From an uncultured Lachnospiraceae bacterium (GTDB lineage: Bacteria; Bacillota; Clostridia; Lachnospirales; Lachnospiraceae), in contig CANREG010000023.1 of NCBI GenBank assembly GCA_947629565.1, positions 1-43,133 of the forward strand: a stretch of DNA of 43,133 nt, given 5' to 3'. A program made the position numbers and the translations under genes. The notes beneath the pieces were generated by a model, which saw only the letters and a program-made list of their open reading frames with translations, ran no database searches and was not told the origin of the DNA. The stretch's first letter is position 1. Every line of letters starts with the position of its first letter. Shown piece after piece: positions 1 to 43,133 of this stretch.

Positions 1-524
1 TAGGAGTCGTAGTTCTCAAAATGCGAACCCACATAGTTTGTCTCTAACTGGCTTCCGCCCGTCACGGGAATCTGCATGGAACCGTCCGCGTCCAGAATAT
101 CTACATCGGCTATGTCCGTAAAGCCGTGATCCTCTGCCACCTGCATGTGCATAGCAGTCTCTGTGCGCGATCCGCCATACGCCGTATTGCACTCTACGAT
201 TGTGCCTGACACCGACTGCACCAGCTCCTTAATTAACTCCGGCCTCAGATAATTGCTGGCAGGCGGCTCTCCGGTAGAGAGCTTGACGGCCACTTTCCCG
301 GTAGGAGTCCAATTCAATGCCTTATAAACAGCCATCATGCCATCTGAAGAAATATCCTTTGTAAAGTATACGGTTGACTCCGCCTGTTCGCTGCCCACAG
401 TTTCTTGAGAAACTGCCTCGCCGCCGGAATTTTCCGGTACCGCCGAACTATCGCTCGTTTCGCAGGCAGTCAGACAAAGCAACAGCGCACAGCCAAGAAA
501 CGCCATTTTCATAAATCGCAACAT
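1..524 (-). CDS. DUF362-family lipoprotein, N-terminal part (runs off window)
   Basis: The gene starts at 524 behind the ribosome site AAAGGAGG, five bases upstream of ATG, and reads open to the window edge, so the C-terminus is missing. The first 22 residues form a lipoprotein signal (MLRFMKMAFLGCALLLC, then LTAC lipobox), followed by an acidic Ser/Glu linker. The visible mature part contains YFTKDISSDGMMAVYKAL, KVAVKLSTGEPP, a TIVECNTAYGG segment and an ADVDILDADGSMQIPV segment. I recognise this pattern as the DUF362 family, often annotated as iron-sulfur or uncharacterised. It lies 11 bases after the small esterase and is the last visible gene of the lipoprotein cluster. Its biochemical role is unknown; membrane anchoring outside the cell is inferred from the lipobox. 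Confidence 0.8.
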   Translation of the reverse strand, partial: MLRFMKMAFLGCALLLCLTACETSDSSAVPENSGGEAVSQETVGSEQAESTVYFTKDISSDGMMAVYKALNWTPTGKVAVKLSTGEPPASNYLRPELIKELVQSVSGTIVECNTAYGGSRTETAMHMQVAEDHGFTDIADVDILDADGSMQIPVTGGSQLETNYVGSHFENYDS

Positions 525-535
525 TTTTTCCTCCT

Positions 536-1288
536 TTATTTCCCGAACAACCAGCCCATGATATTTTCATCGTAGGCGAACACTCCTCCGCCTCCATGCT
601 GGTTGTTCATTCCTCTCTCTCTAAAATAGCTGTCTTCTTTGATGTCTAACACTAAAATTTCGTTGATTTCCGATTCAGTGAGCCCCTGCCGCTCATACAG
701 ACCGTATAAGGTATCATAGGCATGTTTGGTCGGTTCGGAGCCATAATATTCATCGTCTTCTCCTACAGCGAGATACACCGGCGTCCGGCTTTCTGCCAGA
801 ACCTCCAAATCCCCATCCCACTGAGAGGAACAGTGAAGATATGCCGTGAACAGTTCCGGGCGTTTGCCCATCACAAGGGACATGGTTTCTCCGCCGCCAG
901 AATAGCCGTTTGCATATACCTTTGTGCGGTCGATGTTATAGCTTTCGAGAAAATATTCCAACAGAGCTATCGTCTGATCGGCGGAAGTTTCGCCCCAGTC
1001 GGAAAGCTGGGGAGCCACAACAATCATTTCTTCGTTATACTTCTGCGCTTCAAATCCATAGCTTTCCGCCTCCAGATTACGTCCTACACCTTGAAAATAC
1101 AAGCCTTCATAGCCCGGAAGTGTAAAGAACAGCGCATAGGGGCGACTGCCGTCGTAGCTGTCGGGAATATAGACATTATAATGAATATCCCCGTCATCCG
1201 GCGAGTGATATATGTTGTCAATCACAAAGCCGCGGTAAATTTCGGTTCCGGCGTCTATGGAATATTCCGCACCGGAACCATTCATCAT
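536..1288 (-). CDS. Alpha/beta hydrolase (PHB-depolymerase/esterase-like)
   Basis: A 250-residue alpha/beta hydrolase. The nucleophile elbow is GYSGGGE (Ser in G-x-S-x-G), an acidic residue is probably in the VGEDDEYYG loop, and a His probably lies in NNQHGGGG near the C-terminus. The chosen start is the ATG at 1288, which overlaps the stop of the upstream flavodoxin as ATGA and implies translational coupling. A GTG at 1306 in the same frame is possible but sits directly against its ribosome site. Unlike its neighbours it has no visible signal peptide, so it is either cytoplasmic or has lost its export signal. Likely substrate: ester-linked polysaccharide decorations or similar esters; this is inference from the fold and the neighbouring esterase. 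Confidence 0.75.
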   Translation of the reverse strand: MMNGSGAEYSIDAGTEIYRGFVIDNIYHSPDDGDIHYNVYIPDSYDGSRPYALFFTLPGYEGLYFQGVGRNLEAESYGFEAQKYNEEMIVVAPQLSDWGETSADQTIALLEYFLESYNIDRTKVYANGYSGGGETMSLVMGKRPELFTAYLHCSSQWDGDLEVLAESRTPVYLAVGEDDEYYGSEPTKHAYDTLYGLYERQGLTESEINEILVLDIKEDSYFRERGMNNQHGGGGVFAYDENIMGWLFGK

Positions 1289-1992
1289 TCCAAGCCCGAT
1301 ACCCACTCCTTTACTTCTTCTTCAGAAACACTTGACTGGAAACGCTGACCTTCCAGCCAGTCTCCGGTTCCGGCTGCGTCGCGCAGCAGTTCTCCGCTCT
1401 CTCCTAATCCGGAAGAGGAGGAAGTGCAGAACGGAATCACTGTCTTGCCTGTAAAATCGTTAGAAGAAATGAAAGTATCTACCGGCCACGCCGCAATGCC
1501 CCACCAGATAGGATAACCGATGAACACCGTATCGTATTCATTCCAGTTGTCGGGAACGGCATTTTCCAATTCTACGGCTCGCAGGGATTCATCGTCATGC
1601 TCACGTGATACACGGCTGTCCCGATCTGTCCAGTCCAAATCGTCAGAGGTATAAGGTTCTGTCGGCACCAGTTCAAACAGGTCCCCGCCTGTGGCATCTG
1701 CAATATATCCGGCAACCGCTTCGGTATTGCCTGTGGCAGAAAAATACACAACCAGCGTTTTTCCACTGTCCGCCCCGGCTGTTTCATCTGTAACTGCCGG
1801 TTCGTCGGATGTTTCAGAAGAATCCATATCCGCTGATTCACCGGATGAATCCGCCGGCTCGGAACTACTATCCGACAGTATACTTTCTCCGTCGGCATTT
1901 CCCGAATTGCTGCTTTCCCCATTCTGACCGGAACAGGCCGCAAGGGAAAATACCATAGCCATACATAACAAAACTGCAAAAAATTTCTTCAT
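1285..1992 (-). CDS. Flavodoxin-domain lipoprotein
   Basis: A 235-residue lipoprotein. The signal MKKFFAVLLCMAMVFSLAAC ends in a lipobox, and a Ser/Asp/Glu-rich linker of about 60 residues leads into a flavodoxin fold. Visible motifs are the FMN phosphate loop YFSATGNTEAVA, the TEPYTSDDLDW segment and IGYPIWWG. The start at 1992 (MKKFF) is preferred over 1998 because GGAG then lies nine bases upstream. It probably binds FMN outside the membrane and carries electrons there. It is homologous to the next upstream gene over the whole domain, so the two look like a duplication with different anchoring. The stop overlaps the start of the esterase gene. Confidence 0.85.
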   Translation of the reverse strand: MKKFFAVLLCMAMVFSLAACSGQNGESSNSGNADGESILSDSSSEPADSSGESADMDSSETSDEPAVTDETAGADSGKTLVVYFSATGNTEAVAGYIADATGGDLFELVPTEPYTSDDLDWTDRDSRVSREHDDESLRAVELENAVPDNWNEYDTVFIGYPIWWGIAAWPVDTFISSNDFTGKTVIPFCTSSSSGLGESGELLRDAAGTGDWLEGQRFQSSVSEEEVKEWVSGLE

Positions 1993-2063
1993 AATCATAT
2001 GCTCCTTTCAAACTGTCTCTTAATTATTTTTTATTATAATGGAATCGGAAACGATGCGGAAGT

Positions 2064-2690
2064 TTAATATTTTAACGTTCCTATCCAATTATCCACTTTT
2101 TTCTGTGTCGATTCATCATAGAAATTGCGTCCTTTCAACCACTTTGTCTTTGAGGAAATAACTGCATTTTGCTCCAAATGTTTTGCGCTGCTCCCAAGAC
2201 CACTGCTCATAGATGTACAGAAGGGAATTACCGTTTTCTTTTTCAAATCGATGTTTTCCACCAGCGTGTACATAATATGCGGCGCCTCGCCCCACCAGAT
2301 GGGATAGCCAATGTAAACCACATCTGCCTTCTTTACTGCTTTTTTGATTGCTCCCAGATTTTTTATCTCCGGGCGCACAGTACTCTTTGCCGGAGAAGCT
2401 GCGCTTTCATGCTCTTTGGTGACGCGGCTGTTTTCATCTCCCCAGTCCAAATCTTCTTCTGTATACGGCTCCTTCGCCTTAATCTCAATCAGCTTCCCTT
2501 TGGTAGTTTTCTCAATCTTCTTTGCTACAGATTTCGTCGTTCCCGTATTGCTAAAATACAGTACTACCACATTCTTCTTTTTCGCCTTTGCCTGCGCAGG
2601 AACGCTGATTGCGCCCACAGCAGCAGCTATCAGAACTGCCGCTATCAAACAGGATAATACACTACTTCCTTTTAATTTTAATTCTTTCAT
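2064..2690 (-). CDS. Exported flavodoxin
   Basis: A 208-residue protein with a Sec-type signal peptide (basic MKELKLKGSS, hydrophobic core, predicted cleavage after PAQA) and a flavodoxin domain. Motifs: phosphate loop YFSNTGTTKSVA, KEPYTEEDLDWGDENSR, VVYIGYPIWWGEAP and VIPFCTSMSSGLG. There is no lipobox cysteine, so the protein should be soluble in the wall space or released. The ribosome site GAGGTGA sits close to ATG. It shares architecture with the flavodoxin lipoprotein just downstream. Flavodoxin-fold proteins carry FMN in electron transfer; an extracellular partner is not identifiable here. Confidence 0.85.
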   Translation of the reverse strand: MKELKLKGSSVLSCLIAAVLIAAAVGAISVPAQAKAKKKNVVVLYFSNTGTTKSVAKKIEKTTKGKLIEIKAKEPYTEEDLDWGDENSRVTKEHESAASPAKSTVRPEIKNLGAIKKAVKKADVVYIGYPIWWGEAPHIMYTLVENIDLKKKTVIPFCTSMSSGLGSSAKHLEQNAVISSKTKWLKGRNFYDESTQKKVDNWIGTLKY

Positions 2691-2725
2691 TCACCTCACC
2701 ATTCCTTTCTTACCATTTTCATTTT

Positions 2726-4684
2726 TTATTTCATCTGCTTCTCCCAGAACGCCACCGCATCTTCCAGCCATCCCTCCGCCACAGTTCCCGTTCCAAGTCC
2801 GAATCCATGGGACAACCCTTTATATGTATGAAATTCTGTCGGAATGCCAATTTGGGACATAGCATCTGCCCGCTCCTTCATCGTGCGCCAATTTGCAATG
2901 CCATCGCTTGTTCCCACACAGGAATAGGTAGGCGGATCCAATCTGGTATACTCGTTATGTCCGGTATATTGGATAACGCAGGTACCCGGTCTTGGCAAAT
3001 CCCCGCCGCCAAAATAGCTGGGGCCGTAACTGCCAAGATATGCGCTCATCCTGCCGCCCGCCGAACCGCCCCATAGAGAATAACAGTCCGTATCTATCTG
3101 AAGCTGTTTGGCATGTTCAAAAATAAATTGGATTGCCCTCGCCAAATCCTCACAGGCGGTGTCCCATCCAGGACGATAGATCAGGGCAAAGGCATTATAT
3201 CCCTTTTTAGCAAGCTCCAGCGCATGAGGAAAACTGTCATGCATGGCTCCCACATAGGCAAAGCCGCCGCCCGCATTACAGACTGCGAATCTTGCGCCGG
3301 TTTTTCCTTTGAAAAAGAACAATCCCGTATCATTCTTATCCGGATCAGCCGCCTTTTCCTCATCAGTATAAATATCATAAAAAATTGTCTCGCCTGCTTT
3401 TGCATGGCTTTTCATATAATTTACAATCTCTACCGTCTTGTCCGGATCGATATTGCTATACCACGTCATTCGCAGCTTTCCCAATGTGTCCCCGCTGTAA
3501 TATCCCTTATCCACCGGGAAAATCAGCCGCCCATAATCTTCAAAAACAGGATCATTTATTACATCGGAAATCTGTGTATCTGTTGTAAAGGATTCCTCTG
3601 TCATTGGCGTCACCCCGGATGAATGATTTTCACGAAAAAACAGCGGAAGCGCATTGTAGAGATACTCCTGCACAGCGTTAAAATCATGGTAGCCGCCGTC
3701 CTTCTGATAAAATACATAGTGATCCGGCGTAAAAATATCCCGTGCCAGCATTTCCTCCGCCATATTAATCGACTGACTCTTTACCGCATCCTCTGTGCCC
3801 ACAGCGTGATAGATAAAGTATCCGCGCTCCTCAAGGTTTTCATCTTCAACCAGCTGCTCGATAAAATCTACATTTTTTTCAAACTGGAAATCTCCGTAAG
3901 TTCCGTAATACCAGCAGGAACCGCTCATCGGGAGAAACCAGCGGATGTAATCGTAGTCATAGCAGAACTGAAGCCATGTTGTGACCGAGCCGAGGGAGAA
4001 ACCGCCAAACGCCCTGTGGTCGCGGGAGGCTTTCAGGTCTTCCGGCGAAACAGACTGCGCATAAGTGTGAAACTGTTCTTCCACCGCAGGCATCAGGTGT
4101 TCTTCAAAATCCTGATGAAACGCCCGAAATTCTTCGATGGAGCTGCTAAAATCCGTTTCGCTGTTTTCGTTATAAAATGTAGCGGAAACGATGATGAGCG
4201 GCGGAATATCGCCGTTTGCAATCAGGTTGTCAAATAGATTCTTCGTCTCCGTAAATTCAAAATATTCTCCGGCGTGTCCGCCCCAGCCGTGCATGAGATA
4301 CAGAATGTTGTACCTTGTCTCCGTGTCCTTTTCATCATAGCCATAGGGTGTATATACATAGGCTGTTTTTGTGATGGCCGAACCGTCCCGAATGTAATCC
4401 TCCGATTCATAGTCAAGGCGGACGACACTACCCTGTTCATCGGATGCCCTTGTATATTCTGCCGGTACGGCTTCTGTAAAGCCTGTCTGGGAAATCTCCA
4501 TATCGCTCCCTCCTGATTCTTCACTTACGGCAGATTCACCGCCGCTTTCCGATTCGTCTGCGGCTGTAGATAAATCGGAGGATTTGACAGGCTGCTCCTG
4601 CGCCCCTGATTCCTCTCTGCCACAGGCACAAAGCAAGAGCACAAGGAACAAGACAGCCAGCCCCGTCTCAAAAAATCGTTTCAT
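2726..4684 (-). CDS. Two-domain esterase lipoprotein (EstD/feruloyl-esterase-like plus second alpha/beta hydrolase)
   Basis: A 652-residue lipoprotein (start ATG 4684, AGAGGTG eight bases upstream) with signal LAVLFLVLLLCAC and an acidic linker. Residues about 80-360 form an esterase-D/feruloyl-esterase type domain: YNILYLMHGWGGH, nucleophile GGFSLGSV, then DGGYHDF containing the likely catalytic His. Residues about 390-650 form a second alpha/beta hydrolase resembling bifunctional feruloyl/acetyl-xylan esterases: FAVCNAGGGF oxyanion region, nucleophile GGSAGGRM and GLSHGFG near the end. Both catalytic centres look intact. Fused esterases of this type remove acyl or feruloyl groups from plant polysaccharides; the substrate here is inferred. 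It leads the lipoprotein cluster, after the LysR gene. Confidence 0.8.
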   Translation of the reverse strand: MKRFFETGLAVLFLVLLLCACGREESGAQEQPVKSSDLSTAADESESGGESAVSEESGGSDMEISQTGFTEAVPAEYTRASDEQGSVVRLDYESEDYIRDGSAITKTAYVYTPYGYDEKDTETRYNILYLMHGWGGHAGEYFEFTETKNLFDNLIANGDIPPLIIVSATFYNENSETDFSSSIEEFRAFHQDFEEHLMPAVEEQFHTYAQSVSPEDLKASRDHRAFGGFSLGSVTTWLQFCYDYDYIRWFLPMSGSCWYYGTYGDFQFEKNVDFIEQLVEDENLEERGYFIYHAVGTEDAVKSQSINMAEEMLARDIFTPDHYVFYQKDGGYHDFNAVQEYLYNALPLFFRENHSSGVTPMTEESFTTDTQISDVINDPVFEDYGRLIFPVDKGYYSGDTLGKLRMTWYSNIDPDKTVEIVNYMKSHAKAGETIFYDIYTDEEKAADPDKNDTGLFFFKGKTGARFAVCNAGGGFAYVGAMHDSFPHALELAKKGYNAFALIYRPGWDTACEDLARAIQFIFEHAKQLQIDTDCYSLWGGSAGGRMSAYLGSYGPSYFGGGDLPRPGTCVIQYTGHNEYTRLDPPTYSCVGTSDGIANWRTMKERADAMSQIGIPTEFHTYKGLSHGFGLGTGTVAEGWLEDAVAFWEKQMK

Positions 4685-4718
4685 TGACATCACCTCTGTA
4701 TTTGATTATAAAAAAAAC

Positions 4719-4738
4719 GAGGCTTCCGGAGAAGTCTC
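4719..4738 (-). terminator. Rho-independent terminator after LysR
   Basis: On the minus strand GAGACTTC, a TCCG loop and GAAGCCTC form an 8-bp stem with one mismatch, followed by G and eight T (4711-4718). It lies between the LysR stop and the esterase lipoprotein start, so the lipoprotein genes probably have their own promoter or are attenuated here. Confidence 0.65.
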
Positions 4739-4750
4739 ATTTCGTTTATC

Positions 4751-4781
4751 AGTTATAACCAGAGGTTACAACTTCTAACCT
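4751..4781. promoter_or_regulatory. Two overlapping inverted repeats, candidate operator
   Basis: Plus strand AGTTATAACC-AGA-GGTTACAACT (4751-4773) is a nearly perfect 10-bp inverted repeat. AGGTTA-CAACTTC-TAACCT (4763-4781) is a perfect 6-bp inverted repeat sharing bases with it. They sit about 70-95 bases upstream of the esterase lipoprotein start. The T-N11-A spacing in the first fits LysR-type sites; the 19-bp size of the second also fits MerR-type sites. Which regulator binds is not known. Confidence 0.45.
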
Positions 4782-4835
4782 GTGTTTCGAAGCGATAATT
4801 TTATTCATGGCAATAGAGATTCGCCATGCGTGCTT

Positions 4836-5744
4836 TTATTGCTTAAGAGAAGGCAGCACCTTTTCCAGTGCGGAAAGAAAACGGCTGACGACTTTCGTCG
4901 GCTGCGGTGAATACAAAATTCCCACAGGCATGGTATGATCCCAATCCACCGGTATCACCTTCAGCAAAGGATGCACCATGCTCCAGCTTTTAATCACGAC
5001 CAGAATATCCTGATTCTGCTCACACTGATTGAACACGCCCACATCATACAAATCAAAATTTACGAGGTTGATCTGCGGATGGTGTTCCGTCAAGTCGTCC
5101 CGCAAATCATCCATGTGACGGCACCAGCCCCGATGAATCATCATCAAATCCTGCCCGTGCAGGTCTTGCACCGAAAGTTTCTCCTTTCCCGAAAGCGGAT
5201 GGGAAACCGGCACCGCACAGCAAAGCGGCTCGTTTTCGATCAACAGACCGCTGCAATTTCTCTGCTTCATCAAGAGCTCATCCACGAAACCTGTCACCAC
5301 ATCAATATTCTGCCCCAGATTTTTCAGGATTTCCCTTGCATTGTCCGACGTGTTTTCAAAAGGAACCAGCTTAAAACTCACATCAGAGCAACGTTCATGA
5401 ATCTTCGGCCACAGATCCATCAGCATCTGCGCCGGCATAATGGGAGAAGTGCCAATACGGATCACCTGTTCCTGCGTCCGTTCTGCGCTTCTGGCACGAG
5501 CAACTGCTTCCCCGCAGTATTCCGTAATATATTTCGCATCCTGATAAAGCGATTCGCCGGCCTTGGTCAGCGTAATCCCCCTATGTGTCCGGTCAAAAAG
5601 CCGTATTTCCAGATCGCTTTCCAACAGATTAATCTGCTTAATCAGCGCGGTAGAGGTAATGTGCAAATCTTCCGCCGCCTTGTTAAAGCTACCGGCTTCC
5701 GCCACACGAATAAAAGATGTAAAATTGATATTATTGATGTTCAT
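4836..5744 (-). CDS. LysR-family transcriptional regulator
   Basis: A 302-residue LysR-type regulator. The N-terminal winged helix-turn-helix spans residues 1-60 (FIRVAEAGSFNKAAEDLHIT, then LFDRTHRGITLTKAG), followed by a linker helix and a type-2 periplasmic-binding effector domain (RIGTSPIMPAQMLMDLWP onward). The ribosome site GAGGTGGAGG precedes ATG. It lies directly upstream of the lipoprotein esterase/flavodoxin cluster on the same strand and is its most likely regulator; a candidate operator lies in the gap at 4751-4781. The effector is unknown. Confidence 0.9.
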   Translation of the reverse strand: MNINNINFTSFIRVAEAGSFNKAAEDLHITSTALIKQINLLESDLEIRLFDRTHRGITLTKAGESLYQDAKYITEYCGEAVARARSAERTQEQVIRIGTSPIMPAQMLMDLWPKIHERCSDVSFKLVPFENTSDNAREILKNLGQNIDVVTGFVDELLMKQRNCSGLLIENEPLCCAVPVSHPLSGKEKLSVQDLHGQDLMMIHRGWCRHMDDLRDDLTEHHPQINLVNFDLYDVGVFNQCEQNQDILVVIKSWSMVHPLLKVIPVDWDHTMPVGILYSPQPTKVVSRFLSALEKVLPSLKQ

Positions 5745-5827
5745 AGGCAGCCTCCACCTCTTGTCTGTCCGTTTTTTGGTGTTTTTCTCGCAGTAAAATT
5801 ATAATTGTTTTTATCGATGAAATCAAG

Positions 5828-6733
5828 TTATCCAAAACAAGTCCGGATATAAAGCTCCGCAGCCGTCGCCGCATTGGCGCCGTCCGATACGGCAGTGACC
5901 ACCTGACGAAGCGCCTTTGTCCGGGCGTCCCCCGCCGCATAAAACCCTTCCGCCGAAGTCTTTCCCGTTTCCCCGGCTATGATGTAGCCGTTTTCATCTA
6001 ACTTGACCACATCCTTTACCGGCTCTGTCACCGGCACCATGCCCACGGCAATAAATACGCCATCAACGGAAAGCGTTCTGCCATCCTCCAGCATTAGGCT
6101 GGTAACTTTATCTTCGCCCTCAATTTGTCCGGGCTTTGCCTTAAGCACAAATTCCACATTCTCTTTTTGCGAAAGCCTTGCCACAGTCCGGCTCGAACCA
6201 CGAAATTCCTCCCGGCGGTGGATAAGATACACTTTGCTGCAAATGTCCGCCAGATAGAGCGCATCGTCCAAAGCCGTATCTCCGCCGCCAATCACAGCCA
6301 CAGTCCGGTTGCGGAAAAAGGCCCCGTCACAGGTGGCGCAATAAGACACTCCCCTGCCCGCAAGCTCATTTTCACCGGGAATATTCAGATGCCGGTGAAC
6401 TGCGCCGGCGGCGTAGATTACTGCCTTAGATACAATTACCTCCCCACTTTTGAAGGTGGTTTGCCAGCTATCTCCTTCTCTGGAAAACGCCACCGCCTCA
6501 CCGTCCTTAAATTCTGTCCCAAGAGACTCCGCGTGTTCCCGGAATTTCTGGCCCAAGTCATAACCGTTGGTTTCCGGCAGTCCCGGATAATTATCCACCT
6601 GGCTGCTCTCTGCCACTTGCCCGGTTCCGCCATATATCCTCTCCGCCACAACGGTTTCCAGATTGGCCCGTCTGGCGTATATAGCCGCCGCCAGTCCCGC
6701 CGGCCCGCTGCCTATAATCAATAAATCAATCAT
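5828..6733 (-). CDS. trxB: Thioredoxin-disulfide reductase-like flavoprotein
   Basis: A 301-residue FAD/NAD(P)H enzyme of the thioredoxin reductase family. Motifs: FAD-binding GSGPAGLAAAIYARR at residues 8-22, redox-active CATC at 132-135, nucleotide-binding GGGDTA near 149 and the C-terminal FYAAGDARTKALRQV motif. The ribosome site AAGGAG precedes ATG. It would pass electrons from NAD(P)H (or ferredoxin in some clostridial members) to a thioredoxin, and the sulfur operon at 12.3-16.4 kb carries a thioredoxin with a CIPC centre as a possible partner. It could instead serve general redox balance. The electron donor cannot be settled from the sequence. Confidence 0.85.
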   Translation of the reverse strand: MIDLLIIGSGPAGLAAAIYARRANLETVVAERIYGGTGQVAESSQVDNYPGLPETNGYDLGQKFREHAESLGTEFKDGEAVAFSREGDSWQTTFKSGEVIVSKAVIYAAGAVHRHLNIPGENELAGRGVSYCATCDGAFFRNRTVAVIGGGDTALDDALYLADICSKVYLIHRREEFRGSSRTVARLSQKENVEFVLKAKPGQIEGEDKVTSLMLEDGRTLSVDGVFIAVGMVPVTEPVKDVVKLDENGYIIAGETGKTSAEGFYAAGDARTKALRQVVTAVSDGANAATAAELYIRTCFG

Positions 6734-6811
6734 ACCCTGCTCCTTCTCTTTTCAATCCATTTATTACTTCAACGCAACCAATGTACATCTTTATTTTTTC
6801 GTGCTAAATCC

Positions 6812-7960
6812 TCAATAATCGTCCAGAAAATGATGCTTCACTCCGTCCTTCTTATAAGCGATTACCGTATTCAGATTCACATTTTCCACACTCCGGAAGA
6901 TATTTTTCTCAATCACCGGACTTTGCTGTGCAAGCCTGGCAATCAGCTCCTTGACCTCCGCCCGCTTGGAACCCTTTTCTGTTCCCCCGCAGGAGGCGCA
7001 GCTTTCCGTAAATCGGCACGCGCACTGGATAAAATGCAGATGATTGTAGTCCCGCCAGTGCTTAATCTCCTTCTCCCGGACCAGATATAAGGGCCGGATT
7101 AATTCCATTCCCTCAAAATTGGTGCTGTAAAGCTTTGGCATCATTGTCTGAATCTGCCCTCCGTATAGCATACCCATTACAATGGTTTCTATAACATCAT
7201 CATAATGGTGTCCTAACGCAATTTTATTACAGCCAAGCTCCTTTGCATGGCTATAGAGATACCCTCTTCTCATTCTGGCGCACAAATAGCAGGGAGAACC
7301 GCCGATATCCTCCTTTGCCACCGTGTCAAAAATCTCCGAGGTAAAGGTGGTAATCGGCACATTTAACAGTTTTGCATTGTCAAGGATTGTCTGGTAATTC
7401 ACCTCGTTATAACCGGGATTCATAACCAAAAATTCCACATCAAAGTTCTTCCGGCCATGCCGCTCTAGCTCCTGAAACAGCTTTGCCATCAGCATGGAAT
7501 CCTTGCCGCCGGAGATACATACGGCAATCCTGTCCCCGTCTTTAATCAGTTCGTATTCATTGACCGCCTTTACAAAAGGCCGCCAAATCTCTTTCCGGAA
7601 CCGCTTCACAATGCTGCGCTCCACATCTTTACAGGTGACAGCCGCCTTATCCTCCTGCTGCATCAGGCGTTCCAATTTTAACCGCAGATAAGAATGGAAT
7701 CCGTTCTCAATGCTGTATATCTCATAGCCCTGCTCTGTCAGTTTCTCCGCTAATTCATCACTTTTCTGTCCGGTATAGCAGAGAAGATAGACCGGCCTGT
7801 CCTTTGGCACCTGGGAAAGCTTTTGTTCAAATTCTTCCCAGAAAATATGAACGGCGCCGGGGTAGGTCTCCTTTTCATAATCCTCGCTGCTCCGGATATC
7901 TATGATCATTTTATTCCGGGTATCCTGTTCTAACTCTTCTATGGTCTTGCGCATCGCCAT
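6812..7960 (-). CDS. Rhodanese domain fused to TtcA-like PP-loop ATPase
   Basis: A 382-residue fusion. Residues 1-90 form a rhodanese domain (IIDIRSSEDYEKETYPGAVHI, active loop LLCYTGQKS with its Cys). Residues about 105-382 form an N-type PP-loop ATPase of the TtcA/TilS type (AVCISGGKDSMLMAKL), with PCYLC and the cysteine-rich QCACRFTESCASCGG that could hold an iron-sulfur cluster as in TtcA. The start at 7960 (MAMRKT) is chosen because AGGAAGGA lies eight bases upstream; a longer frame to 8005 lacks a ribosome site. The rhodanese may feed persulfide sulfur to the PP-loop domain for tRNA thiolation or another sulfur insertion. Its place beside metY1 fits sulfur metabolism, but the acceptor is unknown. 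Confidence 0.8.
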   Translation of the reverse strand: MAMRKTIEELEQDTRNKMIIDIRSSEDYEKETYPGAVHIFWEEFEQKLSQVPKDRPVYLLCYTGQKSDELAEKLTEQGYEIYSIENGFHSYLRLKLERLMQQEDKAAVTCKDVERSIVKRFRKEIWRPFVKAVNEYELIKDGDRIAVCISGGKDSMLMAKLFQELERHGRKNFDVEFLVMNPGYNEVNYQTILDNAKLLNVPITTFTSEIFDTVAKEDIGGSPCYLCARMRRGYLYSHAKELGCNKIALGHHYDDVIETIVMGMLYGGQIQTMMPKLYSTNFEGMELIRPLYLVREKEIKHWRDYNHLHFIQCACRFTESCASCGGTEKGSKRAEVKELIARLAQQSPVIEKNIFRSVENVNLNTVIAYKKDGVKHHFLDDY

Positions 7961-8067
7961 ATTCTTATTCCTTCCTGAAGCCTTTGCCTGAAATTCTGCT
8001 TGCAAATTCTCCGCGCCCCACAGGCAAACCTGCCCGTTTGGCCTGTTTCCATACTATAGCACAAGCA

Positions 8068-8111
8068 GGCTGCCGCTGCGGAGGACCTTTTCATCTTCCG
8101 CTGCGGCAGCC
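8068..8111 (-). terminator. Strong GC-rich hairpin between metY1 and the rhodanese/PP-loop gene
   Basis: Two 15-base arms, GGCTGCCGCTGCGGA at 8068-8082 and TCCGCTGCGGCAGCC at 8097-8111, pair with one mismatch around a 14-base loop. No clear T-run follows on the minus strand, so this may be a terminator, a processing or stabilising structure, or a pause site. Confidence 0.55.
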
Positions 8112-8148
8112 ATTGTCCTGTAACTATATATTTTACACAATTATGGTA

Positions 8149-9456
8149 TTATTGTACAGCCTTAAATGCTTCTTCCAAATCTTCAATGATGTCGTCAATA
8201 TTTTCCGTACCGATGGAAAGCCGGATGGTATTCGGCTTAATTCCCTGATCCAACAGCTCCGCCTCGTTTAACTGGGAATGGGTAGTAGACGCCGGGTGAA
8301 TCACTAACGACTTCACATCTGCTACATTTGCCAGCAGGGAGAACAGTTCCAGGTTATCAATGAAATCCTTCGCCTTCCTGTCGTCTCCCTTAATCTCAAA
8401 GGTGAAAATAGAACCGCCGCCGTTAGGGAAATATTTCTGATACAGGGCCTTCTGCGCTGCATCCTCCGTCACAGCCGGGTGATGTACAGCCTCCACCTGA
8501 GGGTGGTTATTTAAGTACTCCACTACCTTCAGCGCATTCTGCACATGGCGCTCCACCCGGAGGGACAATGTCTCTAATCCCTGAAGGAAGAAAAATGCAT
8601 GGAATGGGGAGAGCGTTGCGCCGGTATCCCGCAACAGGATTGCGCGAATCTTTGTCACAAAGGCTGCCGCTCCCACAGCCTTGGTAAAGCTGATACCATG
8701 ATAGCTGGGATTGGGGTCAACCAAAGAGGCAAACTTGCCGCTGGCCTCCCAGTCAAACTTACCGCTGTCTACAATCACGCCGCCAATGGTAGTGCCGTGA
8801 CCGCCAATAAACTTGGTGGCTGAATGAACCACGATATCCGCGCCATACTCAATCGGCCTAACCAGATAAGGGGTGGCAAAGGTATTATCAATTACCAGCG
8901 GTATCTTGTGGGCATGTGCAATCTTTGCAATCTGCTCAATATCTACCACATCCGAATTCGGATTTCCCAGAGTTTCAATAAATACTGCCTTCGTGTTATC
9001 CTGAATCGCCTTTTCCAGCTCGTCATAGTTAAAAGGGTCTACAAAAGTGGTCGTAATGCCGTACTGGGGCAGGGTGTGCTCTAAGAGATTATAGGTTCCC
9101 CCGTAGATATTTTTAGCCGCTACAATGTGGTCTCCGTTTTGCGCCAGATTCTCAATCGTGTAGGTGATGGCCGCCGCGCCGGAAGCAACCGCCAAAGCCG
9201 CCACGCCTCCCTCTAAGGCCGCAATTCTCTGCTCAAATACATCCTCTGTAGGATTTGTCAGTCTTCCATATATATTGCCCGCATCCGCCAGACCAAATCT
9301 TGCCGCCGCATGCTCGCTGTTATGAAATACATAGGAGGATGTCTGATAGATTGGCACCGCCCTCGCATCTGTCACGGGATCCGGCTTTTCCTGTCCAACA
9401 TGTAACTGAAGTGTCTCAAATTTTAAATTTCTTTCTGCTCTTGTCTTCTTACTCAT
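8149..9456 (-). CDS. metY: O-acetylhomoserine sulfhydrylase / cysteine synthase type, paralogue 1
   Basis: A 435-residue PLP enzyme of the Cys/Met metabolism family. Visible marks are FETLQLHVGQEKPD at the N-terminus, VPIYQTSSYVF, NIYGRLTNPTEDVFEQRIAALEGG, the PLP lysine in VVHSATKFIGGHGTTIGG and LVIHPASTTHSQL. Length and motifs fit O-acetylhomoserine aminocarboxypropyltransferase, which joins sulfide to O-acetylhomoserine to make homocysteine. The start at 9456 (MSKKTRAE) has AGAGG seven bases upstream; an in-frame ATG at 9498 does not. A second, divergent MetY sits at 15177-16415, so this one is likely the general free-sulfide enzyme. Confidence 0.92.
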   Translation of the reverse strand: MSKKTRAERNLKFETLQLHVGQEKPDPVTDARAVPIYQTSSYVFHNSEHAAARFGLADAGNIYGRLTNPTEDVFEQRIAALEGGVAALAVASGAAAITYTIENLAQNGDHIVAAKNIYGGTYNLLEHTLPQYGITTTFVDPFNYDELEKAIQDNTKAVFIETLGNPNSDVVDIEQIAKIAHAHKIPLVIDNTFATPYLVRPIEYGADIVVHSATKFIGGHGTTIGGVIVDSGKFDWEASGKFASLVDPNPSYHGISFTKAVGAAAFVTKIRAILLRDTGATLSPFHAFFFLQGLETLSLRVERHVQNALKVVEYLNNHPQVEAVHHPAVTEDAAQKALYQKYFPNGGGSIFTFEIKGDDRKAKDFIDNLELFSLLANVADVKSLVIHPASTTHSQLNEAELLDQGIKPNTIRLSIGTENIDDIIEDLEEAFKAVQ

Positions 9457-9684
9457 AATCATACCTCTTTCCGCAGTAATCTGCTTATTCAAATTCATAT
9501 TTTTTCTTTCTCTTTCTTTCCGTCTCTATTTCACACAACACATGGCATGGTATAACGCCACCCTGTTTTCAAATTGTACAAACCGCATCTGCATCACTCC
9601 GTTTCCCTTAAGCATATCTGCTTTCTGTTTACAGGATTATCTTACCACCGGTTTTTTTCTCTGTCCAACACATAAAACAAATAG

Positions 9685-9711
9685 CTGGCTATAGGATATT
9701 CCTATAGCCAG
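9685..9711 (-). terminator. Perfect 12-bp palindrome after rrf2 gene 1 (terminator and/or operator)
   Basis: CTGGCTATAGGA-TAT-TCCTATAGCCAG is a perfect inverted repeat with 12-base arms. On the minus strand it follows the first Rrf2 stop by about 18 bases and is followed by a T-rich stretch (CTATTTGTTTTATG), as in a terminator. It also contains the TTCCTATA/TATAGGA half-sites seen at other sulfur promoters here and lies upstream of a possible metY1 promoter (TTGGAC, 18 bases, TAAGAT on the minus strand), so it may also be an operator. Confidence 0.6.
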
Positions 9712-9729
9712 CCTGTAGGCGCCCTGTTC

Positions 9730-10152
9730 TCAGATTATATACTGGTTAATCTGCTCCTCCTGCCATTCCAACATATCCTTAAGGGTGATATGGTCCACCA
9801 CATTGTTAATGGCCTCCTCTAATTGCGTCCAGATTCTTGCGGTCACAAATTCCCGTTCATTGCTGTTGGCATCGTCATAGACTACCGGAGCAAGGCTGCC
9901 CTCGGTCTGCCGCAAAATCATTCCCACAGTATACTGCTCCGGCGGCTTCTTAAGCATATAGCCGCCCTGGGGCCCGCGGATACTCCTGACAAAGCCCGCT
10001 TTATTCAGCAGAGATATAATCTGCTCCAGATATTTTTCGGAAATCTGCTGCCGCTTTGCCACATCCCGCAGCCGCACCGGTTCCCCGGTGTTATAGGTTG
10101 CCAGGTCTAACATCAGCAGCAACGCATATCTTCCTTTTGTTGATATTCTCAT
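9730..10152 (-). CDS. Rrf2-family regulator without cysteine ligands (CymR-like)
   Basis: A 140-residue Rrf2 protein with winged helix-turn-helix MRISTKGRYALLLMLDLA, recognition region ISEKYLEQIISLLNKAGFV and wing SIRGPQGGYML. The region where IscR and NsrR hold an iron-sulfur cluster (after EGSLAPV) has no cysteine, as in Bacillus CymR, the repressor of cysteine synthesis genes. It directly follows aprA-aprB in the same orientation and is probably co-transcribed with them. The start at 10152 begins at the conserved family N-terminus; a TTG at 10173 is an alternative. It is likely the sulfur-status regulator acting on the TAGGAA-type sites in this window. Confidence 0.8.
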   Translation of the reverse strand: MRISTKGRYALLLMLDLATYNTGEPVRLRDVAKRQQISEKYLEQIISLLNKAGFVRSIRGPQGGYMLKKPPEQYTVGMILRQTEGSLAPVVYDDANSNEREFVTARIWTQLEEAINNVVDHITLKDMLEWQEEQINQYII

Positions 10153-10169
10153 ATACTCATCATTTCCTC

Positions 10170-10481
10170 TCAATATTGATTGGCGTTCCGTCTGTCCACA
10201 TCAATCACCTTTTCTTCGCCATTGTATTTTTGAATCCTCCAGTGGAGAATTTCTCCCTCGGTAGTCACACTCATGCTGCTTCCATTGCCTCCAATATCTG
10301 CGCCAAGAAAAAATTCAATGGCTCCTACGGGACATTCCTTTACGCAGGACACACAGCCCCAGCAGTCTCTGGGATACTGCATGACCGCTTTTTTCTTTTC
10401 CACTTCAATCAGGGTTCCCGGACATACCTCGGCGCATCTGCCGCAGCCAATACATTTTTCCCGATTAATCCGTATGCTCAT
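10170..10481 (-). CDS. aprB: Adenylylsulfate reductase beta subunit-like 2[4Fe-4S] ferredoxin
   Basis: A 103-residue protein with two [4Fe-4S] motifs: CIGCGRCAEVCPG and CWGCVSCVKECPVG. After these a short tail holds MSVTTEGEILHWRIQKYNG. The start overlaps the end of the upstream flavoprotein by 17 bases, so the two are coupled. Size, cysteine spacing and pairing fit AprB, which takes electrons to the FAD of AprA during reduction of APS to sulfite and AMP. I chose MSIRINREKC (10481) over the longer frame from 10499. Confidence 0.85.
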   Translation of the reverse strand: MSIRINREKCIGCGRCAEVCPGTLIEVEKKKAVMQYPRDCWGCVSCVKECPVGAIEFFLGADIGGNGSSMSVTTEGEILHWRIQKYNGEEKVIDVDRRNANQY

Positions 10482-12165
10482 ATACTTCCGCCTCCACAAT
10501 ATCTCTGAAAATCACCTGAATCTGTCCGTCCTTCAGTCTGGTATTCAGATATTTAAAATATGCCTCATCCTTGTCCGGATAATCCAGATATTCATTAAAA
10601 GAATGCCATCTGGTCTCCCGGCGGTTTCGTAAATGAACAAGCAGAGTTTTACAGACCGTAAGCCGTTCCCTAAGCTCACAAGCAAAGAGCAACTCATGCA
10701 TATTAGCGGCTCCTATATGCGCTGTCATTGCCTCCAAACGCTCTATCTTTTCTGCGGCCAGCTTTAACTGCGCTTCGCTGTATTGATAATTCCTTGTTAT
10801 TCCGCCGGCATACTCATCCATGATTTTCTGCATTGCCTCCTCCAGCTCTTCCACAGAAAATACCGGATTTTCTTCATTGCGAACAGTCTCATAACCGGCA
10901 ATTATCCCCGCAGCCTGTCGGCTTATATGCTCCGGCACAGACTTATGCGCAGAAGGTCTTGCGCTCAGATTTTTAATGATGTGTAAGGCGGCAATCTCCC
11001 CTTCTGCCAGAGCTCCGGTTACATACTTCTGCGGACAGCCCCCTGCCACATCACCGGCTGCATACAAGCCATGGACGGTTGTTTCCCGGTTCGTGTCCAC
11101 CCAGTAACCGCTTGCAGTATGGCCTCCAACAATATAGGGCTCTGTCCCTTCTATCTCCACATCCTCCTGGCTTGGGTATGCACCGCTTTCCACCCATTTT
11201 AAGGTCTGGCTGGGAGCCATATTGAGATACGCTTTTAACAGGTCCTCATCCTGCTCCTTTGTAATGCCGCTGGTCTTTAAATAACAAGGGCCGTTTCCCA
11301 GTTGATTTTCCCGCACTGTTCCATACACCCGTTCACTAGTGGTAAGTCCATACTGGTCTTCATAAATAACGCCGCGGGAATTTATCTGCTTTGCTCCGAC
11401 TCCCTGGGCAATGGTTCCCGTCGGGGCAATGGTATCTTTGCATCGAAGGGCAATAAACCGCATTTCAAAAGAAGTCATCTCCGCCCCTGCGCGAATACCC
11501 ATGGCATATCCCCCGCCGGTGTTAAAGGGCGGATACCACATTTTATGTCGGGAAAAACCGGGATTGTTAGGCCGGTAAAGTCCGGCGGCTCCGCCGGTTG
11601 CCACCAGCACCGCCTTCGCTTCAATAATATATGCCTTTTCCTCTTTTATGGAAAAGCCTGCAGCGCCATATACATGGTTATCGGCCACCAGTAAGTCGGT
11701 AATATTGACATTGTTTTGAACCGTTACCCGCTCTGCCTCCTGCACAGCCTTTGCAAGAATCGGCTTGAAGTTCTCCCCGTTAATCTTGATATTCCGGTCT
11801 CCTCTGGCTACATAGTCCCCGTTCTCATCCTTTAGAATCACAAGGCCTAAGCGTTCCATGTTCGCCGTCACCGCATTAAAGCGCTTAGCGGCTGACAAGA
11901 GCAAATCCTTTCGGACAATTCCATTGGCATCCCTTGTGGCGTAATCCACATAATCCTGAGGCTTCTTACCCTTTACAATATAAGCGTTAATGGCATTGAC
12001 TCCGGCAGCAAGGCAGCCGCTTCTTATCACATTCGCCTTTTCTGCAATCAGAACTGAAAACCGGGAATTTCTGCTGAGCGTCAGCGCGGCATAGCAGCCC
12101 GCCGTCCCTCCGCCTATAATTAACACATCTGTGTTAATCCTCTCTATCTGTAACCCTTCTTTCAT
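10465..12165 (-). CDS. aprA: Adenylylsulfate reductase alpha subunit-like flavoprotein
   Basis: A 566-residue FAD protein of the succinate dehydrogenase/fumarate reductase superfamily. The dinucleotide site is VLIIGGGTAGCYAAL. Other marks are IRSGCLAAGVNAINAYI, GRHK-type substrate-region text FSRHKMWYPPFNTGGGYAMG, and GLYAAGDVAGGCPQKYVTGALAEG near the FAD-binding end. Together with the ferredoxin subunit just downstream it fits APS reductase (AprAB), which converts APS to sulfite. No APS kinase or PAPS reductase is visible in the window, so AprAB fills the gap between CysDN and sulfite reductase. The start at 12165 has AAAGGGA about ten bases upstream. Other fumarate-reductase-like enzymes are possible but fit the context less well. 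Confidence 0.87.
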   Translation of the reverse strand: MKEGLQIERINTDVLIIGGGTAGCYAALTLSRNSRFSVLIAEKANVIRSGCLAAGVNAINAYIVKGKKPQDYVDYATRDANGIVRKDLLLSAAKRFNAVTANMERLGLVILKDENGDYVARGDRNIKINGENFKPILAKAVQEAERVTVQNNVNITDLLVADNHVYGAAGFSIKEEKAYIIEAKAVLVATGGAAGLYRPNNPGFSRHKMWYPPFNTGGGYAMGIRAGAEMTSFEMRFIALRCKDTIAPTGTIAQGVGAKQINSRGVIYEDQYGLTTSERVYGTVRENQLGNGPCYLKTSGITKEQDEDLLKAYLNMAPSQTLKWVESGAYPSQEDVEIEGTEPYIVGGHTASGYWVDTNRETTVHGLYAAGDVAGGCPQKYVTGALAEGEIAALHIIKNLSARPSAHKSVPEHISRQAAGIIAGYETVRNEENPVFSVEELEEAMQKIMDEYAGGITRNYQYSEAQLKLAAEKIERLEAMTAHIGAANMHELLFACELRERLTVCKTLLVHLRNRRETRWHSFNEYLDYPDKDEAYFKYLNTRLKDGQIQVIFRDIVEAEVYEHTD

Positions 12166-12205
12166 GTTATAGTAATCCCTTTCTGAAAAGTTCATACCGC
12201 TGTTC

Positions 12206-12240
12206 ATTATATCATCTGTATTCCTATTTGTACAGTAGGA
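12206..12240 (-). promoter_or_regulatory. aprA promoter with overlapping TCCTA/TAGGA operator
   Basis: On the minus strand -35 TGTACA (12229-12234), a 17-base spacer and -10 TATAAT (12206-12211). An inverted repeat TCCTA-N9-TAGGA (12222-12240) overlaps the -35 box, the position expected for repression. The motif resembles the other sulfur promoters in the window. Confidence 0.6.
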
Positions 12241-12257
12241 TAACTGTGAATAACAAG

Positions 12258-12284
12258 GGCTGCCGTTCCTTACAAACCGCAGCC
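12258..12284 (-). terminator. Terminator of the metY2-to-protease operon
   Basis: GGCTGC (12258-12263) and GCAGCC (12279-12284) pair around a 15-base loop. On the minus strand the hairpin follows the JAMM protease stop and is trailed by CCTTGTTATT. It separates the thiocarboxylate operon from the aprA promoter. Confidence 0.55.
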
Positions 12285-12295
12285 AACGGTATTTC

Positions 12296-12721
12296 TTACT
12301 CCACGATATCTATCTCATGCGCTGTCACATTCTTATTCCCGTCAATCCCAAATGCCCTTAATACAGGGTTATCCGGCTGTTGCAGGGAAAGAATCAGATA
12401 CTCAATGGAAGAATCATAAGCAAGCCGCTTATCCTCCTCCGAAGGTCTGGAAGGCGACTCCGGATGGGAATGAAAATTCCCGATTATCGATACGCCGTCT
12501 GCCCTTGCATCTTTAAGGGCTGCCAGCTGTTCCTTCGGATCCATGGAAAAATGCTCGTTACTGGCGTCCACATTGGTCAGCAGATACACCTTCGTCACCG
12601 TTTTTACTTCGCCGTCAACCCTTCCCCCAAGCAGTCCGCAGGCCTCATTGGGCAGCCCCGCCCTGCAATGCTTCAGCATCGCTTCATAATCCTGTTTTTT
12701 TAAATGTATCACAATACTCAT
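12296..12721 (-). CDS. hcyD: JAMM-type metalloprotease for the sulfur carrier (HcyD-like, M67)
   Basis: A 141-residue JAB1/MPN metalloprotease. The complete zinc motif is visible: the upstream Glu in NEACGLLGG and HSHPESPSRPSEED (H-x-H-x7-S-x2-D). In this enzyme group (Mec+, QbsD, HcyD) the protease trims extra residues from a ThiS-like carrier and releases the amino acid made on it. Here the carrier three genes upstream in the transcript order ends in Gly-Gly-Gly-Ala-Arg, which needs exactly such trimming. It is the last gene of the operon, 15 bases after the E1-like gene. The ribosome site is AGGAG. Confidence 0.9.
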   Translation of the reverse strand: MSIVIHLKKQDYEAMLKHCRAGLPNEACGLLGGRVDGEVKTVTKVYLLTNVDASNEHFSMDPKEQLAALKDARADGVSIIGNFHSHPESPSRPSEEDKRLAYDSSIEYLILSLQQPDNPVLRAFGIDGNKNVTAHEIDIVE

Positions 12722-12736
12722 GCTTCGCTCCTGTCA

Positions 12737-13540
12737 CTATTTTAAATCACATTCTGCCTGTTCATAATCAATCAGCTTCGTAATCGTCGGGTTGCTTCCA
12801 CAGACTGCGCAATTACAATCCTTAGGAAGCTTTACCGTGCGGAAATTCATTTTCAGGGCGTCATAAGTCATAAGTCTTCCCGTCAACAGTTCCCCTTGAC
12901 CGATAATATATTTTACCGCCTCCATAGCCTGTAGACTTCCGATGACGCCGCCCATGGCCCCGATGACGCCCGCCTGCTTACAGGTAGGAACCGCATCCTT
13001 TGGCGGCGGATTCTTAAACACACACCTGTAGCAAGGTCCCTCACCCGGCACGTAGGTCATAAGCTGTCCCTGAAAACGGATAATTCCTGCATGGGAAAAT
13101 GGCTTACCCGCCATAACACAGGCGTCATTAATCAAAAACTTTGCCGGGAAATTATCCGTTCCGTCAATAATAAAATCATAATCTGCAATCAGCTCCATAA
13201 TATTTTCGGAAGTGACAAAGGTCCGGTATGTATGAACCGTAATATCCGGATTAATCGCCTTCATCGTCTCCGCCGCAGACTTTACCTTGGCTTTTCCAAT
13301 GTCGTCTGTTGTATGGATAACCTGCCGCTGCAAATTGGATAAATCCACCTCGTCTGCATCTGCAATACCAATGGTTCCCACTCCCGCCGCTGCAAGATAC
13401 AGCGCCGCCGGCGCGCCAAGTCCTCCGGCGCCGATAATTAAAACCTTAGCGTTTAACAATTTTTTCTGTCCCTTTACTCCCACCTCTTTTAAAATGATGT
13501 GGCGGGAATAGCGCTCTAGCTGTTCGTTGGTGAAAGCCAT
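12737..13540 (-). CDS. hcyF: ThiF/MoeB-like carrier-activating adenylyltransferase (HcyF-like)
   Basis: A 267-residue E1-like enzyme with NEQLERYSRHIILKEVG, ATP-binding GAGGLGAPAALYLAAAGVG, the conserved DADEVDLSNLQRQ and DNFPAKFLIND, and candidate zinc ligands CYRC and CNCAVC. It would adenylate the C-terminal glycine of the carrier so that sulfide can form a thiocarboxylate. Its ATG overlaps the carrier stop codon (TAATG). The carrier's terminal glycine codons GGAGGAGGGG double as a strong ribosome site seven bases upstream. A MoeB or ThiF role is possible in principle, but no molybdopterin or thiamine genes are near. Confidence 0.9.
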   Translation of the reverse strand: MAFTNEQLERYSRHIILKEVGVKGQKKLLNAKVLIIGAGGLGAPAALYLAAAGVGTIGIADADEVDLSNLQRQVIHTTDDIGKAKVKSAAETMKAINPDITVHTYRTFVTSENIMELIADYDFIIDGTDNFPAKFLINDACVMAGKPFSHAGIIRFQGQLMTYVPGEGPCYRCVFKNPPPKDAVPTCKQAGVIGAMGGVIGSLQAMEAVKYIIGQGELLTGRLMTYDALKMNFRTVKLPKDCNCAVCGSNPTITKLIDYEQAECDLK

Positions 13541-13749
13541 TACCTAGCCCCTCCTCCCATGAAATATAAAAATTCTACGGTATCATTTTCTTTTAAAACG
13601 GTATTGGGGAAATCCTCCCTCGCCACAAATTCATCATTGATTGTAACCGTTACATACTGTGCGTTTTCAATCTCTTCCTTTTCAATGAGCTCGGGTAATG
13701 TAATTCCCTCCTCATACTCTTTCTTGCTGCCTGCTACTGTAACTGTCAT
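13540..13749 (-). CDS. hcyS: ThiS-like sulfur carrier with Gly-Gly-Gly-Ala-Arg tail (HcyS-like)
   Basis: A 69-residue ubiquitin-fold carrier (beta start MTVTVAGSKKEYEEGITLPELIE, ending NDTVEFLYFMGGGAR). Active ThiS/MoaD/CysO carriers end in Gly-Gly. This one carries extra residues after the glycines, so a protease must remove them before it can be adenylated. The matching JAMM protease and E1 lie downstream in the same operon. It would hold sulfur as a C-terminal thiocarboxylate and deliver it to the MetY encoded at the head of the operon. The ribosome site is AAGGGAAGGA, eight bases before ATG. Confidence 0.88.
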   Translation of the reverse strand: MTVTVAGSKKEYEEGITLPELIEKEEIENAQYVTVTINDEFVAREDFPNTVLKENDTVEFLYFMGGGAR

Positions 13750-13753
13750 ATCT

Positions 13754-14071
13754 TCATTCCTTCCCTTCTAATAATTCTATGATTTCCGCTTTGCCGACAG
13801 CCCCGGCAAGCCTTCCCTTTTCTTCCCCCTGATTCACCAATACCAGGGTTGGAGCGGACATTACCTGATACTGCTGCGCCAGCTCCATATCATAATTAAC
13901 ATTTACCTTATAAAGATAAATTTTATCTTCATATGTCTCCTCAATCTCTCCCAATGTGCCCGCCATCCGCTTACAGGGAATACAGGTATCGGAATAAAAA
14001 TCTAAGAGCACAGGCTTATCTGCCTTCAAAACCTTTTCTTCAAAATTGTCCTGATTCACGCGAACCGCCAT
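13754..14071 (-). CDS. Thioredoxin (CIPC active site)
   Basis: A 105-residue thioredoxin-fold protein: PVLLDFYSDTCIPCKRMAG with active site CIPC instead of the common CGPC, and the cis-proline in VMSAPTLVLV. The preceding aromatic is Thr rather than Trp, which may shift its redox potential. It lies one base after the TusA-like gene and four before the carrier gene. In this operon it may supply electrons to the sulfite reductase or keep carrier and TusA thiols reduced; that role is inference. Confidence 0.88.
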   Translation of the reverse strand: MAVRVNQDNFEEKVLKADKPVLLDFYSDTCIPCKRMAGTLGEIEETYEDKIYLYKVNVNYDMELAQQYQVMSAPTLVLVNQGEEKGRLAGAVGKAEIIELLEGKE

Positions 14072-14072
14072 A

Positions 14073-14318
14073 TTACTCCCCCACTTTCTTTACTATCAGC
14101 GTATAAGTTCCATCTTCATTGGTGTTCAGCTTTAAAATCTGATGTCCTTCTTCCTTAATGCTGCGTGGGACATTCTGCACCGGTTCGCCGTCATTCATGC
14201 GGATTGCCAAGACCTGCCCCTCGTCTAACTCCTCTAAAGCGACCTTCGCCTTTACAAAGGTGACCGGGCAGACCACATCTGTGATATCCACTGTATCGTC
14301 AATAACAAAATCAGCCAT
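14073..14318 (-). CDS. TusA/SirA-family sulfur-transfer protein
   Basis: An 81-residue TusA-like protein with the hallmark Cys-Pro in DVVCPVTFVKAKVALEEL and the C-terminal beta strand TYTLIVKKVG. TusA proteins carry sulfur as a cysteine persulfide between partners. The start overlaps the end of the sulfite reductase gene; AAAGGAGG lies six bases before ATG at 14318. Within the operon it may receive sulfide-level sulfur from the reductase or bring persulfide to the carrier system. Confidence 0.87.
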   Translation of the reverse strand: MADFVIDDTVDITDVVCPVTFVKAKVALEELDEGQVLAIRMNDGEPVQNVPRSIKEEGHQILKLNTNEDGTYTLIVKKVGE

Positions 14319-15174
14319 CATATGCCTCCTTTAAAACTTTATATAATTTATCCTTTCCTACCCTGTCAATGGTAAACCGGAACCGCTCGCTTGGCTTTGC
14401 GTTATCGGCAAAAAACTGAATAGCCGCATCCGTCACCCGGAATAGCTGTTCCTCCGTCGTAATCAGCGGCAGCATATCCTCTCCTTTATATATGGAATTG
14501 CCAAAGGTTCCCCCAAAAGAAACTATGTATGCACTGTTGGCATCCCATGCATCTGTCGGACAGGACTTCACGCATCTTCCGCAGAAATTGCATTTATCAT
14601 AATCCACAACCACCTTACCATCTTCAATGGTAATGGCGTTTTCCCGGCAGGCTTTGGCACAGACGCCGCAGTTTATACAGGCCTCTTCTTTCCATTTCAC
14701 ATCCAAGGCCCCTTTAATGCCCACATCATTTTCCTCCGCCTTCAAACAGTTATTCTGGCAACCGGTAACGCCAAACTTAAACTTATGGGGCAGTTCCCGT
14801 CCAAAATAACGGTCATTTAATTTCTGGGCGATATCTGTCGTATCTATATTGCCGCTTGGACAGATTTGACTGCCCTGACAGGCCGTGACCGTCCGAACGC
14901 GCGGGCCGCAGACGCCCGGCTTACAGCCGCCCTCTGCCAGAGAATCCTTTACCTCCTCAATATCCTTTAACTTGATAAAAGGTATCTCCACGCCCTGTCT
15001 GGAGGTGAGGTGGACATATCCGTCTCCATACCGCTCCGCCACCTCCGCAATCTTTTTCAAATTTTCGGCAGTCAGAGTGCCGCCCACAACCGCTAACCGC
15101 AGGGAAAAATTATCCTTCTGCTTCTGCCGCATAAAACCGCCTTTTTTCAGGGTTCCATAATCTACCTCAGCCAT
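14311..15174 (-). CDS. Siroheme sulfite reductase with ferredoxin domain (AsrC/Fsr-like)
   Basis: A 287-residue one-repeat sulfite/nitrite reductase. The N-terminal ferrodoxin-like half contains VHLTSRQGVEIPF. The coupled siroheme/[4Fe-4S] ligands are C99, C105 (ACQGSQIC) and C139, C143 (GCQNNC). An inserted ferredoxin domain carries two [4Fe-4S] motifs (C166-C176, C195-C205). It would reduce sulfite to sulfide with six electrons. The single half-module and length fit AsrC-type or small clostridial sulfite reductases. It follows metY2 by two bases; siroheme can be made by the hem/cobA/sirC genes at 26-33 kb. Confidence 0.9.
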   Translation of the reverse strand: MAEVDYGTLKKGGFMRQKQKDNFSLRLAVVGGTLTAENLKKIAEVAERYGDGYVHLTSRQGVEIPFIKLKDIEEVKDSLAEGGCKPGVCGPRVRTVTACQGSQICPSGNIDTTDIAQKLNDRYFGRELPHKFKFGVTGCQNNCLKAEENDVGIKGALDVKWKEEACINCGVCAKACRENAITIEDGKVVVDYDKCNFCGRCVKSCPTDAWDANSAYIVSFGGTFGNSIYKGEDMLPLITTEEQLFRVTDAAIQFFADNAKPSERFRFTIDRVGKDKLYKVLKEAYDG

Positions 15175-15176
15175 AC

Positions 15177-16415
15177 TTACTTCTCTCCTTCTATTGCATT
15201 TTTAAAATCCTGTTTCAAATCCTCTATATCCTCAATCCCCACACTGATACGGATTAAATCCTCATACACTCCGGACTGTATCTGATCCTCTGTGGATAAA
15301 TGTACCGCAATGGTTGACGCCGGATGAATCACCAGTGTTTTCGTGTCGCCAATGTTTGACAAAATATAAGGCAGTTTCAAGGCATTGATAATCCGGAAGG
15401 CCCTTTCCTTACTGCCGGTCCGGAGCGTTACAATCGCCCCGTATTTCCCGTGAAGCTGCCGCTTGGCAAGCTCATGGTACGGACTTTTTTCAAGTCCCGG
15501 ATAATTGACAGTCACTCCTGCGTCCAGGCTGTCGAGAAAAACAGCCAGTTCCAAAGCATTGGCGCATTGCCGTTCCATCCTGAGTCCCAGCGTCTCCAAC
15601 CCTAAATTATTTAAAAACGCATTCTGGGGGGAGAGGCAGGCTCCGGTATTGCGGAACAGGCCGTTGCGCAGCTTCGCAATGTATGCCATAGGTCCGAATT
15701 TCTTATAAGGCTTCAAACCGGGATACCGTTCAGCATCCCATTTGAACTTCCCACCGTCGGTTAAAATGCCGCTAATGGCGTCACTGTTGCCATTTATGTA
15801 TTTGGAAGAAGAATTTACCACGATATCCGCTCCCAAAAGCAACGGTTTTACCAAATAAGGGGTAGCCACCGTATTATCCACTATAAAGGGCAAGCCATGT
15901 CGGTGTGCCACCCGGGCAACCTCTTCTATATCCGTCACATCCAGCTTGGGATTCCCTATGGTTTCTGCGAATATCAGGCGCGTCTTATCGGTAATCAGCG
16001 CCTCATAGCTTTCCGGTACATTCTCCTTCACATATTTAGTCTGAATGCCAAAGGCCTCTAAATCCTCAAACAGCTCCACGGTTCCGCCATAAAGTCCCGC
16101 TGCCGCCACCACTTCATCCCCGGACTGCAAAATGTTCATCAAAGCATTAAAAAGCGCCGCCATACCGGAGGCACATGCCACGCTTCCAAGCCCGCCCTCT
16201 AATACCGTAATCCTTTTTTCAAAGGCTTCTACCGTGGGATTGTTAATCCTGGTATAAGAAAATCCCATGGCCTTGTTGGTAAATATATTCTCCAAATCCT
16301 CTGCACATTTATGACGAAATGCGCTGCTCTGGTAGATAGGCACCTGGGTAGCTCCAAATGGATTCTTGTCGTCCACTCCGTGAAGCAGAGCTGTGTTAAA
16401 GCCACAATCAGTCAT
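15177..16415 (-). CDS. metY: O-acetylhomoserine sulfhydrylase, operon paralogue 2 (likely carrier-dependent)
   Basis: A 412-residue PLP enzyme of the same family as paralogue 1 but clearly divergent: QVPIYQSSAF, FSYTRINNPTVEAFEKRITVLEGG, the PLP lysine in VVNSSSKYINGNSDAISG and LVIHPASTIAVHLS. It is the first gene of the operon that encodes sulfite reductase, TusA, thioredoxin, carrier, E1 and JAMM protease. In Wolinella the MetY of the matching cluster accepts sulfur from the carrier thiocarboxylate and O-acetylhomoserine, so the same reaction is inferred here. GGAG lies eight bases before ATG. Confidence 0.88.
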   Translation of the reverse strand: MTDCGFNTALLHGVDDKNPFGATQVPIYQSSAFRHKCAEDLENIFTNKAMGFSYTRINNPTVEAFEKRITVLEGGLGSVACASGMAALFNALMNILQSGDEVVAAAGLYGGTVELFEDLEAFGIQTKYVKENVPESYEALITDKTRLIFAETIGNPKLDVTDIEEVARVAHRHGLPFIVDNTVATPYLVKPLLLGADIVVNSSSKYINGNSDAISGILTDGGKFKWDAERYPGLKPYKKFGPMAYIAKLRNGLFRNTGACLSPQNAFLNNLGLETLGLRMERQCANALELAVFLDSLDAGVTVNYPGLEKSPYHELAKRQLHGKYGAIVTLRTGSKERAFRIINALKLPYILSNIGDTKTLVIHPASTIAVHLSTEDQIQSGVYEDLIRISVGIEDIEDLKQDFKNAIEGEK

Positions 16416-16454
16416 TTTCTTTGCTCCAATTCTTTTCCTCTAAATTTTTCTATA

Positions 16455-16490
16455 ATAATAAACCTATTAACATACTTTGTCAATAGGTTT
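16455..16490 (-). promoter_or_regulatory. metY2 operon promoter with overlapping palindromic operator
   Basis: Minus strand: -35 TTGACA (16478-16483), a 17-base spacer and -10 TATTAT (16455-16460), near consensus. The promoter is covered by a perfect inverted repeat with arms AAACCTATT and AATAGGTTT (16460-16490, 13-base centre). A repressor bound there would block RNA polymerase; one of the Rrf2 proteins is the likely candidate. Confidence 0.75.
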
Positions 16491-16532
16491 ATAGTGAAAT
16501 TATCTTTATTATGGAAATCTGCCGGTATTTCC

Positions 16533-16934
16533 CTATTTCAGTAAATCAGCAAGGGTAATACTTTCAAAATATTCGTCTGTCAGCTTATAAAGCCCCTCCC
16601 ACATACGGAGCGTTTTGCACTCTGCCGCCCTCTCGCATCGGTTTGGCGTATTGTCCAGACAGGCCACCGGCGCTAAAGAGCCTTCAATTAGCTTTAAAAT
16701 GCTGCCAATCGTATACTCCTCCGGGGACTTTGACAGCTTATATCCGCCGCCCTTCCCTCTAAGTGCCCGCAAAAAATCATTTTTGCTCAGCACCACAACG
16801 ATAGACTCCAGATACTTTTCTGAAATATTCTGCCGCTTTGCAATGTCCATCAATGGTATATATTCCTGACTGTCCTGCTCCGCCAGATCCAGCATTACCC
16901 GGATCGCATACCTCCCTCTGGTCGAAATTTTCAT
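16533..16934 (-). CDS. Rrf2-family regulator with three-cysteine cluster motif
   Basis: A 133-residue Rrf2 protein (MKISTRGRYAIRVMLDLAEQ, ISEKYLESIVVVLSKNDFL, RGKGGGYKL). Unlike the first Rrf2 in the window it keeps three cysteines, C92, C100 and C106 (ACLDNTPNRC, AAECKTLRMW), at the place where IscR-type proteins bind an iron-sulfur cluster. It could therefore sense iron, oxygen or nitrosative stress as well as, or instead of, cysteine. It lies between metY2 and the LacI gene, with its own upstream TTCCTAC motif suggesting autoregulation. GGAGGTG precedes ATG. Confidence 0.85.
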   Translation of the reverse strand: MKISTRGRYAIRVMLDLAEQDSQEYIPLMDIAKRQNISEKYLESIVVVLSKNDFLRALRGKGGGYKLSKSPEEYTIGSILKLIEGSLAPVACLDNTPNRCERAAECKTLRMWEGLYKLTDEYFESITLADLLK

Positions 16935-16950
16935 AGAAATACACCTCCGT

Positions 16951-16980
16951 ATTCCTACTTTACCATATGAATAGTATGTT
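16951..16980 (-). promoter_or_regulatory. TTCCTAC-type site upstream of the second rrf2 gene
   Basis: Plus strand ATTCCTACTTTACCATATG then AATAGTATG lies 17-46 bases before the gene start and matches the motif at the cysD and cysK promoters (TTCCTA followed by a TA-rich half ending near TATG). A TTGAAA at the far end may be the -35 box, but no well-spaced -10 is clear. Autoregulation is inferred. Confidence 0.45.
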
Positions 16981-17003
16981 TTTCAAGCGGAATTAGCGTT
17001 TCC

Positions 17004-18080
17004 TTAAATAGAATAATCACTCCAAACGCTTTGTTCCACCTCAGAACAGCTGTCCCGAATCATCAGCTTACCTTCCAGTTCCGTCCGTACTACTCCCTTA
17101 TGACCGCCCTTAATGCGGTCCACTAAAATCTGAATGGCAAATTTCCCCATCTCCTCCTTTGGAAGTCTTACGGTGGTCAGCATAGGTTTTGTATACTGCG
17201 CCTCCTCAATATCATCACTGGCAATAATAGAGGGGGAATAAAACCTGTTCTTATATCTGCCCAGACATTTTAACATGCCCACTGCCATGATGTCATTGGC
17301 GCAATAGATACCCGTAGGGCATTTACCGGACTCCAAAAAATGCTGCATAATCTCAAAGCCCCTTGCCTCTGTCTGTTTCGCCTCTACCACATAAGCAGGA
17401 TTCGGCTCAATTCCATGCTTCTCCATGGTTTCCAGATAACCGGCATAGCGTGTCTCGTTCCCGCATTTGCCCACATAACCAATATCCCGATGACCTAACC
17501 GAATCAGATAATCCACAGCCATTGCGGCAATCTTCTTTCCATCACAAAGCACCTCATCCACCGCATAATTTGTGGAATTGCGGTTTACGGAGACAATGCT
17601 TTTATAACGGCTGCTCAGCTTTTTCAATGCTTCCTCATTACATTTTCCAATGATTACAAGTCCGTCATGCTTTTCTTCCGTCTCCGCGTACATATCTTCA
17701 ATGATCTTTTCCAAATTCACCCCGCGGCATTTGCTGTCGTCAGAAAAGAGCGACATATACCACACCTTTGACAAAATGCATACATGCTTATGAATCTCGC
17801 TCTCAATCACATGCAACAGCTCCGCAAAAAAGGGGTCCGACTGTTCTGCATCCATACGAGTCATAAGTACATTAATATAATATACCCGGTTCTCCTCCGA
17901 TGTAATCCCTCTCTTCAGATTCCGGGCTGCCTCATTGGGCGTGTAATTCATCTCTATGGCAGCCTCCCAGATCTTATCCCTAAGTCCCGGAACTGCACAT
18001 TTATAATTGGGGTTATTCAATACCCGGGAAACGGTGGCAGGGCTTACTCCCACCGTTTCCGCAATTTTTTTAATCGACAT
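17004..18080 (-). CDS. LacI-family transcriptional regulator
   Basis: A 358-residue LacI-type repressor: helix-turn-helix SIKKIAETVGVSPATVSRVLNN, hinge YTPNEAARNLKRG, then a periplasmic-binding-like effector domain. It begins eight bases after the cysK stop and has no recognisable ribosome site, so it is probably translated by coupling after cysK. LacI proteins usually answer to sugars. A partner in sulfur metabolism would be unusual, and its target genes are not evident in this window. Confidence 0.9.
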   Translation of the reverse strand: MSIKKIAETVGVSPATVSRVLNNPNYKCAVPGLRDKIWEAAIEMNYTPNEAARNLKRGITSEENRVYYINVLMTRMDAEQSDPFFAELLHVIESEIHKHVCILSKVWYMSLFSDDSKCRGVNLEKIIEDMYAETEEKHDGLVIIGKCNEEALKKLSSRYKSIVSVNRNSTNYAVDEVLCDGKKIAAMAVDYLIRLGHRDIGYVGKCGNETRYAGYLETMEKHGIEPNPAYVVEAKQTEARGFEIMQHFLESGKCPTGIYCANDIMAVGMLKCLGRYKNRFYSPSIIASDDIEEAQYTKPMLTTVRLPKEEMGKFAIQILVDRIKGGHKGVVRTELEGKLMIRDSCSEVEQSVWSDYSI

Positions 18081-18088
18081 GATTAATA

Positions 18089-19024
18089 TTAATTGTTGAA
18101 CAATGCCGTAGACAGATATCTGTCACCGGAATCAGGCAGCAATGCCACAATGGTCTTTCCTTTATTCTCCGGTCTTGCTGCCAGGATTGCCGCCGCCTTC
18201 AACGCTGCGCCGGAAGATATTCCAACCAAAATACCCTCGCTGACTGCAAAAGCCCTGCCCTCTGCAAAGGCGTCGTCATTATCTATGGCAATTACTTCAT
18301 CATAAATCTTGGTATTCAAAACCTCCGGCACGAAACCTGCGCCAATTCCCTGAATCTTATGCGGTCCCGGCGTTCCCTTGGATAATACGGGACTGCTGGC
18401 CGGTTCTACTGCCACAACCTTTACATCCGGATTCTTAGACTTCAAATATTCTCCCACACCGGTTACGGTTCCGCCGGTCCCTACACCGGCAACAAAGATA
18501 TCCACCTTGCCGTCTGTCTGTTCCCAGATTTCCGGTCCTGTGGTATTTTTGTGAACCTCCGGATTAGCCGGATTCACAAACTGTCCTAATATAATGGAAC
18601 CCGGTATGCTCTCTTTCAGTTCATCTGCTTTGGCAATGGCTCCCTTCATACCCTTTGCTCCTTCTGTCAAAACCAGCTCTGCGCCATAAGCCTTTAACAG
18701 ATTTCTCCGCTCAACGCTCATGGTATCCGGCAGGGTAAGAATTGCATGATACCCCTTTGTTGCTGCAATGGCGGCAAGACCGATTCCGGTATTCCCTGAT
18801 GTCGGCTCAATAATCGTTGCGCCCGGTTTTAAGAGGCCTTTCTTCTCTGCGTCCTCAATCATAGCCAGAGCAATACGGTCCTTAACGGAACCCGCCGGAT
18901 TCAGATATTCCAGCTTTGCCAGAATTGTAACATCTGAAATCCCTGCCTTCTCCACATAACGGTTTAACTTAAGTATAGGAGTTCCTCCTACCAATTCCAA
19001 TGCGCTTTCCTTAATTTCACTCAT
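18089..19024 (-). CDS. cysK: Cysteine synthase (O-acetylserine sulfhydrylase)
   Basis: A 311-residue PLP enzyme with the CysK hallmarks: [17 protein letters not shown], the PLP lysine in [49 protein letters not shown] and [11 protein letters not shown]. It joins sulfide to O-acetylserine to give cysteine. AAGGAGG precedes ATG. In Bacillus, CysK also binds CymR as a signalling partner, and two Rrf2 proteins are encoded nearby. The promoter and a TTCCTATA site lie just upstream. Confidence 0.95.
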
Positions 19025-19048
19025 GTTGCTACCTCCTTAAAAATATAT

Positions 19049-19110
19049 TTCCTATATGTTTACTATGAATTGTATGAATTAATTATAGACTTTATGTCTG
19101 ATACTGTCAA
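19049..19110 (-). promoter_or_regulatory. cysK promoter with downstream TAGGAA site
   Basis: Minus strand: -35 TTGACA (19105-19110), a 17-base spacer and -10 TATAAT (19082-19087), a full consensus promoter. About 15 bases downstream of the -10 lies CATAGTAAACATATAGGAA (19049-19067), similar to the sites at cysD, aprA and rrf2-2. Its position fits a roadblock operator. Confidence 0.7.
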
Positions 19111-19296
19111 GTACTTTTATCATTTTTCAAAATATTTTATGCCAGTATAGCAAAGGAAAATTCATTTCTGCATTTTTGTGAAATCGTTTACAGCCGCTTT
19201 ATCTATGCTTTCATACAGGCTCCCGCTGGATTTGAACGAAAAATTATGAATTTTACAGGCCCAAACTCTACAATCAGACGGCATTATACGGGTAAT

Positions 19297-19336
19297 AACA
19301 GGTGACTTTCTGATAACGTTTTCAGTAAAACCTGTT
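19297..19336. repeat. Inverted repeat upstream of the sulfate transporter
   Basis: AACAGGT (19297-19303) and ACCTGTT (19330-19336) form a perfect 7-bp inverted repeat around a 26-base centre that contains a smaller CTG/CAG pair. It abuts the predicted -35 box of the sbp promoter. It may be a two-site operator or an RNA hairpin from an upstream start. The rest of the 19111-19296 gap shows nothing I can identify. Confidence 0.4.
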
Positions 19337-19363
19337 GAGCCGATAGGAAAAGTAGAATATTAT
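19335..19363 (+). promoter_or_regulatory. Predicted promoter of the sulfate ABC transporter operon
   Basis: -35 TTGAGC (19335-19340), a 17-base spacer and -10 TATTAT (19358-19363). The spacer contains GATAGGAAAAGTAG, a TAGGAA element like those at the other sulfur genes, which is placed for repression. Transcription would begin near 19370 and give a leader of about 100 bases before sbp. Confidence 0.55.
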
Positions 19364-19421
19364 GTAGCAAAGCAAAAAGGAGGCGATGGGAAAAGCAGCA
19401 TATTATTTACAAAAACAAAAA
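19346..19421 (+). repeat. Imperfect 33-bp direct repeat in the sbp leader
   Basis: Segments 19346-19378 and 19389-19421 match at 27 of 33 positions with an offset of 43 bases. The first holds the predicted -10 box, the second is inside the short leader frame; both contain a TATTAT. This looks like a local duplication. Confidence 0.6.
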
Positions 19422-19478
19422 ACACAACAAGTATTTAGGAGAATTAGGAGAAAAAGGAGGAAAAATCATGAAACATAA
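19386..19478 (+). CDS. Possible 30-residue leader peptide upstream of sbp
   Basis: A short frame with a strong ribosome site (AAAAAGGAGGCG) starts at 19386, begins MGKAAYYLQKQKTQQVF and ends in a very basic tail (nine of the last fourteen residues are Arg, Lys or His). It stops 11 bases inside sbp, in another frame. The basic tail is partly explained because it is read through the purine-rich ribosome site of sbp. It may couple or regulate translation of the transporter. It has no cysteine or methionine run, so a simple attenuation model is not obvious. It could be fortuitous. Confidence 0.35.
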   Translation: MGKAAYYLQKQKTQQVFRRIRRKRRKNHET

Positions 19479-20583
19479 CTTATTTAAAAGGAAAGCAATC
19501 GTCTTTACGGCAGCCGCCATTTTAGGAATTGGCGCATTAACCGGCTGCGGAAACCAGGCGGGAGGGGAGGAAACATCTGATTCTATCGAAGCTACTAAAG
19601 AATCATCAGATGCCGTTGAAATTACAAATGTATCCTATGACCCCACAAGAGAGCTATATGAAGCATATAATGAAATATTTACAAAATATTGGAAAGAAAA
19701 AACCGGTCAGGATGTTACAGTAACACAGTCCCATGGGGGCTCCGGCAAACAGGCATTAGAGGTTGCCAACGGTCTGGAGGCAGATGTAGTTACCTTAGCA
19801 TTGGAAGGTGACGTGGGCGTTGTGGCAGATGCAGGTTTGATTGAACCGGGATTTACAAGCGAGTTTGACTTAGACAGTTCACCATATACTTCCACCATTG
19901 TATTCCTTGTAAGAAAAGGAAATCCAAAGAACCTGCAGGATTGGGACGATCTGATTCAAGACGGCGTAGGCGTTATCACGCCGAATCCAAAGACTTCCGG
20001 TGGCGCCTGCTGGAATTACCTTGCTGCATGGTACTATTTTGAGCAGCAGGGACAGAGTGAAGATGAAGTTCTTGAAAGCATGAAGAAACTATATTCCAAT
20101 GTGTTAGTGTTAGATTCCGGCGCTCGTGGAGCAACCACAACCTTTACCGAGAACGGACAGGGTGATGTGCTTCTTGCCTGGGAAAATGAAGCCTTCCTCT
20201 CTTTAAAAGAGCATCCGGGAGAATATGAAATTGTCATTCCATCCGTATCTATCCTTTGCCAGCCGACTGTCGCTGTAGTGGATGAAGTAGTAGATAACAG
20301 AGGAACCAGAGATGTAGCGGAGGCTTATCTGGAATATCTGTATTCCGATGATGCACAAAAAGTAGAAGCAGAGAACTTCTACCGTCCGTCCAACGAAACC
20401 ATTTTGGCAGAATATGAAACTACCAGCGACAGTAATGTGATTACGGAGATTCCTTCCGATGGGAAATGGATTGTCAGCAATATCAACCTGACCGATATTA
20501 ATTATTTCGGCGGTTGGGAAGAGACAAAAGCAAAACATTTTGCAGACGGCGGATTATTCGACAGCATCTATGAAGAAAAATAA
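19468..20583 (+). CDS. sbp: Sulfate ABC transporter substrate-binding lipoprotein
   Basis: A 371-residue lipoprotein (signal ending GALTGC) of the sulfate/thiosulfate-binding family. The mature part contains VSYDPTRELYEAYNEIF, TVTQSHGGSGKQALEV, GLEADVVTLALEGDV and NPKTSGGACWNYLAAW, typical of Sbp/CysP. It captures sulfate outside the membrane for the CysT-CysW-CysA importer encoded immediately after it. AAAAAGGAGG precedes ATG. It has a longer acidic N-terminal linker than proteobacterial Sbp, as usual for Gram-positive lipoproteins. Confidence 0.95.
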   Translation: MKHNLFKRKAIVFTAAAILGIGALTGCGNQAGGEETSDSIEATKESSDAVEITNVSYDPTRELYEAYNEIFTKYWKEKTGQDVTVTQSHGGSGKQALEVANGLEADVVTLALEGDVGVVADAGLIEPGFTSEFDLDSSPYTSTIVFLVRKGNPKNLQDWDDLIQDGVGVITPNPKTSGGACWNYLAAWYYFEQQGQSEDEVLESMKKLYSNVLVLDSGARGATTTFTENGQGDVLLAWENEAFLSLKEHPGEYEIVIPSVSILCQPTVAVVDEVVDNRGTRDVAEAYLEYLYSDDAQKVEAENFYRPSNETILAEYETTSDSNVITEIPSDGKWIVSNINLTDINYFGGWEETKAKHFADGGLFDSIYEEK

Positions 20584-20649
20584 ACAACATAATATATGTT
20601 TTGAGGGTTTCACAAACGTCAAAATAATAAGAAAGTGAGGAAAAGGATT

Positions 20650-21492
20650 GTGAGCGAGAAAAAAAGAAAGAAAAGGAGAGTTATTCCCGGATTTGGGTTA
20701 TCATTGGGCGTCACCATAACTTTGCTTGGGTTTATTGTGGTGATTCCATTATGTTCCCTTGTTGTCTTTTCCGCCCAGCTGTCCTTTTCCGATTTTATAG
20801 AAACCGTGACAAGGCCCAGGGTATTGTCCAGCTATGCAGTAAGCTTCCAGACAGCATTTATTGCGGCAATTATTGATGCGGTAATGGGGATCATTATCGC
20901 CTGGGTGCTGGTGCGCTATGATTTTCCGGGAAAGAAAATCATGAATGGTATTATTGAATTACCTTTTGCCCTGCCGACAGCAGTTGCGGGCATATCTTTG
21001 ACGCATCTTACCACCACCAACGGATGGGTGGGCAGCTTTTTTGACCAATTCGGCATCAAAATTGCCTATACAAAAATAGGAATTACCGTAGCCCTTGTGT
21101 TTATCGGTATCCCATTTGTAGTAAGATCGGTTCAGCCGGTATTAGAGCGAATCGATCTTCAATATGAAGAGGCAGCCAATATATTAGGCGCCAACAGCCG
21201 CCAGACATTGTTCCAAGTTATTCTTCCGGAGATTTTGCCGGCATTAATCGGAGGCTTTACCATGTCCTTTGCAAGAGGACTTGGAGAATATGGAAGCGTT
21301 GTTTTCATCGCAGGTAACACACCATACGAGACAGAGATTGCACCACTTATGATTATGGCTGAATTACAGGAGTATGACTATGCCAGCGCCACATCCATTG
21401 CTCTGGTTATGCTGCTCGCCGCATTTATCATTCTGTTTGTAAATGCAGTAATTCAGAGCCGGACATCAAAAATTGTAAGCGGTATTGCCTGA
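20650..21492 (+). CDS. cysT: Sulfate ABC transporter permease CysT
   Basis: A 280-residue permease with about six membrane segments and the inner-membrane coupling motif EEAANILGANSRQTLFQVILPEI. FALPTAVAGISL and FARGLGEYGSVVFIAGN are characteristic of CysT. I chose the GTG at 20650 (MSEKKRKK) because AGGAAAAGG lies just upstream; an earlier in-frame GTG at 20635 has no ribosome site. It forms the sulfate pore with CysW. Confidence 0.92.
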   Translation: MSEKKRKKRRVIPGFGLSLGVTITLLGFIVVIPLCSLVVFSAQLSFSDFIETVTRPRVLSSYAVSFQTAFIAAIIDAVMGIIIAWVLVRYDFPGKKIMNGIIELPFALPTAVAGISLTHLTTTNGWVGSFFDQFGIKIAYTKIGITVALVFIGIPFVVRSVQPVLERIDLQYEEAANILGANSRQTLFQVILPEILPALIGGFTMSFARGLGEYGSVVFIAGNTPYETEIAPLMIMAELQEYDYASATSIALVMLLAAFIILFVNAVIQSRTSKIVSGIA

Positions 21493-21517
21493 TAACAGAA
21501 AGGATTGGTGATTGAAT

Positions 21518-22339
21518 ATGAGTATAAGAAAAAATTCCGGACTGGTTAAGTGGATTTTAATCGGAATCAGTACCATATTTCTGGTGCTTATGCTGATCCT
21601 GCCGTTAATATATGTAATGGCTACCGCTTTCGGAGACAGCATACAGGTATTTATTAAAGCCGTAACGGATGAATACGCATTAAAGGCAATCCTTCTTACC
21701 ATTGAGGTAACGATAATTGCCGTACTGATCAATACAATATTCGGTATCTTTGCCGCCTGGTGTATTACGCGTTTCCAGTTTAAGGGCAAGAAGGTCATTT
21801 CTACATTAATTGATCTGCCACTGACGGTTTCGCCTATTATTGCGGGGCTTATTTATGTACTGACCTTCGGACGGCAGAGTGCAATCTATCCATATCTTCA
21901 GCAGTCAGGCATTAAGATCATATTTGCGGTTCCGGGGGTTGTGCTCGCAACAATATTTGTAACATTTCCTTTTATTTCAAGAGAAATTATTCCGTTGCTG
22001 ACTGCACAGGGAACAGACGAGGAAGAAGCCGCTGCGTTGATGGGCGCCGGCGGATTTCAAATCTTTTGCGAGATTACTTTCCCCCATATTAAATGGGCCC
22101 TGCTCTATGGCATTGTACTGTGTACTGCAAGAGCCATGGGGGAATTTGGTGCGGTGTCTGTACTTTCAGGGCATCTGAGAGGAAAGACCAACACAATGCC
22201 GTTATATATCGAATTGTTATATCAGGGCTATGATTTTACCGGAGCTTTTGCTGTATCCGCTATTCTTGTAGCAATGGCTGTGGTGATTCTGATTCTTCGG
22301 AGTATATTAGAGGACAAAGGGAAAACGGAAGGGGAATAA
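21518..22339 (+). CDS. cysW: Sulfate ABC transporter permease CysW
   Basis: A 273-residue permease with the coupling motif DEEEAAALMGAGGFQIFCEITFP, LPLTVSPIIAGLIYVLTFG and ARAMGEFGAVSVLSGH, typical of CysW. GGTGATTGAAT precedes the ATG at 21518; an in-frame TTG at 21512 with AAAGGA seven bases upstream is an alternative start. It lies 25 bases after cysT and pairs with it in the membrane. Confidence 0.92.
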   Translation: MSIRKNSGLVKWILIGISTIFLVLMLILPLIYVMATAFGDSIQVFIKAVTDEYALKAILLTIEVTIIAVLINTIFGIFAAWCITRFQFKGKKVISTLIDLPLTVSPIIAGLIYVLTFGRQSAIYPYLQQSGIKIIFAVPGVVLATIFVTFPFISREIIPLLTAQGTDEEEAAALMGAGGFQIFCEITFPHIKWALLYGIVLCTARAMGEFGAVSVLSGHLRGKTNTMPLYIELLYQGYDFTGAFAVSAILVAMAVVILILRSILEDKGKTEGE

Positions 22340-22342
22340 ATT

Positions 22343-23425
22343 ATGTCGGAAGAGATTACAAATTATGTGGAATTAAAGGGAATCAATAAGACATTTGATG
22401 ATTATAAAGCGTCTGATGATGTGAATTTCAACATTGAAAAGGGCAAATTGATTGCATTGCTAGGTCCAAGCGGAAGTGGAAAAACTACCATTCTCCGTAT
22501 GATTGCCGGATTGGAAACAGCCGATTCCGGCGACATCATCATTAACGGCAAAGTAGTAAACGACGTGCCGGCCAGCAAGCGCGGAATCGGATTTGTATTT
22601 CAGAACTATGCACTGTTCCGCTATAAGACCGTCTACGATAACATTGCCTTTGGGTTAAAAGTAAGTAAATGGGATAAGGCAGACATCAGGCAGCGGGTAG
22701 ATGAACTGATTGAGTTAGTGGGACTAAAAGGATTGGAAAAACGATACCCGAATCAGCTTTCCGGAGGACAGCGGCAAAGGGTTGCCTTTGCAAGAGCTCT
22801 GGCTCCGAATCCGGAGCTGCTGCTTTTAGACGAGCCTTTTGCCGCCATCGACGCCAAGGTAAGGCAGGAGCTTCGCAGCTGGCTTCGTGAAATGATTGAC
22901 AAAGTCGGAATCACCAGTATCTTTGTTACCCATGATCAGGATGAAGCCGTAGAGGTAGCTGACGAAATTATTATCACAAACAAAGGAAGAATTGAGCAGA
23001 TTGGAACGCCTCAGGAAATTTACAGAGAGCCTAAGACATCATTTGTAGCGGAATTTATGGGGCAGCCCGTCAGGATTGAAAGCATTAATCAATTCAAGGG
23101 ATTTACACATTTAGAAGCTTCCCGGCATGCCGTAATTCGTCCGGAAAATGTCAGCATTACCAAATTAAACGAGCAATTCAAATATCCTTCTTCCGTTGAG
23201 GAAGGCACTGTGGAACGCCTGCTGTTCCGGGGAAAAGAAGTGGAACTGCTCGTTCGAATACATGATGTTCTCATAAAGGGAATCCGCCGGGTTGAAGATG
23301 AACCGGTTAAGAAACGCGAAAAGGTCAACGTATGTATCTACCGGGCTTATACCTTCAAAGAGGAAGGCGAGATTATACCGGTAGGCAATCCGAACATTGA
23401 AACAGAAGAGTCTGTTGTTATATAA
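22343..23425 (+). CDS. cysA: Sulfate ABC transporter ATPase CysA
   Basis: A 360-residue ABC ATPase: Walker A GPSGSGKTT, Q-loop FQNYALF, signature LSGGQRQR, Walker B LLLLDEPF and H-loop FVTHDQDEAVEVAD, then a C-terminal TOBE-type domain (HAVIRPENVSI). It energises sulfate import by CysTW. It starts three bases after cysW and its stop codon lies within the terminator hairpin. Confidence 0.94.
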   Translation: MSEEITNYVELKGINKTFDDYKASDDVNFNIEKGKLIALLGPSGSGKTTILRMIAGLETADSGDIIINGKVVNDVPASKRGIGFVFQNYALFRYKTVYDNIAFGLKVSKWDKADIRQRVDELIELVGLKGLEKRYPNQLSGGQRQRVAFARALAPNPELLLLDEPFAAIDAKVRQELRSWLREMIDKVGITSIFVTHDQDEAVEVADEIIITNKGRIEQIGTPQEIYREPKTSFVAEFMGQPVRIESINQFKGFTHLEASRHAVIRPENVSITKLNEQFKYPSSVEEGTVERLLFRGKEVELLVRIHDVLIKGIRRVEDEPVKKREKVNVCIYRAYTFKEEGEIIPVGNPNIETEESVVI

Positions 23426-23434
23426 CAGCAGACT
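23409..23434. terminator. Convergent terminator between cysA and cysN
   Basis: AGTCTG-T-TGTTA and TAACA-G-CAGACT form a long stem around ATA, followed on the plus strand by CCTGTTTAAT. The hairpin overlaps the cysA stop codon and lies 12 bases from the cysN stop, so it can serve both convergent operons. Confidence 0.65.
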
Positions 23435-23445
23435 CCTGTTTAATC

Positions 23446-25137
23446 CTAAATCATCCAGAAATTATCGGTACATACGATCCGCCGATAGGTCTCAAAATGG
23501 GACCATTTATTATGGAACTCCAGACGTTTTTCCTTATCCAGATTCCGGTATTCAAAGAGGAAGTTATCCAAATCCGCCGTCCCTTTAATCCGCAGGGCAA
23601 ATCCTCTTTCGTCCAGTACCGGAAGCCCCATATACTGATATGTGGAAAGTGGTATGATATCCTGCACCTTCCGGTCACGGATTAAAATTACCACATTATC
23701 GTCAATAGCAATAATGTCAAAACAATCCGGATACTTAAAGCTGTCGCCCTCCACGGGAACGCTGTCGCCGACATGATAGGTCTTTCCCTCCGTATTCACC
23801 TTGGACAAAAACGCATTTTGAAGATTGAAATAAAATTCCTCAAAAATGTAACCGCCGGTATGAAGTTCATCCTTTTCAAAATAAGGTTTTTCCTCATCTG
23901 TATCCACACGCTCCACCACGCCGCAGGCAGAGGTCATATGCGTCACCCGGTCAATCAAAATCAATTCCCCTAAGGTCTTATTTTTCTTAAAGGCATCCAC
24001 CACCAGCTTCTCGGAAAATTCCAGCCGGCATACAGCCAGCTCATTTTTCACAATATACTCCGCCTTCAAATGCTCCGCGGTATTGACATCAATCTTATAG
24101 TCAATGCTCTTTATGATACCCGGAAGCTTCTTCGTTCCCAGTTTTACCAGATATTCCTTTCCCACAGTAAGTCTGTCGTCGTCCATCCACAACAGCGTCG
24201 TGGTAATATTCCGGGAGATTGCCAGCTGCCCCTCGTCCGTTAAGACACAGCCGCGGCTGACGTCTACCTCCCTGTCTAACTGAAGCGTAACCGCCTGCCC
24301 TGCAAAAGCCGAAGCGGCCTCCTTATCTCCAACCAAAATTGCTTTTACCGTAGCCGTTTCATTGCTGGGCAGCGTTGTTATGGTCTGCCCAGTATGTATC
24401 TGCCCCGCTTCAATCTGTCCCTGAAATCCCCTAAACTCATGATTTGGGCGGCACACTCGCTGTACCGGCATATAAAATATGGAATCATTCTCATTCTCGG
24501 CAACATCTACAGTTTCCAAATGACTAAGCAGCACAGGACCATGATACCATGGCATATTAGGAGATTTCCGGGTAACATTATCGCCCTCTGTCGCGCTGAC
24601 CGGAATAACCACCACATCATACAGGCCCAGTTGTTCAGAAAGCTCATGAATATCTTTCTCTATGTCCCGGAAGCGCTGCTCGCTGTAATCCACCAAATCC
24701 ATCTTATTGACTGCAAAGACAAAATGCCGGATACCCATCAGATTACAGATTCTGGAATGGCGTCTGGTCTGCACTAACACTCCCTGCTTTGCATCTACCA
24801 TAACCACTGCCAGTTGTGCGAAGGAAGCACCAACTGCCATATTACGGGTATATTCCTCATGCCCCGGCGTATCCGCCACAATAAAGCTTCTATTATCTGT
24901 GGTAAAATAACGGTACGCCACATCGATGGTAATTCCCTGCTCCCGTTCCGCCATCAATCCGTCAAGCAGTAAAGAATAATCGATCTCTCCGCCCCGGGAA
25001 CCCACCTTACTGTCCAGAAGAAGCGCCTCTTTCTGGTCCGCATACAATAATTTGGAATCATACAGAATATGTCCAATCAGAGTAGACTTTCCGTCATCCA
25101 CGCTTCCGCAAGTTATAAATTTTAATAATCCACTCAT
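23446..25137 (-). CDS. cysN: Sulfate adenylyltransferase GTPase subunit CysN with C-terminal extension
   Basis: A 563-residue GTPase subunit of ATP sulfurylase. G motifs: GSVDDGKSTL, DTPGHEEYTRN, NKMDLVD and SATEGDN, followed by two EF-Tu-like beta barrels. CysN of Escherichia coli has about 475 residues; here about 100-130 extra residues follow the third domain (from about EKPYFEKDEL to the end). The extension has no P-loop, so it is not an APS kinase. The start at 25137 lies one base after cysD and fits the conserved MSGLLKFITCGSVDDGKS start. GTP hydrolysis drives APS formation by CysD. Confidence 0.93.
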   Translation of the reverse strand: MSGLLKFITCGSVDDGKSTLIGHILYDSKLLYADQKEALLLDSKVGSRGGEIDYSLLLDGLMAEREQGITIDVAYRYFTTDNRSFIVADTPGHEEYTRNMAVGASFAQLAVVMVDAKQGVLVQTRRHSRICNLMGIRHFVFAVNKMDLVDYSEQRFRDIEKDIHELSEQLGLYDVVVIPVSATEGDNVTRKSPNMPWYHGPVLLSHLETVDVAENENDSIFYMPVQRVCRPNHEFRGFQGQIEAGQIHTGQTITTLPSNETATVKAILVGDKEAASAFAGQAVTLQLDREVDVSRGCVLTDEGQLAISRNITTTLLWMDDDRLTVGKEYLVKLGTKKLPGIIKSIDYKIDVNTAEHLKAEYIVKNELAVCRLEFSEKLVVDAFKKNKTLGELILIDRVTHMTSACGVVERVDTDEEKPYFEKDELHTGGYIFEEFYFNLQNAFLSKVNTEGKTYHVGDSVPVEGDSFKYPDCFDIIAIDDNVVILIRDRKVQDIIPLSTYQYMGLPVLDERGFALRIKGTADLDNFLFEYRNLDKEKRLEFHNKWSHFETYRRIVCTDNFWMI

Positions 25138-25138
25138 C

Positions 25139-26041
25139 TTAGAAATACCCCTCTCTCTTTCTTTTTTCCATGCTGGCCGCTCCGCCGTCCTGGTCAATCA
25201 CGCGGCTGGTTCTCTCCGATTCCACGGAACTTAGGGTTTCTTCTATAATCTCATCTAAGGTTGTCGCCGAAGACTCCACGCCGCCGGAAAGAGGATAACA
25301 GCCAAGCGTCCGGAACCGCACCATTTTCATTTCCGGCTTCTCGCCCGGCTCTAAACGCATACGGTCATCATCTACCATGATAATATTCCCATCCCGGTAA
25401 ACCACTGGTCTTTCCGCCGCAAAATATAACGGCACAATCGGAATATTCTCTCTTTTTATGTACTGCCAGATGTCCTTTTCCGTCCAGTTGGAAATGGGAA
25501 ATACGCGTATGCTTTCGCCCTTGTTGATTTCCGTATTATAGAGTTTCCACATCTCCGGTCTCTGGTTCTTTGGGTCCCATGCATGGGATTCGTTGCGGAA
25601 GGAAAAAATACGCTCCTTCGCCCGGCTTTTCTCCTCGTCTCTGCGTCCTCCGCCAAAGGCGGCAGTAAATCCATATTTGTTCAACGCCTGTTTCAATGCC
25701 TGAGTCTTCATAATATCGGTATAGGAGGCTCCATGGTCAAAGGGGTTGATTCCCTGCTTTACTCCCTCCTCATTAATATACTCTAACATTTCAATTCCTA
25801 ATTCCTTTGCCCTTCTATCCCGAAATTCAATCATTTCCCGGAACTTCCATGTGGTATTCACATGCAGAAACGGGAAAGGCGGTTTTTCCGGATAAAATGC
25901 CTTCATCGCCAAATGCAGCATAACCGAACTGTCTTTTCCAATGGAATACAGCATAACCGGTTTTTCGCACTCTGCTGCAACTTCCCTGATGATGTAGATT
26001 GCTTCCGCTTCCAGTTCATCTAAATGTGTTAACCTGCCCAT
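25139..26041 (-). CDS. cysD: Sulfate adenylyltransferase catalytic subunit CysD
   Basis: A 300-residue PP-loop enzyme: [18 protein letters not shown], the ATP site [32 protein letters not shown] and the [12 protein letters not shown] segment, all typical of CysD. It makes APS from ATP and sulfate with CysN. AGGAGG lies six bases before ATG. No APS kinase is visible in the window, so APS is probably used directly by AprAB. Confidence 0.95.
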
Positions 26042-26079
26042 GTCAATCCTCCTGCTTTCCTATATCTTTTCAATGGCAC

Positions 26080-26114
26080 ATTATATCACCTATTTTCCTA
26101 CTTGTAAAGTATGT
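26080..26114 (-). promoter_or_regulatory. cysDN promoter with TTCCTAC operator
   Basis: Minus strand: -35 TTTACA (26103-26108), a 17-base spacer and -10 TATAAT (26080-26085). CATACTTTACAAGTAGGAAA (26095-26114) overlaps the -35 box and matches the sites at cysK and rrf2-2. Repression by a CymR-like protein in sulfur excess is inferred. Confidence 0.65.
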
Positions 26115-26158
26115 TTATAGAATTGTAATGTCCACAGCACCTATCTGCACATACCTGA

Positions 26159-27448
26159 TTAAGAAAATGCCATTTCCCCTGCAATCCGCTTTACTGCCCC
26201 ACAGGTTCTTTCCAAATCTTCTTCCGTATGGGCGGCAGACACGAACATAGCCTCAAACTGGGAGGGCGCCAGATAGATTCCCTCCTCTAACATGGCGTTA
26301 AAATACCGGGCGTATTTTTCTGTGTCAGAGGACACCGCCGACTGGTAATCCCTTACCGGTTCACCGGTAAAAAATACGCTCATCAGGGAGCCAATCTGAT
26401 TTACCCGGACACTGCTGCCAAAGGACCGGCGGACTGTCTCAGCCAGCCTCTGGGTATAAGCCGCTAACCTGTCGTAAAGACCGTTCTCCTTTTCCTCCTG
26501 TAATATTTTGAGGGTTTCCAAACCTGCCGCTGTGGCAGCCGGATTACCGGAAAGGGTGCCCGCCTGATACACGCTGCCTAAAGGTGCGACTAACTCCATA
26601 ATCTCTTTTCTGCCGCCGTAAGCCGCCATAGGCATACCGCCGCCGATAATCTTTCCAAGGGTGGTCAGGTCCGGCGTCACGCCGTAATATTCCTGGGCGC
26701 CGCCCGTTCCTAACCGAAATCCGGTAATCACCTCGTCAAAAATCAAAAGGGCGTGATACTGATCGGTTATCCGCCTAAGTCCCGGCAAAAAATCCGTTTC
26801 CGGCAGCACCACTCCCATGTTGGCCGCCACCGGCTCCACAATCACCGCTGCAATCTCCTGTCCCTGGCTCTCAAAAAGCGCCTCCACAGACGACAAATCA
26901 TTGTACTCCGCCACCAGCGTATTTTTTGCATAATCCACCGGAACGCCCAGACTGTCCGGCGTCGACTGGGTTAAGGCGCCGGAGCCCGCCTTTACCAGCA
27001 GCCCGTCGGCGTGTCCATGATAGCAGCCCCGAAATTTTATAATTTTATCCCGGCCTGTAAAGCCTCTGGCTATGCGAATGGCACTCATCACCGCCTCAGT
27101 GCCGGAGTTTACCAGACGCAGCATTTCCATAGACGGCATCAGCTTTTGCACCAGCTCCGCCAAAAGATACTCCCGCTCTGTGGGCGCGCCGAAGGTAAGA
27201 CCTGCTTCGCACGCCTTCTGCACTGCGGCGACCACCCTTTCTTTTGCATGTCCCAAAATCGCCGGTCCCCAGGAGCAGACATAATCAATGTATTCCCTAC
27301 CATCCACATCCGTTATCTTTGAACCCTTTGCCCGCTTAATGAACAGCGGATTTCTGCCTACCGCCTGAAAGGCCCTGACGGGACTGTTGACTCCGCCGGG
27401 CATATATTTTTTAGACTGTTCAAATAAGTAATCTGACTGTTTTCCCAT
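26159..27448 (-). CDS. hemL: Glutamate-1-semialdehyde 2,1-aminomutase
   Basis: A 429-residue PLP enzyme with MPGGVNSPVRAFQAVG, VNSGTEAVMSAIRIARG, KFRGCYHGHADGLLVKAGSG, FDEVITGFRLG and the PLP lysine in LGKIIGGGMPMAAYGG, all HemL marks. It converts glutamate-1-semialdehyde to 5-aminolevulinate. AAGGAGA precedes ATG. It is the last gene of the tetrapyrrole cluster and works after HemA in the C5 route. Confidence 0.95.
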   Translation of the reverse strand: MGKQSDYLFEQSKKYMPGGVNSPVRAFQAVGRNPLFIKRAKGSKITDVDGREYIDYVCSWGPAILGHAKERVVAAVQKACEAGLTFGAPTEREYLLAELVQKLMPSMEMLRLVNSGTEAVMSAIRIARGFTGRDKIIKFRGCYHGHADGLLVKAGSGALTQSTPDSLGVPVDYAKNTLVAEYNDLSSVEALFESQGQEIAAVIVEPVAANMGVVLPETDFLPGLRRITDQYHALLIFDEVITGFRLGTGGAQEYYGVTPDLTTLGKIIGGGMPMAAYGGRKEIMELVAPLGSVYQAGTLSGNPAATAAGLETLKILQEEKENGLYDRLAAYTQRLAETVRRSFGSSVRVNQIGSLMSVFFTGEPVRDYQSAVSSDTEKYARYFNAMLEEGIYLAPSQFEAMFVSAAHTEEDLERTCGAVKRIAGEMAFS

Positions 27449-27578
27449 TCCGTTCTCCTTATGCGTTCCTTTTTATATCACACATTTTCGCACACATTCC
27501 TCTCTATTCCTGCATATCTCTCTCTTTGCAAATCCCTTCACACATTCTCCCTGTGCGCGTTCCCTGTACATTCTTTCA

Positions 27579-28547
27579 TTACTCTTCCTGAGAGAGCCAG
27601 CCTGCCACATCGAGGGCATGATAGGTAATAATTATCTTCGCCCCGGCCCGCTTCATGGCGGTTAAGTTTTCCAGCACAATCCGCCTTTCGTCAATCCAGC
27701 CGTTTTGCGCAGCCGCCTTAACCATGGAATATTCCCCGCTGACATTATATACGGCAATGGGATAGTTGGTCGCCAGCGACGCCGCCTTGACCACATCCAG
27801 GTAAGCTAACGCCGGTTTTATCATAATGATATCCGCCCCTTCTGCAATATCATTTTCACACTCCCTTATGGCTTCCCTGCCGTTGGCCGGGTCCATCTGA
27901 TAGGTGCGCCGGTCACCAAAGGCCGGAGTGGAATGGGCCGCATCCCGGAACGGCGAGTAGTAACCGGAGGCAAACTTGGCGCTGTAAGCCATAATCAGGG
28001 TATTGATAAACCCTGCCTCATCCAAGGCTTTCCGGATATATTCCACCCTGCCGTCCATCATGTCGGAGGGGGCAATGACATCCGCCCCTGCCTTCGCCAG
28101 ACTGACAGACGCCTTTGCCAGCAGCTCCAGCGTCTCGTCATTTAAAATTTCTCCCTCATGCACCAGACCGCAGTGTCCATGGGAGGTGTATTCGCAAAGG
28201 CACACATCCGCAATTACCAAAAGTTCCGGAAAGGTTTTTTTGATATGCCGGATTGCCTGCTGGGTAACGCCTTCATCCCGGTAAGCCTCGCTGCCCACTT
28301 CATCTTTATGCTTTGGAATCCCAAAGAGCAGGACCGCCGGAACGCCCGCCGCTCTTACCCGTTCTAATTCCTCGTCAATCCGGTCAATGGACCACTGAAA
28401 AATTCCCGGCATGGAGTCCACAGGATTTTTTATCTGCTCCCCCTCCGCCACAAAAATCGGATATACCAGCTCCTCTTTCCTCAGTGTGGTTTCCCGAACC
28501 ATATTCCTTACTGTCTCCTTCATCCGCAGCCGACGCATACGAACCAT
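27579..28547 (-). CDS. hemB: Porphobilinogen synthase (ALA dehydratase)
   Basis: A 322-residue enzyme with RMRRLRMKETVRNMVRE, the zinc-binding cysteines in CLCEYTSHGHCG, YSAKFASGYYSPFRDAA and the Schiff-base lysine in IIMIKPALAYLDVV. It condenses two 5-aminolevulinates to porphobilinogen. AGAGGG precedes ATG. The three zinc cysteines mark it as the zinc-dependent type. The 130-base gap to hemL shows only T/C-rich sequence and no gene. Confidence 0.95.
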   Translation of the reverse strand: MVRMRRLRMKETVRNMVRETTLRKEELVYPIFVAEGEQIKNPVDSMPGIFQWSIDRIDEELERVRAAGVPAVLLFGIPKHKDEVGSEAYRDEGVTQQAIRHIKKTFPELLVIADVCLCEYTSHGHCGLVHEGEILNDETLELLAKASVSLAKAGADVIAPSDMMDGRVEYIRKALDEAGFINTLIMAYSAKFASGYYSPFRDAAHSTPAFGDRRTYQMDPANGREAIRECENDIAEGADIIMIKPALAYLDVVKAASLATNYPIAVYNVSGEYSMVKAAAQNGWIDERRIVLENLTAMKRAGAKIIITYHALDVAGWLSQEE

Positions 28548-28591
28548 ACAATCATCCCTCTTTCTCTATATTTCTTATCCCAAACCGGCAA

Positions 28592-30082
28592 TCAATCGGC
28601 AGCAGATCGCTCTAAGTCCTCCCTGACTGCCTGAATCAGTCCTGCACTGTCGCTGACTGCCGCCACAAGCTGGGCTTCCCCATATTCCGCCTTAAGCTGT
28701 TTTCTTGTGGCATTGCCGATGCAGACTAACTTCGTCCTGTCCGGAACCGAAAGCCTTTTTTTCCTTAATTCTGCAAAAAACGCAGTTACCCCTGACGCGC
28801 TGGCAAAGACCAGATAATCCATCTCTCCTAAATGGTCCGCCTGCTCCCTCAGGGCTCCCGCCACATCATAAACCGGAATATCACAACAGTCAATCCCTTT
28901 TTCCCTAAACGTTTCGTTAAGCTCCGCACTGCCCTTGAGGGCTCTCGGCAAAAGCACCCGTTCTCCCGGCTGGGCTTTTTTTGCAAACTCCCTTGCAAAT
29001 ACCGGCACCTGATACCGGGAAGGCATGAAATCCGCCTTTATGCCATACTCACGCAGCCTGGCAGCCGTACCGCTTCCAAGGACGGCAAACCGGATCCCGC
29101 CAAGACGGCGGATATCCATATCCTGCCGCTCCATTTCCTGAAAAAACAGCTCCACCCCGTTGGGGCTGGTAAAGGCTATCCAATGATAATCGTCAAGCCG
29201 CCGCAGCTCCTCGCAAAGCCGGGTTATCTGCTCCGTTTTTTGTATCTGCATCTCACAGAGAAGAACCGGACTTACGGATAACTCCTCAAAACCGGACTTC
29301 AGTTTATGCCATAACTGCCTTGTGGCGATGATACCGACCTTTGGCGGCGGCACGGCAAAGCAGCGAAGGTCGTATGCCGCCGTCTCTCCGATGACAATAA
29401 TGGCAGGACTAATTAAACCCTCCCGCCTCACCTTCTCTGCAATTTCATAAAGCCTTCCCCGCGCCGAGCGCTGAAAAGGCGTTGTGCCTTCACAAATCAC
29501 TGCCGCCGGGGTATCCGGCGACTTGCCTGCCGCCATTAGGCTTTCCGCAATTTGTTCAAGATTGGATAAGCCCATTAAAAACACAAGGGTTCCCTCTAGC
29601 GCAGCTAATACCCGGTAATCATATGCCGGCGGTAAGCCCTCCGCCCCATGTCCGGTAAACACATGAAAACTCTGGCTGCCGCCCCGGTGCGTCACCGGGA
29701 TTCCCGCCCACTCCGGCACCGCCACGCCGGAGGTAACACCGGGAATGACTGCATAGGGGATATGGTTCTCCCGCAAGGCCGCAATCTCCTCTCCTCCTCT
29801 GCCAAATACAAAAGGGTCACCACCCTTTAACCGGACAACCATATCTTTTTCCTTTGCGCAGCAAACCAGCAGTTCATTGATTTCCTCCTGCTTCTTGGCG
29901 TGCTTTCCTGCGCGCTTCCCCACATAGATTTTCTCACAGTCCGGCTTTACATAGGATAACAGCTCCTCCCCTGCCAGCCGGTCATAAATTACGGCGTCGC
30001 ACTGTTTCAATTTTTCCAGTCCGTCCACCGTAATCAGGCCCGCCGCTCCCGGTCCTGCCCCTACCAGATATACCATACCCAT
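28592..30082 (-). CDS. cobA-hemD: Uroporphyrinogen-III methyltransferase / uroporphyrinogen-III synthase fusion
   Basis: A 496-residue fusion. Residues 1-245 are an SAM-dependent uroporphyrinogen-III C-methyltransferase (VYLVGAGPGAAGLITVDGL, RLKGGDPFVFGRGGEE, PYAVIPGVTSGVAVP). Residues about 250-496 are a HemD-type uroporphyrinogen-III synthase (VGIIATRQL, DYHWIAFTSPNGVELFF, DYLVFASASGVTAFF). It closes hydroxymethylbilane to uroporphyrinogen III and methylates it twice to precorrin-2. Such fusions are common in Firmicutes. No hemE is visible, so flow is directed to siroheme or corrinoids. Confidence 0.94.
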   Translation of the reverse strand: MGMVYLVGAGPGAAGLITVDGLEKLKQCDAVIYDRLAGEELLSYVKPDCEKIYVGKRAGKHAKKQEEINELLVCCAKEKDMVVRLKGGDPFVFGRGGEEIAALRENHIPYAVIPGVTSGVAVPEWAGIPVTHRGGSQSFHVFTGHGAEGLPPAYDYRVLAALEGTLVFLMGLSNLEQIAESLMAAGKSPDTPAAVICEGTTPFQRSARGRLYEIAEKVRREGLISPAIIVIGETAAYDLRCFAVPPPKVGIIATRQLWHKLKSGFEELSVSPVLLCEMQIQKTEQITRLCEELRRLDDYHWIAFTSPNGVELFFQEMERQDMDIRRLGGIRFAVLGSGTAARLREYGIKADFMPSRYQVPVFAREFAKKAQPGERVLLPRALKGSAELNETFREKGIDCCDIPVYDVAGALREQADHLGEMDYLVFASASGVTAFFAELRKKRLSVPDRTKLVCIGNATRKQLKAEYGEAQLVAAVSDSAGLIQAVREDLERSAAD

Positions 30083-30124
30083 AGCATTTCCTCTTTCCTG
30101 TCCATCGTAATGTATTTCCCAACG

Positions 30125-31003
30125 CTAAAGCAGGTCTTTTATCTGCTGCGCCAGCTCCAGCCGCTTTTCCACAGGAATTGTCCCCTGCCTTCTGACAAGC
30201 CGCCCCTCCTGCTCCCGCATCGCATAATATGTCATCTGCTCTTTTTTAACCACAGTTAATATTCCCACAGCCTCATGACAGCCTGCATCGAAAGCCCTTA
30301 ACACACTGCGTTCCGCCTCTAACTCCATATACGCCTTTGGGTCACTGATTGTCCGCACCATATCCGATACCGGATCCCCGGCTCTCCCCTCTATGGCTAT
30401 AATCCCCTGGCCGCCGGAGGGGACCATTTCCTCAAAGGAAAAATACCGGTAAGACAAGTCCGGTTCGGACAAAAGACCTAACCGCTGTAATCCTGCCGCC
30501 GCCAAAACCACGCCGTCACATTCCCCTTTTCTCACCTTGTCAAGCCGGGTGGGCACATTGCCCCGGATAGACTTACACTCCACCTCCGGATATATCCGGT
30601 TAAGCTGCATCTGCCGCCTTAAGCTGCCTGTGCCGACCACCATGCCTTTTCCCGGCGGCGTGCCGTCCCGCCTTGTCACTAACACATCTCTGGCGTCCGC
30701 CCGGCCCGTCACTCCGGCGATAACCATTCCCGGCGCAAGCTCCGTGGGCATATCCTTGGCGCTGTGTACCGCCAGGTCAATGCTTCCCTGCTGCAACGCC
30801 TCCTCAAGGGCTGTGACAAACACGCCCTTTCCCCCGAAATCCGCTAACGGCTTATTGAGCTGCTCATCTCCCCGGGTGCGCAGTATCACCTTTTCCCATA
30901 TCACATCCGGAAACCTTTTCTGCATTGCGGCAATGACCTGCTCTGTCTGAGCCACCGCCAGCAAGCTTCCCCTTGTTCCGATTCTGACAACTTTTTTCTC
31001 CAT
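30125..31003 (-). CDS. hemC: Hydroxymethylbilane synthase (porphobilinogen deaminase)
   Basis: A 292-residue enzyme: RIGTRGSLLAVAQTEQV, catalytic Asp in LAVHSAKDMPTEL, TGSLRRQMQLNRIYP and the dipyrromethane cofactor Cys in FDAGCHEAVGI. It polymerises four porphobilinogens. The start at 31003 (MEKKVVRIG) is the family start with GGTGG eight bases upstream; an in-frame TTG at 31021 is less likely. A set of 59-bp repeats fills the space upstream. Confidence 0.94.
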   Translation of the reverse strand: MEKKVVRIGTRGSLLAVAQTEQVIAAMQKRFPDVIWEKVILRTRGDEQLNKPLADFGGKGVFVTALEEALQQGSIDLAVHSAKDMPTELAPGMVIAGVTGRADARDVLVTRRDGTPPGKGMVVGTGSLRRQMQLNRIYPEVECKSIRGNVPTRLDKVRKGECDGVVLAAAGLQRLGLLSEPDLSYRYFSFEEMVPSGGQGIIAIEGRAGDPVSDMVRTISDPKAYMELEAERSVLRAFDAGCHEAVGILTVVKKEQMTYYAMREQEGRLVRRQGTIPVEKRLELAQQIKDLL

Positions 31004-31027
31004 TATCTTATCCACCCGCAAATCTCT

Positions 31028-31205
31028 GCTATCTTCCTATACCGGCCATCTTCCATACTCCCCGGCGTTATCCAGCCGCAGCCCTTACTATCTTCCTATA
31101 CCGGCCGTCTTCCATACCTCACCGGCATTGTCCACCGCAGTCCCTACTATCTTCCTACACCGGCCGTCTTCCATACTTCCCTCAGCATTATCCAGCCGCA
31201 GCCGT
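31028..31205. repeat. Three tandem copies of a 59-bp repeat
   Basis: Plus strand ATCTTCCTATACCGGCC recurs at 31031, 31090 and 31149 (third copy with TACAC for TATAC), a period of 59 bases. Each copy continues with TCTTCCATAC, a variable CCCC/TCAC part and GC(A/G)TT(A/G)TCCA-CCGCAG. The array fills nearly the whole gap between the sirC stop and the hemC start. The copies differ at several positions, so the duplication is not very recent. Confidence 0.85.
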
Positions 31206-31820
31206 CTACTCCAAATAAGTCTCAAGATATGCGCGCACCATATCCTCCGGCAGTTCCCCGTCATGGCTGTCCGCATAGCGCAGCAGCGTTTCAAAAAGCG
31301 CCTTCCTGTTCTTTGCTGACGGGACCCGTTCAAGAATCTCCTCCCGGTACCGGGACAGACCGGCAACCATCTTACCATAATATTCCGGTATGTACTCCTT
31401 AAGCCTCTTTTTCACATACGCTGCCGCTGCCGGACTGCTGCCGCCTGTGGAGACGGCAACCAGTAAATCCTCATTCTGAATCAGGGCGGGAAAAATGAAA
31501 GAGCACGCCTCCTTATCATCTACCGCGTTTACCGGAATGTTTTCTTCATGGCAGAGTCTTGCAATGCGCCGGTTTAATTCCGGATTATCCGTAGCTGCCA
31601 CCACAAAATCCATTCCTTCGATATCCGTATCCACGAACTGCCGCCGACAGCAGGTTACGCCTGCAAACTCCTGCAATTCCGGACAGATTGTCTCTGCAAT
31701 AATTAAAATGTCTACGCCGAACCCCGCCAGAACAGACACCTTTTGAAAAGCAATCCGGCCTCCTCCGGCCACAAGGCATTTCTTATCTTCAATGTCAACC
31801 ATAAATGGAAAATACGCCAT
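31206..31820 (-). CDS. sirC: Precorrin-2 dehydrogenase / sirohydrochlorin ferrochelatase
   Basis: A 204-residue protein: YFPFMVDIEDKKCLVAGGGRIAFQKV (NAD-binding GGG), VAATDNPELNRRIARLC, VNAVDDKEACSFIFPAL and VSTGGSSPAAAAYVKKRL. This is the Met8/SirC family that oxidises precorrin-2 to sirohydrochlorin and can insert iron. With cobA-hemD it completes siroheme synthesis for the sulfite reductase. It overlaps the end of hemA by 26 bases; AGGAG precedes ATG. Confidence 0.92.
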   Translation of the reverse strand: MAYFPFMVDIEDKKCLVAGGGRIAFQKVSVLAGFGVDILIIAETICPELQEFAGVTCCRRQFVDTDIEGMDFVVAATDNPELNRRIARLCHEENIPVNAVDDKEACSFIFPALIQNEDLLVAVSTGGSSPAAAAYVKKRLKEYIPEYYGKMVAGLSRYREEILERVPSAKNRKALFETLLRYADSHDGELPEDMVRAYLETYLE

Positions 31821-33000
31821 CTCTTTCTCCTATATCCCCTGCAAATCCTTCCTGCTCGCAAATCCGCTCAAAAACCTTGATAAGCTGTTCACTGTCCAGC
31901 ACTTCCCGCAGATAATAAATCATTTTCTGAAACCAGGGTTCTTCAAAGCGGTCCGCCATTTTCTGCTGGAAATCCCGCAGGTAAAGTTTTTTCATTATCT
32001 CCTCTAAACATTCATTCAAAATCCCTTCTACCTTTTCCATCTCTCCTAACTTAACCGCATTATTCTCCACGGACAGCGTCTTAAAATGGTCGATATCTAG
32101 GAGGGTGACGCCCTCGGCATATTTCAGGTTCCTGTCAATATCCCTGGGTACGCCCAAATCCACTAAAAGACAGGGCTCTCCCTTCGCCGCCTCCACAAAC
32201 GCCTCTCTGGTCAGCGTATAATGGGGACTGGCTGTTACGCTCACTACTGCCTTTACCATTGGCACCGCCTCATAGCGATTTTCAAAGTCCACCCATTCCG
32301 GGCCTCCCTCCTTGACAAAAAACAGTCCTTCCTCCTTATGCCGCCTGCGGCTGGTTCCCACAACCGCTATCCCCTTTGCCAGCAAATCCTTGACGACAAT
32401 GGAGCCCATTTTTCCGGTGGCGCCGATTACCAGTACTTTTCCGGGCGTATCCGCCTGCCCGTCTCCGGCGGCCTGCTCCCTTAAATATTCCTCCACCGCA
32501 TTCGCCGTCAGGGTGCCAATGGAAACCGGCGTATTAGACAGCTTAGTCTCAGACTTAGACAGCTTCGCGCAATTAAAGGCCCCCTGAAAAATGATATTCA
32601 TCTCTCCATTGGTAAACCCGGTTCTGTCCGCATTTAAATACGCCTCTTTTACCTGATGTAAAATCTCATCCTCTCCTAACACCATGGAATCCAATCCACA
32701 TACCACCCGGAACAGATGCCGGACCGCCTGCTTTCCCTGATAATGCAGGCAGTAATTCTTAATCTCCTCCCCGGAAATCCCCTTCCAGTCCGACAGAGCC
32801 TCCTCCATTTCCTCTATGATACAGGAAATCCCGGTAAAATAAAACTCGCTCCGGTTGCAGGTAGATACAATCACGCCTCCGGTAATTTTCCCCTTCTTGA
32901 CAAGTCCTGCCAGAAATGCAGTCTGCTCCTCCGGTGTAAATGCAAAACGCTGCCGTATCTCCAATGGTGTTTTCTTATAGCTTACACTGATGCAAAACAT
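31795..33000 (-). CDS. hemA: Glutamyl-tRNA reductase
   Basis: A 401-residue enzyme: FCISVSYKKTPLEIRQRFAF, the catalytic cysteine in VSTCNRSEFYF, GLDSMVLGEDEILHQVKEAY, GATGKMGSIVVKDLLAKG (NADPH-binding) and a C-terminal dimerisation part. It reduces glutamyl-tRNA to glutamate-1-semialdehyde, the first step of the C5 pathway. GGGGAGA precedes ATG. It begins 15 bases after the LysR gene, so the regulator and the hem genes are probably one transcript. Confidence 0.93.
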   Translation of the reverse strand: MFCISVSYKKTPLEIRQRFAFTPEEQTAFLAGLVKKGKITGGVIVSTCNRSEFYFTGISCIIEEMEEALSDWKGISGEEIKNYCLHYQGKQAVRHLFRVVCGLDSMVLGEDEILHQVKEAYLNADRTGFTNGEMNIIFQGAFNCAKLSKSETKLSNTPVSIGTLTANAVEEYLREQAAGDGQADTPGKVLVIGATGKMGSIVVKDLLAKGIAVVGTSRRRHKEEGLFFVKEGGPEWVDFENRYEAVPMVKAVVSVTASPHYTLTREAFVEAAKGEPCLLVDLGVPRDIDRNLKYAEGVTLLDIDHFKTLSVENNAVKLGEMEKVEGILNECLEEIMKKLYLRDFQQKMADRFEEPWFQKMIYYLREVLDSEQLIKVFERICEQEGFAGDIGERDGVFSIYG

Positions 33001-33015
33001 ATTTTCTCCCCTACT

Positions 33016-33927
33016 CTAATCTAAAGCTTTATCCTTGTATTTTGCAATCTCCTCCAAATATTTTTTCCCCAAAGGGCTGATTGCCACGCCCTTTCTGACC
33101 ACATAGCCAATCGTCATGATCTCGTCCGAATCCAGCCTTACCGCGCAGTAGTCCTCGCCGTTTAATTCCTCACAGATAATGCCGGAGCATAAAGTATACC
33201 CGTTCATGCCCACCATGAGATTCAGCAAAGTGGCCCGGTCGTTGCCTTTGATAATCCGTTTGTAATTGTAAGTGCTCAACACCTCCTCCGCAAAATAAAA
33301 GGAATTGTTGCCGCCCTGGTCAAAGGACAGGCAGGGATATTCCTCCAATTCCTGCATAGTAATGATTTTATGGGAAGCCAGCGGGTGGCTTTTGCTTAAG
33401 TACACATAGATATGACAGTTCAACAGCTCGTGGAATTCCAGATTGCTTTCATGGAACATTTTCTCTAGCACCTTGCGGTTAAAATCATTGATGTATAAAA
33501 TCCCTATCTCGCTTTTGAAATTCTTCACATCTTCAATCACATCACAGGTCTTTGTCTCCCGGACTGCGAACTCATACTCATCCATGCCAAACTGCTTTAC
33601 CATTTCCATAAATGCATTGACTGCAAATGTATAATGCTGCATAGACACGCTGAATTTCTTCTTCACCGTCTCTTTCTTCAGGTATTTTGCCTCCATCAGC
33701 CCGTACTGCTCCACCACCTGTCTCGCATAGCCGATAAATTCCTCTCCTTCCGGGGTGAGAAAAATTCCCCGGTTGGTCCGGCGAAAGACTTCCATGCCAA
33801 TCTCATCCTCTAATTCCCGGATAGAAGCGGACAGGCTGGGCTGGGAAATAAACAGCGTTCTTGCCGCCTCGCTCATGGAGGCTGCCTGGGCTACAGTAAT
33901 CGCATATCTAAGCTGTGACAGTGTCAT
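33016..33927 (-). CDS. LysR-family regulator upstream of the tetrapyrrole genes
   Basis: A 303-residue LysR-type regulator. The start at 33927 (MTLSQLRYAITVAQ) is the family N-terminus, with AAGGAGAG upstream; a longer frame to 33966 reads into a repeat. The helix-turn-helix spans SMSEAARTLFISQPSLSASIRELE and the FRRTNRGIFLTPEG wing, then an effector domain. It leads into hemA with a short gap, so it may control siroheme production together with sulfur supply. The effector is not known. Confidence 0.9.
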   Translation of the reverse strand: MTLSQLRYAITVAQAASMSEAARTLFISQPSLSASIRELEDEIGMEVFRRTNRGIFLTPEGEEFIGYARQVVEQYGLMEAKYLKKETVKKKFSVSMQHYTFAVNAFMEMVKQFGMDEYEFAVRETKTCDVIEDVKNFKSEIGILYINDFNRKVLEKMFHESNLEFHELLNCHIYVYLSKSHPLASHKIITMQELEEYPCLSFDQGGNNSFYFAEEVLSTYNYKRIIKGNDRATLLNLMVGMNGYTLCSGIICEELNGEDYCAVRLDSDEIMTIGYVVRKGVAISPLGKKYLEEIAKYKDKALD

Positions 33928-33947
33928 TATACTCTCTCCTTGTTTCG

Positions 33948-34068
33948 CTAAATTCGTGCTTCGCACTCATTAAGTGCCACATATTATATCTGTCAACTAA
34001 GTTCGCTTTGCTCACTAAGGTGACTGATATTACTCGCACTAAATTCGTGCTTCGCACTCATTAAGTGC
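33948..34068. repeat. Exact 30-bp direct repeat plus a degenerate third copy
   Basis: CTAAATTCGTGCTTCGCACT and the following CATTAAGTGC occur identically at 33948-33977 and 34039-34068. A shorter variant, CTAAGTTCGCTTTGCTCACT then AAG, begins at 33996. Each copy contains the small hairpins GTGC-TTC-GCAC or CACT-CATTA-AGTG and is followed by an ATATTAT stretch. They lie directly upstream of the LysR start. They resemble dispersed intergenic palindromes. Confidence 0.8.
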
Positions 34069-34152
34069 TCATATTATTATATCATCTGCAAATGGAGCAT
34101 GTCCAGTTATACATGAAAGTCGCTGTATTGCAATATTTTTCCAATAACAAAA

Positions 34153-34174
34153 GCAGGCATCATAAAATACCTGC
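34153..34174 (-). terminator. Terminator of the 84-residue gene
   Basis: On the minus strand GCAGG-12 bases-CCTGC is followed by TTTTGTTATTGG. It begins six bases after the stop of the small hypothetical gene. Confidence 0.65.
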
Positions 34175-34179
34175 TCCCT

Positions 34180-34434
34180 CTATAGCTCTGCAATTTTCTC
34201 CCGGCACTCCTTCACAATCTTCTGTGTGGCTGCTTCAATCTCTTCCCGCGTGTGTTCACGGCAGTAAGACGGCGGAAAGAAGCCCGGCTGCCCCATAGAC
34301 CACCACCAGTCATCTTCATATTGTAGTCTTTTCATCATTCTCCGCTCAGCTTTCTGCACCTGCAGGCTGGCAATCCAATCCCGCAGCCGGATATATGCAT
34401 ATTTGACATTTTTAATTACTGTTATTATTTTCAT
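34180..34434 (-). CDS. Small hypothetical protein (84 residues)
   Basis: An 84-residue frame with ribosome site AAAGGAAATTGA before ATG and a terminator just after its stop, which supports a real gene. The N-terminus is basic and amphipathic (MKIITVIKNVKYAYIRLRDW), the middle is Trp-rich (DDWWWSMGQPGFFPPSYC) and the end is a charged helix with HTREEIEAATQKIVKECREKI. I do not recognise the family and see no signal peptide or metal motif. Confidence 0.6.
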   Translation of the reverse strand: MKIITVIKNVKYAYIRLRDWIASLQVQKAERRMMKRLQYEDDWWWSMGQPGFFPPSYCREHTREEIEAATQKIVKECREKIAEL

Positions 34435-34515
34435 TCAATTTCCTTTACATTCAAAATTCTAAATACCGACGATTCATTACATCTGTACAGTTGCGTTGCA
34501 AAAGCAATGTTCATG

Positions 34516-34529
34516 GTGCGTATACGCAC
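34516..34529. promoter_or_regulatory. Perfect 14-bp palindrome at the XRE gene promoter
   Basis: GTGCGTATACGCAC is a perfect palindrome immediately followed by ATATTATTAT, a likely -10 region (TATTAT) for the XRE gene that starts 61 bases further on. It is a good candidate autoregulatory operator. Confidence 0.5.
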
Positions 34530-34590
34530 TATATTATTATAGAGCATTCCATTTTACAATACAAGCAGAAAACAAAGGAAGGCTTAGATT

Positions 34591-34815
34591 ATGATTACTT
34601 ATGATAAATTATGGCAAACACTGCGCGACAAAGGAATCAGCCAATATAAACTCATCTACACCTATGGCATTGATAAAGCCCAATTACATCGTCTGCGCAA
34701 AAATATGGTAGTAAAAACAATTATCCTTAATCGTCTATGCAACATACTACAGTGTGAAATCTCTGATATTATGGAATTCATCCCTGATGATGCAAATTCC
34801 TCCACTGACTATTAA
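34591..34815 (+). CDS. Small XRE/Cro-type DNA-binding protein
   Basis: A 74-residue helix-turn-helix protein (YDKLWQTLRDKGISQYKLIYTYGIDKAQLHRLRKN, then LCNILQCEISDIMEFIPD) of the YozG-like group common in Lachnospiraceae. AAAGGAAGG precedes ATG. It is one of the few plus-strand genes here. It is a single domain, so it probably acts as a dimeric repressor; the palindrome at 34516-34529 is a likely site. Confidence 0.85.
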   Translation: MITYDKLWQTLRDKGISQYKLIYTYGIDKAQLHRLRKNMVVKTIILNRLCNILQCEISDIMEFIPDDANSSTDY

Positions 34816-34910
34816 TTATATCCCCGCCTCCTCTCGATTATTGTCAAATTTTGATATATATATTCAGACGTCATTGAATGAAATTCTAAAATCCAACCGG
34901 TTCTTTCACA

Positions 34911-34960
34911 TAAAAAAATCCTCTTAATTACAGCCTGTTTCCAAGCTATAATAAGAGGAT
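34911..34960 (-). terminator. Terminator of the aquaporin gene
   Basis: ATCCTCTTA (34918-34926) and TAAGAGGAT (34952-34960) are perfect complements; the inner part TTATAGC/GCTGTAA extends the stem. On the minus strand a run of seven T follows. It lies about 45 bases after the aquaporin stop. Confidence 0.85.
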
Positions 34961-35005
34961 AATTCATTTTCTTCGTTTTGTCATTGGACAAATAGTCCAA
35001 TGAAG

Positions 35006-35725
35006 TTATTCTGCTTCTGTCTTCTTTGCTTCCTGTTTCTCGCTGCTCAATACCTTATACACTACTGCCGCTATTGCTGCGCCTACAAGAGGGCCCACAA
35101 TAAATACCCACAGGTAGGCAATGGGTTCTGTATTGCCGTTAATTGCAGCTACAACGGCAGGGCCAAGGCTTCTGGCAGGATTCACACTGGTTCCGGTCAG
35201 ACCAATACCTAAAATATGTACCAGCGTCAGAGTAAGGCCGATGACAAGACCGGCAAAAGAGCCGTGGTTCGCTTTTGGATCCGTCACGCCCAGAACGGTG
35301 ATTACAAAAATAAAGGTCAGGATAATCTCAACGATAAGTCCGGAAGCTATACTTCCGTTTACACCGGCCAGACCATTTGAACCAAATCCTCCGGTCATAT
35401 CCAACACATTTCCTGAGGCAAAAGCTGCCGCCAACACGCCTGCGCCTGCCAAAGCGCCCAGACATTGGGCTACCACATATCCCACAAAATCTTTTACCGT
35501 CATTCCGCCATTCATCAGAACTCCGAGAGAAACCGCCGGATTAATATGACAACCGGAAATATTGCCAATGCTGTAAGCCATTCCTACAATTACCAGGCCA
35601 AAAGCCAGGGCTGTCAGAATATATCCTCCACCCATGGCGGCGTCACAGCCTACCAGCATAGCAGTACCGCAGCCCATAATCACCAGAACTGCAGTGCCAA
35701 TTAATTCTGCAACATACTTTTTCAT
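35006..35725 (-). CDS. Aquaporin / glycerol-facilitator family channel
   Basis: A 239-residue MIP channel with six membrane segments and two NPA boxes: GCHINPAVSLG and TSVNPARSLGPA. The arginine after the second NPA and small selectivity residues fit AqpZ-like water channels better than GlpF, but this is not decisive. GGAGGT precedes ATG. It is a single-gene unit with its own terminator. Confidence 0.92.
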   Translation of the reverse strand: MKKYVAELIGTAVLVIMGCGTAMLVGCDAAMGGGYILTALAFGLVIVGMAYSIGNISGCHINPAVSLGVLMNGGMTVKDFVGYVVAQCLGALAGAGVLAAAFASGNVLDMTGGFGSNGLAGVNGSIASGLIVEIILTFIFVITVLGVTDPKANHGSFAGLVIGLTLTLVHILGIGLTGTSVNPARSLGPAVVAAINGNTEPIAYLWVFIVGPLVGAAIAAVVYKVLSSEKQEAKKTEAE

Positions 35726-35759
35726 AAAATAATACCTCCGTAAATAATAGTTATTTCAC

Positions 35760-35780
35760 CGACACATTTTATCTGTGTCG
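35760..35780. promoter_or_regulatory. Inverted repeat CGACACA-N7-TGTGTCG upstream of the aquaporin
   Basis: A perfect 7-bp inverted repeat lies 35-55 bases before the aquaporin start, just downstream of a TATAAT on the minus strand (CACTATAATAG). It may be an operator, possibly for the XRE-like protein encoded next door, or an RNA hairpin in the leader. Confidence 0.5.
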
Positions 35781-35833
35781 AACTTTTTACTATTATAGTG
35801 GAAAAGGTCAAAATAGGCAAGGACTACATCCGA

Positions 35834-36154
35834 TTATAGCAAGTCAGCATTATAACAATGTTTTGCATATGGCAAAAATCGTTGTATTCTCGGGCTGCCC
35901 CATAGCTTCATTATGCTGAAAATGACAAATTCTCCCTGCAGCACCAGCAAATCTTCCATATGCGCGCCTAACAATTGACTCAACGCAAATAAGTTGTCCA
36001 CAGAGGGAAGCGCCTTGCCCTTAAACCATCTGTATATTGATTGGGGGCAGGAAAAATGAAGATATTCCTGTATATATCTTACATCATATCCTGCCGCCTT
36101 AAGCATCATTTTTAGTTTGGCGCCTGTCTTGACCTGATTAATAGACTGATACAT
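35834..36154 (-). CDS. XRE-type helix-turn-helix protein
   Basis: A 106-residue protein with an XRE-like domain: KLKMMLKAAGYDVRYIQEYLHFSCPQSIYRWFKGKALPSVDNLFALSQLLGAHMEDLLV. The C-terminal 35 residues (SIMKLWGSPRIQRFLPYAKH) match nothing I know. AAGGGGTG precedes ATG. It lies upstream of the aquaporin on the same strand, about 110 bases away. The target is unknown. Confidence 0.8.
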   Translation of the reverse strand: MYQSINQVKTGAKLKMMLKAAGYDVRYIQEYLHFSCPQSIYRWFKGKALPSVDNLFALSQLLGAHMEDLLVLQGEFVIFSIMKLWGSPRIQRFLPYAKHCYNADLL

Positions 36155-36258
36155 AAAAACACCCCTTATTTTTTTGATTTAGTATAGCATTTTATACTAA
36201 CAATTTCAAGGAACTTATTTATGTGATTTTACAATTATTCGGAACGCGATTTTATGTT

Positions 36259-36576
36259 TTAAAGCAAAAGCTCCGCAAGCTGCACGAAAAACGCCAAAAG
36301 GCAGGCTCCCGCTGCTACGGTCAAAAGACCTTTTTCAAAGAAGGCGAGACACAGCGCGGCAAATACTCCCGCCAACGCTGATTCTAAACTGTCCGTAGAA
36401 TAAAATACGGCGGGAAACGTCATAGCGCCTAACACCGTATACGGAATATAAGTTAAGAAGGAGCGGAGAAACACATTCTCTATCTGCTTTTGGCAGAGCA
36501 CGAAGGGCAGGGCGCGCAGCAGATATGTCACCCCCGCCATCACTGCAAGATATGTAAAAAATATTCCTGTATTCAC
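36259..36576 (-). CDS. azlD: AzlD-type branched-chain amino acid exporter subunit
   Basis: A 105-residue membrane protein with about four hydrophobic segments (YLAVMAGVTYLLRALPFVLC, FLTYIPYTVLGAMTFPAVF, FAALCLAFFEKGLLTVAAGACLL). Size and motifs fit AzlD, the small partner of AzlC. It starts with GTG at 36576, which overlaps the azlC stop as GTGA, with GGAGGGTGA just upstream. Confidence 0.9.
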   Translation of the reverse strand: MNTGIFFTYLAVMAGVTYLLRALPFVLCQKQIENVFLRSFLTYIPYTVLGAMTFPAVFYSTDSLESALAGVFAALCLAFFEKGLLTVAAGACLLAFFVQLAELLL

Positions 36577-37301
36577 AGCTCACCCTCCTTTACCGCCGAT
36601 AACCGACCCGCCTCCGGCTGTATCGGGAAGAAATATGCTCCCGCCCCGGCAGCTAAAACGGCGCAGATAATCACAACAAATCCGGAGGACACCGCCTTTA
36701 AAAATGGAATCCACGCAAAGCAGCAGCTTAAAAATACCGCAATCAGAATTACTTTCAGATATTGGGCCTCTTTCTTCACCTTTGGCACAATAATGGCGAT
36801 AAACATTCCGTAAATTGCAATTCCCAAAGAATTGCGGACAAATTCCGGCAATATATTGCCAAGAACCGCCCCTAACGCCGTTCCCGACGTCCAGCCGAGG
36901 AACGGGCAAAGCATAAGCCCGTACATATAAAAGCGCGAGATCTTTTTATCCCTGCTCATGGCCACGGCAAATATCTCATCCGTCACCGCAAAACCGATGA
37001 TGAAACGGTGCCGCATACGGACGGAGCTGTCAACCTTCTGGGATAACGAAAGAGACATCAGCGCATAGCGCATGTTGATTACCAGCTGCGTCAACGCCAT
37101 CTCAAACATTGCGCCGCCGGCAGCCATAATGTCCAGCCCGGCAAACTGTCCGGCTGACGTTAGATTTGCCGCGGAAATTAAAACCGCCTGCCACCATGTA
37201 AGCCCCGCTTCTACCGCCATCAGCCCGAAGGTAAAGCTGACTGACAAATATCCTAAGGCAATGGGAATACCGTCCCGAATGCCCTGCGTGATTTCTTTCA
37301 T
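36573..37301 (-). CDS. azlC: AzlC-type branched-chain amino acid exporter
   Basis: A 242-residue membrane protein: GIRDGIPIALGYLSVSFTFGLMA, SAANLTSAGQFAGLDIM and MRYALMSLSLSQKVD are AzlC family marks. With AzlD it forms an exporter for branched-chain or related amino acids. AGGAGG lies six bases before the ATG at 37301; the frame extends upstream to 37334 without a ribosome site. Confidence 0.9.
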   Translation of the reverse strand: MKEITQGIRDGIPIALGYLSVSFTFGLMAVEAGLTWWQAVLISAANLTSAGQFAGLDIMAAGGAMFEMALTQLVINMRYALMSLSLSQKVDSSVRMRHRFIIGFAVTDEIFAVAMSRDKKISRFYMYGLMLCPFLGWTSGTALGAVLGNILPEFVRNSLGIAIYGMFIAIIVPKVKKEAQYLKVILIAVFLSCCFAWIPFLKAVSSGFVVIICAVLAAGAGAYFFPIQPEAGRLSAVKEGEL

Positions 37302-37341
37302 ATATGGCCTCCTGTTGTCAAATAGTAACTTCACTTATTGA

Positions 37342-37376
37342 ATCAGGAAATAAATGAAACCTGATAACATATTATA
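37342..37376 (-). promoter_or_regulatory. azlC promoter -10 with ATCAGG/CCTGAT inverted repeat
   Basis: Minus strand TATAAT at 37371-37376, then a 6-bp inverted repeat ATCAGG-N12-CCTGAT (37342-37365) just downstream. It could be an operator that blocks early transcription. The rest of the 37377-37517 gap has only a weak hairpin. Confidence 0.4.
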
Positions 37377-37517
37377 ACATTTTATGAACAGAAACCATAG
37401 GAAAGATTTGCTCAAATATATCAGTTTGGAGGTTTTATACAAACTTTTATTCACACACTCCACACTGGCAGTATGTGGAAGCATTTGAAAAACATATTTC
37501 TTATAGCTCTATGCTTT

Positions 37518-40466
37518 TTATTCTCTTTCTACAGAAAATACATATTCAGCGCTAATTATTGCCTCTGTTTTATCCTTTATCACAGTCCCACGATATGTAC
37601 CGACCTCCTGTGCTGCATTTACAATCGCTCCCGATATCTTCTGAAATGGCAGTGCGGTAATTGGTCTGATTTCTCCATCCTGCTCTATTCCCATGGATGC
37701 ATCATAAATTTGAGCAGGTATGTATTTCCCCTGTTCCACTCTGCCTTCAACCTCCACCGCCACATGATAATAAAACTGTTTCTCTTCTGGTGACTCCTCC
37801 AAGTGCCCTGCCGGATATATTTTATTTGTATGTAGCTCTTCATCTCTCTGTGGATTTATTATAAATACAAGCCTGAAATCAATTTTCAGTATATCTAAAT
37901 AGTAACCCAGAACAGCGGCATATACCTCACATTCTATATCCAGAGGTTCACGACGCTCCCCCTTTACATAGGCCGTCACATCCTGAAAAAATTTACCTTC
38001 TTTAAATTTAAGTATAGGTACACCGGCCTCCATCCGTCTTTCGACATATTCCGGAGTAGGAGCCCCCCAATACCTGAAACACGGAGCGAAAAAGATCATC
38101 TGTGTAAGTTGCCGAAGCTGCTCCTGTGTGTATTCTACATTATTTCTAACCACCCTTTCATCCTTAATTCCCTGTGTCTTTAACAGTTTCGCATAAATTT
38201 CCAGATATTCTACCGCCGGGAATCTTCCATCACAGCCTTTTTCCAATAAAATGGACGAAGCCGGTACTCCAGGAAGAATGTACACATCTGATATCGTATT
38301 TGGCATAGAAATAAACTTCCCATTTACCCTGCAGCTCCACCATAATTTTATCTGTGTAAATTGTATCCTTTGATCCACATCTGCCTTTACAGACGACTCC
38401 ATTTCCACCTCATAATCCACCTCAGCCTTTCTCCCCTGAGCCTTATATGTAAACTGGTCAAAAAGTTTGTTCTCCCCCTGCATAACTGTCGCCGAAAAAT
38501 CTACTGAATAGATTCCCGCCTTTACCTTTGAATTGTCCGTAATCCTGTATTTGATTTTAATTTTCACCTTGTCCAAATGATCCGCAATGTATACAGCAGG
38601 AGCCACACAGTGGTTTTCAGCGGTCCATTCTGGTCCGGTTATGGTTCCTTTCTGATTCCGGCACCTCACTGCGCTGACACCATACTGATCCGGGGAATGT
38701 TGAAAGGTAATAGAAAGAAGTTTTACAGAAATATCTTCCTCCTTCGGTTCATAGGGGTTATCCGGTTTATCCTTATGTAATTTATTAATATGTAAAACAA
38801 TGCTGCCAGCACTGATCACAGCAATTGCGGCACCGACCAGAAAAAGAACTTCATATTTTTCAAAGGTTGCTACAACAGCAGCCTCTCCAACTGCTACTGT
38901 TGTCTTCGACAAAAACTGAAGTGCCTTTGTCAATGTCTTTGCATATGCCTTCTTAAGAGAACTTACTGCCTGAACAACTTCTTTCGTCTCTATTTGGGCT
39001 TTCGCATACAGTTTCCATGCACTTTGCAGCATCTTTTCATGGTTTGATACATAATTTATCAGTGTTGCGATAACGCTACTGGATGCACAGCATGCACAGC
39101 CTGTCATGGCAGCAGCGAAATCAGTATAAGCGGTAACAAGCTGCTCCGCCTGCCAATATTTCATGTCAGAAGTTGCCTTCTTTGTATAATTCATCCGGAA
39201 CTGATATAGCTCTGAGGGAATCTTCTCCACTGTTCGCTGCGCCGGAAATATACCATCTTTCCCTGCAATAATTTCGATTCCATCTGTCAGTTCGCACGCC
39301 ATTCCTCCTTCAAAGGAAACAAGAGCAAGCAAATCATCCTCAAAAATAAAAGGATGGTTTTCCATAAAATCTGCCGCATCCTTTTCTGTCAGCACTTTTT
39401 CAAAAACGGCAACCGTATGAATATAGTTTTCACACAGCATCCCTGTATTTTTATCATATCCGCCTATCCTGAAATCGCCCGCTTTCTTCCGTACCAAAGC
39501 TGCCACGGCTGTCTTTTGACAAGCAGTCTGGTTGATATACGCCGAAACAGATTTTCCATCTACGCAGAGAATCACATCTACCCAACTATAGTCCGGTGCC
39601 TTGGCATCCAGACAGATTTCTTCCTCTCCATACTGAAAAATAAAAGCTGTCTCGTTCCCTGTTTTGTCACAATATACTGTTATACTGTCATCACACCCAG
39701 GGACTCCATTGGTAAAGAGAATCTGCCTTCCGGCTTCTCCCGGTCTTATGTACAACTTTATATAAATAGAAAATTTTCCAGAGGCAAATCCTCCCGGATT
39801 AATCGCCTCCGGTTCTGAAAAGGTGACAACTCCACCGTCTTTGGGGCAGTAAACATCCACCAGATCCATACATGTACATCCTGCACGGCTATACGCCGAA
39901 ACACCTTTTCCACTCAGATCCGGCATCCGTTCCTGTGTCATATCGATAAAACCGACCAGTTCCGGCATACTATCCGCCTTATACTCTGTCTGCATAAAAT
40001 ATTTGCGAAATGCCTGCTCATCCAATACCTCATTATACAGACGAAAACTTCGTACATACCCGGTAAATTCCTTTCCCAGCAGAAAATCATTATCATTTCG
40101 GATATTTCCCGAATAGGAGGTATTTCCAAAAATATTTCCATTTATCAATATGCTTATCTGTTTACTGTCGAAACCCATGCAAAGATTTACCCACTCATAT
40201 TCCGGTATCTGCAAAAACTCGCTTGAAATGACAAGAGTCTCCCCTGCTATTTTTAAAATAACCTTATTCTTCGCAATCCCCAAACTAAATCCATCTTCCT
40301 GAGAAACCAAAACGTTGCAGTCCCCATCCGCATAAAACCAGAGATCAAATCCGAAACATTCTCCAGAAAATTTTGCACCACTTATGGATATATCATGACC
40401 ATATTCAATGGTATTGTCAATCCTATATGCGGTATAGACATTTTTTACTTTATTTTCCATATTCAT
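37518..40466 (-). CDS. Large protein: two LamG-like domains, membrane segment, transglutaminase/papain-like Cys-His-Asp region
   Basis: A 982-residue protein I cannot name. Residues about 15-160 and 215-365 are two concanavalin/LamG-like jelly rolls (FDLWFYADGDCNVLVSQEDG, WVNLCMGFDSKQISILINGN; KFSIYIKLYIRPGE, WVDVILCVDGKSVSAYINQ). Residues about 430-535 look helical, with GCACC at 457-460. One membrane segment follows at 539-560 (EVLFLVGAAIAVISAGSIVL). The rest starts beta-rich and ends with C846 (DIECEVYAAVLGYYLDI), H901 (FYYHVAVEV) and D922 (QIYDASMG), in the order and spacing of a transglutaminase/papain-fold triad. There is no signal peptide. The start overlaps the upstream Hint gene stop as ATGA. 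The triad is inferred. Confidence 0.75.
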   Translation of the reverse strand: MNMENKVKNVYTAYRIDNTIEYGHDISISGAKFSGECFGFDLWFYADGDCNVLVSQEDGFSLGIAKNKVILKIAGETLVISSEFLQIPEYEWVNLCMGFDSKQISILINGNIFGNTSYSGNIRNDNDFLLGKEFTGYVRSFRLYNEVLDEQAFRKYFMQTEYKADSMPELVGFIDMTQERMPDLSGKGVSAYSRAGCTCMDLVDVYCPKDGGVVTFSEPEAINPGGFASGKFSIYIKLYIRPGEAGRQILFTNGVPGCDDSITVYCDKTGNETAFIFQYGEEEICLDAKAPDYSWVDVILCVDGKSVSAYINQTACQKTAVAALVRKKAGDFRIGGYDKNTGMLCENYIHTVAVFEKVLTEKDAADFMENHPFIFEDDLLALVSFEGGMACELTDGIEIIAGKDGIFPAQRTVEKIPSELYQFRMNYTKKATSDMKYWQAEQLVTAYTDFAAAMTGCACCASSSVIATLINYVSNHEKMLQSAWKLYAKAQIETKEVVQAVSSLKKAYAKTLTKALQFLSKTTVAVGEAAVVATFEKYEVLFLVGAAIAVISAGSIVLHINKLHKDKPDNPYEPKEEDISVKLLSITFQHSPDQYGVSAVRCRNQKGTITGPEWTAENHCVAPAVYIADHLDKVKIKIKYRITDNSKVKAGIYSVDFSATVMQGENKLFDQFTYKAQGRKAEVDYEVEMESSVKADVDQRIQFTQIKLWWSCRVNGKFISMPNTISDVYILPGVPASSILLEKGCDGRFPAVEYLEIYAKLLKTQGIKDERVVRNNVEYTQEQLRQLTQMIFFAPCFRYWGAPTPEYVERRMEAGVPILKFKEGKFFQDVTAYVKGERREPLDIECEVYAAVLGYYLDILKIDFRLVFIINPQRDEELHTNKIYPAGHLEESPEEKQFYYHVAVEVEGRVEQGKYIPAQIYDASMGIEQDGEIRPITALPFQKISGAIVNAAQEVGTYRGTVIKDKTEAIISAEYVFSVERE

Positions 40467-42052
40467 TCTCTCCCCTCATGTTTCATCTCTCGATTCAGTT
40501 CTGCTACCAATGCTTCAAATTCCTGCTGATATCCTTCTTTCTTCTGCAATGGTCGTTCCTCTTTCTTTCCTATCCGGTTCTGGCATCCAAAATCTCCTGT
40601 ATAAAATCCTTCTGCCACCAACGCCTCGTCTGAATCAATCCGAACGCTAAAAACTTCATCATTATATTCTAACAAATGCAATTCGTTGATCGAATCCTTT
40701 CCACCGTACATTTCCAGAATATCAGCCGCCGAAAGCTCATCTGCCCTCTTCCATCCATCCTGTGTCAGCATGGGATGATCCCGTGTCACGCAAATGCATT
40801 TCCCACTGCTCGTACCTATCATAGCCAGGGTTTCTTCCCTTCCCCGGATTACTTCTGTCACTATGGCAGAGCCTCCTCGTGTCATTATCTGATCCCCCTG
40901 ACGGATTTCCTCTATGAATTTTTCCGAGTGGTTCGCCATTAAAATGCGGGTTCCTTTTGCGAAACATCCCCATTCAATCGTAATGGGCTTGATTGCACAA
41001 TAGGAGGGATCCTCATGCCCAATATCCATGCTGGATATAACAATGGGAATAGCAATTCCCATTTCTGTCTCAACATACATCTTACAGTAAAACTGTGCAT
41101 CATTCGTCAAATAAAACTGGGATGAATCCAGCCAGTTATGCCAGTTTGACGGGAATTTCCATGACAATGTTCTGTCGGACACTGTCCATTCAATTTCATT
41201 CCAGAAACTCATATTAAAATTGGCTGCCCCTTTATCAATCAACTGCAGTACAAAGTCTTTATTTTTGTCTACATAAATCGGGGAAAATTCCTTCATAAAT
41301 GTTACAGAACCTGAGAAATCAATATTTACTTCCACCTTATTATCTTTTGTATTTACATTATTATAGTAATAATCACAACCCGGTCCTGTACGGTTATTAT
41401 AGTAGAGAACCGTGCTGTTGGCCTTTGGATGATACTTTGGCATGGGATCCTCCACCACCATTTTTTCAACAATGCTACTTTTCCCTAATACCTTCAGCGC
41501 ATCCGTTTGATGTGTTTCACTAACAATCCGTTCACACCCATCTTTGTCCTTTACAATCTTGTAAAATGTAGAAATTGCCTGAAATTCATAATCATCGCTT
41601 TTCATCAGGGAAACAGATTTACAACGCGACTCACCTTTGAGATTATGCGCATTGCTCGCTGCCACGGCAAAGCCATCTAGAGACTGATTGTTTGTCTTAT
41701 CATACAATTCTCCTACAATGGCCAGACTCTTATTTTCCTCCACCATAGACATTCCGGAGGAAGTATACGCATCAGTCTTGATGTCATAATTCAGCGTACG
41801 TATCCCTACGGAATCTGTCAATCCATAAGTATCCCCTTGGGGCAGTGAAGATTTCATAAGAGGAGCCGTCGTCAATCCGTTTGCTGCACGCCTCTCCTGT
41901 TTACTGCTGTAATGCAGAATCTTATACAATTCGGGACAGTTTTTTCTTAACCTGTCCTCTCCTCCCAGCTGTCTCATTACAAATTCAAATTCCTTTTCAT
42001 CAGCCAGATTGTGATGTGTTTTTACTGTTTGTTGATTTAATAATGTTCTCAT
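40463..42052 (-). CDS. Hint (intein/hedgehog-like) domain protein
   Basis: A 529-residue protein. Residues 363-about 490 form a Hint domain: nucleophile C363 in EWGCFAKGTRILMA, block A FIEEIRQGDQIMT, the TxxH motif VTRDHPMLTQDGW (T423, H426) and a terminal EALVAEGFYTGDFGCQN strand. Inteins end in His-Asn at this place; here the pair reads Gly-Asp, so C-terminal cleavage may be lost while Cys-driven chemistry remains possible. The first 360 residues are beta-rich in their second half and match nothing I know. A charged tail of about 37 residues follows. There is no signal peptide. AGAAGGAGG precedes ATG. It is coupled to the 982-residue gene. Confidence 0.8.
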   Translation of the reverse strand: MRTLLNQQTVKTHHNLADEKEFEFVMRQLGGEDRLRKNCPELYKILHYSSKQERRAANGLTTAPLMKSSLPQGDTYGLTDSVGIRTLNYDIKTDAYTSSGMSMVEENKSLAIVGELYDKTNNQSLDGFAVAASNAHNLKGESRCKSVSLMKSDDYEFQAISTFYKIVKDKDGCERIVSETHQTDALKVLGKSSIVEKMVVEDPMPKYHPKANSTVLYYNNRTGPGCDYYYNNVNTKDNKVEVNIDFSGSVTFMKEFSPIYVDKNKDFVLQLIDKGAANFNMSFWNEIEWTVSDRTLSWKFPSNWHNWLDSSQFYLTNDAQFYCKMYVETEMGIAIPIVISSMDIGHEDPSYCAIKPITIEWGCFAKGTRILMANHSEKFIEEIRQGDQIMTRGGSAIVTEVIRGREETLAMIGTSSGKCICVTRDHPMLTQDGWKRADELSAADILEMYGGKDSINELHLLEYNDEVFSVRIDSDEALVAEGFYTGDFGCQNRIGKKEERPLQKKEGYQQEFEALVAELNREMKHEGRE

Positions 42053-42120
42053 TCTGTTTCCTCCTTCTGTGTTTATATATAATAATTTTCTGTTGCCATT
42101 GATTTCTATAATAATCAGGA

Positions 42121-42149
42121 ATTATATTGATCCAATCAAAAATTGATAA
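42121..42149 (-). promoter_or_regulatory. Hint operon promoter with palindromic spacer
   Basis: Minus strand: -35 TTATCA (42144-42149), a 17-base spacer and -10 TATAAT (42121-42126). The spacer holds TTGAT-CCA-ATCAA (42127-42139), a perfect inverted repeat suited to a repressor. The remaining AT-rich gap to 42302 shows no gene. Confidence 0.5.
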
Positions 42150-42302
42150 TTGCTGACTTTTCTGGCTTTCAATGTCGGCAATGTTCTCTTTTTAAATTAA
42201 AATTTTCATATTTAGTTTTAATAAAATATATTTACTCCCCCTCCCCATTTTTGTTAGGGTTCGCATTCATTTTTACTACTTTTATAGTTTATCATGTTTC
42301 TA

Positions 42303-42500
42303 TTATATAGTCAAATCAAAGAAAACCTGTCGTTTCCAGCATTTTTCTAAACGAAAATTCGGAACAAACTCATAATCTTTTGGTTCTGCCCCGAACGTAA
42401 CCTTACACACAGATAGCTCCCAATCTGACACATGTCCAAACACTCCCACCCAAAACGGTTCTTCAAAAAATACCGTCAACTTTCCCGTTTCAAGAATCAT
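42303..42500 (-). CDS. Short YjdF-like (DUF2992) protein, apparently truncated
   Basis: A 65-residue protein with the N-terminal signature of the YjdF/DUF2992 family: KLTVFFEEPFWVGVFGHVSD and KVTFGAEPKDYEF. Family members usually run to about 130 residues with a basic, helical tail; this one stops after WKRQVFFDLTI, and no reading frame downstream restores the tail. Its ATG overlaps the DUF488 stop as ATGA, so it is translated by coupling. It may be a decayed fragment or a genuine short variant. Confidence 0.65.
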   Translation of the reverse strand: MILETGKLTVFFEEPFWVGVFGHVSDWELSVCKVTFGAEPKDYEFVPNFRLEKCWKRQVFFDLTI

Positions 42501-42973
42501 TCTTTTATATCCTCTTGCGTCTGAATTGTGTTATCTTGCATAATATGTTCAATTGAATATCCTGCTTTATAAAATGCATTCGTGACAAGAATTGCCCTAT
42601 GACATTCGATTGGATCTTTTTCTGTACACATAAAAGCAATTCTATATCCTTGTTTAACACCTTTTTCAACATTATCAAATCCTTTTTTAAATTTGGGACT
42701 ATTTGCAACTTTTTCAAAATCCAAATATCCATTTGGCGAATACAAAGAAGAATCTGTAGGTCTTGCTCCAAAATAATTTCCCATAAACGCATATTCTATA
42801 CCATTACCTTGCAAAACAAGTCTTATGCTTTCTCTATTGTAGTCGGCTGCAAATTGCAAGTATGGCGTACTTCGAACATCTAATATATAATTTACACCGT
42901 GACTTTTCAACAAATCGATAAAAATATCAACCGGGTGTTGAGAATGCCCTATTGATAATAATGTGTTCGCCAT
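42497..42973 (-). CDS. DUF488-family protein
   Basis: A 158-residue protein of the DUF488 family: TLLSIGHSQHPVDIFIDLLKSHGV, ILDVRSTPYLQFAADYNRESI, GNYFGARP and the conserved FMCTEKDPIECHRAILV with its Cys and His. The fold is rhodanese-like in layout, but function is unsettled. GAGGAGGATT precedes ATG. The stop overlaps the YjdF-like start. The 42974-43133 end of the window holds no gene that I can support. Confidence 0.88.
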   Translation of the reverse strand: MANTLLSIGHSQHPVDIFIDLLKSHGVNYILDVRSTPYLQFAADYNRESIRLVLQGNGIEYAFMGNYFGARPTDSSLYSPNGYLDFEKVANSPKFKKGFDNVEKGVKQGYRIAFMCTEKDPIECHRAILVTNAFYKAGYSIEHIMQDNTIQTQEDIKE

Positions 42974-43133
42974 ATAATCCTCCTCAATATGCTAGTACAA
43001 TATCTGTGCTACAACTTTATAATATTTCCCATCATTGTAAATATATTATCCATAATAGGATAGCGTAAATTTACTGTAGGAAAATAACAGACAGACTGCA
43101 CCAAAGATGTGCCCAAGATTAGTTTGCTGTCTT

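What the first reader, a model, noticed from the sequence alone, without database searches (positions are those of the whole stretch)
37518..42052. Coupled Hint-domain and LamG/transmembrane/Cys-His-Asp protein pair: candidate undescribed system
Seen: two genes overlapping by ATGA. The first has an unknown domain plus a Hint domain; the second has two LamG-like folds, one membrane segment and a C846/H901/D922 set resembling a transglutaminase or papain-fold enzyme. Known: Hint domains cut or join proteins, and in polymorphic toxins they release effectors. Inference: the Hint protein may process itself or its partner, and the large protein may be a surface-recognition plus enzyme effector. The block has lower GC than the flanking metabolic genes and has its own promoter. 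I do not recognise a described system with this pairing.
Basis: partly seen in the sequence, partly recalled or inferred. Interest (0 to 1): 0.75.

Follow-up and report, generated by a model that had tools for sequence, protein, structure and literature searches.

The report
Paired self-cutting and transglutaminase-like proteins
Two neighbouring genes in a gut bacterium encode a probably self-cutting protein and a large protein that looks sugar-binding and perhaps transglutaminase-like; the pair is rare but stays together in distant relatives, and its job is still unknown.

Summary
In detail: a 529-aa protein with a C-terminal Hint domain overlaps by ATGA a 982-aa protein with two LamG domains, one strong membrane-type segment and C846/H901/D922. 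The pairing recurs: in 6 of 6 loci read with a full-length LamG partner (19-82% identity to the window) a Hint relative lies directly upstream, spaced -14 to +10 nt; these loci were found through the Hint gene, but searches by the partner's C-terminal domain found no full-length partner without it. Both genes are under purifying selection. The Hint fold is solid (Cys1, TxxH, profile match to solved Hint structures) but lacks the intein HN end and a C/S/T +1 residue, so N-terminal cleavage is likelier than splicing. The transglutaminase reading rests on weak evidence: the window and close relatives match the transglutaminase Cys helix, but the six-member profile does not separate transglutaminase from NlpC, AlphaFold models were useless, and the triad aligns in 4 of 6 members. 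No leader or conserved downstream gene was seen, so a classical polymorphic toxin is not supported. Hint relatives also stand beside other large proteins in other phyla. Best reading: a patchily distributed two-protein module of a self-processing Hint protein and a glycan-binding, papain/transglutaminase-like partner. New variant of a known kind; function inferred.

The parts
40463..42052 (-). Hint gene, 529 aa; no hydrophobic segment by hydropathy, no signal peptide by eye
40967..42052 (-). Residues 1-362: N-terminal module (start with an LGG..L....P..Y motif seen in most relatives, then a beta-rich domain ending P-I-x-I-x-W-G before Cys363); P203, D227, W304, W361, G362, C363 invariant in 9 of 9 aligned members, window included
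40574..40966 (-). Residues 363-493: Hint domain. Cys363, T423-x-x-H426, last strand AEGFYTGDFGCQN with G486-D487 in place of His-Asn and F488 at +1
40466..40573 (-). Residues 494-529: short charged C-terminal tail behind the Hint domain
37518..40466 (-). LamG/transglutaminase-like gene, 982 aa, overlaps the Hint gene by ATGA
39972..40466 (-). Residues 1-165: first LamG-like domain (approximate limits)
39327..39971 (-). Residues 166-380: second LamG-like domain (Pfam Laminin_G_3 226-363)
38742..39326 (-). Residues 381-575: helical region with a membrane-type segment at 540-558; a segment scoring 1.84-2.71 lies at the same place (starts 539-560) in all six members
38262..38741 (-). Residues 576-735: beta-rich domain (secondary structure from a low-confidence model only)
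37581..38261 (-). Residues 736-962: papain/transglutaminase-like domain; C846 (37929-37931), H901 (37764-37766), D922 (37701-37703)
42121..42149 (-). Promoter-like TTATCA-17-TATAAT upstream of the Hint gene; not evidence by itself

Best explanation
A patchily distributed, probably horizontally spread two-gene module. Shown: the genes are adjacent and stay paired over 19-82% identity of the big protein; the first carries an intact Hint active site (Cys363, TxxH) but not the splicing end; the second has two LamG domains, a membrane-type segment, and a C-terminal domain with a Cys-His-Asp set whose Cys helix resembles the transglutaminase core. Inferred: the Hint protein makes a thioester at Gly362-Cys363 and releases, or transfers to an acceptor, its 362-residue N-terminal module, as Hedgehog Hint and BIL domains do; the LamG protein binds a glycan or glycoprotein surface and its C-terminal domain modifies or crosslinks a target there. 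Whether the N-terminal module is what the partner binds or crosslinks is a guess.
For: Pairing in window, L002, L003, L020 (G082), L023 (G208) and L034 (G432), spacing -14 to +10 nt. L034 lies in another family of the phylum and was found with the N-terminal Hint module alone. Searches with the partner or its domain found no further full-length partner, hence none without a Hint gene: 3 of 299, 4 of 299, 2 of 54 with one decayed fragment, 1 of 5, 1 of 1, 1 of 391. Hint: Pfam above cut-off; nine-member profile hits solved Hint/BIL/intein structures, best E 9.6e-11. WGC junction, [TS]xxHP and G[DE]xxxQ occur in 10 of 10 Firmicutes members read; the +1 residue is never C/S/T in the 12 of 14 members where the end motif was found. 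Transglutaminase: the window-L002-L003 profile aligns ECEVYAAVLGYYLDILKIDFRLVF to the Transglut_core Cys helix (33% identity over 24 columns; score 30.6 against 7 chosen rows, 0 of 40 shuffles reach it; 28.0 against all 20 rows, 0 of 40 shuffles, best 18.2), while NlpC/P60 gives 13.4 (15 of 40 shuffles reach it). L003's domain hits PF01841 at 17.8 bits, E 0.0041, over the Cys-to-His part. H901 sits in HVAVEV, like HAWVE[VIA] in most collected transglutaminases (by eye). Transglutaminase-like part and last 53 residues evolve fastest (omega 0.66 and 0.96, helical part 0.54, LamG2 0.12, window vs L002).
Against: The loci were mostly found through the Hint gene, and profile A7 was trained on the members it finds, so '6 of 6' is partly by construction. 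No Pfam transglutaminase hit in the window domain; L003's is below the curated 23 bits, and in the same call an irrelevant family (Cytochrom_C552) hits L034 at E 0.0053, so that level is near chance. The six-member profile prefers NlpC (17.5, 0 of 40 shuffles) to transglutaminase (16.8, 3 of 40), and L020 and L023 alone match neither. With transglutaminases in the alignment their His does not fall in the H901 column in any of three settings, and L034's Cys and Asp shift. In L023 the Cys column holds Leu in 3 of 3 settings, its His aligns in 1 of 3 and Asp in 2 of 3; L020's His aligns in 1 of 3. Among 319 ORFs of fetched loci the best non-self match is an unrelated window ORF; four transglutaminase loci align by the Cys helix within the ten best non-self. 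No relevant PDB match for the C-terminal part. AlphaFold mean pLDDT 37.8 and 32.8.
Confidence: 0.45

Rival explanations
1. Polymorphic-toxin-like effector pair: conserved N-terminal LamG carrier, variable C-terminal part (transglutaminase-like in the window, extra 177-307 aa tails in relatives), with the Hint protein as a releasing factor in trans.
For: C-terminal part diverges fastest among close relatives; tails differ: about 20 aa in window, L002 and L003, related 292- and 307-aa tails in L020 and L023 (E 4e-10), and a 177-aa tail in L034 with no BLASTP match to either. HINT is a known processing domain in polymorphic toxins and transglutaminase domains occur there (PMC3482391, passages).
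Against: Hint is on a separate chain; no leader by hydropathy or Pfam; no small same-strand gene of 30 aa or more within 600 nt downstream is shared by the six loci, though L002 and L034 each have an unrelated 67-68 aa ORF there and the window a 49-aa one; PADLOC gave weak homing-endonuclease matches to the Hint part and a Cas4c match at E 0.036. Among distant members the C-terminal domain is not less alike than the LamG domains.
Confidence: 0.2
2. Structural, not enzymatic, partner: the papain/transglutaminase-like domain is partly degenerate and serves as a scaffold, as proposed for inactive transglutaminase domains in other bacterial proteins.
For: Triad uncertain in L020 and lost or shifted in L023; inactive transglutaminase domains, at times next to Ig-like domains, are described in PMC3482391 (passages).
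Against: Window, L002, L003 and the distant L034 keep all three residues when the six are aligned alone.
Confidence: 0.2
3. The C-terminal domain is another papain-like or unrelated fold and the Cys-His-Asp set is a coincidence.
For: Six-member profile slightly prefers NlpC/P60 to transglutaminase; no domain hit in the window; models uninformative.
Against: Window trio and L003 profiles against transglutaminases stand well clear of shuffles.
Confidence: 0.3
4. The Hint gene is an unrelated passenger and the pairing is accidental co-transfer.
For: Hint relatives occur beside other partners (L018, L019, L021, L022, L029, L035); loci were mostly found through the Hint gene.
Against: Adjacency within -14 to +10 nt at down to about 20% identity in different surroundings; partner searches found no full-length partner alone.
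Confidence: 0.08

Closest known systems
Hint superfamily: bacterial intein-like (BIL) and Hedgehog-type Hint domains
   Same: Hint fold, Cys1, TxxH; no C/S/T at +1, as BIL domains, which mainly cleave (PMC7664689, passages); best structural sequence matches 6tmm/6y75, and BIL 2lwy among them.
   Different: Ends in G-[DE]-x-x-x-Q instead of H-N; own conserved N-terminal module; coupled to a LamG/papain-transglutaminase-like gene.
[quoted passage not shown]
   Same: Bacterial proteins with a conserved N-terminal region and a divergent Hint at the C-terminus.
   Different: That group has two upstream cysteines in all members and signal peptides in some; the Lachnospiraceae members here show no signal peptide by eye and no invariant upstream Cys pair. 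Its sequences could not be compared here.
Vint (PF14623)
   Same: Window Hint passes the Pfam Vint cut-off; Vint proteins are thought to be processed inside the cell (PMC2362128, passage).
   Different: No VWA domain in the Pfam scan.
Polymorphic toxins with HINT or transglutaminase domains (PMC3482391, passages)
   Same: Hint, transglutaminase-like and TM/beta-rich parts; C-terminal tails vary.
   Different: Hint on a separate protein, no leader, no shared downstream gene, transglutaminase-like part on the C-terminal side with C, H and D kept in the window.
Transglut_core (PF01841)
   Same: Cys at the start of a helix, H in an H-x-x-V-E-V strand, Asp after a later strand (by eye).
   Different: Below the family cut-off; 18-23% identity between the window domain and its distant members.

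Membership tests
Hint superfamily | Cys1 nucleophile at start of the domain | tested here: met
   C363, invariant in 9 of 9 aligned members
Hint superfamily | Block B T/S-x-x-H | tested here: met
   T423-H426 in the window; [TS]xxHP found in 14 of 14 members read
Hint superfamily | Hint fold by profile | tested here: met
   Profile A1 to solved Hint structures, E 9.6e-11; Pfam above cut-off
Intein (self-splicing) | C-terminal His-Asn and C/S/T at +1 | tested here: not met
   G486-D487, +1 is F488; +1 is F, N, Y or L in the 12 of 14 members where the motif was found. Terminal Asp occurs in class 1 inteins (PMC7664689, passage), so C-terminal cleavage is not excluded
BIL domain | Hint lacking a +1 nucleophile, mainly cleaving | tested here: inconclusive
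   No +1 nucleophile; cleavage not testable; ends in G-D, not H-N
Vint | VWA-Vwaint-Vint architecture | tested here: not met
   No VWA in the Pfam scan
Transglutaminase-like (Transglut_core) | Pfam score above cut-off | tested here: not met
   No hit in the window domain; 17.8 of 23 bits in L003; L034, L020, L023 none
Transglutaminase-like (Transglut_core) | Cys-His-Asp triad conserved | tested here: inconclusive
   All three in 4 of 6 members aligned alone; His uncertain in L020, Cys and His in L023; columns shift when transglutaminases are added
Transglutaminase-like (Transglut_core) | Papain/transglutaminase fold | tested here: inconclusive
   Model pLDDT 37.8; profile match over the Cys helix only
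NlpC/P60 | Profile similarity | tested here: inconclusive
   Window trio 13.4, 15 of 40 shuffles reach it; six-member profile 17.5, 0 of 40
Polymorphic toxin system | Leader or signal for export | tested here: not met
   No N-terminal hydrophobic segment in either window protein; no Pfam leader domain
Polymorphic toxin system | Adjacent immunity gene | tested here: not met
   No small same-strand ORF within 600 nt downstream shared by the six loci
LamG | Pfam Laminin_G_3 above cut-off | tested here: met
   59.1 bits, cut-off 27.6, two stretches

The most novel reading that the evidence does not exclude
A new kind of protein-modification module: a Hint protein with its own conserved N-terminal domain activates that domain as a thioester and hands it to an acceptor, with a LamG-guided transglutaminase-like partner as receiver or crosslinker; the same Hint family heads several loci of very large proteins (LamG, FN3, LysM, giants up to 3,605 aa) across phyla, so it would mark an undescribed class of large self-processing surface assemblies.
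Probability: 0.15. Interest if true: 0.75.

Novelty: new variant of a known kind. Interest (0 to 1): 0.45.

Why it matters
To my knowledge (recalled), outside inteins, Hedgehog and polymorphic toxins little is known of what bacterial Hint domains do. Here is a Hint subfamily with its own end motif, its own N-terminal module and a recurrent partner whose possible chemistry (Cys thioester acyl transfer) could mesh with it. If it works as inferred it is a protein-attachment system in gut commensals that can be tested with two gene products.

Tried and rejected
Viral contigs: two scans found no relative. Phages: 9 records, all matching only around the Hint part of terminase, portal or hypothetical proteins, presumably inteins. 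Plasmids: no relative of the two LamG proteins tried. PDB by sequence: nothing for the LamG protein or its C-terminal part that makes sense; the Hint N-terminal module only touches Sas6/CBM74 at E 1.5, taken as chance. A first hhalign run used the global flag by mistake and gave almost no signal (window trio 18.3, L002 alone 19.8); the local run is. In some searches three control rows were wrong or missing (L058 dropped, L059 left out, L074 a wrong stretch in the NlpC set); one search repeats the test with 20 transglutaminase and 12 NlpC rows, and its less favourable six-member result is the one I use. Of the 12 of 299 family genomes matched by the Hint protein I left 4 (G112, G057, G283, G217) out of the family because only the Hint part matched; 8 of 299 remain. 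Splicing intein rejected (no C/S/T at +1). No description of this pair was seen in six searches of the held open-access library, judged from listings and starts of abstracts; passages of three papers were read.
Full report
The two genes are as described. ORF 40463-42052 (-) encodes 529 aa and ORF 37518-40466 (-) 982 aa; stop and start share ATGA. The upstream ATG has a good Shine-Dalgarno; a promoter-like site lies in front, but such sites are common in this stretch, many of them inside the genes. dN/dS between the window and two close relatives (L002, L003; the Hint gene of L003 is partial) is 0.17-0.39, so both are real genes. Within the big protein the LamG and beta-rich parts are most constrained, the helical part less, and the transglutaminase-like part and last 53 residues least.

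The Hint part is certain. Pfam Vint and Hom_end_hint pass their cut-offs, and a profile of nine members matches solved Hint, BIL and intein structures with E down to 9.6e-11. Cys363 follows W-G in a PIxIxWGC junction, and T423-x-x-H426 is present. Where an intein has His-Asn, this family has G-[DE], and the next residue is F, N, Y or L in the 12 of 14 members where the motif was found. BIL domains lack the +1 nucleophile and mainly cleave, and Hedgehog uses only the first N-S acyl shift (PMC7664689, passages read). So cleavage behind Gly362, with hydrolysis or transfer of residues 1-362 to an acceptor, is the likeliest chemistry. It is inferred, not shown; terminal Asp occurs in class 1 inteins, so C-terminal cleavage is not excluded.

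The partner has two LamG stretches, one hydrophobic segment at the same place in all six members (1.84 to 2.71; L002 and L023 have further marginal ones), a beta-rich part and the C-terminal domain. For that domain the evidence is mixed. L003's copy hits Transglut_core at 17.8 bits, below the 23-bit cut-off, and a senseless hit of similar E-value occurs in the same call; the window has none. The window-L002-L003 profile against transglutaminases from relatives scores 30.6 (7 rows) or 28.0 (20 rows), above all 40 column shuffles each time; against NlpC/P60 it scores 13.4, within the shuffles. The match covers only the 24-residue Cys helix. The three distant members (L034, L020, L023) score 20.6 against transglutaminases (0 of 40 shuffles) and 18.8 against NlpC (2 of 40). 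The six-member profile goes the other way: transglutaminase 16.8 (3 of 40), NlpC 17.5 (0 of 40). Among 319 ORFs of fetched loci, four transglutaminase loci align by the Cys helix within the ten best non-self matches, but an unrelated window ORF is best. With the six aligned alone, the triad agrees in window, L002, L003 and L034 under all three settings; in L020 Cys and Asp do and His under one of three; in L023 the Cys column holds Leu, His agrees under one and Asp under two of three. With transglutaminases added, their His falls outside the H901 column in all three settings and L034 shifts. I hold the domain to be transglutaminase-like at about 0.6, with possible loss of activity in some members. 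Structure prediction could not decide it.

Pairing. Six loci read carry a full-length partner: window, L002, L003 (Hint gene cut by the contig end), L020, L023 and L034. In 6 of 6 the Hint gene lies immediately upstream on the same strand, from 14 nt overlap to 10 nt gap. The five beyond the window were found through the Hint gene or its N-terminal module, so this count is biased; but searching with the partner or its domain (the draws overlap) gave no further full-length partner, only a decayed copy in G751. Neighbours differ from locus to locus (by eye). The distribution is patchy: Hint protein in 1 of 26 genomes of the own genus; 12 of 299 in a family draw, 8 of them with the N-terminal module (judged); module in 2 of 398 of a phylum draw, window and G432; partner domain in 4 of 299 and 1 of 391, the window itself. 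This fits an accessory module spread by transfer, which is inference.

Wider family. Relatives with the same N-terminal module and Hint stand beside other partners: L018 (DUF6765 protein), L019 (RHS-repeat protein), L022, and in L021/L041 a run of 1017, 1155, 434 and 3605 aa proteins. A like run with a Hint gene at its head recurs in Embleya (Actinomycetota) and Tistrella (Alphaproteobacteria, with a 2521-aa protein annotated LysM; the Pfam LysM score of 20.8 is just under its cut-off); the 1155-aa protein aligns at 25-28% identity. The N-terminal module is detected by profile in Tistrella but not in Embleya, Azospirillum or Pseudoalteromonas, where only the whole-protein profile matches. The run also exists without a detected Hint gene in four further plasmid loci read (the Mycetohabitans locus is cut at the record start), so 3 of 7 loci read have it; two further records were not read. 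By eye no signal peptide opens the Firmicutes Hint proteins with a complete start, nor the large proteins of L021, L029 and three of Tistrella; the Pseudoalteromonas relative starts with a signal-like segment. So the Hint protein may be a general maturation or attachment part combined with different large partners.

Mechanism. I favour a self-processing Hint protein working with a glycan-binding, papain/transglutaminase-like partner at a surface. A classical polymorphic toxin is less likely: separate Hint chain, no leader, no shared small downstream gene. But the C-terminal side varies fastest among close relatives and in its tails, though not among distant members, so an effector role stays open.

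Known or new. Hint, LamG and transglutaminase-like domains are known; BIL and Burglin's bacterial Hint group are the nearest kinds. I saw no description of this pair in six searches of the held open-access library. I file it as a new variant of a known kind.

Noticed in passing
L021 816-8840 with L041 1583-12400; L029 11416-25053; L035 10861-24453 and L042 12389-34721: Like loci in Lachnospiraceae, Embleya and Tistrella: Hint gene, then very large proteins, up to 2521 aa (annotated LysM) and 3605 aa; looks like an undescribed system. Found without a detected Hint gene in Nostoc, Mycetohabitans, Paenibacillus and Azospirillum B510 plasmid loci (L077-L080).
   Followed up: partly
L076 1245-1780 (G751): Decayed copy of the L034-type LamG gene (two pieces 97% and one 78% identical, with stretches between them missing) in a genome of the same genus.
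   Followed up: partly
L020 11076-11951, L023 5200-6120: Related C-terminal tails behind the transglutaminase-like domain with RCHxxS and NLRxGxxxWNxSI motifs; no Pfam family above cut-off, absent from the window protein and unlike the tail of L034.
   Followed up: partly
window 42303-42500: DUF2992 gene of 65 aa covers only positions 1-45 of a 132-position model, next to the edge of the Hint/LamG block: perhaps cut when the block was gained.
   Followed up: no
L019 7803-15936: RHS-repeat protein directly upstream of an 843-aa Hint protein and a 257-aa protein; the last two share a similar N-terminal start, and the Hint protein has a glycine-rich stretch.
   Followed up: no
L030 7557-15385: Pseudoalteromonas Hint relative begins with a signal-peptide-like segment and lies in a run with an M4 peptidase/PKD protein and a GEVED protein.
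   Followed up: no
L025 6229-8964 and L026 6695-9430: Hint match inside a DNA-methyltransferase-like protein (recognised by eye) in two near-identical phage-like stretches: presumably an ordinary intein, unrelated to the finding.
   Followed up: no
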